Assembly: GCF_014066305.1 (NCBI RefSeq)
Contig: NW_023501068.1
Location: 109,501-173,500, forward strand
Length of the DNA: 64,000 nt
Direction: 5' to 3'
DNA from: Letharia columbiana
Lineage: Eukaryota > Ascomycota > Lecanoromycetes > Lecanorales > Parmeliaceae
Shown here: piece after piece, positions 1 to 64,000 of the stretch
How positions within the stretch are numbered: position 1 is the first letter of the stretch
Layout of the letters: the number at the start of each line of letters is the position of its first letter
Made by a program: the position numbers and the translations under genes
Notes under the pieces: model-generated
Databases searched by the model: none
Seen by the model: the letters and a program-made list of their open reading frames with translations, nothing else
What the model was told of the DNA's origin: nothing

Positions 1-850
1 AGCAGCGGTTAGTGTGAAGAGTGGCGCGAAAGAGAAAACCGTGGATGGAAGGGAGGCCACAGGTGAGGTGCCCGATGATGATGACGAGGATGACGATGAA
101 GGAGGAGATGATATCATCGATGGTGTGGAGGAAGAGGATAGAGAGGCCGAAAAAAAGAAGCTTGCGTGAGTGCAGCTGGCTTTCTGCAGCATGCCAACAG
201 GACACAATGCTTTCCGAAGAAAACTGACGATTGGGATGCAGGGTCCTTATCGGCGCATTCAACTACGATCAAGAAAAACGCTATGAGTGTTTACGCCGAA
301 TCAGACTGAAGAAGGAGACGGTCCGAAAGGTATGTTGCTCCTGCAACCTGCGGTAATGATTTCATCCTGCATTTTCTCACGTCCAGCATAGATTACCAAC
401 CAAACCGTCTCCCAATCCGTCCCTCCAAACGTCATAACAACGATCAATGGCTACACAAAGACCTTCATTGGTACCCTCATTGAACGTGCTCGTGAAATTC
501 AAGAGCAGTACGCGAGTCTGGAGACACCGCCTCTAACGCCACCGAAAGTGCCCATCGACCCTACCGACTTCAGCAGCGAACATCCAAACAACGAGATTTT
601 CCAGGCCGCGAGTCCAATGGATGCTCTTGGCCAGCTTTCATATGCGGCTGCAGTAAATGAGCACCAAGAGACCCAGAAGCCGAAGCAGCGTGACCATGGT
701 CCGTTGCTACCAGACCATTTCCGTGAAGCTCTGAGGAGACATAAGCGGGATGGAGAGGGCGGAGGTACGGGGCTGCAAGGCGTAAGTACAGGACTTGGAC
801 TGCCTGGGAGTGGTTCGGCAAGGCTGGCCGGCAGAAGGCTTTTCAGGTGA
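1..850 (+). CDS. TAF11: TAF11, TFIID subunit (5' partial)
   Basis: TFIID subunit 11, a histone-fold protein that pairs with TAF13 in the Pol II pre-initiation complex. The reading frame is open from base 2, so the N-terminus lies outside the window. Exons are 1-165, 242-329 and 392-850; introns 166-241 and 330-391 have GT and AG ends. An acidic D/E run comes first, then the TAFII28 histone fold (AFNYDQEKRYECLRR, later ITNQTVSQSVPPNV and FIGTLIERAREIQEQ), then a basic tail ending GRRLFR, which is typical of fungal TAF11. A GT at 782 could look like a donor, but the uninterrupted reading gives the better C-terminus. It converges on SRP54 with 225 bp between the stop codons. Confidence 0.88.
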
Positions 851-1075
851 GAAAAGCAGTTGACATTTGGCACTGCCCCGCACTCCAGTGCAACAAGTGC
901 CCCTAGATTTAGCATGCAGAAACACGAGCATCTCGCTCGCGGACGAGGTCAATGTTGATCCTCCAATATCCACGCTGCACCAGGAGATTAATTCCTCTGT
1001 TAGAGAAATCGATCCTTTCCCACGGCAATTGACGCCAGTGCTATGCGGAGTAAAATACCGAGTCAAACGAGCTGT

Positions 1076-2709
<1,634 letters not shown>

Positions 2710-2938
2710 CCTGCAGCAATACCGACAAATACATCAGTAGACGCTTATACTCGGATACTTTCTAGGTCATTATGATAGAAATCTATCTTGGGTGACAAGT
2801 GTGACGTTTGGGTGGGAGAAAGGAGGGGGGGTTTAGCCGAAAAAAATCGCGTAAAACTGCCCCGCCCGGCCGTCAAAATCTCTAAATATATATTGTGTTT
2901 ACGACTTCAACGTCCTTCAATATTCACTTCAGCATACA

Positions 2939-4793
2939 ATGGCGTTTATAAACGCGAAGAAGCGCAAGCTTGCCGAAGATACTCACAGTGCTAAGATTTT
3001 CAATAAATCGCACAAACGACACCATTCCCATCACGCACCGTTATTATCTACCGACTATCAAGCCACTATGCAGCTCAGAAACCACGAGACCGGCAAGGTG
3101 GCTAATACCGCCAACCTCACCAACAACAATAATCGCAAGCAGAATATGGGCAGTGACATTCCAGAAGTCTCTGCTAACGAAATTTCTGGCAAGAATCTCA
3201 GAAACCGCAAGGTCACTGTGAATTCCGAACCTACCAAACCCAAATCTAACACACATCGCGAGCAACCAGTCATTGCCGAGACTCTTGATTTTCCTGCTGA
3301 TGAAGCTACATCATTGAGCCTTGAGAAGGCCAAGGCCAAGCTTCGCAACGCTTTAGAAGCTCACCGCGACAAGTCCAAAATCCACGGCAATACTACGGAT
3401 TCATCCGCTGATGAAGCTCCTGCCCTCGCTCTGAAAACCTTCAAAGTCAAGCCCATCAACACTTCCAAAGCAGATTCCGTCAAGGAGGCCGCCAAGCATC
3501 GACAACTTACCAGTAAAATCTCAGATTCCTCCGCCGACGAAGCTCTCGCCCCGAACATCAAGATGGCCAAGGCCAAGCCTACCAACACATCCAAGGCCCC
3601 CCCTACTAAGACTGTCAGCAAGCAACAAAAAGCCTCCGGGAAGGCCTCAAGTCATTCCGCAGACCAAGCTCCCGCTGTGGAACCTACGAAGGCAGGATCA
3701 AGCAAAATGATCGCACAGAAGGAGAAGGTCTCCAGTTCTGAACTTTCTTCGCTCGACGACGTTGATATCTCTATCGCAGACCCTACCGACGCAGGCGCAG
3801 ATGCTGCCTCACCCTCAACCTCGGAGCAAGTCTCAGGTGGAGAAGACGGATCAGAAGAAGGGGACGAAGAGAACAAGGAGTACTCAGAAGAAGAACATGA
3901 TGAAGACGAAGCCGGTTCCACGAGCCCCGCGATAGACGAGTTTGCCTCGGACGTAGAAAATTACCCACGCTCAGACGACGACCGAATTATCTCCCTCCGA
4001 ATTATCTCCCTCCGAATCCGAAGGCGAAGTATTTCGAGCAGCCCGATTCGAAGCCGAGGCCGAATCGATCACCAGCTCTGAGAAATCAATGGCTTCCGAC
4101 GCCGGATTCGGCTCGGACGGCGAGTCCCATCCAGACAACAAAAAGAAGGAAACCTTCAAAGCCGACGACGCCAGCGCCTTCGCATCTTCCATGTCCGCAA
4201 TCCTAGGTAACAAACTCACCACAACACAACGTGCAAACCCTATCCTCGCGCGTAGTGCGGATGCCAAAGAAGCGGACGAGGCGCTCCTTGATCTGAAGTT
4301 GGGGAGGAAAGCTAAGACCGAGATTAGGAGGAAGCATCAAGAGAAGTTGTTAAAGGAGATCCATGGTGAAGGGGCAGGGGACATGGTTGGATCCATTGCT
4401 GATATCGAAGATCCCGAGGATTATGGGACCGTCTTTGCGTATCAGCAGCGCGAGAAGGGGTTGAGGAAGACGGCGGAGAAGGGAGTGGTCAAGATGTTCA
4501 ATGCGTTCACCCACGTGCGTGGAAAGACTGTGGAGGCGAAGGGGATGGTTGGGAGTAGGGCTCAAAAGGAGGGAAAAGCTACCGAGATGACTAAGGAGGG
4601 TTGGTTGGACTATGTTGGTCAGGGTGGGGAAGGCACGACTGAGGAGGAGGGCTTGGGCAAGGTTGCAGGGGAGAATAGCCTTTCCGAGCTTGGGGAGGAG
4701 GACAAGATCGAGAAGCAGAGTGAGCTTGGAAAGAAGGGCGAGTCTGGGCCGAAAGGGAAGCTTGGCAAGAAGCGAGCTTGGGAAGAAGAGTGA
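2939..4793 (+). CDS. RRP15: RRP15-like 60S ribosome biogenesis factor, one frame disruption
   Basis: Rrp15 acts in the nucleolus in pre-rRNA processing for the 60S subunit. The conserved domain is in the second part (ASAFASSMSAILGNKL, PILARSADAKEAD, VVKMFNAFTHVRGK). The first part, from ATG 2939, is disordered and basic/acidic, carrying four imperfect repeats of about 40 residues each opening near SADEA. The first frame runs off at 4081 while the domain lies in the next frame. Skipping one C in the CC at 3982-3983 joins them as ...SDDD-ELSPSELSPSESEGE... and gives 617 aa. No plausible intron fits. Translation from the internal ATG 4089 would still give the whole domain (234 aa). Whether the disruption is an assembly error or real is open. 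Confidence 0.8.
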
Positions 4794-4990
4794 GGATGAT
4801 GAGGCTCGAGATGGCATATCATTGTCACGACGAAAGAATCATGGCTGCATGTCCGAATTTCTTTGAGAGAAGACTGTATTTGAGATGAGGATCGCTACAC
4901 ATATGGCTTGATACACTCCATACCACCAGGCAACGCCATAGCTCCTTGCAGTCAAGGACCATGAATGGACATTAGAAGAGCAGACAAGCA

Positions 4991-6562
4991 TCAGAATTCT
5001 CCACCCTTCCCGCCAACGCCTCCCCATGTCGCTGCTCCCCAAACACCCACTAATCCCCACATTCCGACCCTCCATCCTCTCCAAAGCCCCTCGAACCCTT
5101 GCCCTTTCCTCCTCTTCCTCTCTTGACCAACCTTTCCTACCTTCATGGCCGGTGCACCTGCTGTACCCTTCACCGACTCCGCCGGAGGGCCTCTTTCGCC
5201 TTCTTCGTAGACGATCGAGTGCACGGTTCCTAACAAGCCACGATAGGGCCCGACTTCAACGATCGTTTGCATTTCCTTCCCTCTGCTGGTGGATCGGGCA
5301 ACATCCATTTGGCCTCTCCTAAGCACAGTCTCGATCGGAAGCTTCACGACAAGCTCAAACGCTTGCCCGACGAAAGTTGCAATAGAATACATATTGGGAG
5401 TTAGAACCGGATCTATGCCAAGCTTAGAGCGCAGAAACAAAGGTGTCGAAGCTGAGATTAGTGTGGGTATCGTAGAATTTAGTATCGCCGCTGGAGCGAT
5501 TGAGAAAGGCAACGTCCATTTGGGTAGTGTCTTCAAGGTCGCAATTATCGATCTGGGTGGATGCGTCGAAGGTGTCAGTATGAGCTTTGTGCGAGCTATG
5601 TCCAGGGGGGGCGAGTATCATGCCCGCTAAGCCGGCCGCAGAGACGGCTACAGCTAGCGAGGCGAATGGTGAAGGTGAAGATAATATATCGAGCCCGCCA
5701 GCGTAAGAGAGTGTTGGAGTTGCTGTGAAAGAGAGTCCAGGGTCAGGTAGCGCCATAAACGCAGAGAAGAATGATCGGACAAAGGAGGTGATTGTGGATA
5801 GAAGGATCGAGTGGATGTAAGGTGCTATTGGTGCCTTTCCATATTCCCCAAGGCCCTTCTGCTGCCCAGTGGGAAGACAGTACGGCTAATACGGAGGAGG
5901 ATGATTTGAGATCGAGGGTGTGGGGAGATTGGTGCGGTTTTGACGGAGGTGGTTGAGGCGTGTGGACTCGTGGAACACCGTCTGGTTCTGGAGAGCCATG
6001 CCGTCGCCGTGTCCGTGAGCGTCGAGTTGGTGTATGTGCGAGAGGTGCTGAGGAAGTGAAGTAGGAGGGAGAGTCAAGGTCCGAGTCCTCATCAGAAAAC
6101 ATCTAGGCACCTTGATCAGCTAGAAACAGTACCTTTGGGGCATTATCCCAATACCTCGTACGAGTCTCGCCGATAGCTGCCAGATCTTCTGTGCAAATCA
6201 TCCACAAATGCCTCCTTTGCTATTGACTTCTGGACTTGACTGCCAGCCTGGACCTGCAACACTGTCTTCGCTACCTCGAATGGCTGCGCCAGGAATACGC
6301 TGGTATACTTCCATATTGCCTGTTCCACCAGTCCCTTCATCACCGCAGTAGACGAGGGCGAAGACTCGGGTATGTAGTCTGTATAGTCCATATCCGCCAG
6401 GATATTTCGCGCTGAGGAGCCAAAGCTGTTTGTTGACGTAGAGGAGACATGCTTGCTGCCGGCATTTGTGGCAAAGGTTCCATTCTGAGGTCCGCTTGGA
6501 CCAACGGAAGGAGGTATATAGTATGGTCTCAAAGGGTTTGGACCCTCTCGTGGAGTAGACAT
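4991..6562 (-). CDS. UGO1: UGO1-like mitochondrial fusion factor, two frame disruptions
   Basis: Ugo1 is a modified carrier-family protein of the mitochondrial outer membrane that links Fzo1 and Mgm1 during fusion. Exon 1 is 6562-6155 and opens MSTPREGPNPLRPYYIPPS, which is typical of fungal Ugo1. A 52-bp intron (6154-6103) follows, then exon 2 is 6102-4991. Carrier-like signatures are APLDIARTK and LPIETVLRR (PxDxxR/PxExxxR type). Two frame changes fall inside conserved sequence: one extra base at 5819-5820, after WGIWKGTNST, and one extra C in the C7 run (+ strand G 5605-5611) inside LAP-LDIAR. Dropping both gives an uninterrupted 505-aa protein. As written, the gene would be truncated inside the carrier domain. 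It shares a 194-bp divergent promoter region with YAH1. Confidence 0.82.
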
Positions 6563-6756
6563 TGGTATTCGCTGCACTCTAGGTGTGAAGAAAAAGACAA
6601 TAATGGATTCTTTGCCTTGATACTGAATTGGCGGAGAGCAAGTTTCGGCGAGCCGGCGCTTACACTTTCCGTCCTCGTCATATCAATCTTTTTTGACCCA
6701 AATGGCAAACGATATCCTTTCGAGCTTCAAACGTATGCAATTCAGAGGCGTCGAGC

Positions 6757-7500
6757 ATGTATATAGCTCGTCAGGCACCTCGTGCTGTGGGGATATGCTG
6801 TCGATCAAGTTACGCTACATCAGTTGCTCTACTTCCTTCTCGACATACAGCATCATCACGAAATTACAGCAATGATGCTTCGGTCTGGCATTTGAAAGAA
6901 AGACTTACAAGGACGACAGGAGATTTTGGCAGGCAGACACTATATTCAAGAGCTAGACGAAGATTTTCCACATCCCCTGTGGCTATGCATGGCCACCTTA
7001 CGCCCCCAAAGCCTGGCGAAGAGTGAGAACCTCGGGCAACATGAAGAGGACTGCGAAGAGGTTCGACTGACGCATTGGCTTCTGCAGGCTAAACGTCACA
7101 TTCGTCGATAAGGAAGGGGAAGAGCATAATTTTCAAGTGGCTCACGGGGACAATTTGCTGGATATCGCGCAGTCAGAGGAGCTGGAGATGGAAGGTGAAA
7201 CACCCATGGGACGTCAGTGCTGGTAGCTTGCATTGACTGAATTAATCAGGGGCCTGCGGCGGATCATGTGCCTGCTCAACCTGTCATGTCATTGTCGAAT
7301 CCGACGAAATGTATGAGAAGATGGACGAACCAGACGACGATGAGAACGATATGCTGGACCTGGCATTTGGATTGACGGAAACATCAAGGTTAGGATGTCA
7401 GGTCAAGATGAACAAGGCTTTAAATGGTCTGCGGGTGAAGTTGCCGAGCATGACGCGGAATCTACAAGCCAGCGATTTTAGCGGAGCGAAGAAATCATGA
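6757..7500 (+). CDS. YAH1: YAH1, mitochondrial adrenodoxin-type [2Fe-2S] ferredoxin
   Basis: Yah1 passes electrons from Arh1 to the mitochondrial Fe-S cluster assembly machinery and to haem A and coenzyme Q synthesis. Exons are 6757-7022, 7088-7194 and 7250-7500, giving 207 aa. The first about 75 residues are basic and Arg/Ser-rich, a typical matrix-targeting presequence. The ferredoxin domain starts at LNVTFVDKEGEEHNF. Cluster ligands are the CGGSCACSTC motif plus the Cys of RLGCQV. The acidic loop DEPDDDENDMLDLA is the usual partner-binding region. All exon junctions preserve frame without correction. Confidence 0.95.
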
Positions 7501-9107
7501 CATAAAGGATTCAGTTGATCAATATGTGTGCAACATCGCCGGAGCATAGGAGTCATAGTGAGCGAGAATTTTCTGTCAACGTTCAACTACGGTACCAACC
7601 GGCAAGTCCACATTGCACTACACGAGTGCACAGAAAAGCTTGACCGGCATCCCCAAAAAAACCCCAGGTCGAATATCTGCGTCCCAGAACCGCTGATGGA
7701 AGACCTTCTAATCTCAGACATAAACAAAAGACTGAATATCTCGGAGTGATAAAACTCTACGAGGGTTGACCACCAGCCACCACTCAGCACGATACATCAA
7801 CAGAGATCACGGGTCCGCTGGTAGTTGTTATGCAAACTACCTTGCGCTGTGCGCTTAGGGCATTCCTTCCTTCTGCCTCTTTCTAATGATTCCGTCTGTT
7901 TGGAAAGACTGTGAAAGACTATGCGCTGCGTCCCACAGATAGAGAGGAAGGTCGCCTTGTACTTCACGTCCATGTTTGCTCATTACCACGGTTTCCAATC
8001 CGATGTGTTCGCTGAGTGATGCTGACGAGCATCATTGTGGCCGCACCGATTTGAGTCTGACTCTTCATGGAAAGGGATGAGAGAATATTAAACTGTGGCA
8101 TCCTGCACCAGATACCTTGGGACCGTGTGTGCTACGGTCTTGGAACTCGCACCGCAGAGCAGATCTCTGTTACGGGTAAATCGACTCTGCACATCCGAGA
8201 TACCTTTGATGTGCCAACACACCCGGCAAATCGCGTTTATTGTATGAAGATCGTGGTTCACTGCCCTTGAAAATGCCCCTTTTAAGACTCAATCGCTTTT
8301 GCAATGTTTTCGCAACAGCAAAGAAAGAGGCTACTTATAGATTTCAGGCGATGATACCAGTTACCTAAGACAGCTTCCGTCAACCACAAGTGAAGTCTTT
8401 GCCTTGCATGACAGGCAAGGCGGTTGGGGCGGCTGCTGGACCGGTAGATAATCGCTCGGTAGCTTATTGTTTCCGTCCTTCTCTCCGAAAATTGGCGTTT
8501 TCAATCCATGATTTCCCTGTATTTTTCCTGCTGCCTGAGGAGCACGGCTGTATAAAGCTGAGTCATGAGAGTATCCACCTGTTGCAGACCGAGGCTCTTT
8601 TCTTCCTTACCTACAGAGATGTATATCGATAGCCGTCTGAATTTGGACCCGACATCGGAGGATGCTAGCCAGATTTGTGAAACTCCTGGCAAAATATAAG
8701 CTTCTGCGTGCTCGACGAGAGGCTGGAGGGAGTAGATGGTACGCCTGATGTCCCCCTGTGATTAGCGAGCTTTTGCCTATCATGAACACCCTCGATGTGT
8801 CAACAACGACCATCTACCCACGATAAAGGAGATTGTGAGGCCATGACAATACCTCCCCGCCTTAAGAAGCGCCCCCGTGCGCCCCGAAGCAGAAGCTATT
8901 ATAAAGGACTGATGCTTTGAGGCCCTTTGCCAGAGCAAGCCAACCAGTCATCCACACCGTACGATATCAGCAGAATCTTGCGAGTCACTCGAATCCCAAT
9001 CGTCATCGTCTGCAACAGCTGAGCAGGACCGATCCAGCAGAGCCTTTACACTCCTGAATAAGCCTGCGAGAACTGCCATATCGTTCAGAGTCTCAGAGCT
9101 TGCAGCT
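7501..9107. other. intergenic, no supported gene
   Basis: About 1.6 kb between YAH1 and the sulfotransferase gene. Only short open frames with no recognisable domain or splice structure occur. A TATAAA at 8900-8905 is the one promoter-like element noted. Confidence 0.6.
8900..8905 (+). promoter_or_regulatory. TATA-like element upstream of sulfotransferase gene
   Basis: TATAAA lies about 200 bp before the ATG at 9108, a plausible core promoter distance for a gene with a 5' UTR. It is a sequence match only. Confidence 0.3.
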
Positions 9108-10161
9108 ATGGCGAACAATCCCTCTCTGAGTGAGAAAAGGGCTATGGCCAAGGAGGAGCGTTTTCCCGAGCTATTCGTCAATACCAACATCGACCGGCGC
9201 ATATGCCGGAGAGTGGTCCCGCTTAAGGTTATTGTTGTTGGCATGCCACGGACTGGAACTCAATGTATGTATAACGCCCAGATTGACAATCATAAGTCCG
9301 AGACGACCAGCTAATGCCGAATACAGCAATACGCGTGGCCCTCAAGCAGCTCGGTTTCAATGATACATACCATATGGACTGCCTCTTCGAAAACCCTCCA
9401 GACATCGACCTTTGGTGTCAAGCCTTCCTCGCCAAGTTCAAAAGCCAGGGCGAACCTTTCGGGAAAGAGCAATGGGATCAACTTCTCGGCCACTGCCAAG
9501 CGGTCTGCGATCTCCCAACCAGCGCATTCATTCCGGAACTCATAGCTGCGTACCCCGACGCGAAGCTCATCCTCACGCCGCGGGAAGAAAATAGCTGGTA
9601 TGCATCCTGCCAGCGCACCATTCAAACCACGGCAACCGCTCGATCGATACACGTATGTCTGACCCATATCCCCATCTAGAATTTTAATCAGCTTTCCTTT
9701 TCCCCAATTCCAACTGATTCCGCAAGACCTCCGACACTAACTGGTCCCCCTGCTAGATCCTCTCCGCCCTAGATACCCACTTCCTCTCACGCTTCACACC
9801 GCTCCTCGGTCTTATGTTCGGATCCATGTTCCCCTGCCCGCCCGACCTTTGGCAGACGCCCGAGGGCAAACGCATCTGGATCGAGCACTACCGCCGTGGG
9901 CACGACGAAGCCCGATTTCTCGTGCCTCCAGATCGCCGCTTAGAATATAGCGTGGAACAAGGATGGGGCCCGCTGTGCGAGTTTCTCGGGGTCGAGGTGC
10001 CGGTTGGGAAGACGTTCCCAATGGTCAATGACTCGGGGAGTTTCGCAGTCAAGATAGGCGTCGTGAAGCGGCTGGCCGCGAGGAGAGTAGTGAGGAGATG
10101 GAGCCCGGTGCTCGGGGTGCTTGCGGCCGCTGGGTTGGGGCTGTGGTGGGCGAGGCGGTGA
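9108..10161 (+). CDS. P-loop sulfotransferase-family protein with C-terminal membrane anchor
   Basis: It belongs to the fungal Sulfotransfer_4-like family, P-loop proteins presumed to use PAPS; no substrate is known for this clade. Exons are 9108-9264, 9327-9652 and 9757-10161, giving 295 aa. The nucleotide-binding strand-loop is VIVVGMPRTGTQS, split by the first intron and restored exactly by splicing. FIPELIAAYPDAKLILTPRE and SWYASC match the expected core. The C-terminus is basic, then hydrophobic (VLGVLAAAGLGLWWARR), suggesting a tail anchor. The next gene downstream converges from the other strand. Confidence 0.86.
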
Positions 10162-10756
10162 TGGGTCGATACGGTCTTTACAGATGCGGGCCTGGCGTCT
10201 ACAGAGAGGGAGGCTTATGATAACCATTCTTGCGGTTGGCTTGTATGGACGATTTTGGGGTTCATGATCTTCACATTCTTGTTTCAATACTTACATCGAA
10301 TTTATAGATCTCAGATCTACCCTTTTTTGGAAGCTGGTACTCTACAGCATTTTGCCCGAAACCCCAAACAACTCTACTGGACGCTCAAATATGGGTGTTA
10401 TAATCGCCAAGTCTTGGGGCTTTCAATGGTGGAAATGTCGACAAGTACTACGCGGCCGAAGGATCGAGATGTTCAAGATTTGGAATTGAAGCCGATATGA
10501 AGCTCCGAGGTAGTTAGTGTGAGGAGTCGTTGAAAGACGCAGAGCCATCTTGTACTTGAGTAGCGTCCTGAGTAAGATCCAAGCGCCTCTTTGAATCGAT
10601 GGCGGATTTCCTAAACTCATAACCTTGCGGCTAAAGGAAGGTTGTAAACAAAGGGCTGCTTGTCAAAAACCCAAAATTTCGATGCGCGGCCTAAAGGAGG
10701 AATATCAGGGCTCAAGGCCAAAAGTTGGCCGCCCCTTTTTGCGACAAAGCCTTTCC
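10162..10756. other. convergent intergenic region, nothing recognised
   Basis: It lies between the 3' ends of the sulfotransferase gene and the Ca3427-like gene. An 81-codon open frame at 10255-10500 has no domain and no splice context. Confidence 0.6.
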
Positions 10757-11830
10757 TCACTCCTTCCTCCGGATCCCAACCATACCCTCCACCCTCACGT
10801 CCTGCCCCAGCACCCCTGCTTTCTTCAGCACGCGTGCAGTCTCCTGCACCACACTCCCCCTCACACCCCTGACATCTTCCGCAAACTTCACCGTCTTCAA
10901 CCACTCCCTCGCATCCTCGGCCGAATAGTCCAGCTCAGTGCTGATGTACTGCACCGCCTCCTCCCGATGGTCCTCAAAATACTTTATCCCCAGATTCAGT
11001 TTCTCGAGCATCTCTTCCATCCTCTCGTCTCCGATAACCCCGGGCCTAGCGACTATGTGCCAGCTCGGCCAGGGTGTGTATATTTCCCCGATGCGTTTGA
11101 TTTCGCCGTTGTCATAGTATCGTTTCGAGGTGAAGTGTTCCCACATGAAGAAGTCGGCGGTGCGGTCATTGACGGATTCTCGGAGTTTGGCGAAGGTTTG
11201 CAGGGGAATGATGTCGAAGGGCGCGGATGCCGACGAGGATGAGGTAGAGGCTGGGGAAAGCCAATCGTGCGTATCGGCGAGGACGAAGCCCATCACGTAG
11301 GAACCACTACACGAGTTGTTAGGGCCGAGTTTGTTGGAGTTGGGTGGAAGGGAAGCGTACCTACCAATCCGGCTGACGCCCATCTTTGCCCCTTTCAGTC
11401 GCTCCACTCCCGTCACATCCTCTCTGTTGGCTCCCGTACTTATCGCCCAGCATAACGGCGTTTCCACATACGTTCCCACCATCCTGTAACCTGCAGATTT
11501 GCTCTCGGCTTCGGCCTTACCAAGCCCAGCTACCCAACCCTCTGTGAGACCAATGCCGATGTCTATCTCATTGGATTGGAGAGATGTGATCATGTGGCCT
11601 GTACCGGAGGGAAATGGGATGAGTGTACATGATAGCGAGAAGTGCGTAGAGGCGAAGTGGATGGGGGTGGAAAAATGTTCTAGGGCACGTTAGCAGGGGT
11701 GGTAAAGAGGGCGTGGGGTAGGCGGGGGGAGGGGCACAGGGGTCGTTGGGAGCTGAAGTGGTGGGAGAGGAGAGAAGAACAATGACTGACCTGGTACATA
11801 GCCTATACGGAGAGGCGGAGAGGAAGGCAT
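10757..11830 (-). CDS. Ca3427-like protein with type 2 periplasmic-binding-protein fold
   Basis: The sequence resembles the fungal family typified by Candida Ca3427, which has the fold of bacterial substrate-binding proteins; its ligand and function are not established. Exons are 11830-11791, 11679-11361 and 11306-10757, giving 302 aa. It starts MPSSPPLRIGYVPEHF, followed by the ligand-domain pattern SNEIDIGIGLTEGWVAG, SRIGSGSYVMGFVLAD and TADFFMWEHFTSKRYYD. There is no signal peptide, so it is probably intracellular. The second intron is 54 bp and stop-free, so its retention would only add 18 residues. Splice choice was set by the conserved RIGSGSYVMG. Confidence 0.85.
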
Positions 11831-12593
11831 GGCAGAGAAGGATGGGCAACTCTTGAGACTCAATATCCCAAGTTCATGTAAATGCCATTGTGAGCGGAGT
11901 GCTTGCTACATCATGTGGAAAGTCCCTCGGAAACTTCCGAAATTCAGCCCTATTGGATGTCACCCAACGATTGAACCCCGCCCCGGCGCCCCAGCGGAGC
12001 ACAGCACTGGCACTAGCAGTGCCTCTCGCAGACTGATCACTGAATGATATTCCGTTGTGCCCGTCGACGGATATTGAGGGAGCATTTTCTGCAGCAGTCA
12101 TATGCAGCTTACGAGCTGAAAAGTTCCGACGTCTGAGGTTCTGCAACAGTCTTCATCTCGGTCAATCATGCGTGAATACAAGCACCAGCTGTTGCCTTTT
12201 CGACTGCTCCATGCATGTTTCATCTTATTGTTTCTCAATTTCCTTCATGTCTTTGGTCCAGGCTGTTCTGATGATGGACTCAGCCTTTCGTAAAGGGCTT
12301 TGACCCCCCCCCCAAAGCATCAGTCACAGCCTTTTCCCTGCATCGGACAACAGCTTCTTGAAGGAGCCTTTTCTATGCCACTCCCCTTGGCTCCTTAGAT
12401 CTTTATGCCTCATGCATGGGATTGAGCTGCGAAGCGAAGTCGCAGCTGGCAGTGCATCCATGTGCTCTGACTGCGAGGTGTTTCTGACCATATAGCATTG
12501 ATTCCTGCTCAGGGTTGTCTCTGCTTCATAAACCATGTTTCTCGAGGGAAGCTTCTCTGTCAAAGTGTCCCCTGAGTTCCTTTGAACGTCAAA
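11831..12593. other. intergenic, promoter side of two divergent genes
   Basis: About 760 bp between the divergent starts at 11830 and 12594. No coding or RNA feature was seen. Confidence 0.55.
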
Positions 12594-13871
12594 ATGCCTA
12601 CCTCTATTGTTTCTCTTGCACTCACCTCCTTGATAGCAGTATACAACGTGGCACAAGTTTCATGTGGTGATCAGTGTTTCAATATCGACGAAATTCAGCA
12701 GCCAGAATATTTTCCTTGCAATCCCTCAGCTCCAACCAGTAATTGTTGTCAATCAGACTGGATCTGTCTAAGCAACGGCCTTTGCGAGCCCGACAACAAC
12801 CCCCGTCCAAATCCAGTAGTGTGGACCGGGCTCTGCACGGATCCTTATGTGGGGAAATACGACAGCATGTCCTAAGATTTGCCAAAATAATTTGACTGGT
12901 ACGTACAGCTCAGGAAGCGGGGTGCGAGATTCTGATTTGGAGTCGAAAGAATGGCTAACTCTACCAAATCAGCTATCGGTGTTGACAATCGTGTATCATC
13001 GTGCGGAAAAGGCCACTTCTCCTGCTTTGAAGACAACAACAGCCAAGCTAGTTGCAGTACTTTCACCAACGGGTTTTTCTTAGGGGTGGCAACAGTCGTG
13101 ACAACCATCACTGGTCCAAGCCCAATGCCCGTCACAACCAGTTCGGAAACCGGCGCAACTTCTGCTGCGGTCAGTACTGCAGCTTATCCGTGTCCAGATC
13201 TCGACGGTACCTCATATACAGATGCTACCGGAAACAGTTACAAAATCCAATGCAGCACCAACTATCCTGGCAATGATCTTCCAGCCGTCCACGCAGATAC
13301 CTTCGAAGAGTGCCTGAGAGTTTGTGATGCCTATGTGCCAGAACCCTCCGCAGCTAGTGAGGCTTCCTGCATTGGCGTGAGCTGGGGGGCAGGAAATCCG
13401 GGTGGCAATTGCTATCCCAAGTACCAAATCACCACCATTAACACTAATGATGGCGGTCTTTCGAGCGGGTACCACGTCAACTATACGCTGCCAAAATCAG
13501 CTGTGACCAATCAGGGCAACAGCCTCTCGATTTTGAACGCACCGGCGACGAGCAGCACCCACTCAGCGACGTCAACGATCATGCGTACACCTACTCCCAG
13601 TGGTAGTTCAGACGGCCATGCGGCCGTCGGCGTTAGCGTGGGGGTTGGTGTACCCGTCGGCTTGGCGGTTTTTGCAGGCTTCTTCTACCTTATTCGGCGC
13701 CGATCAAAGAGACGACCTGAAGGGCTACTGGATGTGCATGCGGTGGCCAATGACAAGAACGATAATGAACTGCGCGAACAACGCGCAGAGAGGCGGTTGA
13801 ATGAGCTCCCGGCGGAGAACCTACCTGGTGAATTGTCTGTTCCACACCGGCCTCGAGCGGAATTAAAATGA
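12594..13871 (+). CDS. secreted or single-pass membrane protein with PAN-like domain, one frame disruption
   Basis: This looks like a fungal cell-surface protein. A signal peptide follows ATG 12594 (SIVSLALTSLIAVYNVAQVSC), then a Cys-rich domain (CCQSDWICLSNGLC), a PAN/Apple-like Cys domain (YPCPDLDGTSYTD, FEECLRVCDAY, CIGVSWG), a Ser/Thr stalk, one membrane span (VGVSVGVGVPVGLAVFAGFF) and a basic cytoplasmic tail of about 65 residues. Exons are 12594-12898 and 12973-13871. The 74-bp intron has donor GTACGT, a CTAAC branch and acceptor CAG. Exon 1 changes frame at CCTTATG (12845-12846); dropping one T gives TDPMWGNTTACPKICQ and a 400-aa product. As written it stops at 12873-12875. The ligand is unknown. 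Confidence 0.7.
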
Positions 13872-14128
13872 ATACCCGGGTATCAAGCAGAACTCGGCTG
13901 AACCTTGTGGGTTGTGTCCTTGAGTTCGAGCGACGGACAGCTCGTAAGCACATGCTTTGGCATATATTGTGGGGGACGGATCCCAGCAACACGCTAATTC
14001 AGCAAGGTCTGGGTGATTTGGGCCTAGTCTTTGTGGTGATTATGCCTCGAGGAACATACAGGCTGTCACTCATTTGGTTCTTGTCATAGCTTTTCGGAGG
14101 AGCGGTGCCACTTGCTTTCGGCTCTTGC

Positions 14129-15420
14129 TCACGTCTTTCTGTAACCATACTTTTTCCAGTGCTGTCCTGGCTTGTCCTGTATCGAAACACCTTTGATATT
14201 GAGGATCTCTAGCTGGAAGTCAGACGCTCCTTGCTCTGCGAACTTGATCGCGGAAGAAGAGGAAGATGAACGAGCTTGAAGAAGCAGCTCTCTCTGAAAT
14301 TCACCCTCTGAAGATGTGGATGTTGTCATAATCGCAAACATCGATAGGTCTCGCTCGTCCATGAAGTGTTGCAGCTGGTCCTCGAACGATGATTTATTCT
14401 CTTCACCTGCCTTCTGAACCAAGAATTCCAAGGGCTTCACTACGGAGCTGATGCCCAGTTTTGTACCACTCTCTGTCCACCCTTTGTAATCTTTGATCAA
14501 GACCTCGGTGAGGCTAAGGCTGCTAATGTCCCTCTTAGCTTCATCAATGTCCTTGTAGTAACGGTCCCGATTCCAACTTTTTGCGTCTTTAGGCGACAAT
14601 TGGATCTTTGCTTCAAGGTAGTCCACCGAGTCCCGATCCACATGCTCCACTTTTCCAGGCGCTGTCAAATTGGCCGTATCCACCAGTATGCTAGCAAGTG
14701 CCATTTTAGCGACTTGTGCGTCCCAAACTTGGGTCACTGCACTGTCATCTACTGCAACTTCTCCTTGTCCATGAGCGGCACCGGTTGACAGTGAGGAGCT
14801 CGATATGCTGTCCCACGCAGACTTGCATTCGCGGACGACAAGGCTGGTGCAAGAGCCGCACTTCTCGATCACACGCGGTTCGGAGTCCGTGTTTTGAGGC
14901 ACTGCGTTCTCTTCCTCATGGTGGTCTATCACTCCTAGCACTTCTGAAGAGTATTGATCGCCTAGATCCCCTTGTAATTTGTTGTGGTCCACTAATATCC
15001 ACCGCACACTCTTCAGTAGCCTTGACTGACTTGGTAGATCGTCTAAAGTAATCAGACGATCAATTGCGATGTTTGCGTGTGCACAGACGGCAGAGAACTC
15101 GGGGCGGAGGCGGAGACCCGAAGCAGGTATGTTCAATAGAGGGACGTAGATGGGCGAGAAATTGTTTCGTGGAGGGGCAATGGATTTGATGTACGCGTAG
15201 AGAAGAGAGGATGTAAGGGAATCGAGGTCTGATAAAGGTCAGTATAGCTGCTGATAAGCCGTGGGCGATAGACAAGAAGACCTGCAGACTCATTCCCAAT
15301 CACAATGTTTATGTTGTGCTCCTCGTGAACTGCTTTGACGAGGTTCGTCTTGGCATGCTGCAAAAAAGCACGAAGAGAATTGCGGGGAAACGCCATTTGA
15401 GTTGTCTTGTTAGAGCTCAT
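14129..15420 (-). CDS. PPX1: PPX1-type exopolyphosphatase (DHH phosphoesterase family)
   Basis: It hydrolyses terminal phosphates from inorganic polyphosphate using metal ions; the yeast enzyme is cytosolic and mitochondrial. Exons are 15420-15282 and 15228-14129, giving 412 aa. Splicing restores the metal-binding GNESADLDSLTSS motif, the D-x-D pair of DHH enzymes. Other ligands are in WILVDHNKLQG and the eponymous GVIDHHEEE. The C-terminal half fits the DHHA2 domain (WNRDRYYKDIDEAKRDIS, ending HWKKYGYRKT). The start could be ATG 15420 or the in-frame ATG at 15396 (MAFPRNSLRAFLQHAK), which resembles homologues more closely. Confidence 0.93.
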
Positions 15421-16109
15421 AATCTTAGCTTCAACATGATGGAGAAGACGACAGTAGTCTTGACGGAAGAATTAACGCCAGGCCCCTGCTTCTGCATACC
15501 TGCGTCATTGTGAGTGATTCTCGGGCGGAGTTTGGTGCTACCTGAAGGTCCCGATTAGCCGTAGTAAGCAAAGGGGCTAGAGTAACCCTGAAGGGGCTTA
15601 GCCAGCGAAGAATGAGTTATTTCACGCTCTGAGGGACTGAGGCAACTACACCCCCTTACGAACTGCTACCTCATCGTTTTGTCATAACATTCTACGTTTT
15701 CCCTGTCCTCCAGCAAAACAGCTCGTCAGTGCGTAGGATGTTGTTAATGTCAGGAATACGCGACGAAGATTGGGTTGGGACTACTCGTATCCTTCAAGGC
15801 AGCTTCTTGGTCTCCATGGGGACCCTAGCTTGCTTTCATGATACAGCATGGTACAGTACGGACAAGGCATAAGAATACTTTGCTTGAAGGCTGTAGCCAA
15901 TGATACTCATTACGCAAGCTGACTTACGCCATTTGCTGCTATCATTACTCTGGTCTTCACGGGGCTATCATGGTATATGCACATTGTATCAGCGAGGTGT
16001 GACAGGACGATTGATCTGAACTGAAGCTCTCTTCGTCCAAGATCTCAACCTGCCGCGTAGTTAAAGCAGCATTTTACCTCCTCGACCGTTGCATCACCCT
16101 TCATTAGCG
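15421..16109. other. intergenic, nothing recognised
   Basis: About 690 bp upstream of PPX1 and downstream of the HAD phosphatase gene. No open frame of interest, tRNA or repeat was seen. Confidence 0.6.
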
Positions 16110-16984
16110 TCATTCGTTTTGCACCCACATCTTCTCTATCGAGATCTTCCACCCATCGTCTCCCTTGCCAGCTACTTTCACACAAGTCAAATCTTCAATT
16201 ATCCAGTCAGCCCCCGCGTCTCTCAATTGGTCCACACCATGCGTAGTCGCGAGACCCAAGACCATACACCCAGCCGCCTTGCCTGCTTTCACGCCGGCGG
16301 GAGCATCCTCAGCAACGAGCACGCGTGCCCGCTCTCCCAAGCCAATGCGCTCCCGACCGAGGTTGTAGCAAGCAGGGTCCGGCTTGCCGGCTGCGACGTC
16401 TTCTGCAGCAACGGACGCCGGAGGAGGGGGAAGCGCCAGGAGATCAAGCCAGCCGGACAACAACGTACGAGTGCAGGAAGTGACAAGGGCCCACGGCGCG
16501 TTCGCTTCCCCCATAGATTCCAGTAGGGGTCGGGCGCCCCGGATCTCGGTCACGCCGGAACCGTACAATTTCGGGATCAGGCTCTCGATGTGACGAACGT
16601 CTGTTGCGTAGATATCAATATGGCGTTGGGGTAGTCCGGGGAGACTGACTGACATTCCCAAGTTGCTTTAGAGGGATCATACAGTCGCAGCGTATCGATG
16701 GAGCGGCGGCCTCGCGAATTGCGAAGAATGACATCGGGATCCACTCCCAATTCGGCACCAATTCTGCGCTACGCGGTAAGTCTTGGTAATTGAACAAAGC
16801 GCAAGCCATGTTCAATGACCTTCCCGTGAGCGAGGGAGAAGAGGCTATTCACTGACCTTTGCCAATGCTTGGTAACGGCATCTGTGGTGTTTATGATGGT
16901 ACCATCCACATCAAATAAGAAGCCAGCGAATGCGTGGCTTTCCGTTTGCCCAGTAAAAGAACCGTTGCCTTGATCCAACGCCAT
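16110..16984 (-). CDS. HAD-superfamily phosphatase, glycerol-phosphatase/sugar-phosphatase type
   Basis: A small haloacid-dehalogenase phosphatase of the Gpp/Dog group, probably acting on glycerol phosphate or a sugar phosphate; the exact substrate cannot be read from sequence. Exons are 16984-16857, 16763-16654 and 16600-16110, giving 242 aa. All four HAD motifs are present: FLFDVDGTIIN (nucleophile Asp), LVTSC, GKPDPACY (Lys) and VLVAEDAPAG (acidic metal site). The cap lies between motifs I and II. Both junctions fall in conserved sequence (HWQRIGAELGVDPDV, ATWEYVRHIESLIPKLYG), which fixes the splice sites. Confidence 0.9.
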
Positions 16985-17484
16985 GGTTTCAGAACAAGGG
17001 TACCTTTCGAGAGCGCTTGTGGGAATGAAGTCTCCCGTCCTCCCAGAAAAGCGGACTTTTAAGCGAGAGGTTTGCTTAGTAAAGATATCTGCAACTACTC
17101 GTGGTCAGGTGATGATGCAAAAGAATTGGTTACAGAGCAAGTTCACAGTTACCGAGCCCGTACCGATCGAAATCAGACTATACGAACGGGCCCTTACCGG
17201 CCTCTGTCTAGTACAAATGTGTCTCAGTTCTACGTTCGCTGCTGGTCCTCTTCCAGTAAGAGCAAACAAATTGCTCTGATACAGCTTCGTTGTCGTTAGA
17301 TGCTTACAACTATTGTCGCTGGGATACACACGCGCTTCGCTTTCTTATTGGAAACGTCTCCTGAGCGATTTAACACTCATCTCTCAGATTAGCCACCGTG
17401 ATGAGGACCTTCATTTAATTCTTGTGTTGCATCTAAAGTACTATTTCTTAGTGTGCGGTTGGATGGAGCGTTTGGTAGCGCATC
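16985..17484. other. intergenic, nothing recognised
   Basis: 500 bp between the start of the HAD phosphatase gene and the end of the rhodopsin-domain gene. Only short frames without domains occur. Confidence 0.6.
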
Positions 17485-18917
17485 TCAGATTCGGTGGTAC
17501 GCATTCTCGGGTTGCGAGACCTTTACCTCTCGATCCACGCGGATGCCACCCAGTTCCTGTAACTGGACATCGTCTAGTCCAACCTCAGCAACGCCAAGTG
17601 GCGTCCATGTCGCCTCTCTGGGGACTGGTGCAGAGACTTGAACGTTGTAGTCCTCAACAGAGCGCGACGATTCAGCCCCGACCGCCCCTCTCGTCTCTTC
17701 GCCATCTAGTGGTAAGCGGCCGTTTGATCGTGATAGCGTAGAAGGACGGCCTTGCGAAGGCCAGAGAAGGGCTTTGAGGCCTTTCAATGACCCTGAACCA
17801 TATGTGTACGATTTTGAACCGGAGGCACTGTTACGCTCACGCCGGTCTTGAAGTGTCTTGGTTATGAGAGGTCGCAGGGCGGGTATTGAGGCAACGATAA
17901 TCCAAAGGTTAAGCTCGACGATGGCCCATAATGCAGCAGGAGTTTCGTTGACTAAACGCAAAATGAGTCAGCTGAGAGTTCTTCAGAAGATTTTCCACGA
18001 AGGTCGTTCTCACAAGTTGGATCGAAGCCAGGCTTTCTTTGGGCGAGAACGAGTTGCCACAACCGTACAGCTGAGACCACCGTTACACTGCCAAGGCGAT
18101 CAGCAATTGCCTGTATCTGTCACTCAGAGCTTACTCACACAAGACCTAGAAGAAATGTACTGCTAATGGAAATTCTTTGTGAAACAGACCGCTGAAGGTG
18201 GGAAATGAAGTACACGGGCATGAGCAGAACCACCAGGTCTAAAATGATTGTGAAAGACTCGTTCGAAGTGAAGAATTGAGGGTACTGGATGCACCGGCTT
18301 TTGATCGTTGCGTCCCAGAAGCCTCGAATAGGTGTACAGCTGAATATGCCAACGATGAACTAAAATTTTGGTCAGTGGCCGATTTTCGAGAGAGGAACAG
18401 CTTGTGTTACTTACTGCAGCTATCATCCATCCTATGTTAAGTGCTGCAACTATCTGCAAAGGGCGTCTCGCATTTGTCACTCGAAAGATACGCCAATATA
18501 GCGCCAGAAGCGATAGTTTACTGAAGGTAAGAGCAAGAGGATAGACAATAGCCAGACCATATAGTCCTTTGTTGAATTCCTCGAGATGGTGCGTATCAGA
18601 TTTGCCGATGTGCTGGCCATAATAGTTATGCTCAACCTCGAATATCACTGTCGCGGTGTAGCCCCAGGAAAGGACCTAGAGCAGAGTTGTCAGCGTCCAC
18701 TGCACGGAGTAGATCTGCTTTTGTGTGGTCCCACCGCAGCTACCACTATGAGTTCGTCGTCCATGCCAATGGATACTTTGGTATGTAGACGGGAGAACAA
18801 ACGAAGAACGAGGGTGGTAAAGGACAATATTATGAATATGATGGCAACAGCATTCATTTGAGGTCCATCGTTGGCGTCGAGGTTGACACCCACATACACT
18901 GGAGTGGTGAACTCCAT
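17485..18917 (-). CDS. fungal rhodopsin-domain 7-TM integral membrane protein (PTH11-like, no CFEM)
   Basis: This is one of a large Pezizomycotina family of seven-helix plasma-membrane proteins; some act as surface sensors, most are uncharacterised. Exons are 18917-18735, 18675-18415, 18359-18139, 18087-18014 and 17951-17485, giving 401 aa. Start ATG 18917 gives MEFTTPVYVG. Hydrophobic helices include AVAIIFIILSFTTLVLRL, LTFSKLSLLALYWRIF, VAALNIGWMIAAFIVGIF and FTIILDLVVLLMPVYFI. The family pattern C-x-P-x-x-x-x-W (CTPIRGFW) and ETPAALWAIVELNLWIIVASIPALRPL are conserved. The cytosolic C-terminus is hydrophilic. There is no N-terminal CFEM domain. Confidence 0.88.
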
Positions 18918-19280
18918 ATTCACTTTCGAGTTTGCGTGCCTTGATCTTGGTCTGGAGGAAAGAGGTGTATCAATATATTCTCTGAATTTGTAGCGGTTTT
19001 CCTAAACCCTTTAAAAACTGAGCTTTTGCGAGACCAAGGCCACGCAGCTCGTGACTGATTCTCCGAGCCTCTTGTCAATAAAGCCAAAGGAAAGGATACT
19101 GATCCCAACAGGGATAAGATCGCCGGGAATAGTGCATTGCTACCAGATGGCAGGACAAAACACACCAGACACCACATATCCGGTGCTAGTTTCGTTTGGG
19201 AGAGTAGAACATGAAAGCAAAGCAGTCCACCCCAGTGTATCTTTTGCGCCACTACGTGAACTTTTCGGCCGTAGAGTATC

Positions 19281-19798
19281 TCAATGATCGAGTTGCTCAG
19301 AAGGCTTACTATCGAATTCGAAAGGCATTCGAAAACTTCCCGCTTCCCATTGACTGAAACTCGCAGACTTGGACCATGATTCCTGATACTTTTTCATGAA
19401 GGGTGGCGAAAGAAAGGAGGACAACGCATAGTATGGGTAAGGCCGGTATATCATGATTTGATCGATTCGTCCAAAGATCTAATGATGAGTTGCATTAGCG
19501 CAACATTTGATAGCTTGCCGATCTGCTTCTGAAGGGATGAGACGTTGGGATTCGAGCAGCTAGGAGCACACATTCGAAAAAAATGTATGTGAGCATATCT
19601 CATTGCCGGGAAGGCTTTGTGGCCATATGCAGGCTTCCATTCTACCGTATTGACTAGCGACGGCTCCAAAAACTGGGTATGGTCGTCGGAGCCAGGCATG
19701 TCAGCCGCACCCTTCGGAGAATTCTCTGGTTTGAAAATCGAAGGTGCATTACAAATCTCCGCTTCATGCGTCTGTTGTGAATGATCGGGCCCGTGCAT
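19281..19798 (-). CDS. possible two-exon gene, unknown function
   Basis: Tentative. Exon 1 (19798-19544) begins MHGPDHSQQTHEAEIC and includes VEWKPAYGHKAFPAMRYAHI. Exon 2 (19478-19281) reads IFGRIDQIMIYRPYPYYAL...FMKKYQESWSKSASFSQWEAG and ends EQLDH. The 65-bp intron has a weak GTCTCA donor, a CTAAT branch-like site and a TTAG acceptor, and joins in phase 0 to give about 150 aa. The composition of exon 2 looks coding, but I recognise no family. The true gene may extend upstream; an exon-like start on the same strand is at 20364. It may also be a decayed fragment. Confidence 0.35.
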
Positions 19799-21263
19799 AA
19801 TAATAAGGTCACGCGGGTCAAGAAAAGGGCCCACTAAGCACCTCTTTCACCCACAGCGGTGCGTCTGACGGGGAGACGGGAGACGGGTAGTTGCGCCGGT
19901 ATGGTGATCTTTTGGAATAACACTCTTAAGTAAGTTTCTACAATTATTGGCGGACAGACGAAGTTAGCGGATGAGATGCTGAGGCAATAGCAGATCAGCA
20001 AATCAGAAACCACCCGCTACCCTCCCGGGCGGCAATACTGACATGCAACGCTAACTTGCAGATACGAGCTAGCAACCTCACCGTTGAAGAACCGCGCTTT
20101 GTCCCCTCGTCCACATCACCGGTGCCCCTGGTAAATATTGGCATTCAGCAACCACTAGAATCAAGGGCTGCAGTATGGGAGATTACTGCACCAGCACCAC
20201 TGATCTTGATAACCTAAAACTCGGAACTGACTGTTTATCCTATTGCGCAGCCATGTCGAGAGTACCTTCGAGTTTGGAGCATTGCTGGGGGTTGAGGTCT
20301 TTGTTGCAAGAGGTCGACTTTTGATTTTTGGGGCACTGGTGACGTCGAAGTTCGGCTTCTCCATGGGCCAGCCCTACGCAGACAGGGGAAACCCTAACCA
20401 GGATTTTAGAGTTGCTGAACGTTCCGTGTCTCTCTTAGTCGGACGGCAAGTCCAATACATCTTTTCCTCCACCCCATCACACCGATTCCCTTTCGCTTGC
20501 ATAATGAAATCCCTCTATCAACTGCGTAAAGCCGCACAATCACTGTCTCGCAGCACGCCCGCCCTCTTTCAAGTCTCGAAATTGGATTAGCCCATGTGAT
20601 GTTAGAACGAAGTCGAATAAAGTAGCATCCGATTCGTAGGGTTTCTTACATGCAGGGCGCCACTGCAAACGTGTGATGCACATTGCATTCCCGTCTGCGC
20701 GTCAAAGCCTAGGTCATCATCCATAAGAAAAGCACTTGCAGCAAGGCGGACTTTTGCCTCATCTACCTTAATCATCGATTTGGAACCGAACTACGGGTGT
20801 GTTCAGTCAGCCCTTTTTTGGTTCTTCACCGCTCTCTCAGATATAGTAGTGAATGTTGTAGGCGATTTGATGTGTGAATAGGCTCACAGGATCATCCACT
20901 GTGGATTATAGCTTTGTTGAATGTATATGGTATGGACAAGCAATAGCACACCCTTTTCGAAAAGAGGGCTCAGGGCAGGAAACTCCGTACAGATTGTGAA
21001 TACGTATTTACCACTAAGTGCAAATGATCCTCGTTTTCAATTCTCCGTCTGCTCATACGTGGCGGCCTCTACGCTTCCTTGCATGAAAACCTCGCAGCAC
21101 TACCTGAAGACGCATGTCACTTCTTTCCTGCATTTCATGTTTGGTTGCGTATCTTCCTTACCTGTTTGTATAACTTGGCCAAAGCCTTCAAGACCTTCAA
21201 GAATCTTCCCAGACTCGCAGACAGACACCTAAGAAGAACATCCTCGAAGAATTGATTACCATT
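19799..21263. other. intergenic, weak exon-like stretch only
   Basis: About 1.5 kb. On the minus strand from 20364, MEKPNFDVTSAPKIKSRP looks coding-like and is followed by a GT, but I could not assemble a gene. Nothing else is supported. Confidence 0.45.
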
Positions 21264-21924
21264 ATGAGGGTCTTCTACCACGACGATAAGCCTGTAAGTC
21301 CTGGAGACTCCTCGTCCCGCTGCTCCCATACGAGACTGACAAGTAAGGGCGATTGCCGCCTCCCACACGACTCTGGTGTGGAGCTTTCACCGACCCATCT
21401 TTCTTCACTTGGAGTGCTCCATTACGCCTTCCCGCCGTCCTCGCCCTCATCCGCGGCCCAAGTCGAGGACCTCGCCAAAGCTCGCGCCTACGCCAACCGG
21501 GACGAAATCACTGTTTCGCCTAGTGCCATGGGCTCAGTCTACGAGGACAAGATCAAGATGTTCTACGATGAACATTTACACGAAGATGAAGAGATTCGAT
21601 ACATCTTAAAGGGAACTGGGTATTTCGACGTTCGTGATGCAGAGGACAGGTGGGTTCGGATTAGAGCGGAGCCGGGCGACTTGCTCATCTTGCCGGCCGG
21701 CATCTACCATCGATTCACTGTGGATGAAGAGAATGTAAGTGATGACTGCCCTGCCTAGACAACCTACCCCTTTGAGCTAATACTGACATCCTTAGTACAT
21801 CAATGCCATGCGTCTTTTCCAGACACAGCCCAAATGGGCTGCATTGAACCGCAGTGGCGAAACGGAAGTGAACGAGTTTCGGAAGAACTATGTTAGTGCA
21901 AGAGCACGGGGATTTTCTGCGTAG
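21264..21924 (+). CDS. ADI1: acireductone dioxygenase (methionine salvage)
   Basis: It converts 1,2-dihydroxy-3-keto-5-methylthiopentene with O2 to the keto acid precursor of methionine and formate, using iron. Exons are 21264-21293, 21348-21734 and 21796-21924, giving 181 aa, the normal family length. The tiny first exon encodes [10 protein letters not shown] and joins to [10 protein letters not shown], as in homologues. The cupin metal ligands are His86, His88 and Glu92 in [10 protein letters not shown], and His131 in PAGIYHRF. The C-terminal exon carries [16 protein letters not shown]. An upstream TTG in the same frame is not the start. Confidence 0.95.
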
Positions 21925-23337
21925 AGCAAAGAGGTCTCCATGTGAAAGCACTCTATCGAGACTGGACAGAATGTAGTGTTAGACAGCATATCAAGCAAAC
22001 GCTGCTCCCTGTTAGGGAGTCAATAAGTGGTCTAAATCCCGGAGGTCATTTTGTAGGTGGTCTCCGAGGCGTTAGGTTTGGATTTCTATGAAGTGCAGAC
22101 ATGCCATTCATGAATTGATGATGGTACTTTATGGAACATACCCTACGTTTAGATGCTACAGGACATTTCCCCCGTAGGCGGAATGATGGCGAAAAGGGCC
22201 ATATTCCCAGTCTTGATCTGGCATGTCGAGGAGCAATGACGTGTGACTTACGGCGACGTGGATTGTAAGGTAATGTAGCAATAATCATGCATAGAGAGAA
22301 TTTCCTTTGCGCATGTTTTTGTGGATATCGATCAAAACAAATCGACTCTTCCTGTCAAAGGATCTCAAACAGAAATAGATTTTGGGGAATATTTATGAAC
22401 ATTGTCACTTTTTACTGGCACCGCGCCTGAATTGTACGACTCCTACAATTTCTCCCTTGCAAACAGAATGACGGATCTTAGGAAAAGTTCGTGTAAATCG
22501 CCACTATTTTCTGGCAACTGTAGGATTTTTACAATTCCATTGAGGGCTTTCGCCCTCTATGCATGACTTTTGCTAGATGCTCTTAGCTTCGAGAACTTCG
22601 CAAGTGGAAGTGCCGGTCTTATTGCGAATTCAGTAATGGGTATAGAATGGATTCGCAATAATTGAAATCACAAATCCTTGGGGGTAAAAGAGGAAGATGC
22701 CTTTTCATTTGTACCTGTCCGAGGCGTAATACAAAGCAGAGTTCGGGATAGAGGGCTCTAATCGGATATGTTTTTTGTTTCCTTTATAGTACCAGCTTCA
22801 TCGGACGCTGTGACAGGTTTTTGGATCGCCGATGGTATCAGCACTGCCCAATTCTCACAATTGAGATCCTGGACTGGCCTCCAAAAGCAGCGCTGTAAAT
22901 CTCTGTATTCGGCAGGCAAGATACTCAAAATTTGACTGTAGCTGGTTACCAAGGAAACCACGATCGGATTGGAGAGACTTACGATATTGTGCAAGTATGT
23001 GCGAACAACTGCATGAGATAGGTATCCATGAAGTCTTCAGACACATGTGAGACAAGAACATCCGCTCGAAAGAGTTGGACTTTTGACCATTTCACGGGAG
23101 AACAGAAGAGGATCACAAGAATTTTGCTCAGTCATGTCGACTTAAGTGGTAAAAAGGCAGGCATTTGAGTTGGTTTGCTTAAATGTAGACGCTCGTGCGA
23201 GTTCCGGCCTCGAGGGCACAAGTCTGCCAAGCCTGCCAAGCTTTCATACCCGCGACGTTGCGGCGCGAAGATTTGCGGACACTTCGTTCGAGCCATCAGG
23301 AGAGCGATAAGTTCACGCTCTCTGTCTACCGAGCAGG
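21925..23337. other. intergenic, nothing recognised
   Basis: 1.4 kb between the dioxygenase and p24 genes. It is mildly AT-rich with only short frames; no RNA gene or repeat was found by eye. Confidence 0.6.
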
Positions 23338-24233
23338 ATGCGAATGTACCTTGCATTCACGGCCCTTTTGGCTTGCTTCCTTTCTCATGTCTCTGCCACA
23401 GCTCTGACTTATAAGCTTGTAGCCAACGAAAAGGCCTGCTTTTTTTCAAACGTAGAACAACAAGGGGCAAAGATTGCCTTTTACTTCGCGGTGAGTCGAT
23501 CCATCCTTCCTCACAGAGCATTTGCTATGTCTCGGTGCCCGCGGAGCTGAAATCATCACCTTTGTGCAGGTCCAATCTGGCGGTTCCTTCGATGTCGACT
23601 ACAGCGTCATGGGTCCCGATGGGAAAGTCATCATGGAGAACTCCAAGGAGAGGCAGCTGGACTCTGTATTCACGGCCAAAGCGACAGGAGAATACAGCTT
23701 TTGCTTCAATAATGAAATGAGTACGTTCGCTGAGAAAATGGTGGACTTCGAAATTGCCGTACGTTGGTCCCTTTTCCAATTGCTAGACGCTCGCTTTCAG
23801 CTCGGCCAGCTTGATGAACTATTCTACAATGTCTCAACACCAAATACATGTTTGACCGCACGCTGACACTTCTCCCCATTTGCAGGTTGAAAACGAAACT
23901 CCCTCCGCCCTCCTACCCTCAAAACGAGGCACTTCCCCTGAACAAACCTCCGCTCTCGAGGAGTCCATCATGAAAGTCTCGCGCGATCTCTCCACCATCA
24001 ACCGCAACCAGAAATACTTCCGGACTCGTGAGAACCGCAACTTCAGCACCGTCAAGAGCACAGAGAGCAGGATATTTAATTTCAGCGTGGTGGAAAGCGG
24101 GTTGATGGTTTGCATGGCTGGGCTGCAGGTTTTCATTGTGAGGTTCTTCTTTCAGGGGGCCAGGAAAGGTATGTCGAGAGATCCCAATTCATATGAAGAC
24201 CAAGGTGCTGACAAATATGTAGGCTATGTATGA
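23338..24233 (+). CDS. p24/EMP24-family cargo receptor (gamma-like Erp)
   Basis: p24 proteins cycle between ER and Golgi in COPII and COPI vesicles and sort cargo such as GPI proteins. Exons are 23338-23490, 23570-23758, 23886-24168 and 24223-24233, giving 211 aa. In order: a signal peptide (LAFTALLACFLSHVSA), the GOLD domain with its paired cysteines (KACFFSN and YSFCFNNEMST), a coiled coil (ALEESIMKVSRDLSTINRNQ), RTRENRNFSTVKSTE, and a transmembrane segment with the tail FFFQGARKGYV. The last exon is only 11 nt and supplies GYV-stop. FCFNNEMSTFAEK places it nearer the gamma (Erp2/3/4) branch than Erv25; subfamily is tentative. Confidence 0.92.
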
Positions 24234-24492
24234 ACAGGAGCAAGAATGATAGGACAAGGTAGCAATAGCAGGCAAGAACCAAGATCTGCTCAATTTCACC
24301 CTCCTTGCGAGTATCATTTCCCGGGTTCCATAGGTGTATGTCCCGCCAAACTTGTCATTCATGTGCGCGCGCGCATTCAATAGTCGAAATCTGTCTTCAT
24401 CGGACCCTCAGCCCTCCCAAACCCTGAATTGCTCCTCTATGAAGATCGAATTCCGTCCATTTTCCCGGGCAAAGTTCATCAATCATATCATC

Positions 24493-25158
24493 CTAACGCG
24501 TGGGTGTTCCTTTCATGGGAAGCCAAGCCTGAGCCTTCGCATTCAGGCAAGAAGCTACCTTTGCCGAAGCACCGACACCGGCTGAATCTGTGAGTGGTCC
24601 AATCGCGCACTGATACAAACTGACCCAAATAGCGTTGCCCACAATCGGATTGACATAATTTGCAGTATACAGGCCAGTATAACCACGCTCAGTGTATCTC
24701 AGCATCTGCCGTGCAAACCATGTGACGAAATCCCAGGGGATGGTAGTTCCTTCTGTCGCAGTCATGAGGAGCCCGATCGTTCCAGTTGTCATTCTGATCC
24801 AGATTCGCGGAGCGTTGTTGGCCCACGGTCCGTGAGCATTGACGGCGATACCGATGTAGAATGCTTCAAGGACCTCCGCTGCTGCTTGAATGGGCACGAG
24901 CAACCCTCCAGGTTCGAAAGAGACCAATGCTAAGCCTAGGTCTTTGCCGCGCTCGTCGAGGGAGCCAATCGGGCTCACCGATGCTCGGAGAACCTTTTCT
25001 AGGTCATTCTTGATCAGTGACCTAGTAGACTTTCCGTGGTCACTCTGAGTTGATGCCCCGTTGGGTCTTGAATGAAAGAGACCTGCGGCCGGGCACACGA
25101 CCATGCATGACCAAATTGCTGAGACGGTCAACACGGAGGCAGTTTTAAGAAGATGCAT
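24493..25158 (-). CDS. small secreted protein, unknown family
   Basis: A single-exon 221-aa protein. The start is ATG 25158 (MHLLKTASVLTVSAIWSCM); an earlier TTG is not used. A signal peptide with cleavage near CPAAG is likely. The mature part has a WIRMTTGTIGLLMTATEG segment and a Trp/Tyr-rich stretch (WDFVTWFARQMLRYTERGYTG) but only two late cysteines. There is no recognised domain. It resembles the anonymous secreted proteins common in plant- or soil-associated ascomycetes. It converges on the p24 gene with about 260 bp between them. Confidence 0.65.
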   Translation of the reverse strand: MHLLKTASVLTVSAIWSCMVVCPAAGLFHSRPNGASTQSDHGKSTRSLIKNDLEKVLRASVSPIGSLDERGKDLGLALVSFEPGGLLVPIQAAAEVLEAFYIGIAVNAHGPWANNAPRIWIRMTTGTIGLLMTATEGTTIPWDFVTWFARQMLRYTERGYTGLYTANYVNPIVGNAIWVSLYQCAIGPLTDSAGVGASAKVASCLNAKAQAWLPMKGTPTR

Positions 25159-26389
25159 TTTGCGAGCTAGCAATAGTTGTGATCATTGCTTGGTCTTCTA
25201 CAACGACCATTCTGCAATGGATCGTCAAATGACATCTGGGAGTGGAACCAGCTTTATGAAATCTAATCGCAAGATCTCAGCTTACGGATTATGCAGGGCA
25301 GCTTCCAAATATGCCGCATCGCTGGGTAGGAACGCGTGACCCGTCGCTAATTCAGAATCTTTATACTTTAGCGACTACATCTCATCCAGACAATCTTCTG
25401 GGGATCTTCACCCCCACGATTCCAAGACGGTAAGTATGGGGATCTTCGCCGGGTTCTCTCGCATCTCCCGCTGCTCCCACGGGTTTTTCTCGATCTCTAA
25501 CTTTCTCAGGACCAAAACGCCACTTACATGGGTGTTCATCCATCCGCTGAAGGTCTTCTCACTCGTACTCTGACGTGTGATCCCTTTGTGGGCGATGTAC
25601 GCCCCTCGTACATCGAAGGAAAATAAAGAGATGCAAGAGAAAATTCTAGATACGGCTACACAAAGCCTACTCAACAAAGAGAGTGCTCTCTAGAGAACGT
25701 CAGCACCGTTCCTGGCAACACCAAAACTTTAAATTCACTTCGCTGGCTTTGACCTAGGTAATCTCTGGGCCGACTTTCAGTGGCCTGTATTCGAGCTGAA
25801 GAAAAATGCCTCACACATCACACTCTACTGGCTTTTTGATCTCTCCTGACTAGCGACACGTCATGCCTACAGTTCGTACTTAACATACGGTCTATAAATG
25901 ATGCCAATAAGAATTATTGTCTCTTCAATCTCAAGTTTCAGATGCCGTTTTCTTTGATGTGCTGTGGTCTGTCATGTGCCAGATGAAAGCTAAGCTCACT
26001 CGAGCGAGAAAGGCCATCATTCTGATCGCCGCTAAGGAATTGCGGCTAGAAGTCTGATTTACTGGAATGATTTCATTTACTGCATTGAACTGAGTCTTCG
26101 GACATGTTCGTTTTCTTTGCCTTCTTCCTACTTATAACACTGTTTAACACTTTTTTCAAAGTACCTCGGCACTCTTTGTGAACAACATTGTACCACTTAT
26201 AACACTGTTTAACACTTTTTTCAAAGTACCTCGGCACTCTTTGTGAACAACTATTGTACCACTCATGTACCAATCCAACACTTCACCACCTCGCATCGTG
26301 AAGCTGTTCTATAGGAAAAGTCTCAAGCAGCCACCGACCAAAAGCATAAAGTTATCAATAAGCTGAGAATCGAAGAAGTCAGGCCTGCC
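25159..26389. other. intergenic with a two-copy tandem repeat
   Basis: 1.2 kb upstream of both the secreted-protein gene and the first F-box gene. It holds the duplicated unit at 26130-26260, described separately. No coding feature is supported. Confidence 0.55.
26130..26260. repeat. tandem duplication, two copies of about 65 bp
   Basis: Copy 1 is 26130-26194 and copy 2 is 26195-26260, both opening ACTTATAACACTG and sharing TTTCAAAGTACCTCGGCACTC. They are identical over nearly their full length apart from one inserted T near the end (CAACATTG versus CAACTATTG). High identity points to a recent duplication, 130 bp upstream of an F-box gene start. Confidence 0.9.
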
Positions 26390-27927
26390 ATGGATGATCG
26401 CGAACGCGGTTCCTTTATCAGCCTGCCCGACGAGCTGCTCTTGATTGTCATCGAGCACTGCGACACGCAAGATGTTGCTGCCCTCAGCGGAGTGGCTAAA
26501 CAGTACAGCAACATCTGCAGACCCATCATCTTCCGAAATGCTGATCTCAGCATACACAATCGCGGCAAAGTCCTGTGTGTCTTTCCAAACAGTTACCAAA
26601 GCCTACCCAGCACATGGTACGATCCATCTGATAGCCTGCAATGCAACAATATTCCGCCTAACATGCAGAAGAGGCAAGAAGCCTTCCTGTCGGCTTTGAT
26701 CAGGAACCCGAGCCTGGCAGAGTATGTCCAAACTTTCTCATGGACATTACTGCTTCTCGACAGCAATCGACGGACAGATTTGAAAATCGATCCGTTCGCG
26801 ATCAACAAAAGCGTGGCTTTAGATCCAAAGAACCCTTTCAACGAGATCTGGAAGGTCTTCGCGTCCCTGACCCGTGTCCAAACCCTCGACCTGGCCTGGT
26901 TGTCCAGACATCTTGCCATGCCTCTCATCCACAGCATCCCGTCCACCCTGTTTCCCGCCGCGACCTCGGTCCGCCTGGTCGGGGTCATGCCGTACGCTCT
27001 CGCCGCCTCGATCCTGCTTACGAATCCTCAGAATCTGCTGCACCTACACCTCGACAACCTTCAACAAAGTGGGATAATACCCAGCACTCATGATGACAAG
27101 GATCCTGAAATGGATGACCCTGAAGTGGATGATCCTGACACGGGTGGTTCTGACATGGATGACGAGCCATATGATACACACTACAAGGACATGAGTATCT
27201 TTGAAATGTTCCACCTCGTAATGACCGGCTCCCTCGACGAGGCGGACGAGACGGATGAAGATCTCCGTGAGGTTCCCACGAAAAAGGTCCGTCGGATCAA
27301 AACCCGACCTGCAGACCCCATCTCCACCCCATCCCCATCCCCATCCCCGTTCTGATCCCAACGCACCGCCAAACGCGCCAACCCTGGAACAACCTCGCCT
27401 CCTTCGGGAACGAAAGCGAGTACTTCAACACGCCCGGCCCCATGCAGAACCTTCTCGGCGCTCTGGCCGGAAAATGCCCGTCCCTCACATCGCTGCACCT
27501 GCGCAAAGTAGGCGCGCGGGACCAATTCGACTTCACCCCCGCCTGCTCCAGCAAAGAAAACGACATCTACGCCGAATGGGCCATCTTCCTCGCCTCAGTG
27601 AAACCGACCCTGCAGTCCTTGACCTTTGAGCAAGGCGAGCGCCTGCTGCGCCGGGCCGACTGGGTACAGCCGCCCGTGCGGCCCATGGATGCGCTTTTCG
27701 GGGCTAGGATTTTTCCGGTACTGGCGCGGGCAGGACGGTGGCCGGGGATGAAGAAGGTGGTGGTTCGGGGTGTGCAAATGTGGGAGGAGGATGATGGACA
27801 GGGAACTGGGGAGGTGGCGCTCGTGGATGGGAGAGGAGATTTGAGGAGTGCGTTTGGGTATGGAGTGAGGGTTGTGATGAAGAGGCGGGCGAGGGAAGCG
27901 GATCATTTGGGTATGGGGTATGGCTGA
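26390..27927 (+). CDS. F-box protein A, frame-disrupted in a CCCCAT repeat
   Basis: F-box proteins recruit substrates to SCF ubiquitin ligases through Skp1. ATG 26390 gives an N-terminal F-box (FISLPDELLLIVIEHCDTQDV, about residues 9-50) followed by a region matching the paralogue at 35.1 kb (ADLSIHNRG, VRLVGVMPYALAASIL). An acidic insert (PEMDDPEVDDPDTGG) is encoded by a degenerate 15-bp repeat. The first frame stops at 27355 after SPSPSPF. The paralogous C-terminal half (LTSLHLRKVGARDQ, LQSLTFEQGERL, FPVLARAGRWPGMKKVVVRGV) continues in the next frame to 27927. One base missing within the run of CCCCAT units at 27316-27349 explains this and would give about 512 aa. It may be a pseudogene or an assembly error. 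Confidence 0.65.
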
Positions 27928-30900
27928 GGTGGCGGTGGGGGGGAACATGTGGAGAAGGGAGGCAAAGGTTTGGAGCTGGGGTAGCGGTAGGCAGGCTGCA
28001 TTTGGAAATAATGGGTGCAGTTAATCTATTCTCGGTTTGCATCAATACAGTTGAAGCCTATCGCTTGAGACCAGATTTGCATCAGCCCAATTGATTCTTG
28101 CCGTTTGAAACCGGATCGGAATGACAAACAAGAAATATATGCAGCGTCATGATCGGAATCTGATGCTTTTTCATCGTTCCTCCTTTGCCAAGCTCCAGAT
28201 ATTCGAGTATCTTATTCAGTCATTTCCAGAAGAGAAAGAATGGACATAACCGAACTGCCACATCCTCCTTCCAAAATCACTGTTCGCACCCTTAGTCCAT
28301 GCACTATAAACACGCGTCTGAAGACATGCAAGATAAAACCCAAACACCACTCGTCTTCGCCAGAAATGTCGATCCCGCGGAGCAAACAGTCCTCTTCCCT
28401 CCAATCTAAGCAGGCACCACCAAGCAAAGTAAGTGGAAAAAGTCCTGATGGAACCGTTGGCCTAAAGAGCACGTACGGAGCAGTAGGTGGCAGGTATGCT
28501 TGAGGCATCGACGGAATACCATAAAACACCCCACTCGTCCCAGATTGACAAGTCAAGGCCCCATCAGCAATCTCACAAGTCGCCGCAGTCTCGCCAAAGT
28601 ACTCGAGATTTCCCAACCTTTGTACGGCAAACCGCCAGCCGTATCCCATTCTCAAATCGTCGCTAGAGTCTTCTCAGATGCTTTGCAGGTTGAGGTGCTA
28701 GTAAAGTCGTGGTTGGGACGGTTGAGGGCGAGAATTTAGCAGGACAGGACGACTCTGGTGGGATTATGGAGTCAGTTTATTTATAAATCAATGGTAGCTT
28801 TTGAACATGAATGTTTGAATCTTTATCAATGCACCTGCCAGCTGCTTCGTAGACAGAAGAGCGGGGCCATTCAGCAACCGGCGAATCATGATTGAATCAA
28901 GCATTCGTGAATAAATCAGGCCCAGACATGCTGTAAGCAACCCTTGTCGTCGCCACTTTCATATGTCATTGCGACCACGTCGATACCTCGACGTCCTCAT
29001 CAGACCCGTTGCATATGATTCAATTCAGTAAATCCCTTTGCCATCACAGTCGTTGTCGCAGTCATAAACATACTGTACTCGCCTCTCTCGTTGCTTCGAA
29101 TGTTAAGCGACACCAACAATTATATGCATGCTTGAACTTGAAAGAAGAAAAGGTTAGCGAAACTTAATACCTTTCCCGGGGAGGCGACGATAAGATATGA
29201 TAGGGTGTGCGAGCTCCCTCTCGAACGCGTGCGAGAGGTAATTTGCATCAATGTATACAGCTAAGAGAAATTGTCAAGCAGCGAACATCTCATTTCGAGT
29301 CTCCAGTGAATTTGTTAAAGTGCAAGGTAAAGCTGGCGCATTTATACACGACCTTGATCGATCCACCAATCAGCCAAATTCACCATTCCACCAGCATCTA
29401 ACCCCTCTGGGTACACCAATTTACCCACCAACGCCAGACCCAATAGGACTGACGGTCATGACATGCATCGACTGCCAACTCTACGCCTAATTCATGTACA
29501 GATCTGGAGGAGGAGAAGGAGAAGGCGGACGACGACGACGGGCATTGAAAGAGATTGGTGTTGTGGTACGGTGGTGATACACAAATCCAAAGAACTTTGG
29601 TCATAAGCCTGCGGCATCTTCGAGACCGTTATCTTCGTTCTTGCCTGAGAGCAATGGAATCTCAGAAACGACGGATCAGCACATTGAGCTGAAGAATATT
29701 TCCTGAATCCTAGTAGTCTCATAGGTCCGTCAGTCGTCTTTGGTTCTGTGGCCAAGTCAATCCGCCGTTGTCATCACAGCTCATCACAGCTCGCTTCTGC
29801 TAGATCTTCGTCTGTTGGGACAGTCTCGTTCGTGTTCGAATACAATGTTTACCATCGGCCCCAACCTAACACGCCACTAGTAACCCCACCTCACCTCTTG
29901 ATCTCTTGAAGCAGTCCTCATGGCAATGATACCCTATCGCCTAAATGCTCAGATATAAGTCATTCCACGACCTCTTCGACCTCATTATTCGACGACTTCT
30001 CGCCTGCCTTGTGAGCCAAGCTTGTTTCAGTCTTTGCCTTTCGCATCATTCAAGAAAAGTGCACAGTCTCCGAGGGTTGAGGTTAGGGACTTCTTTTGTT
30101 CTTTTGTACCAGCGTTAAAGATTACTGGAGTGCAAAATCAGCAGTAGAGGGACCAGACCATCGTTTACTCCGTCTAGGCTGCTGAAAAGATGCATATGTA
30201 AACCAGATATCCCTTTCCTTATGGCCGGGAGGGCCACGCTAGTAGGGGGGATTAAAGTTAGTCCGGCCGTCTTGGCATCAAAACCTTGAAGAGGATTTGC
30301 GCTATCCAAATTTGGGAAGTAGCCATCAATGGATTATTGACCCACCAATCATATAAATATATACCTAAAGTTGATCAAAGTTGCAGAATATGTCGCCCTC
30401 CTGAATAAGCCTCGCGCGCCGAGATCTGTCAGTAAGTCGTATCACGACGTATTTCTGGCACAGTTCAGCCGTCCGATGCGCGATGTGCAGGGAGTGCAAT
30501 CATAGAGCTCCAGATGACGAACTTTTTTTCTTAATGACCCCACTCCTAGAGGTCCTACCAAAGTTTTGCTTAAGTTATACTATTCTTTCGTGAGACATGC
30601 ATCAATTGGCGGTATAACTTGAGTAGCGGTTCGTCTCAGCCAATCAATGACCCTGTTCAAAGATCCCTACTAGCGTGGCCCTCCGGCCACAAGGAAAGGG
30701 ATAATGGCGATGAGGGTAGTTGTAGGAAGGGATATCGCTGGAAATTGCCCACCAAAATTCCTTTACGTGGGCTGACATGCCCTAAAGACGGGGAACTGTG
30801 GTTTTAAGCGGGCCCTAGAGGCCGCTAATGGTGGCGCCTTTTGGGGGTAAGAAGATGGTTGGTGCCGACGACATTCCTTCCTCACTCGCGTATGTGAGGA

Positions 30901-32769
30901 GACATGGTACTAACACAGTCAGAGGGTATGGTACCTAGCTTCTGCTTGAGATGATTGACCCTAGTCCCCGTCTAACTGAGCGCGAAGCTCAGACATGGTC
31001 GTCTCGCAATTTCCGTTCTGCTACATTCTACAACACACCTACCTGCATCTTGCAGGTCTAGGAATATCATCAAAGACCGCAAAAGAACACTCTTCATGTC
31101 AAGTCTACGATGTACGTCTCGGCTAATTTACAGGTGTTGCTATCTATGACCCACTGATTGATGATTCATGAAGCTAACAAAGGCTTCGGCGGGGCTCGGA
31201 CTTCAACTACCCCAGGATTTTCCAACACCGTTCTCTACCCAGCGTTCACACCAAAGCGGACACACCTCAGTCAGACCCAGAGCCTCGAACCTTTCAGTCC
31301 GTACCATATAGCCTTGTAGTCATCCGGCAGCTGCCTCGAGTTTCGATACGGTCGTTACGCTCAGGCTCATGCTTCAGTAGGCTTTTCCAAACAAGCCAAA
31401 GACACAGCACTCACCATAATGAGCTGAGGAAAACAGTCTGCATTACCGAGGGAAAGTGATAGCGAAAGGGAATCAGACTTTCAGGCCGCGCAATCATTGT
31501 GAATGTTTGGGCAGCCACGCGTGCTGCCAATTCCCCACGATTTCCTCAGACTTCGTTTCGGCAGCCATCTGCCACAATCCAGGAACCAGGGGAGTCTCGA
31601 ATCCGGCTTTTAAACGTGAGATCGCCGGTCATCTCCGGTGAAATGTCCAAATGGGGCAGGTTACAACGTCACGTCCTGAAGAAAGTGTTCAGGTGCCGGT
31701 GACCACTACTTTTAACAGATAAAAGGCACTGTCGAGTGAGAGTGACTCTCATTTTGTATAAGCTACATGAGCACAAGTACGAGCGTATGCAAAACACTTT
31801 GCTTACTGGGAGATGTTATATCCGAGAGACTGCTCTCTCATGCCGGTACTCTATCGCTTCCTACTCCAATTCGCAAGACTCAAGACTTACAAGCCCTCGG
31901 AAAGCATAATATTGAATTGGTACTGGACCACTGTCTCGGAAATTGGTATTGACGCTCTTTGATGTGCCACCCAATCTCTAGTGCTAACGTTGCGATTGCT
32001 GTTCTCCACTCACATAACATGGCCTTACATGGGGAATTGCGAACGACTGTGAGAGTCTAGTCTAGGCCGGCGCCTCGAGTTCCTTGACACAACTTCCAGC
32101 TGGTGGTTCGCTTCGAATCACCCCTGAGCCATGTCCCTGAATGACCCTTCACGGCCCTGTAACTGCCGCTTGGGTGTCAGGCTCAAGCCGCGGACGCCTA
32201 TTCTCATGCGACTAGGGCCGGTCAGAAGACTGTTTTATAGTCTAATTTGTACTTTATCTTCCAAGTCGCCACCTGATCCGCCGTGTCCACATCTCCGGGT
32301 TGCATCCTGAGAACAGCCACAGCCATGAACAATATCTCCAGAGGGAGTGTGGCTCACAACAGGATGCTCTCGAGGTCTTTGGCCTCTCTTCGAGCTCCCA
32401 TTCGCTAATTTTCAATTTTCCCCTCATCCTTCCCAACCTTTACCGTGCACAGTCCTCCACACCTGGCGACATGGCCACGATAAGCAAGAGATACCAGAAC
32501 ATGTGCATCCATACTTCTAAAAGAAAACGTACGGGAACCAACTAGGATTGTCGATAACCCTGAGATGCCATGGAAATGCTCGGTATATGTAGAGGAAGAT
32601 GGGAGCCGGAAAGTGCTTAAATACCTCGTTGAACCCCCTCAACATCCTCCAATCTGCCTTATCCTCCATCATTCTTTTCAGTTCCAACATATTATTCACA
32701 GGGATTTGAACTTGGTCTGCACCACAGCGCTACTAGCACCTTCAATATCTATAGTCCTCAGCGGCCAAT
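27928..32769. other. long gene-poor interval
   Basis: About 4.8 kb with no gene I can support. The largest open frame is a 147-codon minus-strand frame at 28212-28655 (EYFGETAATCEIADGALTC), which lacks a start or splice context. A 9-bp stem hairpin is at 32102-32122. No transposase, reverse transcriptase or terminal repeats were seen. Confidence 0.5.
32102..32122. repeat. short inverted repeat, 9-bp stem with 3-nt loop
   Basis: GGTGGTTCG and CGAATCACC pair over nine positions, including one G-T, around a CTT loop. It is 650 bp upstream of the thaumatin-like gene. It superficially resembles a tRNA T arm but has no tRNA around it. Confidence 0.6.
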
Positions 32770-33641
32770 ATGCTCACGTCAACCTACATCGCCGCTTGGG
32801 CCCTTGCTCTCGCGACTCTAGCCTTCGCTGAAGAGCCGGCTATCGTTGCTCGAGCCCCACAAGCAGAACCCACTTCCGTCGTCCTCGGCACTGCCTCTGG
32901 AGGTGCACTCGATCCTCTAGCCACCAGGCCGCCTAACGTCGGACCCAGACCCGCGTTCGCAGGTGGATCAGATCTCACCATCAACGTCGTCAACTCCTTC
33001 GGCGCCCCCCTTTCCATCTTCTATGGCTCCAATGCAGGAGCACCAACGCCAGTCGGCAATCCTGGATCTGGTGTGCTCACCTCTTCAACCCGGGTGCTCT
33101 TCCCATCCAATTGGGCCGGCCGCATCACCATTGGCAAGACCTACGACCCCTTGGGCTCCAAAATCGAAGCAAGCTATTCTTCTCCCAGCTACGTCCCGGA
33201 CGTGGATATTAGCTACGTTGATGGCTTCTCTGTTCCCATCTCTTGCTCCTGCTCAGGTGTCGCGGTATCTGGTTGCAACATTGGTACGTCTTCACTTCCT
33301 CACCCACATTCTCTTCCCAATATTTGCACACTGACTCTCCGCCATCAGCACTCTTCAACGACGGCCACACCTGCGCTAAGCAAGGCCCCGGCCCGATTTG
33401 CTACAATCCGGAACAAGGCGTTCCAAACGGACCTGCTGCCCCCTTTTTCGAACCTTGTGCAGGTGCAGCCTACACCTACCCTAACGATAACGCTGCGAAT
33501 AGCTACGGGCAGTGTAACACTGGTGTCATCGACTGTTGTGTGGGTCCTCAGTGCCCTGCTCCGTCACGCCAGCACGGCAAGCGGGAGCTGTCTGATGTAG
33601 CTAAGAGGCACTTCTGGGGCCGTGGGAAGGTCGAAGCATGA
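32770..33641 (+). CDS. secreted thaumatin-like protein
   Basis: This appears to belong to the thaumatin/osmotin-like fold, cysteine-rich secreted proteins sometimes with glucan-binding activity; activity here is unproven. Exons are 32770-33283 and 33349-33641, giving 268 aa. A signal peptide (AAWALALATLAFA) is followed by a short pro-like stretch (EEPAIVARAPQAEP). The core shows DLTINVVNSFGAPLSIFYG, DVDISYVDGFSVPISCSC, GCNIALFND, CAKQGPGPICY and GVIDCCVGPQC. The C-terminus contains two KR dibasic sites (HGKRELSDVAKRHFWG), potential Kex2 targets. The 65-bp intron ends at a clear CATCAG. Confidence 0.72.
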
Positions 33642-33888
33642 GAGGCTGTAGATCGACGAGAGGCTGCCTATGAACGCGACACGGTGTTGACGATTCTTCC
33701 CTTCTCCGTTTATACTTATCAACAAGTTTTGTGCCTTGTACTTGCCGTTCGTACTACGTGTGCTTTCCATCAGCACTTTTGCCTGATCTGTCGAGTTCTC
33801 GCGCACTGCCATTACGATTACGTTCGTTTCGGTTGTATTTAGCATTTCACTTGTAAACCATGCATCGAGCTCCCATTCCATTCATTGA

Positions 33889-33980
33889 TTCATTCATTCA
33901 TTCATTCATTCATTCATTCATTCATTCATTCATTCATTCATTCATTCATTCATTCATTCATTCATTCATTCATTCATTCA
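33889..33980 (+). repeat. (ATTC)n tetranucleotide microsatellite, 23 copies
   Basis: Uninterrupted ATTC units over 92 bp, preceded by imperfect units from 33871. Its perfection suggests active slippage. All three frames are open and encode IHSF-type repeats, which should not be annotated as protein. Confidence 0.97.
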
Positions 33981-34254
33981 CGAGTAGTAGGAGGGCAACG
34001 TTCGCCCCGCTGCAGCGACAAGGCAGGAGACGGGGTCTGCACAGACGCACACGCAGCTGCCGGTACGGGCGATCGAGGAGAAGAAGAACGTGGGATCAGA
34101 GTGGAAAGCGAGACAGGCTGAGATGGGCCCCCTTCTCCCCCCGGATCACCAATCCCCACCTCCCAACCCTCCTCCATCCCAAACCGGTAATATCGAACCG
34201 ACCCCGGGCCCAGACCCCACTCCTCCGCACCCGCATCGCAGACTCCCAGATCCA

Positions 34255-34317
34255 ACCCCCCCCCCTTTCCCCCCTCCCCCCCCACCACCCCCCCCACCAC
34301 CACCCCCCCCCCCCACC
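34255..34317 (+). repeat. C-rich low-complexity tract
   Basis: Runs of C broken by a few T and A (CCCCCCACCACCC type). It is a potential i-motif or slippage site. Confidence 0.9.
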
Positions 34318-34653
34318 AGCATATCCGGCCGCGAGTCAGTCAGTCATTCAGTCCGTCAGTCATCAAGAAAGCAGTCACCACCACCTCCACGCCCGACCCT
34401 TCCCGACCCGAGTCCACAACCGCCACCCCGAAGCATCACCTCGTCTCCTCACCGGCGAACGGCGTCCGATGGCTTTTTTTCGGACGATCAAAAGCCTGCA
34501 CTGGTGCTATGTATGACGGGAGGGATCCGACGTGGTGGGGGAAAGCTGGCGAGGGTTTCGCGTATGGTTGGTCCTTTGAAGGTTAAACGAGAGAAGGAGG
34601 GAAGGAAAGGGAAAAGGGAGGGAAGTTGAAGGGGGAGAGGGATGAGGGAGGAA

Positions 34654-34820
34654 GGGAGAGGGAGAGGGAAAGGGAAAGGGAAAGGGAAAGGGAGAGGGAG
34701 AGGGAGAGGGAGAGGGAGAGGGAGAGGGAGAGGGAGAGGGAGAGGGAGAGGGAGAGGGAGAGGGAGAGGGAGAGGGAGAGGAGGGAAAGGGAAAGGGAAA
34801 GGGAAAGGGAAAGGGAAGAA
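34654..34820 (+). repeat. GGGAGA/GGGAAA hexanucleotide microsatellite, G4-capable
   Basis: More than 25 GGG tracts are separated by exactly three A/G bases, with GGGAAA units at both edges and GGGAGA in the middle. The strand is pure purine, so both G-quadruplex and triplex (H-DNA) formation are possible. The opposite strand encodes Ser/Leu/Pro repeats in every frame, which are artefacts. Confidence 0.97.
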
Positions 34821-35091
34821 AGAGGTGAAGGTGGGGATGAATGGAGAGAGAAGGGAAACGCACAGCTTTCATGGGTAGTCATCTTCATACGGGCGGCATG
34901 AACCATCGTTTTCCTTCATTCGCGGCCGGAAAGCATCATGTGGTAGGACACGTCCGGCTGCTGTACGACTTCACTTAGGTAAAAAACGAGGCTCAACACT
35001 TCCTATTTGATACTACTAGCTCACTACTAGCTCAACACCATACGAAAGGACACAACTTTCTTTTTTTGCTCTGTCCGGATAGGCTAGGCTG

Positions 35092-36837
35092 ATGCCAATC
35101 CTTAATGAATTTCATCGCTCGACAACTCACCATCGCAGGCGAACGCCACCATTAAGCGTACCTTTAGAACGAATCGAGAAAGCTGGGTTAGACACAGCCG
35201 ACTACTGCCTGCAGCCATCATCTATCCCCGGGGTACTGACTACCCAGCCACGAGCATCGGTCATGACGGAAGAAGACATGATGCGCTACTTCCAGGATGC
35301 GGGTTTGGACATAGCAGACTTTGACATAACACCCTCGCACATTCGAGGCGCCCGGATTACCAAAAAGGCACATCAAACCTCACTATCCGAAGAGGGTGAA
35401 ACAATGGGCCGCATTTTCGAGAAGGCACACCTGAACATAACAGATTTCTTTGTACGACTCTCACCCACCGGAACCGGGCTCACAGTTGTGCCGGCAAAGA
35501 GCACACCAATTCGTCCTACCTCGGCTGCCATTTGCTTCTCAGACCTTCCCGGAGATATATTATACACTGTTGCCGAGCACTGTGACCGCCATGACCTGCT
35601 ACGCTTTTGCCTAGCGTCGAAAGCTACGATGGAAGCAAGCGTCCCTCATATCTATCGGCATGTGGACCTCAGCACGCACAATCGAGGTCTCGTTGATTGT
35701 TATGGGTACGAGCCGCGGAAAAACTTGGCGTTGTATGGACCTCGGGAAGAGCATTCGGATAGTGTAAGGTGCATCAATATACCGGTGGATATGATATCGA
35801 GGCAGGAGACTTTCATTAAGACCCTGATGAACCGGGCGGAGTACAGGAAGTACGTCCAAGTGTTGATTTGGACGTTCTTGCCACCAACTGGCCATTGGCG
35901 AAGATTCAGCAACGACGTCGCGAAGCCTGCTTTCTGGGACCTAATGAGATACCTCGACAATGTCAGGAAGTTTGATCTGGCAGACCTTTCGCAGCATTGG
36001 AGTACCGTGTCTCCACGACCTTCCCTATTACAGGGTCCGTACTTTCCCAATGCTTCTGCCGTACGTCTACTCGGCGTAATGGAGCCAGTTATAGCCGTGT
36101 CGATACTGTCGACGATCGATCCAACGAAACTGGTAAGCCTCACTCTTGACAACGTTCAGTGCTGCGGCAAGGCCCCATACGGCACGGTGTTTGCGCCTGT
36201 TCCAGGGTCGCGTCCGTCGCCTTTCAAGGGGGATACAAAAGCCATATTGCCGCAGTACAGGAAGTGGTGGTCGGCGGATTCGGATTTCGTTTGGCCGGGC
36301 CTTATGAGAGGCCTGTTGAAGCATCTCACCGGTCGCTGCACGGGATTGAAGTCGTTGACCCTACGCAAAGTGGGTGATAGGAATGTTGAGGAATGTGACC
36401 TGTTGCGGGGGATGAACGAATGCTTTCTGCTGGCTGAATGGTCCGCCTTCATCCAATCGGTGTCAGGAACTTTGGAAGAATTCAGATTCGAGCAAGGACC
36501 GCGACAGGAACGTCAATTCGATACGAGTATTCGTGTTCATCCGGTCCGGATGATGGATAGGCTCTTTGGATCTACAGTGTTCCCTGTGCTTCTTGCCGGA
36601 CCATGGCCGCGTTTGAAGATGATGGAGGTCAGAGGGGTGAGATCGTGGATCGGTCACGGGATGAGGCTTCGGAAAGTCAAGATTGAGGAGCAATACGAAG
36701 GCGTGCCGTTCGTTGTCTCGTTAGAGGATCAACTCAAGGCGGCAGTGGGGCGAGGCGTAAGCGTGATTGTGGAAGGGAAGGGTAGGACGTTTGATCTGGT
36801 GGGAAGACCAGGGCTGTGCGGGACACGGATGTCATGA
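35092..36837 (+). CDS. F-box protein B with N-terminal three-fold repeat
   Basis: A single-exon 581-aa protein from ATG 35092. The F-box is at about residues 148-190 (CFSDLPGDILYTVAEHCDRHDL). The C-terminal part is a degenerate leucine-rich region (ASAVRLLGVMEPVIAVSIL, KSLTLRKVGDRN, FRFEQGPRQER, WPRLKMMEVRGV). It is a clear paralogue of the gene at 26.4 kb, sharing DLS-HNRG, LRKVG and FEQG blocks in the same order. Unlike that copy it has about 145 extra N-terminal residues containing three related segments: IEKAGLDTADY (28), FQDAGLDIADF (67) and FEKAHLNITDF (109). The frame is intact. It probably acts in SCF ubiquitination; the target is unknown. Confidence 0.8.
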   Translation: MPILNEFHRSTTHHRRRTPPLSVPLERIEKAGLDTADYCLQPSSIPGVLTTQPRASVMTEEDMMRYFQDAGLDIADFDITPSHIRGARITKKAHQTSLSEEGETMGRIFEKAHLNITDFFVRLSPTGTGLTVVPAKSTPIRPTSAAICFSDLPGDILYTVAEHCDRHDLLRFCLASKATMEASVPHIYRHVDLSTHNRGLVDCYGYEPRKNLALYGPREEHSDSVRCINIPVDMISRQETFIKTLMNRAEYRKYVQVLIWTFLPPTGHWRRFSNDVAKPAFWDLMRYLDNVRKFDLADLSQHWSTVSPRPSLLQGPYFPNASAVRLLGVMEPVIAVSILSTIDPTKLVSLTLDNVQCCGKAPYGTVFAPVPGSRPSPFKGDTKAILPQYRKWWSADSDFVWPGLMRGLLKHLTGRCTGLKSLTLRKVGDRNVEECDLLRGMNECFLLAEWSAFIQSVSGTLEEFRFEQGPRQERQFDTSIRVHPVRMMDRLFGSTVFPVLLAGPWPRLKMMEVRGVRSWIGHGMRLRKVKIEEQYEGVPFVVSLEDQLKAAVGRGVSVIVEGKGRTFDLVGRPGLCGTRMS

Positions 36838-38276
36838 TGGACAATTGGGATGCAGAGACTTACTAGTAGTCAGCTCTTGCGTTGGAGACAGTTGCGGGAG
36901 ATATTATTATTTATTATGTGACCGCAGAGAGCATTGTTGGAGGAAGAAGGGGGGGGAGGAAGGAAGGAAGGAAGGAAAGAAGGAAAGCAGGCACTGTTCT
37001 CGACGGTGTATGTATTGCGTGCTGGATAGTAAAGTAGTTAGATGAATGGTTCCGCTCCAAGCGAAGGAAATAGACGAGCACAGCCAGTAAAAGGTAATGT
37101 TCGCATGAGAGTAATATGTCAGACAGGGGCGCCCTATTTGTCATATGCAGCACATGTACGAGTACATGAGCATGCCGTATTAACCGAGCAGTCAATTCAG
37201 TCGTAGCGACGGTGGACTTGTTCTTCCATCGTGAATGGAAGCAATTCTACGATGACAGGCAGGAGGCAAGATGAATAGAGAAAGAAGCTAATGGGTTAGC
37301 AGCAGTCATTTTGCATGGCAGTGACCACGCTTGTTCCTTCCTCCTTCCAACCCAAGGGCAGCTTCCTAATTATAATAATATATGTACTTTTCATCTCTTG
37401 TATGATGATGCTACAAGTACACTAGGTACTGCTTGACCCCTCCGTGGCAATGAATGCTGTGCTCTACTCGTATTCATCCCTTTCCGCTAATCTTATGCTC
37501 ATGTAATACGCGCTCGGTTCGCACAGAATGATCTGATGCTAGCTTCTCAATTCTTGCTTCGACCCCTTCTACCTAGTAAGTGCTCTACCTATTAATCCCC
37601 GCAAAAATGACAAATCAGACATGTTGCATGTTAAGGTCTGGCGTACGCAGCTTTGTGTCATCCACTCTAGCTTCCGAGTATGAGGCATCATATTCTCCCC
37701 CAACCATCGAATCCCAGACTGTGTCGACCAATCATCTTCCATCCATTGGCATCCCAATCATGCGGCCCGTCGTCATTGCTCTTAGCATTTCATCTTCGAT
37801 TTGGGACGATCCTCGCCCTATCCAAATTCCCTTGGACCCCCTCTGACGGCAATGGCGTTTTCCATCAGCCAATCCTGCTCGTGATCATGGCTGATTCATC
37901 ATATCTTGGCAGAGCTAGACTCAGATCAGCGGCGGCTGTGCAGATCATGTCATCAGTTAGCGCGTCATAGCTGGCCTGTGCGGTGGCAGGTGGAGGCTAC
38001 CATCAGGCGATTTGCGGGACCTGCATTTTTCTCCTTTCTCCGTGACTGGCCGCTTGTGGAGAGATAAAAGTATCTTACCTTACTTTACATTTCAACCTTT
38101 TTCCTTTATAAACAACTCTTCAATACTCGTATACTCTGCCTTCCAGCAAACACCGCCTGCCACACCACACCTACCCCATCACCCAGTCTTCTGATATACT
38201 CATAATTTTCAACCACCCATCAGCGACTCAACAAGACCACTTCCCACACCACCATTCTCCATCCCCTCACCAAACA
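36838..38276. other. intergenic with a GGAA microsatellite
   Basis: 1.4 kb. A short GGAA/GGAAA repeat lies at 36949-36988. A TATAAA at 38107-38112 with a pyrimidine-rich leader precedes the gene at 38277. Nothing else is recognised. Confidence 0.6.
38107..38112 (+). promoter_or_regulatory. TATA box upstream of the 38.3 kb gene
   Basis: TATAAA sits 165 bp before ATG 38277 and is followed by a C/A- and CT-rich leader, the usual arrangement for strongly expressed filamentous-fungal genes. Confidence 0.45.
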
Positions 38277-38672
38277 ATGGCCTCCCCAATCCCAACCACC
38301 TTCGCCACAGACTCCACTCCCCAAGAATCATTCGCCGCACACTACGACCTCGACAACCCCATGGAATCCGTCAACTCATACTCACGGTAAGCTCCCATCC
38401 ACCCTCTCCTCCCCCCCTCCTGCCCCACCCTTCGTTGCCCCCCCGTCTCCGAAGCGCTCACGCCCACCGTCCCCATCACCCCCCCAGTCCCCAGCGAAGC
38501 ACCCGCTGACTCGATCGTCCAATCAATACAGACTGATGCACCAACACACCAAACGTCAAATGGACCTCGCCACCCGCTCCAGCCGCCGCGCTCCCGCCGA
38601 CCAAGGCGTCAGCAGCATGGGCCAGCTGTCGGCGAGGGTAGCACCGATAGCGTGGACAATTTGCAGCAATGA
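38277..38672 (+). CDS. small conserved-looking protein, one frame disruption near the end
   Basis: Exon 1 (38277-38386) gives MASPIPTTFATDSTP...SVNSYSR. After a 145-bp intron, exon 2 starts at 38532 with LMHQHTKRQMDLATRSSRR, a pattern I associate with a short Pezizomycotina-specific protein family of unknown function. Read literally, the frame runs on to 38799 through a (CA)n microsatellite. One missing G at TCGGCGAGG (about 38629) would instead end it in GEGSTDSVDNLQQ and stop at 38672, 83 aa, which looks far more natural. The splice signals are GTAAGC and TACAG. Confidence 0.6.
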
Positions 38673-38718
38673 GAGCTCTACCTTCCCGGCTCGCCTTATC
38701 TATCTCCGAATCGCCCCC

Positions 38719-38740
38719 CACACACACACACACACACACA
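38719..38740 (+). repeat. (CA)11 dinucleotide microsatellite
   Basis: A pure CA run in the probable 3' UTR of the 38.3 kb gene. Confidence 0.95.
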
Positions 38741-39256
38741 TTGAACTTGAAATTGTACCCGCACGCACGCAAGCATTACGGAGAGAGAGAGGAAAATGAC
38801 CGCGGCGTTTGAGTACGCTTTGCGGCTCTGATTGAGTCGATTGTATGAGACACGAGCGATGGGGCACGCGTATTCGGGGCATGGAGTTGGGGTCGCCGGT
38901 CGCTTGGGGTGGGCTTCTGTTAAGCGTTGCGTAATGTATCTTGGATAGATAGGGCTAGATGGTTGATGAAATCTCTGAAGACGAATCTATGAACCTGATC
39001 AATCAATAGCCCTCTCGTGTGCCTTGCTGATGGTAGCGTTTTTTCGTCGTGGTGTTCAAGATTGTTCCAGCGTAGTGGTGTCGCATGCGTTGATGTCGTG
39101 ATGGTGGGCTTTTTGGTCTGGCGTTGCGCAAGTGCTGTAGTTCCCATGAGCTAGGAGTGGGTGAGTGGGTGAGTGAGTGAAGATGCATCGGGTCGTCCGA
39201 TCTTCAAGGGTGGAAGAATGTTGTATAGTCATCATGTGAAGAAGATGAAGATGTAA

Positions 39257-39300
39257 TCTTGTATGTGTGTTTACTACCAATCTTGTATGTGTTTACTACC
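39257..39300. repeat. short tandem duplication, about 22 bp
   Basis: AATCTTGTATGTGT(GT)TTACTACC occurs twice in a row with a 2-bp length difference. Confidence 0.8.
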
Positions 39301-39318
39301 GACACGGCTCACTCCACC

Positions 39319-39505
39319 CCCCTGTTTTATGCCCTCGGATAGACTACCACGATGTCATGAAATACCCAGCAAATTGACACTTCATCTCTTGATAAGAACA
39401 CACACATCTCCCTCCCTGTTTTATGCCCCTCGGATAGATACCACTGTCATGAAACACCCAGCAAATTGTCACTTCATCTCCTGATAAGAACACACACATC
39501 TCCCT
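39319..39505. repeat. tandem duplication, two diverged copies of about 94 bp
   Basis: Copy 1 (39319-39412) and copy 2 (39413-39505) share CCTGTTTTATGCCC, CCAGCAAATTG and GATAAGAACACACACATC. They differ by several substitutions and small indels, so the duplication is older than the one at 26.1 kb. It lies just past the 3' end of the HDA2-3 gene. Confidence 0.85.
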
Positions 39506-39600
39506 CCCCTCTCTCTATCTCTTTCCTGATGAATAACCACCGTCCCCGCTCCACTCCGACCCCCAAAAGCAAGCTACCCGTCAAGAATTCAACCGACTGC

Positions 39601-42600
39601 TCAACCCGCTCGCCGCCTTGGCCCCCCCGCCGAGCATGCCGGCGGCGGGGCTCGCGCCGCGGGAGCCGCCGCGGGGGAACGGGGCTGCACGCTCGAGCCC
39701 CGCGTCTGCACGCCGCCCCGGCCGCGCTTCAGCTCCGCCATCTGCTCCTCCTTGCGGCGGATCAGGTTGTCCCGGCTCTGGACCGTGGCCTTCTGGACGG
39801 CCACCTCCTTCCGCAGGGCCGTGATCGTGCCGTCGTTCCTCAACTCCTTCCGCTTGATCTCGTTCTCGGCGGCCTGGCGGAGGAGTCCGGGCTGCTTGGC
39901 TTCGAGGGCGGCGAGTTCTCGGGTCGCGGCGGTGGCGGCGGTGGAGGCGTCGGTCCAGAGGCGTTTGGTGAGCTCCCAGTCTTTGGTCAGGTTGTCCATC
40001 TTTTTGTTCTTTGCGAGGACCTCGGCTTCAAGCTCACGGATCCGAGCGTCTTTGATGGCTGTGTCGCGGACCGTCGGGTCAGGGTGGTTGACGAGCTCGA
40101 GACGGGCGGCCGTGAGGTCTTTCTGAAGGGTGCCACGCTCGCCTTTGAGAGCTAGGATCTCGGTTCGAGATCTGCCATTGTCTCTCTTGGCCTTCTCAAG
40201 CTCAGCGGCTTGCTCTTGGATCGTAGCGTAGCGGTTGCCGGCCTTCTCGCGCAATTCTTCGTAGTCGTACTGGCGGCGCTCGTGCCAGTATTCAAGGCTC
40301 TTGATTTTCTCGTTCATCTGCTTCTTCTCGCCTTCCCAGAGCTTTTCAGTGACCTTGCATTCTTGGATATCTGCCGTAAGGCTTTCGATGGTAGGCTGTG
40401 AAGTGTTAGTGACACAGAAAAGGCAGGGTTGTGTTGAGGACTCACAGGACTGTTGAGTCGGCCTGCATTGTAATCTGCAAGCATCTTCCGCTTCTTGGCT
40501 TGGACTTCTAAAGAGTCGCCATGTTCGAGGTCCTGTAGATAGTTAGCAAGTCGGGTAGCGGACATGGTTCCAAACAAATACGGGGCTTACAAAAGGACGC
40601 CCCGCACGCGGAAGGGCATCTGGGTTCTTTGGATTCGTGATGAGTGGCAGGACCGGATTGGGATAGTATTTGGGCGCTCCTTCAGGCTTGTAGATGTCTG
40701 AAATGTCAGATATAGCGTCGGACAGGGACGAGTCGGAATCCATGATGGGCAGGTTTTCGATGGGACGGATGTTTGCTAGAGTCCAAGCGGATGTTTCAAA
40801 GCCTGAGTTGGAGAATTCAAAGACTTGTTGAGCACTGGCTGCTGGACCAGGTTCGTCAAGTTCGAGTTGACCAACCGAGCGTTGTGTATGCCAAACGCAG
40901 AAAATAAGTTTGCGGATCCTGTCGATAGGCTCTAGCGAGCGCGCTAAACACAGGTCCAGGTGCTCGACAGAGCTGTACACAACCAGTCGAATCACGGGTG
41001 TCAACTGATCACCGCTTGCCCTAGGTTCTCGCGATTCCGTGATATGGGTATCTTTCGCATTGAACGTTTCATCAAACGCGATGATCAGTTGTACAGGCGG
41101 AAAAGAGATGGCCTCCCCTGAGGGTATGATACTCACCACCTGCAATCCAGATTGATCTGGATTCTGTGGTCTCGGTCCGTTTGTCTTCGTGTCTGGTCTT
41201 ACATAAGACACATTTTTTCCTTTCAGAAACATCTCAATGATATCCAGAAGATGGCCTGGCTTTGCAATTACCGCAATATCTATTCGACTCTCTTTAGTAA
41301 GAGCCAAAAGGTGTCCCAGAAATTTGAATTTCTCGCTGGATAGCTCAGCATATAGCGCTTCTTCCTCGGGGTTTATTTCTTCCTGGCTACCTGGTCCTCC
41401 ACCTTCGAGGCCGATATGGGTAGCCACATTGCCAAGTCGATACAAAAGTGTGTTCAGCCTCTCCACGATTTCTTCGCCGATCCTTTCTTCCGTCATGTTT
41501 CTGCTTATGGCTTGTGAATGGTACTCAATGGTGTCCACGTACTGACTCAATATACGGGGTTGCATCGGCAGAGTAACGACAAATTCCCTTGGTCCCAAAT
41601 TTCTCACCTTGAGAGTAGTCGTCTGGCTCTGCAGTGGAGATGCCTCTTTGTGCATCGAGAGCTTACTCGGAGTGGTTGGAGTGTGGGGAGCCGATTGAGG
41701 ATTGCGCGCTGGCAGTGAAATCTCCTTCAGGATCATGGACGGCTGAATCTCTAGTCGTTCTGGCTCTTCTTGAATTTGATAGGGAGCCTTCGCTGGAATG
41801 ATTGAGGGTGATGCTATGGAGCGCGACGACTGTGCAGCAATTGGTGACTGGACACGCACACGTAGCTCATCTCTCGTCACAGAAGGCGAGGGTCTAGCAG
41901 TCGAGAGTGGCGGTCTCGGTTGCTTATCAAGGCTTGGATCTGGAGACCCTCCAGCAGCTGATACTTGCGATCGCTCTGGTTGGTCCGGGACCAACGATGA
42001 CGGTCCAACGTTTGTCGCCGTTTGGGAGCCTTCATGATCATCTCGGGTTAACGATGGAGACGCTCGAGATGTAGAAGATTCGGAATGCTGTCGCTTCCCA
42101 CTACGCGCCGCCACTCTCTTCGCTTCGCCGTCTTCACGGATTCTCTTGAGCGTCGCTCTAATCCGTAGTGGTTGCATGCCTTCAGGCAAGCCGTTCTCGT
42201 TCGGAGCCATGTCAGACATAATGTCTTCTGAACTCGATGGTGGCTTAGGAGGTTCTCGAGAGTCCAAAGTATCCGGCAGCTGTACTCGACTGGCTGGGAT
42301 TGATGAACTGTCAGTCCTTGTGGAGCCACGTACGGGATCTTCAAGGTCAGTGATGCCTTCTTTTGAAGGTTCTGGATGATTCTGTTTGGTTGACTGCGAA
42401 TTTGGGTCTCGTAGGCTCAAGATCGAGTCGTCTGTTGTTGTGGCTTGTGAGGGGTGGCTATTGTCGCTGGGATCTTCTGAAACCGCAAAAACTTCCAAGG
42501 CAGCAGAACGTCGTCGTCTTTGGCGTTCTTTCGCTTCGGAGACGGCCGTAGAGGTACTCTGATGCGGATCGATTCTGCGCGTTGATCTGGCTACGCTCCT

Positions 42601-44181
42601 TGATGATATATCAGAAACCTCCTCCACAATTTGTGAATTTGGCTGTGCGTTCTGCAATTGATCTTCTGTATTGCAACTAAGTCTATAATTCTTTCCACGT
42701 AAAATTGCTTTGAAGGTATCAGATCGCGGTTGGACGTACCTGCTGACGTGATAGAGATTCGAGAACCTTGACTTGCAAGAGCTAAAGGAACTTGTGTCTG
42801 GAAGACGAGACTGTCGGTAAGGCTATGGTCTACCGCGTGACTTGGATGTGACCTTCGATCAGCAGATCCTGGGACTTGTACTTCCGAAGACCCTTGACGC
42901 TGCTGAATATGCCCTGCTCCTGCTGGAAGAGGAGACTGCAAGTCTGCTGAACTATGAATGACCTGTTCGTGTATAATATGATGATCACTCGGATGCTCGG
43001 AGACGACGGCTCGGCGCCGGCGTCGATCGTGGTGGGTGGAGGTAGGGTCAGAGGTACTGCGAGGTAGCGAAGGAAATCGAGCTCCGAAAGGAGACTCTAA
43101 GGACGACTCTGTTGTGATTGGAGCTGGCTCAGATCTAGACCTTTCAGAGGTAATAACAGAAGGCTCGCTAGCTGCTAGCACGACAGCTGAAGAATCTTCG
43201 ATGGAATCGCTGGCCTCTGCAACTCCACAAGTGGATAACTCAAAGTCAGTGCTGTTTTGCAAAACACGAGATTGGTGGGTTGGTGGGGACCGATCTGCGC
43301 TGAGCACTGCTAAAGACGTGGTTGACGTGGGGTTGTAGCTAGAAGATCCAGGAAGAGACTGTGAATCAGGTATGATACCGTTGCTGTGTGGCGGAGATGT
43401 GGCAGGAGCAGGTGAAGATTCCCCAAGTCCAGAATTTGGATGTGGTAGAAGCGAAGATGAGTTTCCCTGAGTGGATAGAGAAGATTGATAGGCAACGTAT
43501 AGGCCTCTATCAAGACTGCTGTGCTGCGAGACCTGTACAATGATATTGGGAGGGTTGAATTTGGAGTGGGATGGAGGATGTTCCAAAATTCTTGATGTGC
43601 TTCTATTGTGGTTTGGAGAGTCGCTGTTATTTGTTTTGTGAGAAGAAGTCTCGCTGATATGCTGAGGCTGAGGTCTTCGGGTTTCGACAACTGTGTCACT
43701 GGTCGTGCAATCTTTATTTGCACCTGGCCGCCTTCTTCTTCGTCTCTGTCGTTTAGGTCTATCCGAGAGACTTTGAAGGGCAGATGAGTGTTTTAGTTCC
43801 CAAGCCTTTACTGCGGCTGTATTCACGTGCGTCTTAGGTTGCTAATTGATAGTTAGCGCCTACCAAAGAAGCAGACTATCGAATCACTGAAGATAATGTA
43901 GAGGGCAGAAATGCATGTCTGATATCTGTACCTACCCAATCTGGTTTGAACCTTTCTCCGGTTATGGGATCGTCCGCCCAATCGATCAGATACTGAGTTG
44001 ACCTTTCTCCAATGATAGCTTTGATGCTGTACACAGGGCTTGAAGGATTGCTCTGGCTCCCTTGCGTAGGCTCTACAGATTCTTCTTGAGATTGCCAGAG
44101 ATCCGACAGCAACCTGGCTCTCTTCGATAGAGTTCTCTCTGTTCCTGGATCTGGACTATTCCTGCGTTTTCGAGAACTCAT
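39601..44181 (-). CDS. chromodomain protein with HDA2/3-like domain and C-terminal coiled coil
   Basis: Probably a subunit of a class II histone deacetylase (HDA/HCHC/SHREC-type) silencing complex; complex membership is inference. Exons are 44181-43936, 43841-42740, 42665-40591, 40532-40446 and 40395-39601, giving 1434 aa. A chromodomain lies at about residues 50-90 (VYSIKAIIGERSTQYLIDWADD, GERFKPDW, split by intron 1). It is followed by about 700 disordered Ser/Pro-rich residues, then an HDA2/3-like region at 809-1037 (FVVTLPMQPRILSQYVDTIEY, FKFLGHLLALTKES, IRLVVYSSVEHLDLCLARS), then a long coiled coil from about 1180. The last about 20 residues read as Arg/Pro/Ala junk in a GC-rich stretch. 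One base missing in the C5 run near 39675 would change the end to MLGGGAKAASGLSSRLNS with a stop at 39581, a better C-terminus. Confidence 0.82.
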
Positions 44182-46097
44182 TATGCAATTGACATGATTG
44201 GTTGCGGGAATCTACTGAAGACATTTGGGGTGTCTATACATCTCAATTGGGGGTTTCAATGGCCATTAAGCAGCAGTGCATATACTCACATAGGTCGTCT
44301 TGTGATATCGGAGAAGGTGAGCGGAAGTGAATGCGATGCTTTGACGAATCTGGTTAGCGCTGATCAAAAAAACGCGCTAGCTATCGACTAGCCGATTACC
44401 TAGTCCGTTTGTTCACCACACATTGTTCATGCGCTGTTTTTCGTTGGAACAGGTACTTGTTATTCCATAACTGATGTTGGCTTCATGCACTGGTTTTCTT
44501 GGATTGAGGACAACAAAACTCCTTATCTACTACTTCAAGCTTCTTCTTTTACATGGCGCGTCTCGCTGTTTATGACTTTTAATGGGTGGCGTAGGCAGAG
44601 TATAGTATCAGGGTTTTTCAAGATACACATTTTCATTGCATTTTCTGCATTTTCTCGGAGTATGTATGTACTGATATTACAAAACGAAGAATCGATAACA
44701 AGAGCCTTGAGGACACAGCGACTCGTTTCTTTGACCGTATGCAGTGGTCCTACTTGGGTGAACGGGGCGTGGGCAGGGGAGTGGTTCAATTGGAAGACGC
44801 AGTCTAGTAAAGAGGCGTCAAAGAAAAGGTACCCGGGGAGCTGGATCGAGAAGCTTTGCCTCACGAATGTTCAAAATGGAGATCTCGAAGCACAAAAGAT
44901 CTCGAGATGCTCCATGGATAAGCGGGAAAGCGAGCAGACAGAAACAGTAGTAGCAGTTGGCGGCTGACAAGCAGCAGAGATTCGTTTTCCAATAACATCG
45001 TAATAAGAGGCAACCTATTCTTCCTATGGCAAATTTCTATACTGTCGGATCGAAAGTCTTGCACGATTCGTTCACGGGTATTTCCAAATTGGGTCCGACT
45101 ACTGCTCTCGGCTCTGGCTGTATCGACGGACTGTAGTATTGACGCCGCGAAACTCCACTTCATAGGTCCTCCCAGCCGTATGGAAGTTGCGTTGCGGAAA
45201 GGCCCTCATTTGGGATGCCGTGATGTTGTCGGGTCGTGGTCATCAGATAGTTGGATGTCAAGACGGTGCATCACATGTAATTAAACCTTTAAAGAGTAGC
45301 CCAGTCCAGGCTGGCTCAAGCAGTTGCCATTTTTCCGAAGATAGCAATATTTAGTCCGTGGCAGCTCTGTTCAGGCAAGCTCATGAACGTATGGGCGTAT
45401 TCGATCTGGTCCAGCAAAGTCCGTGAGGAGCGTTCTTGTCTCTATACCCATTTTTGAAGTGACAATAGTATACCTGACACTGTCAGAACATTGACCCATA
45501 GCTATGGCTGTACAGGCAATCCTCTTTTGGTGGGTTGCTCAGATCAATTTGGAGATATATTCAAGGAATGCAAGCAGCTCTCCAGGCCTTTGAGACTCGT
45601 CACAATTCGAAGGTTTCTTGAACTCCACACTGCTCGGCTATGGCGCGGTGGATGTCTGCTAGGAGGTCTAAGAGGGGAGGAACTGTCATTCCAGATACGT
45701 GTGATGTGTTGATCTCCGTCTCCATGGTTCTTGACCTATAGATCTTTAATATGATTGAGGGGCTTTCCTTCCATTGGTGAACTTAGCATGTGGGTTTTCC
45801 ACCTCCACAAGTCTCACCTTCCTTTGATCAGGTGCTACCACAGGCAGAAATCTGCAAGGATGAGGTAGTATCATTCAGAATAAGACTCGATGTTTTCGGC
45901 AATCTTTGATAGTAAAGCGGACCGGATAATTCGAGCTCCCTTCAAATTGATGTTTACATGTGAAGGTGCTTTTCGTTCAGAAGCATGTCTATCATCAAAC
46001 ACAAAATCAGGTTACAAGAAAGCATTCAGATTTTCGATGTAATAATCTGGATTGTTGACACAGCAATAGACCAATGAATCTTGGGAGTCAAGAGGAT
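44182..46097. other. intergenic, nothing recognised
   Basis: 1.9 kb. A 160-codon plus-strand frame at 44485-44967 overlaps a minus-strand frame and has no domain or start context. No RNA genes were found by eye. Confidence 0.5.
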
Positions 46098-47659
46098 TTA
46101 GGAATGTCCTGCTTCTACGCCATTCTGTGGAAGTTGCTCCCTGAGCCACGCATCGTAATCAAACCCGAGCTCCTGTAAAGTCTTGATATCATGACGAGCA
46201 TCCCCTTCATCTGCAAAGGCCTTCTTTATAGCCGGAAACCTCTCTCTCGCCCATCTTTCTTTCGCTGACCATCTCATTGACATCTTGCCTCCTCGACCAG
46301 TAGCACGCGTTGCCCAATCTACTAGTTCATTATGGTAGTCGATGTCTTTTGGAAATGACAGAACATGAAACGATCTGCCAACACCGTGTTCCGCGACGAC
46401 GTCCTCTTCCCACCTACTCATCTCCGACGTCGAAGGAAGATCAAGCCTATCAGCCCATACGCGAGCTACGACGGCCCCTTGCCCTTCGGCTGTTCGGAAA
46501 GGAATGATCTTCGCAGGAAGACCGATGAAAGCTATAGTAGGATCATCTATATAGAACAAATGCTTGTACAGATGCTGTACTCTTTCCCCTGTTGATATGA
46601 GTTTAGATTCAAGCGAAGAGGAAAGAAATGGAAAAGAATAGTAGTAGCCTGTAGCGAATAAAATCGCATCAACATCTTCCTCCACTCGACCATCCGCAAA
46701 ACGCACAGCTCTTGTACCATGAGAAACTGGCAGGAACTCCGCTATCTCTGGGACATTTTCTTTATAGCCCGCAGCAAAGGCCAAAATTGACACTGACCTC
46801 TGAGACATCAGAAGTGGGCGTTTGCAGACCGCTCCAATTTGAGAAGCAATATCAGTACCAGAGGCGGCGTTGCCAACAATGATGACCTTCTTATCGGCAA
46901 AAGGCTTTGGTCTTCGGTAAAACTTGGTGTGCGAGATAACGCCTGGACTTGTTTGATTCCACTTCTCGATCCCTTTGATCTTCGGTAGGATGGGCACAGT
47001 GTAATGTCCATTGGCCACCACAACAGCATCGTATATTTTTTCCGTAGACTGTATTGGTCCGGAGGTCTTTGAGCCGGACTTGGTGAGCTCCTGGTCGTGT
47101 CTGGCTAATGTCCATCACTTGAGTCTGAAACGACACAAGATGCTTAACATCCTCGCCATAGTCTTCAAGGTACTGTGTGACAACTTCTCGGCTTGGGAAA
47201 AGCTGGTGGTCTTCCAGTGAAGGCATATCGGAAAACTTCATGATACTGTGTGGAATATTGGTCTCTAAACGCTCGTACATTGGTGACACAAATGTTGCTT
47301 TTTGTGCACCGTTTGCGACGCCATTTGGATTTGAGCAAGGGCGCCAGATTGGTTCGTCCAAAGGCTGATGTGGATTGGTCTGAGGAATATCAATCGTGTC
47401 GATGGGGTCGTTCGAATAATTCCAGACGCCACCAAAAGAAGCTTGCTGCTCAAAGACGTCGATGGTATCGAAGCAGTTCTCGGCAAGGAGATATCTGTAC
47501 GCATCCCATCAATGACGTAAGAGCCTTGAAGGAATCTAGTATCACACGAATGGGGAGTAGATAATCCAAGACGTACTTTGATGCGCCAATTCCAGCGGGA
47601 CCAGCCCCAACGACGCAAATGTCTTTGACCTTACGTCTCTCCCCGCCGTAAGAACCCAT
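46098..47659 (-). CDS. flavin-containing monooxygenase, one frame disruption
   Basis: An FAD/NADPH-dependent monooxygenase of the FMO/N-hydroxylating type that oxygenates soft nucleophiles; substrate unknown. Exon 1 is 47659-47577, the intron 47576-47495, and exon 2 is 47494-46098. The FAD Rossmann motif is VVGAGPAGIGASKYLL (restored by splicing), followed by FGGVWNY. The NADPH motif is VIIVGNAASGTDIASQI, and the FMO signature ends in FATGYYYSFPFL. The frame changes at TACGGAAAAAATATAC (about 47042). Dropping one G gives VYEKIYDAVVVANGHYTVPILP, exactly the expected core, and a 492-aa protein. As written the reading frame is lost just before the NADPH domain. Confidence 0.83.
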
Positions 47660-48082
47660 GGCCAGTATTGAGATACTCTTTCAAGATAAATGAATGAATC
47701 AATTGAAAAGGAACTCTCAGATTTTTGTGCAGCTACAAGAGTAAATGAGCCTCGGGGACTAAAAAACGACGAAAGCACCGCTTCAAACGTATATCCACTA
47801 CATCATCAAGTAATCATTGCGTGAACACTAAGTTTATAGAAAGAAAGACTCTATACACGAGGCATGGAAAGTCGCAGTAGTCATGACCAGGAGAGGTGAA
47901 GTCCGCGAAAAGAAAAAGAACAAGACTCTTTGTTCGCGTCCGCGTTTCCGCCCCGCCAATCAATTTACTCGAGACCTCCAGCTTCTATCCTGATTGCAAT
48001 TGAAGCAGTTGTCCGTTGTAAGATCAAGCTAGATTTTATGACGCGACCCCGTCGAGCAATATGATGACCACGGTCTCGAACC
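47660..48082. other. divergent promoter region
   Basis: 423 bp between the start codons of the monooxygenase and telomere-protein genes. No specific element was identified. Confidence 0.5.
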
Positions 48083-51000
48083 ATGGCATCGCCCACAACC
48101 GTGCCGTCGAGCACGCCAATCGCAGAGTTGAACCCGGACCTTAGACCTGACGCATCTTTTGTCACGGGCATTGTCACCCTCATCTGGCCCTATGCGTCAT
48201 CCAAGAAGACGTCCAGCCTTCTGCTCGTGGAGCCAGACTTTCGCCTCCGTTCAAATCGAGGACAAGTCCGTGTTCACTTCCAAGGCTCAAGCGCAAAGGC
48301 TGTGGCAAGATCTGGTATAAGCAGTGGAGATCAGCTTCTATTGAGCCTGAAGGGCGCGCATTGGGCAAAACATACTACAACAGTTCAGACGCCGGGGAGA
48401 GGGATTGACTGGGAGCTACAATTTGGGGAACGCCTGGTGCTACAGGTAAGAGGGCTACGAGAGCGCCACAGAATCGCTACTCAATATTTTCTATCAGATC
48501 CAGCGCCCTTCGCAACAGGCTATACCCCTCGATATTGACCACCCAAGCCCGTCGCCTGAACCCTCTGTTCAGACCTCGACCCCAGCCCAGTCTCCACCCC
48601 ATAACAACCACTTCGCAACCTCAACTGGTAGACCTCAACTTAATTCCCAGGTCTGGGCGTCTCCCGCTTTCCTTAAACGCAGCCATTTCCTCGCTACAGA
48701 CTATGATCCATTCGCACAGGAAGACTTCCCAGACAACGACCGGAAAAAGCGTACCAAGTTTGGGCGTGGTAGCGGCCAATGGCGATTCGCAGAGCGGACG
48801 CCGAGCCCTGAAAAGGAACCTGAAATTCCGCCGCTCGATGTTGCCAGTCCTTCGAGACCGCCAGCTCAGGACAGACCCAAAGGAGAGGATGTCCAATCAC
48901 TTGTTCAAGAAGCGCATGACGCAAGGTCACCTTCAAGTGTAGCGACGAACGCGTTGACTGATCGTGGTGAGCTGAGAGCCCAGTCTGAAGATGACCCTAC
49001 TGTCAAAGATATGTCTGTTCAAGAGAGGGAAGAATCGTCTATTTTGCTCAGCCAAGTCGACGGTGGTAGACATATGGTAGACGAGGTCGCTAAAGATGAA
49101 AATGGCGGGATGACTACTATTATTACGGGAATAACTCCGCATACGACGAATACCGATCTTAACAAGGTTGAAATACTAGAAGAGCACGGGGAAGTCGACA
49201 ACAGTATTCCTAGACCGACGAGTGCTATCTACAAGGCAGATTATGTGGGCCATGAGGTTTCCCAGGAGCGGGCCCAAATCGCGCAAACTTCACCTTCAGC
49301 GCCTATTGAAATATCGTCTTCGGCTTCCTCTTCGTCTGCGCCCGAAAGCTATCAAGAGCCGGATGGGGAGTCGGACCAAGTATCCGATAACGCATCTCAT
49401 CAGGAATCTGACAGCCTATTTGACGAGCAGTCCGAGTCCGGACAAAGCAACCTTGCCATGTACAGCGGTCATACGTCTGACTTTGGCCTTGACGGATCGA
49501 CTTTCTCCCGCCCTCCGCCACCCGCAGAGTTTGCCCCGTCTCCAAGTGTCATCAACAGAATCGAAGAAGGAGTAGAAGCTGATCGCCTGAACACTGACGA
49601 TGCTAGGGACATCCCGTCTCCCCTTCAGAGTGATGTTGAGCAGATAGAAAACGAAGCTGAAAAACCATCGATTTCAGGAGACTCGGCCGCTGATTTGTTG
49701 CTTTCTGATAACGTAGGGTCTGGGGAAGATATCGACATGCTTGAGGGCCACGATGCTGCACAGCCACGTCCGGGTGTGCGACTGCCCTTTCTTGACCAGC
49801 TCGGGAGTCCAGAAGCTGGAGAACTTGACGACGAAGCCACGAAGAATCCAGCTCCCGCAAATTTGCTTGCTGACGACGTAGGTTCTATGAGAGATGTCGA
49901 CAGCCTTCAGGATGAGAATGCTGTGCAGCGATCCCCAAGCAATCCGTCATCGTCTTCCAACCAGTTCGAAAGTCAAGAATCTCAAGAAGAGCTTATGCTT
50001 AGATCTCCAGAAACTCCCGATGACGAAGCTGCGCCTGAGTTGGTTCCCGAACAGTGCCCAGCCGAATTTCTAGAGGAAGAGTCCCCATCTTCTAGTCGAG
50101 AAAAAGATGACTTGTCAGGGGCTTTTGATGAGGAAGACACTCTAGAGACGAGCCTGGAGAAAGATCTAGCTGATTCAGCAGTGCGACATGAATCACCAAA
50201 TACACGTCAACAGGAAATGGCGCTAGATGCAAGGCTACCGCAAGAGGACTCGAAGATCCTCCCTACTCAAAGTCACGACGTCAGGGACCGCGCCGAAAGT
50301 GTGGGCATGTTGACCTCAGAAATCCAACAGACCACAGTCGAGATCATTGATTTGGAGAGTGGTGACGAAAACGACATCAGTCCTCAAAACATTGGCCAGG
50401 AAGACTTACAAGCGCTCGTCGATAAGGATGATTCCGAGTTCGCACCAACAAACAAGGTGTCAGCCCACGAAACCCCTTTGCCGTTAGACTCTGATGCTGG
50501 AAATGAGCAACAGACATTGAAATATGAGGCATATCGTCTATCGACTCCCCCAGCCTCTACGCGACTAGTGCTCAAGTCTGTCGCGGTGGTCGAGGAGCTC
50601 CCGCCTGTAGATATCCGGATAGGGTCGGAAGCTCATGAAGAGGCTTTTGAACCTGAACGGGAGGGTTCTCGCAAGCAGTCTCCAGCAGCGATAATTGAAG
50701 GGTATGAAAAAGAGCTTTCATTAACAGAGGAGGCCCAATTCCAGCGACTACAGGAGGCAAGACTTCAAAGTAAGGAACACGAGCTATCAGCCAAAAAGGA
50801 GCCTCGTCTCAAGCGATCGCCAATAGCAGAAACCGAGCTCAAGTCAATACCTATAGACGAATTGCCTTCAACCGTACCCGATTCGTTTGAAGGCATAAAG
50901 TCAAAGAGCCAACTTTTGACACCGAGCTCAACACAACGAACAGACTTTATATCCCAGCCATCATCCGTATCACTCCATCTCACGTCAGAGGGTGACACCC

Positions 51001-52295
51001 TACCAACACCTCGACTGACACAAGGCACTTCTGCTGGAGTCGTGCCTCCGCAGCCGCTTGCTCCTATAGAAGTACCGACCCTTTTCGAGACAACCGCGCC
51101 ACCCAAAAAGACATCGGCGTTGATTGAGAAGTTGAAGGAGATGCGAAGGCTATCAAACCAAAGCCCAAAACCCCGATCGAGCGACGCCAGTGTCCTAGAT
51201 CCATGGTTTGCGCCTAAGCAGTCTAGCCAGGTTGTCCCAGACAGTGAGGATGAAAGTGAAGCAGAGAGCTCGCCGGAAAGAGAAGCGCAAACAGAAATTC
51301 CGAAGATTGGTGGTAGACAGCTGCCTCAGACTCCCGAAAAACCACTCGCGAAAACGTTCATACGCTCCCCACAGCCGAACTACATCTCCTCGATACAATC
51401 GTCTCCTCAATATCTCCCACCTTCTCAACCACCTCCTCCAGGCTTTCGCACAAACCTTTCGTACTTTGTGCCTCTTGCGACTTTGACATCACACTTTGCA
51501 ACGACTGTCGACATCCTCGCCATCGCCCTATCTAGCACGCCAGTCACCCGTGCCACCTCGGGACCAAGAGATTACACCCAAACTCTTTATATCACCGATC
51601 CCTCGTCCTCAGCATTACAACACTCCATCACCACAGCACAGATATTCCGACCTAATAACCGATGCTTTCCTCTCGTGGACAAAGGTGACGCCCTCTTGTT
51701 ACGCGAGCTCAAAGTCCAACATTTCCAAAGGCGTCTGTCGCTACTCAGCACCGAGAGTAGTTCATGGGCAGTCTTTCGCAAAGGGGCTGATGTGCAAATA
51801 CGTGGGCCACCTGTCGAGCTCGGAGCCGAGGAAAGAGGGTTTGCCCGTGGGTTATGGGATTGGTGGGCTAGCCTTGGTGATGATGCGAGAAAGCGATTCG
51901 AGAATGCAGTGCCTGAATACAAGAAGCCTAACGGTACGGCTAAGACCACGAAATCCAAAGCAGGTGGAGACAAGAGCGATGCACCAATCAAAAAAGAGGA
52001 GATTGAGGGCTTAGGTGTCGATCTGCCTGGCTCACAAGCCAAAAGAAGAGAATCAATGAAAAAGCGTGCCTTAGGTCTGGATGTTGTGGAAGAGAGGGAG
52101 GTGGTGCATGAGAGCATAGAGGCTCCAAAGCGTGTCTTGCGAGCAAGAGGGGCGAAGGACGCGAATGGGAGGTCAGAAAGCGCTCGAGAGTCGCGCTCCG
52201 GCACACTCTTTATCGGTGGGCTGGGAGAGCCGGATGAGACTCAAGGGAGCGCGCATGAATTGAGGGATGGGAAGGCTTATAGAGATAGAAGGTGA
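48083..52295 (+). CDS. Pot1/Cdc13-type telomeric single-strand DNA-binding-like protein
   Basis: A large protein with an OB-fold-like region at each end and a very long acidic disordered middle. Exons are 48083-48445 and 48498-52295, giving 1386 aa. The N-terminal OB-like segment is at about residues 20-110 (FVTGIVTLIWPYASSKKTSSLLL, GDQLLLSLKGAHW). The C-terminal domain, about 1100-1250, resembles the Telo_bind fold (YFVPLATLTSHFATTVDILAIAL, YTQTLYITDPSS, DKGDALLLRELKVQHF, FARGLWDWW). Between them lie about 950 residues rich in Glu/Asp/Ser, with many SQ/TQ and SP sites. Such proteins bind the G-rich telomere overhang; whether this one does so is inferred. The 52-bp intron joins LVLQ to IQRPSQ. 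Confidence 0.78.
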
Positions 52296-53040
52296 CATGC
52301 ATGATGATGGCTTCTAACTTTGTGTGCATTAGTGTGGCCTCGCAACGTACAATGTTAACATGGTTTAGCTTGCGAAGTGAGCGTTCAAGCGACTGAAGTA
52401 TAGCGCATACCATGCTACTGTAGTAAAGTGTGAATGGATCTTATTATTCCTTCGAGACCATGGGTCTCACATCCTCTCCAAGGGTAGTGTTGTAGGTTGT
52501 CTCGCTGTTCGCCGAAACCATCGTAGCATTGCCAGCATGTGACCGGTAGACAGAAACCGTACCTCATCATCTATTATATGTTCACATATCAGCGGCCGTC
52601 GAAGAAGTACGAATTATGGAACAATGAGGGTGTTACAATATAATCTCAGTCTTTGCCTTTAAACATCATGCACAACCAGCGCCAAGCGTAAAGCAAGAGT
52701 GTATTACGTGGCTGTGCTTTTCGGACTACCAGAAGCTGTGTTGCATCTTCATATGATGAGGGAAGGAGGCTTGAACAGTAGGGTGCACGGACCTTTGATG
52801 AACCTGATGCCTCATAAGACAATCCATTGAGTGGAAGAATTCGCTGTATGAGCCATGGCGCGATGTTAAGCAAGATAAAAGCCTATAAAAGGAGGCTGTA
52901 ATCTTCGAAAGACCTGAAAATGTGATAGCCATCTCGTGCTGGTAGGAACAGAAGAATCTGCGTTGAGACAATCTTCGAGATTGAACGATTGAATACCTGG
53001 TGAGAAATATAGTCAAATAGTGATAACTTTCTCATCCAAT
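52296..53040. other. intergenic upstream of the split tRNA gene
   Basis: 745 bp. A TATAAAA at 52884-52890 is the only element of note. No open frame shows a domain. Confidence 0.55.
52884..52890 (+). promoter_or_regulatory. TATA-like element upstream of the split tRNA-Lys gene
   Basis: TATAAAA lies about 150 bp before the mature 5' end of the tRNA. It could serve TFIIIB or a Pol II promoter if the split A box is weak; this is a sequence match only. Confidence 0.3.
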
Positions 53041-53329
53041 GCCCGGTTAGGTAAGGAAAAACCAATCGGCAGTTTCAATTCCTTCACTGACTTGGTGCTC
53101 TAGCTCAATCGTAAGAAACATCTCGATCAATCTTCGTAATTTTCACTAATAGCAAAAAAAAGGGTAGAGCGTGTACGTACTAATAATCTAATATGCGAAG
53201 TAAGACAATATCTAACATGAGATAGGTGACTCTTAATCACAAGGTATATACCGACCCAACTATTAAAAGCAAACAAATTCTAACAAGTTCCACAATCAAA
53301 GGTTGTGGGTTCGACCCCCACATCGGGCT
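53041..53329 (+). tRNA. tRNA-Lys(CUU) gene split into five exons by four GT-AG introns
   Basis: Exons are 53041-53050, 53104-53110, 53163-53172, 53226-53243 and 53302-53329 (10+7+10+18+28 = 73 nt). Joined, they form a full cloverleaf. The acceptor GCCCGGT pairs with ATCGGGC (one G-U), the D stem GCTC with GAGC, the anticodon stem TGTGA with TCACA around loop CTCTTAA (anticodon CTT, lysine), and the T stem GTGGG with CCCAC around TTCGACC; the discriminator is T. U8, G18G19, U33, A37 and the T-loop bases are all in place. Introns fall after tRNA nt 10, 17, 27 and 45, none at 37/38. They are 53, 52, 53 and 58 bp, with donors GTAAGG, GTAAGA, GTACGT and GTATAT, branch-like motifs CTGAC, CTAAT, CTAAC and CTAAC, and 3' AGs at 53103, 53162, 53225 and 53301. 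They look spliceosomal. Confidence 0.9.
53308..53318 (+). promoter_or_regulatory. Pol III B box (internal promoter) of the split tRNA gene
   Basis: GGTTCGACCCC matches the B-box consensus and lies whole within exon 5, so TFIIIC could still bind. The matching A box (TAG, CTCAATC, GG) is divided among three exons. Confidence 0.8.
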
Positions 53330-54076
53330 CATTTTTTTGTGTTTGTTTTGCCATTTCTTTTCGTTAGTTGTGAGTCATGCTCATGTTCTTTTCCCACTCG
53401 ATGGGCTATGCACGCAAGCACTCGAGATTAATTGGCCTCATAGTATCCAGCCAGACCTCTTCTCTAATAGTCACATTGTCTGGTGGTACGCATGCCTATC
53501 ACAGAAGATATGTCCCAACATACAGGTCGTCACCGCATCATGGGAAGCTCGCACAAAGCGGTCCTCGTGATGACGGTTTTAGAAGTGGCTTAAGCGTATT
53601 CTTGACCTACCCATCGGAATCGCCAGCCGAGTGAGGATTGAGCTCGAGCTGGGATGATTTGAGTTGGTGGTCTTGACTAAAGGAAAGAAGAAAAATTCGC
53701 CAATCGGGGATGATATTTGTCGCGGCTAAAAACGCCAAGAGTGCCAAGGTGCCAAGAGTATAGCCGCCGCTACCGCTGTACCTGACCGCCAAAATTGTAG
53801 ACTTTGAAGTAGGAACCGTGTTTGCTCCAACAATTTCAATCATTGAACCCATATAATCTGAATACCTCCCAAACACACGCTCTACTTCAACCATAGGCCT
53901 CTAAAGTCCTCCATATCCTGCAATAGAAGCCCAACAGATCCAAGAATCTCCAACGACTGATTCTAAAGTACATTTGTGACTCGAGCGCATACTCGCATTT
54001 TGGCAAAGAAGCGCATGTAACATCATTCGGGTTCTTTTGGCTCCCACAATCTCCAAGTCTAGGTCCTGTAGTGTTC
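53330..54076. other. intergenic after the tRNA terminator
   Basis: About 750 bp to the eIF4E start. Only short frames are present; nothing is recognised. Confidence 0.55.
53332..53338 (+). terminator. Pol III terminator, T7
   Basis: A run of seven T begins 3 nt after the discriminator base, where a Pol III terminator is expected. It supports Pol III transcription of the whole interrupted gene. No earlier run of four or more T occurs in the introns except TTTT at 53140-53143. Confidence 0.8.
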
Positions 54077-55268
54077 ATGGACAATTTATGGCAGCGCCGG
54101 TCGAAGTAAGCTTACACCAGCACCAATTGCCCCCAAATACTGACTTGGTGCGTTCGACAGCTCCAGCAAGCTTGCCCTCTCCACATCCAACTCAAACAGC
54201 GCCAACAAAGAGAACACAAAGTCTGAGAATTCTCGTCCATACCAACCTGCGAAGCGCTTTGGCGGCGGGGAAGGGTCTTTTAGCAGCAAATCCAATCCAT
54301 TTAATGGCATTGCTCCCTTAACAACCACGAATGCTGCTTCGCCTACAAGTGGTGCCTCATCAGCTTTTGGTCTTGGATCTGGGGCTTTTGCATCATTTGG
54401 ATCTTCTGCGAAGACACCAAGGACTCCAGGGACTTCTCTTGACTTCGGCAACTCCACACCTTCGACTGCCGCTGGCGAGAAGCGGGAGAAGGAGAAAGAC
54501 AGCGTTGGGTCAGATGTCAAGACGAACCCCTCAGCATTATCTTTGAACAACAAGTCATCCACTACACCTTCAGAGCACTCTCTTAAGTCCACTTGGATCG
54601 TATGGTACCGACCTCCAACGTCTAAATACTCCGACTACGAAAAATCGACTATACCTCTCGCATACTTCTCTTCTGTCGAGGCATTCTGGACAGTTTACAC
54701 TCACCTCAAGCGACCATCAACTTTACCCTCAGTCTCCGACTATCACATCTTCAAGAAGGGCATTAGGCCAGTATGGGAGGACGACGAAAATAAGAGAGGA
54801 GGCAAATGGATCATCAGGCTGAAGAAAGGTGTCTCGGACAGATACTGGGAGGATTTGCTTCTGGCAATTGTGGGCGACCAATTCGCTGAGGCTGGTGAGG
54901 AGGTCTGCGGTGCTGTGTTGAGTGTAAGAAGCGGCGAGGATGTGCTGAGTGTCTGGACGAGGATCGATGGTGGGCGTAATATCAAGATTCGGTACGTCAA
55001 CACCAATTTCTCTATCCCGCCATACGCCGTACGTCTGTTCACTGACATCCCATCCTCTAGTGAGACGATCAAGCGCCTCCTCGCTTTCCCCGCAGACACC
55101 AGCATCGTCTGGAAAAGCCACGACGACAGCATAGCCCAACGCTCAGCAATCGATCAAGCACGCCATGAGAAGGGTACTGGCTCTGGACCACACCACGGCC
55201 AAGCCAAGAGGAGGGAGACCATCAATGAAGATTCGGCTCCGGAGAAGCCAAGGGGAACAGCAGCATGA
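54077..55268 (+). CDS. eIF4E-family cap-binding protein, class II-like (4EHP/nCBP type)
   Basis: It binds the mRNA 5' cap; class II members often regulate translation rather than drive it. Exons are 54077-54105, 54161-54991 and 55061-55268, giving 355 aa. The short first exon reads MDNLWQRRSNSSSK after splicing. About 150 disordered Ser/Thr/Gly-rich residues precede the fold. The cap-binding core has STWIVWYRPP, EAFWTVYTHLKRPS, GIRPVWEDDENKRGGKW, YWEDLLLAIVGDQF and CGAVLSVR. Where eIF4E1 has its first cap-stacking Trp this protein has SKYSDY, a Tyr, as in class II proteins; the second (PVWEDD) is kept. The gene is 0.75 kb downstream of the split tRNA. Confidence 0.88.
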
Positions 55269-55795
55269 TCCCTGTGTAGGGTTGTGTACGATAATTGATG
55301 AGTTTCAAAGCGACTGCATGTATGTCATTAGCGAAGCCACACTGTTTTGCATTTTCGATGAGTATTGATTGGACTGGGCATATCCTGTACTAGTACTGCA
55401 GGTTGGATAGCTGTAACTCATCCAGTCCACAGGCCACGGTCCACAGACCACAATGCACATGATTGATGTGTGGAACTTACTACGGGAGACGGCGCGAATG
55501 AAGTGATTAAGGGCAGTACTGAGATTATCGCGCTTCTCCGACTTAATTCACTTAAGGCCTGCTGCCTGACTGTAGCCTTTGTTCAACAGTTTACGAGCCT
55601 TGCTTTCGGTCTCCTCGATGTCCCACCCCTCTAACACGGTAACGGCCTGTCTTTTCTGCAGCCAGAACAGGCGAAGTGCAAATGACCGTGCTCCATCTCT
55701 GTCTGACGTTACACGTTCAACGTGTATCATTTGCTTGACTTTCCCAGTGTCACCATCATTGGATGAGAACTTTTACTTTCAAAACATATCTCAGC
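55269..55795. other. intergenic, nothing recognised
   Basis: 527 bp between the eIF4E gene and the small three-exon gene. No feature is supported. An ATG at 55763 is in frame with the next gene and could be its start. Confidence 0.5.
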
Positions 55796-56368
55796 ATGGA
55801 TCCAGAAACTCCGGACGCTGAGTCTATAAGTGCCAAATTCGTGGATGTTCGCGGTATTAGAAGAGGCATGGAGAAAGTTGCAAATTTCCGCAGCAACAAA
55901 GCTAACGGAGCGGCTCTCGGTAAGTCCCGGCGCTTGATGTCTTCATGCATCAAGGCTCCTCAAGCAACAGTTATCATTTCACCTACACAATTCGTAACTT
56001 CCACTCACACTTCGACCACCAGACAAAAATACACACCTTGAAATTCATCTCAATGCTGGAGAAAGGTCGACACAATCGCTCCTGCCAGAAGTGGATCGGA
56101 TGTCCCGCTCTCGACAAATTTCAAACGCAGAAGCGGAAAAAAGAGCTTACTTTGATCAACTTTCGGCCCCTACTGACGAGGAGATTCGACTTTTAGGAGG
56201 CTCAGGGTATGAGATCCTCGGTTGCTCCAGGGCTCGAACCTAGTACTGATTTGGTCCTTCAGCAAAGATGATCCAGAAGCTGTTTCCATCGCAAAACCAG
56301 TAACAAGACATGGTGGTATGTTCGGAAAGGTTGGTTTCGGTCTGGTCGGTGACCTTTTTCAATGCTGA
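55796..56368 (+). CDS. small three-exon gene of unknown function, possibly the 5' part of ULP2
   Basis: Exons are 55796-55919, 56023-56206 and 56263-56368, giving 137 aa. The product opens MDPETPDAESISAKFVDVRG, continues RRGMEKVANFRSNKANG and KNTHLEIHLNAGERS, then a charged helix (ISNAEAEKRAYFDQLSA), and ends GGMFGKVGFGLVGDLFQC. All junctions have GT/AG ends and keep frame, which supports coding. No family is recognised. The stop is only 10 bp before ATG 56379 of ULP2, which is unusual in this genome. A perfect GTATGT donor at 56314, a CTGAC branch-like site and downstream AGs raise the possibility that these exons splice into the ULP2 reading frame. ATG 55763 is an in-frame alternative start. 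Confidence 0.55.
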
Positions 56369-56378
56369 CTGGAGGAAG

Positions 56379-59300
56379 ATGCTCCCGAGAGGACTCCCGA
56401 GAGGGCCTCAGCCAAGGAATACTCTCTCCAGAGATCCATTCCCTGCCGGCCCAGCAGTGAATCGGAAGGCAGCGCCCAACCTAAACCCAACAGGTGGAAC
56501 TCAGCGAGTTTTAGCAGTGGAGATACACAGAGGGAGCAACGTAAAATCTATATCAAACACGAATGAGCGGGATGAAACCCTTCCTACACCCCCTTCAGCC
56601 AAACGACGGAAGTTGGATCGCCAGGCTAGCCCGGCAAGCTCAGGCCAGACAGACCCTTTGGATCAATTGTCACCCCATGCAATATCCTTCCACGCTAGCC
56701 AAGGCACCAGCCAAGTCCCCAGTCTAGCTCCGTCTGCTTCTGCAAATAGCCAGGTATCGGGCCTCCCACTGAAGAGAAATGGTTCCTCCGAATACAGAAA
56801 TTTGGAGAAAATGATGGATAGTAGACCGAAAAGCAAGAGGCAGCGTCGTAGTGAGAATGGAAAGCACCAACCTGACCATGACCTGCTTCCATCATCACCA
56901 AAACGTTCACCAATGTCCAATCCGATAGACATATCAGGAGACGAGTCTCAAATCACCAACACCAATTCAAAATTTGCCCCCCGTCCTACGTATCGGGGTA
57001 CGGCTAGGCAGCCACCTCCTACAATTAAAGGTACCAGTTCAAACACTTCAAGGTCACTCAAAGAGCAAGGCAACCCAACACAATCCCCTTTTTTCAACAA
57101 GCCTGGGCTTCCTGCACCTCGATCGGACGGTAACGTCAAGCAGAAGCTTGTTACCCAGAATTTAACTAGAGAAAAGTCTCCAGGCCTTGCACAGATTTTC
57201 ATTGCTACCGATGGCACGCGTCGTGGCTCAGATGCCAATGCCAGCTCCGACGCGGATGAACTTCAGTCGGCACCAACCACTGTTGGGCAAAACGCAGATC
57301 CGGATGCGGTGTTTATCGCCAAAGACATGCGTTCGACAAGTCCTTCGAAGCATTCGTCATCAACCCTCAGAGCTACAACCCCCATGGACGATCTTGCAGT
57401 CTGGGCACCGAGCACAGTGAAGTCGGATTTCGCCCGCTTCAATGCCAAGAGCCGAGATCGTGGACGTCCTTCCCGTCCAGGACCTCTTGGCCAAGAGGCA
57501 AGGCCGCCCTGGTCCGTTGCTCTTGCTGCAATCAGCCTTCCGGGAGCTCTTTACAAAAATGAAGACCTTGGCCTTGTGCACGACCAGAAACAGGAAGAAT
57601 ACTATATCCAGCAGTGTGGCGAGCGTATCCGTACCACCCACAGTAGTCTTCGAATTCAGCCTAAGAAGTTGAACAGAGTCGTGTGGGAGAATCCGGGAGT
57701 CAGGGTACGCCTACAATCGTCGAGAAGCGGGACGGAAGATAACGTCTTGGATCTCGAACTCGCGTCTGAACGCGATGTCCCAATTCTACTTCAGCGACTA
57801 CAGAATCCGAGGGCCCTCGCCGTGGTTGGCAGGTCTAGGTATGTAGTTGGGGCACTTGAGGGGTTTGTCATGCACCAAATCTAACAGCTTCAAATAGTGA
57901 ATACATGCAGAAGATTTTCGAGAAGAGACGATCAGAGCTGCGCACCCTACATGGTGCGACAAAAAGCTATAGGCCGGAAGAAGTAGAGATAATTACCTAT
58001 AGCAGACAGCGTAACGATTCCAGCAAGTACCTAGCCCCTTTGGACACTGACAAGGCTAGCCGCCAGCAGTCAAAGTCTTCGATAGTCGATGAGCTGGTAC
58101 ACAATGCCACCCATGACACTGACATTGCCGCTGAACGGCCCGAACCGCGTGTGCTAGCAATGCCTGACGGGCTTCCAGAGGAAAGTGGTATCAAAAGAAT
58201 CTTTGCAAAAGTCAAGCCAGCCCATAATGAGCATCTGAATCCGCGGCGGTCGACCAGAAACTCAGGTGTCCATGACGGCGAGAGTCTCCTCTCAAATTTG
58301 GATGGGATACCCGAGAAAGAAAAGTACTCCGTGAAACACGGTCTAGGTGACCCCTGGAAAAGGCCTCTGACGTACCCCAAGGTTGGCAAGAAGAAAACTA
58401 CTGTGGAGTGGTCTGATCTTGAACGTCTAGACGAAGGTGAATTCCTCAATGACAACCTCATAAGCTTCTACCTACGCTACCTAGAACAAAGACTTGAGGA
58501 AGAGAGACCAGAACTTGCCAAGAGAGTTTACTTCTTCAACACATTTTTCTTTGCAACTTTGACAAACACTCACAAAGGCAGAAAGCGTTTCAATTACGAG
58601 GGTGTGCAGAAGTGGACTAGGTCTGTGGATCTTTTCACCTACGACTACATCATAGTACCTATTAACGAACAGGCCCATTGGTACCTTGCTATAATTTGCA
58701 ATCTGCCTGCTCTGGATCGCGACTTGGCAATGCCTGAGGATGAGGCTACTTTGCCAATCGAAAATGGTCGTGCCGTGTCAAAGCAAGGACCAAAAACGGA
58801 AGAGCGTGCATCAAGCCCTACAGATCAGCCGGGTGGTGACGAGTCCGAAAACTTATTTCCAAGTGCGAAGGAGCCAAACGAAAGGGATACAAGGAATTCG
58901 TTCTCACAAATGAGTTTGGACAATGATGCAGGATTGGCTGCAGGCGACGAACTAGGTCTCTACGACACCGACGGCCCAAAAAAGGCACGTCCGGCCTCCG
59001 AAGATAAGGAAATGCTTGATTCCCAGATCGAAGATACTATGCCTGGATTTGCCGCTTCTACGGAAGCTGAGAATCATCCAGCACCCTCCGAGGGACAAGG
59101 CGATGAGGTAAAAGATCTTATCGAGTACCAACACGAAGAACCCAAAGCTGCAGCGAAGTCCAGAAAGAGCAAACGGAAGGCGCTGCCAGCCCCGATTACC
59201 AAGGTTGATCCAAATAAACCAGCCATAATAACGTTCGACTCACTCGGACAAGCCCGCGGCCCAACTATTAGGATACTCAAAGACTATTTGCGTGAGGAGG

Positions 59301-60526
59301 CCAAAGCAAAGCGCGGCATGGAGTTTGAGGAGTCACAGATGAAGGGTGTCAATGCGAAGCGGATTCCTCAACAGGACAATTTTTCGGACTGTGGCGTGTT
59401 CCTACTCGGCTATGTGGACACATTCCTCAGTCTCGAGACAGATCCTAAGGATTTCATCACGAAGACTATCCAACAAACACATGAGGAAAAAGATTGGACA
59501 AAGCTTGTGCCCGGTGACCTACGAGCAAGCGTTCGCAATCAAGTCCGAGAGCTGCATGAGATCCAAACGAACGAGCGGAGGGAGGAAAGCGCTAAAAAGT
59601 CAGGGAAGGTCGCTGGAATGGAGGATAAGAAGCTAGTATCGAGCCCATCGCGTGCTCCAGATCAAGCGAAGATTGCCCAAAAAGGATTTGGTAAAGCCAA
59701 CGGTGCGGAAATGGTCCCAACCACGACGAGCAAGGTACCTGAACCTTCCTTGTTGGGCATCTCAGGAACAGAAAGTGGAGCATTCGAGACTACCCGCCGC
59801 TGTGAGAAGGAGAATCTTGACAAGAAAGATGATGTGCTCGAGGAACTCTTACAGACCAACGAGCGAGAAATGCAGAAAAGCGCAGAATATCAGCGTCTGT
59901 ACAACTCAGACCATGACGAAACGGATATACACGATGGTGGGGTTGACGAAGAGGCTCCAGCAGTTCAATGGGATGACCCGTCTGTCATCGTGGTCGACAG
60001 CCAGAGCCAGCGAAGGGTGTCAGCTCCTACAAGCATTACCTATCCTTCGTTCTCCTCGGCGAAACAGAGCTACCCTGAATCGAATTACTCCAGGATAGTC
60101 AATCCCGTTCCACTTTCGTTCGAGAAAGAAAAGTCTCCTAAGTTACCGAGCGAGATCCCAGACTCACAAAAATCCAATACATCGCATAAAAATGCGAAAA
60201 TAACGAATACACCAGCTACGATCGTTCCGGCTACCAATGCGGACCCAGCACCAGTCTCAGCAAATTTCACTATCATCTCTGACAGTACACATGGGCTGTC
60301 TGACCTGCAGGGTGAGCGTAATGAGCGCTCCAAGCGTAGAAAAAATGGCAAAGAAGATCGAAGAGAAGTTGAGGAAGCACCGGAGAAGGAGGACATGGTT
60401 TTCACGATTGAGAAGCCATCAGAACGGCGCGAAGAGCGCAAGGAGCCGCCGAAGCGGAGGAAAAAGTCTGCTAAGGCGGCTTCAAGCGACTTTGAAGAAG
60501 TCCAGATTCATGTAATCGATGACTGA
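56379..60526 (+). CDS. ULP2: ULP2-type SUMO isopeptidase
   Basis: It removes SUMO, and poly-SUMO chains in yeast Ulp2, from nuclear proteins. Exons are 56379-57838 and 57898-60526, giving 1362 aa. A long disordered basic N-terminus is followed by a conserved pre-protease segment (WSVALAAISLPGALYKNEDL). The C48 cysteine protease domain opens VEWSDLERLDEGEFLNDNLI and has the triad His747 (HWYLAII), Asp934 (FDSLG) and Cys985 (DNFSDCGVFLLGY), with the oxyanion Gln in RIPQQDN. About 185 charged residues are inserted between His and Asp, as is common in Ulp2. The C-terminus is acidic, SUMO-interacting-like (PSVIVVDSQ) and basic. The start is uncertain because of the close upstream gene. Confidence 0.92.
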
Positions 60527-60930
60527 TGACCATTTTCACTTCACAAGTTCAGGGCTAATTTACCCATTGCTGTTAGCTATGGCATGGCGATTTGCTTGGT
60601 TGCTAGCATAGCGAGGCGCCTTCACGGGTCTTCAGATCTGTTAAGGCGAGGATTTGAGCCCACATACCCACCTTTTGAGGTTTTAACGATAACGTAACAG
60701 AAAAGATGATTTGCTGATGATCTTTCCCCGTCTCCAAGTCATTGTAGAGGATTGGGTGAGCCAACAGGTGCGATGAATAGGCCAAATTCACGAAAAATAT
60801 TCAACTGTATTTCAAACCAAACATCCCATATTCTACCTACATTTATCAGTACATTGCCTCGTCTCAAGAGTCCTCATCTGAGGAACATCAACCCCCAAGC
60901 TCTCATCGTTCCACACTCTCAGGCGTCGTC
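60527..60930. other. convergent intergenic region
   Basis: 404 bp between the stop codons of ULP2 and glucosidase II alpha. No feature was seen. Confidence 0.6.
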
Positions 60931-63900
60931 TCAAAACTTGACCGTCCACCCCTTCCCAATCTCCATTCCCGGATCTCTAATAACAGCCCAGTTTGCGGCT
61001 CCTCCATCACCCTGAAACCACTTCATCTCCACCGTCCTCGTCTGCTTCGCGCCCTGCTCTTCAACCTTCACCTCGCTTCTCCCCTTCCATTCCATCGGCG
61101 CACCAATAACAACCATCTTCTCGACGCGCACAGCAGTCATCGCTGTAAGGTAAGCCTTCCTCTTCTTGCTTGGTTTCGACATGTCAGTGTCGGCTGACAG
61201 GTCGCTAGATTTAAGGGTACTAGAGGAGAAGCTGAAATGGCGGTGGATGTAGGCACCGTCTTCGTAGTCATAAGATTCACCATCGTCGACGTAGAGGTCG
61301 CCTTCTGCTTCACCGTTACTGCCAAGCGCGATGATTAAAGTGTAAGGATCCCAACGCATCAAACCGCTACTGCGGCGAGGCCGATCCTTGCGGGGGAAGA
61401 TATGGCCCGCTTTCATCAGGAGAGGGATTTTATCCAATGGTGCTGGTATCGCGATAGTGCTGCCGCTACCAACGTGGGTGCTGTAGGTGAAATAGTCATA
61501 GTATGTCTCGCCAGGAGGCAAATAGATGGAGACGGTCTCAGCGCCTTCTGTGACGACAGGTTTTGCTAGTAGGCCAGTGGAGCCAAGGTAGAATTGGTCT
61601 TCTATTGCGAACGCAGCTTCGTCGGAGGGGTGCACGTAGTAGTGAGGTTGGAGTATGGGAACGCCGGAGACAGAGGCGGCGTGAAAGGCTGTGTACCAAG
61701 CTGGGAGCAGCTGGTAGCGGAGACGGAGCGCTTGCGTTATGATGAATGTGTAGGGCTCACCAGCGAGATATGGCTCACGGCGACGGGTGTCGATGTGGGC
61801 GTGGCCGCGGAAGAAGGGGTAGAAGGCGCCGGCCTGGTACCAGCGGGTGAGAAGCTCTTTGCTTGGGTTGCCGAAAAATCCGCCGACGTCGGCACCAGCG
61901 AAAGGGAAGCCAGCGATGTTCTGAGTCAAGATCATAGGGATTGAGGCAGCGAGGTGGGACCATTCGGCTTGGTTGTCGCCGGTCCACATGGCGCCAAGGC
62001 GTTGGGAGCCCGAGTAGTAAGAGCGGGTGAGGACGAACGGGCGGCGGCGGGAGGCTGGCGGTTCGCGGGCTAGGAGCGCGTGGTAGGTAGCGTTGACAAA
62101 GGTCATGCCGTTGATGTTATGTACGTCGCGATGTTCCCAGTTGCCGTGATGAATATTGTCTTTTGGCATGGTGGTTTCTGGGCCATTGAAGACTGAGGGT
62201 TCGTTCATATCGTTCCAGACAAAGGTGTTTGCAGCGGTGCCTGTGAAGGATGAGTAGGTGAAGAGAGACTTCCACCACTCAAGGGCGGCGGGATTGAAGC
62301 AGTCGACCCAGTGTGACGATCCTGGCCAACACCAGCCTTCGTAGAGATTATTGTCCTTGTTCTTGACACCAAATGATTTGGACTTGAGCTCGTCTACCAC
62401 CAGGTAATTGCCTTCGTTCTTGATGTGTGGGTCGATAATGACGACCAGTTTCCTGTCATGGGAGTCCAATTGCTTTTCCATTCCCAGAGGATCCGGGAAC
62501 GTGTGAGCATCCCAAGTGAAATACTTCTTGCCGTCTGTATATTCGATGTCGAGCCAGATCACATCATAAGGTATCCTGGCCCTATCCATCTTCTTGTCAA
62601 CATCCCTGACATCCTCATCTGTAACGTAGTTCCATCTGCATTGGTGGTACGCAATTGCAAATTGCTGGGGAAGCTGTGTGTATCCTGTGAGCTCACTGTA
62701 TTGAGAGATGACGTCCTTGGGCGTAGGGCCAAGGAAAACGAAGACATCTAGGAGGCCACTCTCGGAGAACCAGTGAGTTTCGGTGTCAGTCTTGCCTCCA
62801 ATACCAAGACTCAGCGGATTACTTGATACCTTCCGCTTGACGATGTCGATCCAGGTCTCGGCGGCGTTGAGCCAGAAAACGCCCACAGTGGAGTCCTTCC
62901 GGTGGGCTTGCATAAAAGGGATAGCTCCATACAATGTCATAGGGCTGTCCATCTCGTACTCGAATACGTCGCTATTGTATAATCGGTATGGTTGCTCGTA
63001 AGCGTCGGACCCACCCCTGGGGATTGTCAGTTGATCCATGATTTCAAACATCCATGCTGTCCATACCGAGTTTGCTTCAGCGACAGAGAGCTTGCATGTC
63101 CTGGAATACCATATACGTGCTCATAGCCCGGGAACGTTATGTCCAATCCAACGCTTTCAGGACCCCTGGGTTTTGAGTCGGTATTTCCACCAAATGTCTC
63201 TTCCCACCAGGTACTTTCATCCTCGCCTTGCTCGACTGACTGCTCCTCTTCTTTTGAATCTTCACCTTCCTTGATGTCCGGCTTTTCGACCTTAGGTCTC
63301 CACTGCTCCATATTCATCAGACCCTTTCCATTGAGCTTCACGTGTAGCTGGTCGTCCCGGAAGAAGTCGATTGAGAATGGAGAGTGGCTTATGACCGCCC
63401 TGTACCGATTGTTGGGACCATAGTTCACGACTGTCTCTTTCGAAGAGGTGTCTGCTTTAGCGGACTTGTCCAGCTTCTCTCCGCCAACGATGGCCCATTT
63501 CGAAGCTTCATCATATCGTTCTTTTCGAGCTTGGCTTCCATGTCGAAGCTCGATTTCACCTTGTCGTCGCTTCTTTTCATCAACAGTAATCCTTGCTGCC
63601 CCAGATTGAAGGAATGTAATCATCAGGGAGAGTTCTACAGACTGGACACCCTCCCCCAAAGACTTTAATAGTGTCGCTGTAATATATCCATTGTCTATCT
63701 TCAAGCTTTTCGAAAAGAGTGTGTAAGGAGAGGTCCATGAATTGCCCAGCGTGGCCACATTGTCTGCATAGGCTCGGTTTCGCTTACAGAAGCCGGACTG
63801 TTCGCAAGTCTTGAATCCCTCATGCTTTACGGTGACTAAAAGCACACTTCATCAGCGAAACGGGACTAAATGTTTGGATGGGAGGTAGATGCATACATGC

Positions 63901-63975
63901 TGACCTGAAAAGACAGAAGACAAGAAGGAGAGGGAGCAATTGCCCCCATCCTTGAGCTGGAAACATAATGACCAT
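60931..63975 (-). CDS. ROT2: glucosidase II alpha subunit (GH31), ER N-glycan processing
   Basis: It trims the two inner alpha-1,3-glucoses from N-glycans in the ER lumen and so controls calnexin-cycle folding. Exons are 63975-63897, 63835-63067 and 63016-60931, giving 977 aa (974 aa if the in-frame ATG 63966 is used). The signal peptide is in exon 1 (LLPLLLVFCLFRSAFT); the donor GTATGC is chosen because it yields TVKHEGFKTCEQSGFCKRN. The GH31 catalytic nucleophile is the first Asp of WNDMNEP (near residue 545), with WLDIEYTDGKKYFTWD upstream and RSYYSGSQRLGAMWTGDN and GADVGGFFG downstream. An acidic linker (KEGEDSKEEEQSVEQGEDE) lies before residue 260. The gene is complete; its promoter lies beyond the window. 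Confidence 0.96.
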
Positions 63976-64000
63976 ACGTTTCCACCACAACACGCGGCCC

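Follow-up and report, generated by a model that had tools for sequence, protein, structure and literature searches.

The introns of nuclear tRNA genes are taught as being of a single kind, placed between positions 37 and 38 and cut by a protein endonuclease. Ectopic spliceosomal introns were reportedly described by Bhattacharya et al. in 2000 from the nuclear rDNA of lichen-forming ascomycetes.

The lichen rDNA spliceosomal introns are termed ectopic in sections of one paper, where yeast is also described as removing a 57-bp lichen spliceosomal intron from a Pol I rRNA (PMC8527467). Such introns, for example in Cladonia grayi, are like those reported here in that they are short, have GT-AG ends and lie in a structural RNA outside the Pol II system, but their host is a large multi-copy Pol I rRNA, whereas the present hosts are small Pol III tRNAs with up to four introns and with 7-nt exons. 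In a Cladonia paper, as far as its text was available, tRNA is mentioned once, in an organelle-genome table (PMC6652019). The U6 RNA of S. pombe has an mRNA-type intron for which reverse splicing is proposed as the origin in sections of PMC10484740. Fungal U6 is alike in that a short Pol III transcript is interrupted by a spliceosomal intron, and the U6 candidate of Letharia columbiana has two, but U6 is a component of the spliceosome and, since tRNAs are not, a direct route by reverse splicing is less obvious for them.

Several introns within one nuclear tRNA gene, including introns of the D and T arms, are known from Cyanidioschyzon merolae and from nucleomorphs. According to sections of PMC4090602, the multi-intron nuclear tRNA genes of C. 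merolae carry the bulge-helix-bulge and are endonuclease substrates, and the string "spliceosom" is absent from that text as available. The introns of L. columbiana differ from these in lacking the motif and in having the full set of mRNA-type signals. Canonical eukaryotic introns at 37/38 are present in the same L. columbiana genes as well, yet the four introns of tRNA-Lys(CUU) are at other sites and of another type.

The original prediction knew of no nuclear tRNA gene with four GT-AG introns. None of the literature matches listed, which were open-access papers, preprints aside, represented by their titles and the openings of their abstracts, describes such introns in a tRNA gene. On the gene structures set out below, the known ectopic spliceosomal introns of lichen rRNA and fungal U6 appear to be extended to tRNA, the initiator included. 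The locus described here is very probably a working nuclear tRNA-Lys(CUU) gene with four U2-type spliceosomal introns, and one case of a genome-wide condition.

The tRNA-Lys(CUU) locus

In the window (the whole 64,000-nt stretch of L. columbiana DNA that was analysed), a tRNA-Lys(CUU) gene lies at positions 53041–53329 of the forward strand as five exons and four introns, and the exons join into a 73-mer (Table 1). The original prediction had five fragments forming a 73-nt tRNA with all helices paired and all diagnostic bases in place, and this is borne out: the joined 73-mer forms all 21 stem pairs, 20 as Watson-Crick pairs, and has an enumerator score of 32.0, with T8, A14, G18, G19, A21, T33 and the TTCGA T-loop all present after joining, and ARAGORN calls it as tRNA-Lys(ctt). 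The GT and AG ends, the branch-like motifs and the lengths of 52–58 bp that had been predicted are reproduced to the base, as are the four intron sites. The branch-motif A is 13, 13, 10, and 18 nt from the 3' splice site in introns 1 to 4, respectively. There is no intron at 37/38.

Table 1. Features of the tRNA-Lys(CUU) locus, in positions of the window
Feature	Positions	Strand	Description
TATA-like AATATA	53006..53011	+	5/6 match, 35 bp upstream of the tRNA
Exon 1	53041..53050	+	10 nt, tRNA-Lys(CUU) positions 1-10
Intron 1	53051..53103	+	53 bp, GTAAGG..CTGAC..TAG, at 10/11
Exon 2	53104..53110	+	7 nt, positions 11-17
Intron 2	53111..53162	+	52 bp, GTAAGA..CTAAT..AAG, at 17/18
Exon 3	53163..53172	+	10 nt, positions 18-27
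Intron 3	53173..53225	+	53 bp, GTACGT..CTAAC..TAG, at 27/28
Exon 4	53226..53243	+	18 nt, positions 28-45, holds anticodon CTT
Intron 4	53244..53301	+	58 bp, GTATAT..CTAAC..AAG, at 45/46
Exon 5	53302..53329	+	28 nt, positions 46-73 (T arm and 3' acceptor strand)
B box GGTTCGACCCC	53308..53318	+	intact in exon 5, internal Pol III promoter
T7 run	53332..53338	+	Pol III terminator-like, two bases past the tRNA end

The unspliced stretch gives no ARAGORN calls, with or without the intron option, and a cmscan search of the window returned no tRNA at gathering scores. The parse was made with an enumerator that starts at a T arm and works upstream, keeping only candidates whose stems and diagnostic bases are those of a tRNA and permitting from zero to five GT..AG introns anywhere. 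In its loose setting, where introns are 40–90 bp and neither donor nor branch strength is demanded, the locus has one solution only, the five-exon parse. On the opposite strand 180 bp downstream of the tRNA, an snR42-like match at 53508–53665 scores 23.4 bits against a gathering score of 61 and is likely to be due to chance.

That the gene is no more than tRNA-like fragments joined by a permissive search has a negligible probability. The loosened enumerator does produce chance parses: the Lys 3' tail placed on 10,000 random backgrounds from the window gave 20, the addition of a free 37/38 intron gave 21 in 24,000 (best score 25.25, up to 19 pairs), and serine-type tails gave 24 in 3,000 (best score 25.25). 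The 20 parses with the Lys tail have, however, 17–19 pairs, at most 15 of them Watson-Crick, and a best score of 21.0, where the real gene has 21, 20, and 32.0, and the split genes of the genome at large, with 19–21 pairs and scores from 27.75 (Gln-CTG) to 33.25, outscore every null parse. When donor and branch strength were demanded there were no parses in 20,000 backgrounds with the Lys tail and none in 60,000 with 12 tRNA tails, 0 of 80,000 combined. In one run no parse was obtained at any of 65 loci that hold no counted tRNA, and under the settings of the genome survey two of them were parsed, these being L051 (score 22.75, a weak parse) and L053 (28.25, uncounted, with a 37/38 intron only). 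The original assessment that a chance origin is remote agrees with the loose null, which reaches 19 pairs at most, and with the absence of parses in the 20,000 backgrounds where splice signals were demanded. In our view, chance is excluded for tRNA-Lys(CUU), tRNA-Asn, and the initiator tRNA-Met.

tRNA genes across the genome

The assembly surveyed is 52.2 Mb in 161 contigs. The SRP54 reading frame of the window is, at the rounding of the search tool, 100% identical over its 495 residues to a protein of Letharia lupina P0121, with other, unnamed proteins at up to 99% and Alectoria at 98%. An Rfam tRNA search of it scored only 63 of 1723 candidates, with 39 of the 56 matches on contigs C94 and C110, and a genome pattern search for a T arm followed by a T run was therefore used, and 103 stretches were retrieved and parsed. 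For a second T-arm pattern, 100 of 135 places were among the matches listed, and part of these were retrieved. The survey pattern is blind to introns within the T arm and to more distant terminators.

In all, 32 nuclear tRNA genes were located, 16 with GT-AG introns, 11 with a 37/38 intron alone, and five uninterrupted. This count leaves aside three loci that look organellar or odd (L012, L022, and L025), a pair of Leu-like genes in L018, the 37/38 parse in L053, the weak parse in L051, L094, and a second copy of Ser-CGA in L065. There are four GT-AG introns in Lys-CUU, three each in the initiator tRNA-Met and Asn, two each in Ile-AAU and Gln-CUG, and one each in Lys-UUU, Met-CAU (which has a 37/38 intron besides), Tyr, Thr-AGU, Thr-CGU, Arg-UCU, Arg-CCU, Arg-CCG, Ser-AGA, Ser-GCU, and Ser-CGA. 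In the case of Gln-CUG (anticodon CTG), the two GT-AG introns are likely, their boundaries are unsure and exon 2 gives a 12-nt D-loop; the gene is counted among the 16 split genes and is omitted from the 23 characterised introns. Of the 14 GT-AG genes that the enumerator parsed, 11 hold in addition a canonical 37/38 intron, of 7–30 nt. In the tRNA-Tyr gene (L067), a 5-nt exon separates a GT-AG intron at 32/33 from an intron of the other type, 15 nt long, at 37/38. Ser-CGA is found at L054 and L065 (G000:C53 and C81) with an identical tRNA and GT-AG intron, probably through segmental duplication.

The initiator tRNA-Met gene (L118, 1375–1602; G000:C10:345717-345944, forward strand) is the only initiator found, and it has three GT-AG introns. 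Its layout of exons and introns is 7, 50, 15, 49, 20, 57, and 30 nt, which places the introns at 7/8, 23/24, and 43/44, and CTAAC is present in all three. It was located by its anticodon stem-loop, for which the sole other exact match in the genome is not a tRNA, and its boundaries were placed by hand and then verified against the DNA. What the original prediction had proposed for a single gene thus extends across the genome, to the initiator tRNA as well.

Split tRNA genes escape ordinary gene finders. Without introns ARAGORN calls none of the 16, while with its intron option it calls nine, none with a correctly placed intron and four with a different anticodon, and misses seven, tRNA-Lys(CUU) and the initiator among them. 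A search of the genome DNA with concatenated yeast tRNAs gave no matches, this kind of cross-species DNA search being too insensitive to indicate absence.

An alternative to a working gene is that the tRNA-Lys(CUU) locus is a pseudogene, or a dead copy into which introns have moved, with the function served by intact genes outside the assembly. The T-arm and T-run survey of this 161-contig draft located no gene for Asp, Phe, Trp, Cys, Val-AAC, Glu-CTC, and some further isotypes, so that the tRNA inventory is incomplete, which leaves some room for such genes. Set against this, the 21 pairs are kept over five exons without one being broken, there is no pseudogene-type decay of the stems or diagnostic bases, and the sole initiator tRNA found is likewise split. 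An intact set of Lys-CTT genes elsewhere, which the original prediction had named among the things that would count against it, was searched for genome-wide and not found: the joined 73-mer matched only exons 4 and 5 of its own locus, with no second copy. A pattern running from the anticodon loop to the T loop, with either lysine anticodon, occurs at 19 places in the genome. Six of these are on C94 and C110, which hold dense clusters of mitochondrial-type tRNA, one is a mitochondrial-like copy on C2, and the other 12 were judged not to be tRNA, six after retrieval and six on the matched letters alone. Five of the six retrieved places belong to an AT-rich repeat, the sixth is unrelated, and ARAGORN found no tRNA in the three of the six on which it was run. 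The Lys-UUU gene (L064) is interrupted twice, by a GT-AG intron of 49 bp and by one of 12 nt at 37/38. As only one Lys-CTT locus was matched and Lys-UUU is itself split, no uninterrupted nuclear lysine tRNA gene of either anticodon was found in the 52.2-Mb assembly by the 73-mer and pattern searches. That this is a dead copy is accordingly very unlikely.

Two dispersed repeats were met in these searches. The AT-rich one, CTCTTAA..GTTCGATTC (L111, L112, L114, L115, L116), mimics the lysine pattern from anticodon to T arm and is not a tRNA. The other has a B-box-like GGTTCGATTCCTAATGGCGCTGGTACAATGG, for example at G000:C2:179682-179727, and is perhaps a tRNA-derived short element.

Intron signals and the splicing machinery

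Intron statistics were compiled for 23 introns from 15 split genes. All are 49–58 bp but for one of 83 bp. GT and AG were conditions of the search and the ranking of parses favoured good donors, and with this in mind the donors begin GTA in 18 introns, have G at +5 in 20 and T at +6 in 18, while a pyrimidine is at -3 of the acceptor (YAG) in 21. GTRNG donors are found in 17 of the 23 against a background of 12.7%. CTRAY is present in 20, with the A 9–18 nt from the 3' end, compared with 11.6% of random length-matched GT..AG segments; the three introns without it are in Thr-CGT, Arg-TCT, and Ser-AGA. Proto-splice sites have G at exon -1 as a feature, and this base is G in 14 of the 23.

Since the enumerator ranks partly by splice signals, the choice of parse was repeated on structure alone for 14 genes, a weak signal threshold being retained for the Ser genes. 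Nine keep a single top parse, the same as before, and in four the parse ties with others, while for Ile-AAU an alternative parse scores slightly higher. Eight class I genes have one top parse on structure alone that agrees with the first choice, and of their 13 introns 12 contain CTRAY.

The introns of protein-coding genes in the window offer a comparison, three of four having been placed with the proteins of relatives. These are 56 bp in SRP54, with CTGAC 12 nt from the end, 50 bp in a glucosidase, with CTGAC 10 nt from the end, and 82 bp in a monooxygenase, without CTRAY. The original prediction had likened the size of the tRNA introns to that of introns in neighbouring genes, which fits these three. 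When the intron-like motifs of the window were tallied by length, there was only a weak excess at 55–64 bp, and the tally was not used as evidence. A family of introners, in which one mobile intron sequence would have been copied, was considered for 26 introns of tRNA, U6, and SRP54. The best pairwise scores are 26 and 25, and those of five end-preserving shuffles peak at 20–24, and with no clear common sequence beyond the signals, the introns are not an evident recent family.

It might instead be the tRNA splicing endonuclease that removes these introns, at non-canonical sites, as in Cyanidioschyzon merolae and the Crenarchaeota. Multi-intron nuclear tRNAs with introns beyond 37/38 do exist in C. 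merolae and are held to be cut by the endonuclease in sections of PMC4090602, and ordinary 37/38 introns are present in the L. columbiana genome too. The bulge-helix-bulge, thought in sections of that paper to be the determinant at non-canonical sites, is complete in none of the 23 GT-AG introns, two of which reach three of the four central pairs. As none of the 11 short 37/38 introns used as a control passes this test either, failing it bears only on the strict form of the motif and does not by itself exclude the endonuclease. The reading is rejected mainly because the introns have mRNA-type signals: donor, branch, and length within 40–90 bp were not demanded in the search and still match those of mRNA introns. 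Removal by the endonuclease is thus highly improbable, and a real tRNA with four spliceosomal-type introns, as originally predicted, is the best supported reading, with similar introns in 16 of 32 genes. The anatomy is strongly spliceosomal, the locus is real, and the condition is genome-wide; from these features we infer the splicing itself.

Some observations sit less easily with spliceosomal removal. The exons of 7 nt in Lys and 5 nt in Tyr are very short, and splicing would have to be efficient for a small transcript to lose all of its four introns. The weak points in the data are the alternative parse of Ile-AAU, the four tied genes, and the three of 23 introns without CTRAY. Splicing would most likely be by intron definition, and because each intron of about 50 bp would be a complete unit, the exons of 7–10 nt would need no recognition. 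In genes that also hold a 37/38 intron, the spliceosome would presumably act before the tRNA splicing endonuclease, since the GT-AG introns at 28/29 in Asn and 32/33 in Tyr hide the endonuclease substrate until they are removed.

Transcription, origin and consequences

RNA polymerase III would be expected to transcribe the tRNA-Lys(CUU) gene from the B box, assigned on what we take to be the B-box consensus, and to stop at the T7 run. The A box, which we take to be tRNA region 8–19, is not contiguous, as introns 1 and 2 split it, and for this reason the ordinary tRNA promoter should be weakened. The TATA-like element upstream perhaps aids Pol III, easing the loss of a contiguous A box, though its 5-of-6 match is at a level reached by 23% of random positions. 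A perfect TATAWW is upstream of 17 of the 32 nuclear tRNA genes, compared with 1.6% of random positions, and is found at 7 of the 16 split genes and 10 of the 16 others. This and the retention of T runs argue further against the dead copy. The initiator, Thr-AGU, and Ser-AGA genes were found without a terminator search and yet have T runs close by. With transcription of this kind, the spliceosome would remove all four introns of tRNA-Lys(CUU), and the joined RNA would then fold, be processed at its ends and be charged.

A U6 candidate (L088, ~1430–1650; G000:C17, match 919231–919323, forward strand) also has two GT-AG introns. Read with the landmarks that we take to mark U6 (the ACAGAGA box), one intron of 53 bp is inside the box, as ACAG/AGA, and the other of 57 bp is near the 3' end; the unsplit Rfam match is 41.2 bits, below the gathering score of 44. 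Stretches of 18S rDNA at L091 (G000:C129, cut at the contig end) and L092 (G000:C49, more divergent) carry insertions of ~200 and ~400 nt, which were not used as evidence. For the tRNA introns, reverse splicing into these RNAs would be the likeliest origin.

If these genes are spliced in this way, tRNA would be the third class of structural RNA, beside rRNA and U6, to provide substrates for the spliceosome. The genes would be a test case for whether spliceosomes can handle Pol III transcripts with exons of 5–10 nt. They may also be a natural record of intron insertion sites in RNAs of known structure, which bears on intron gain.

For L. columbiana, the gene structures suggest, as the probable though less secure consequence, that protein synthesis as a whole is dependent upon the spliceosome, in that the Pol III transcripts of the initiator and both lysine tRNAs could yield these tRNAs only through the spliceosome, and many tRNAs would be handled by two unrelated machines one after the other, first the spliceosome and then the tRNA endonuclease. 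The spliceosome would then be essential for the initiation of translation in this species. If the initiator and lysine tRNAs do need it, the supply of tRNA would be coupled to splicing capacity, and a supply tied to splicing in this way may act as a brake on growth, as has been proposed for the rDNA introns of lichens.
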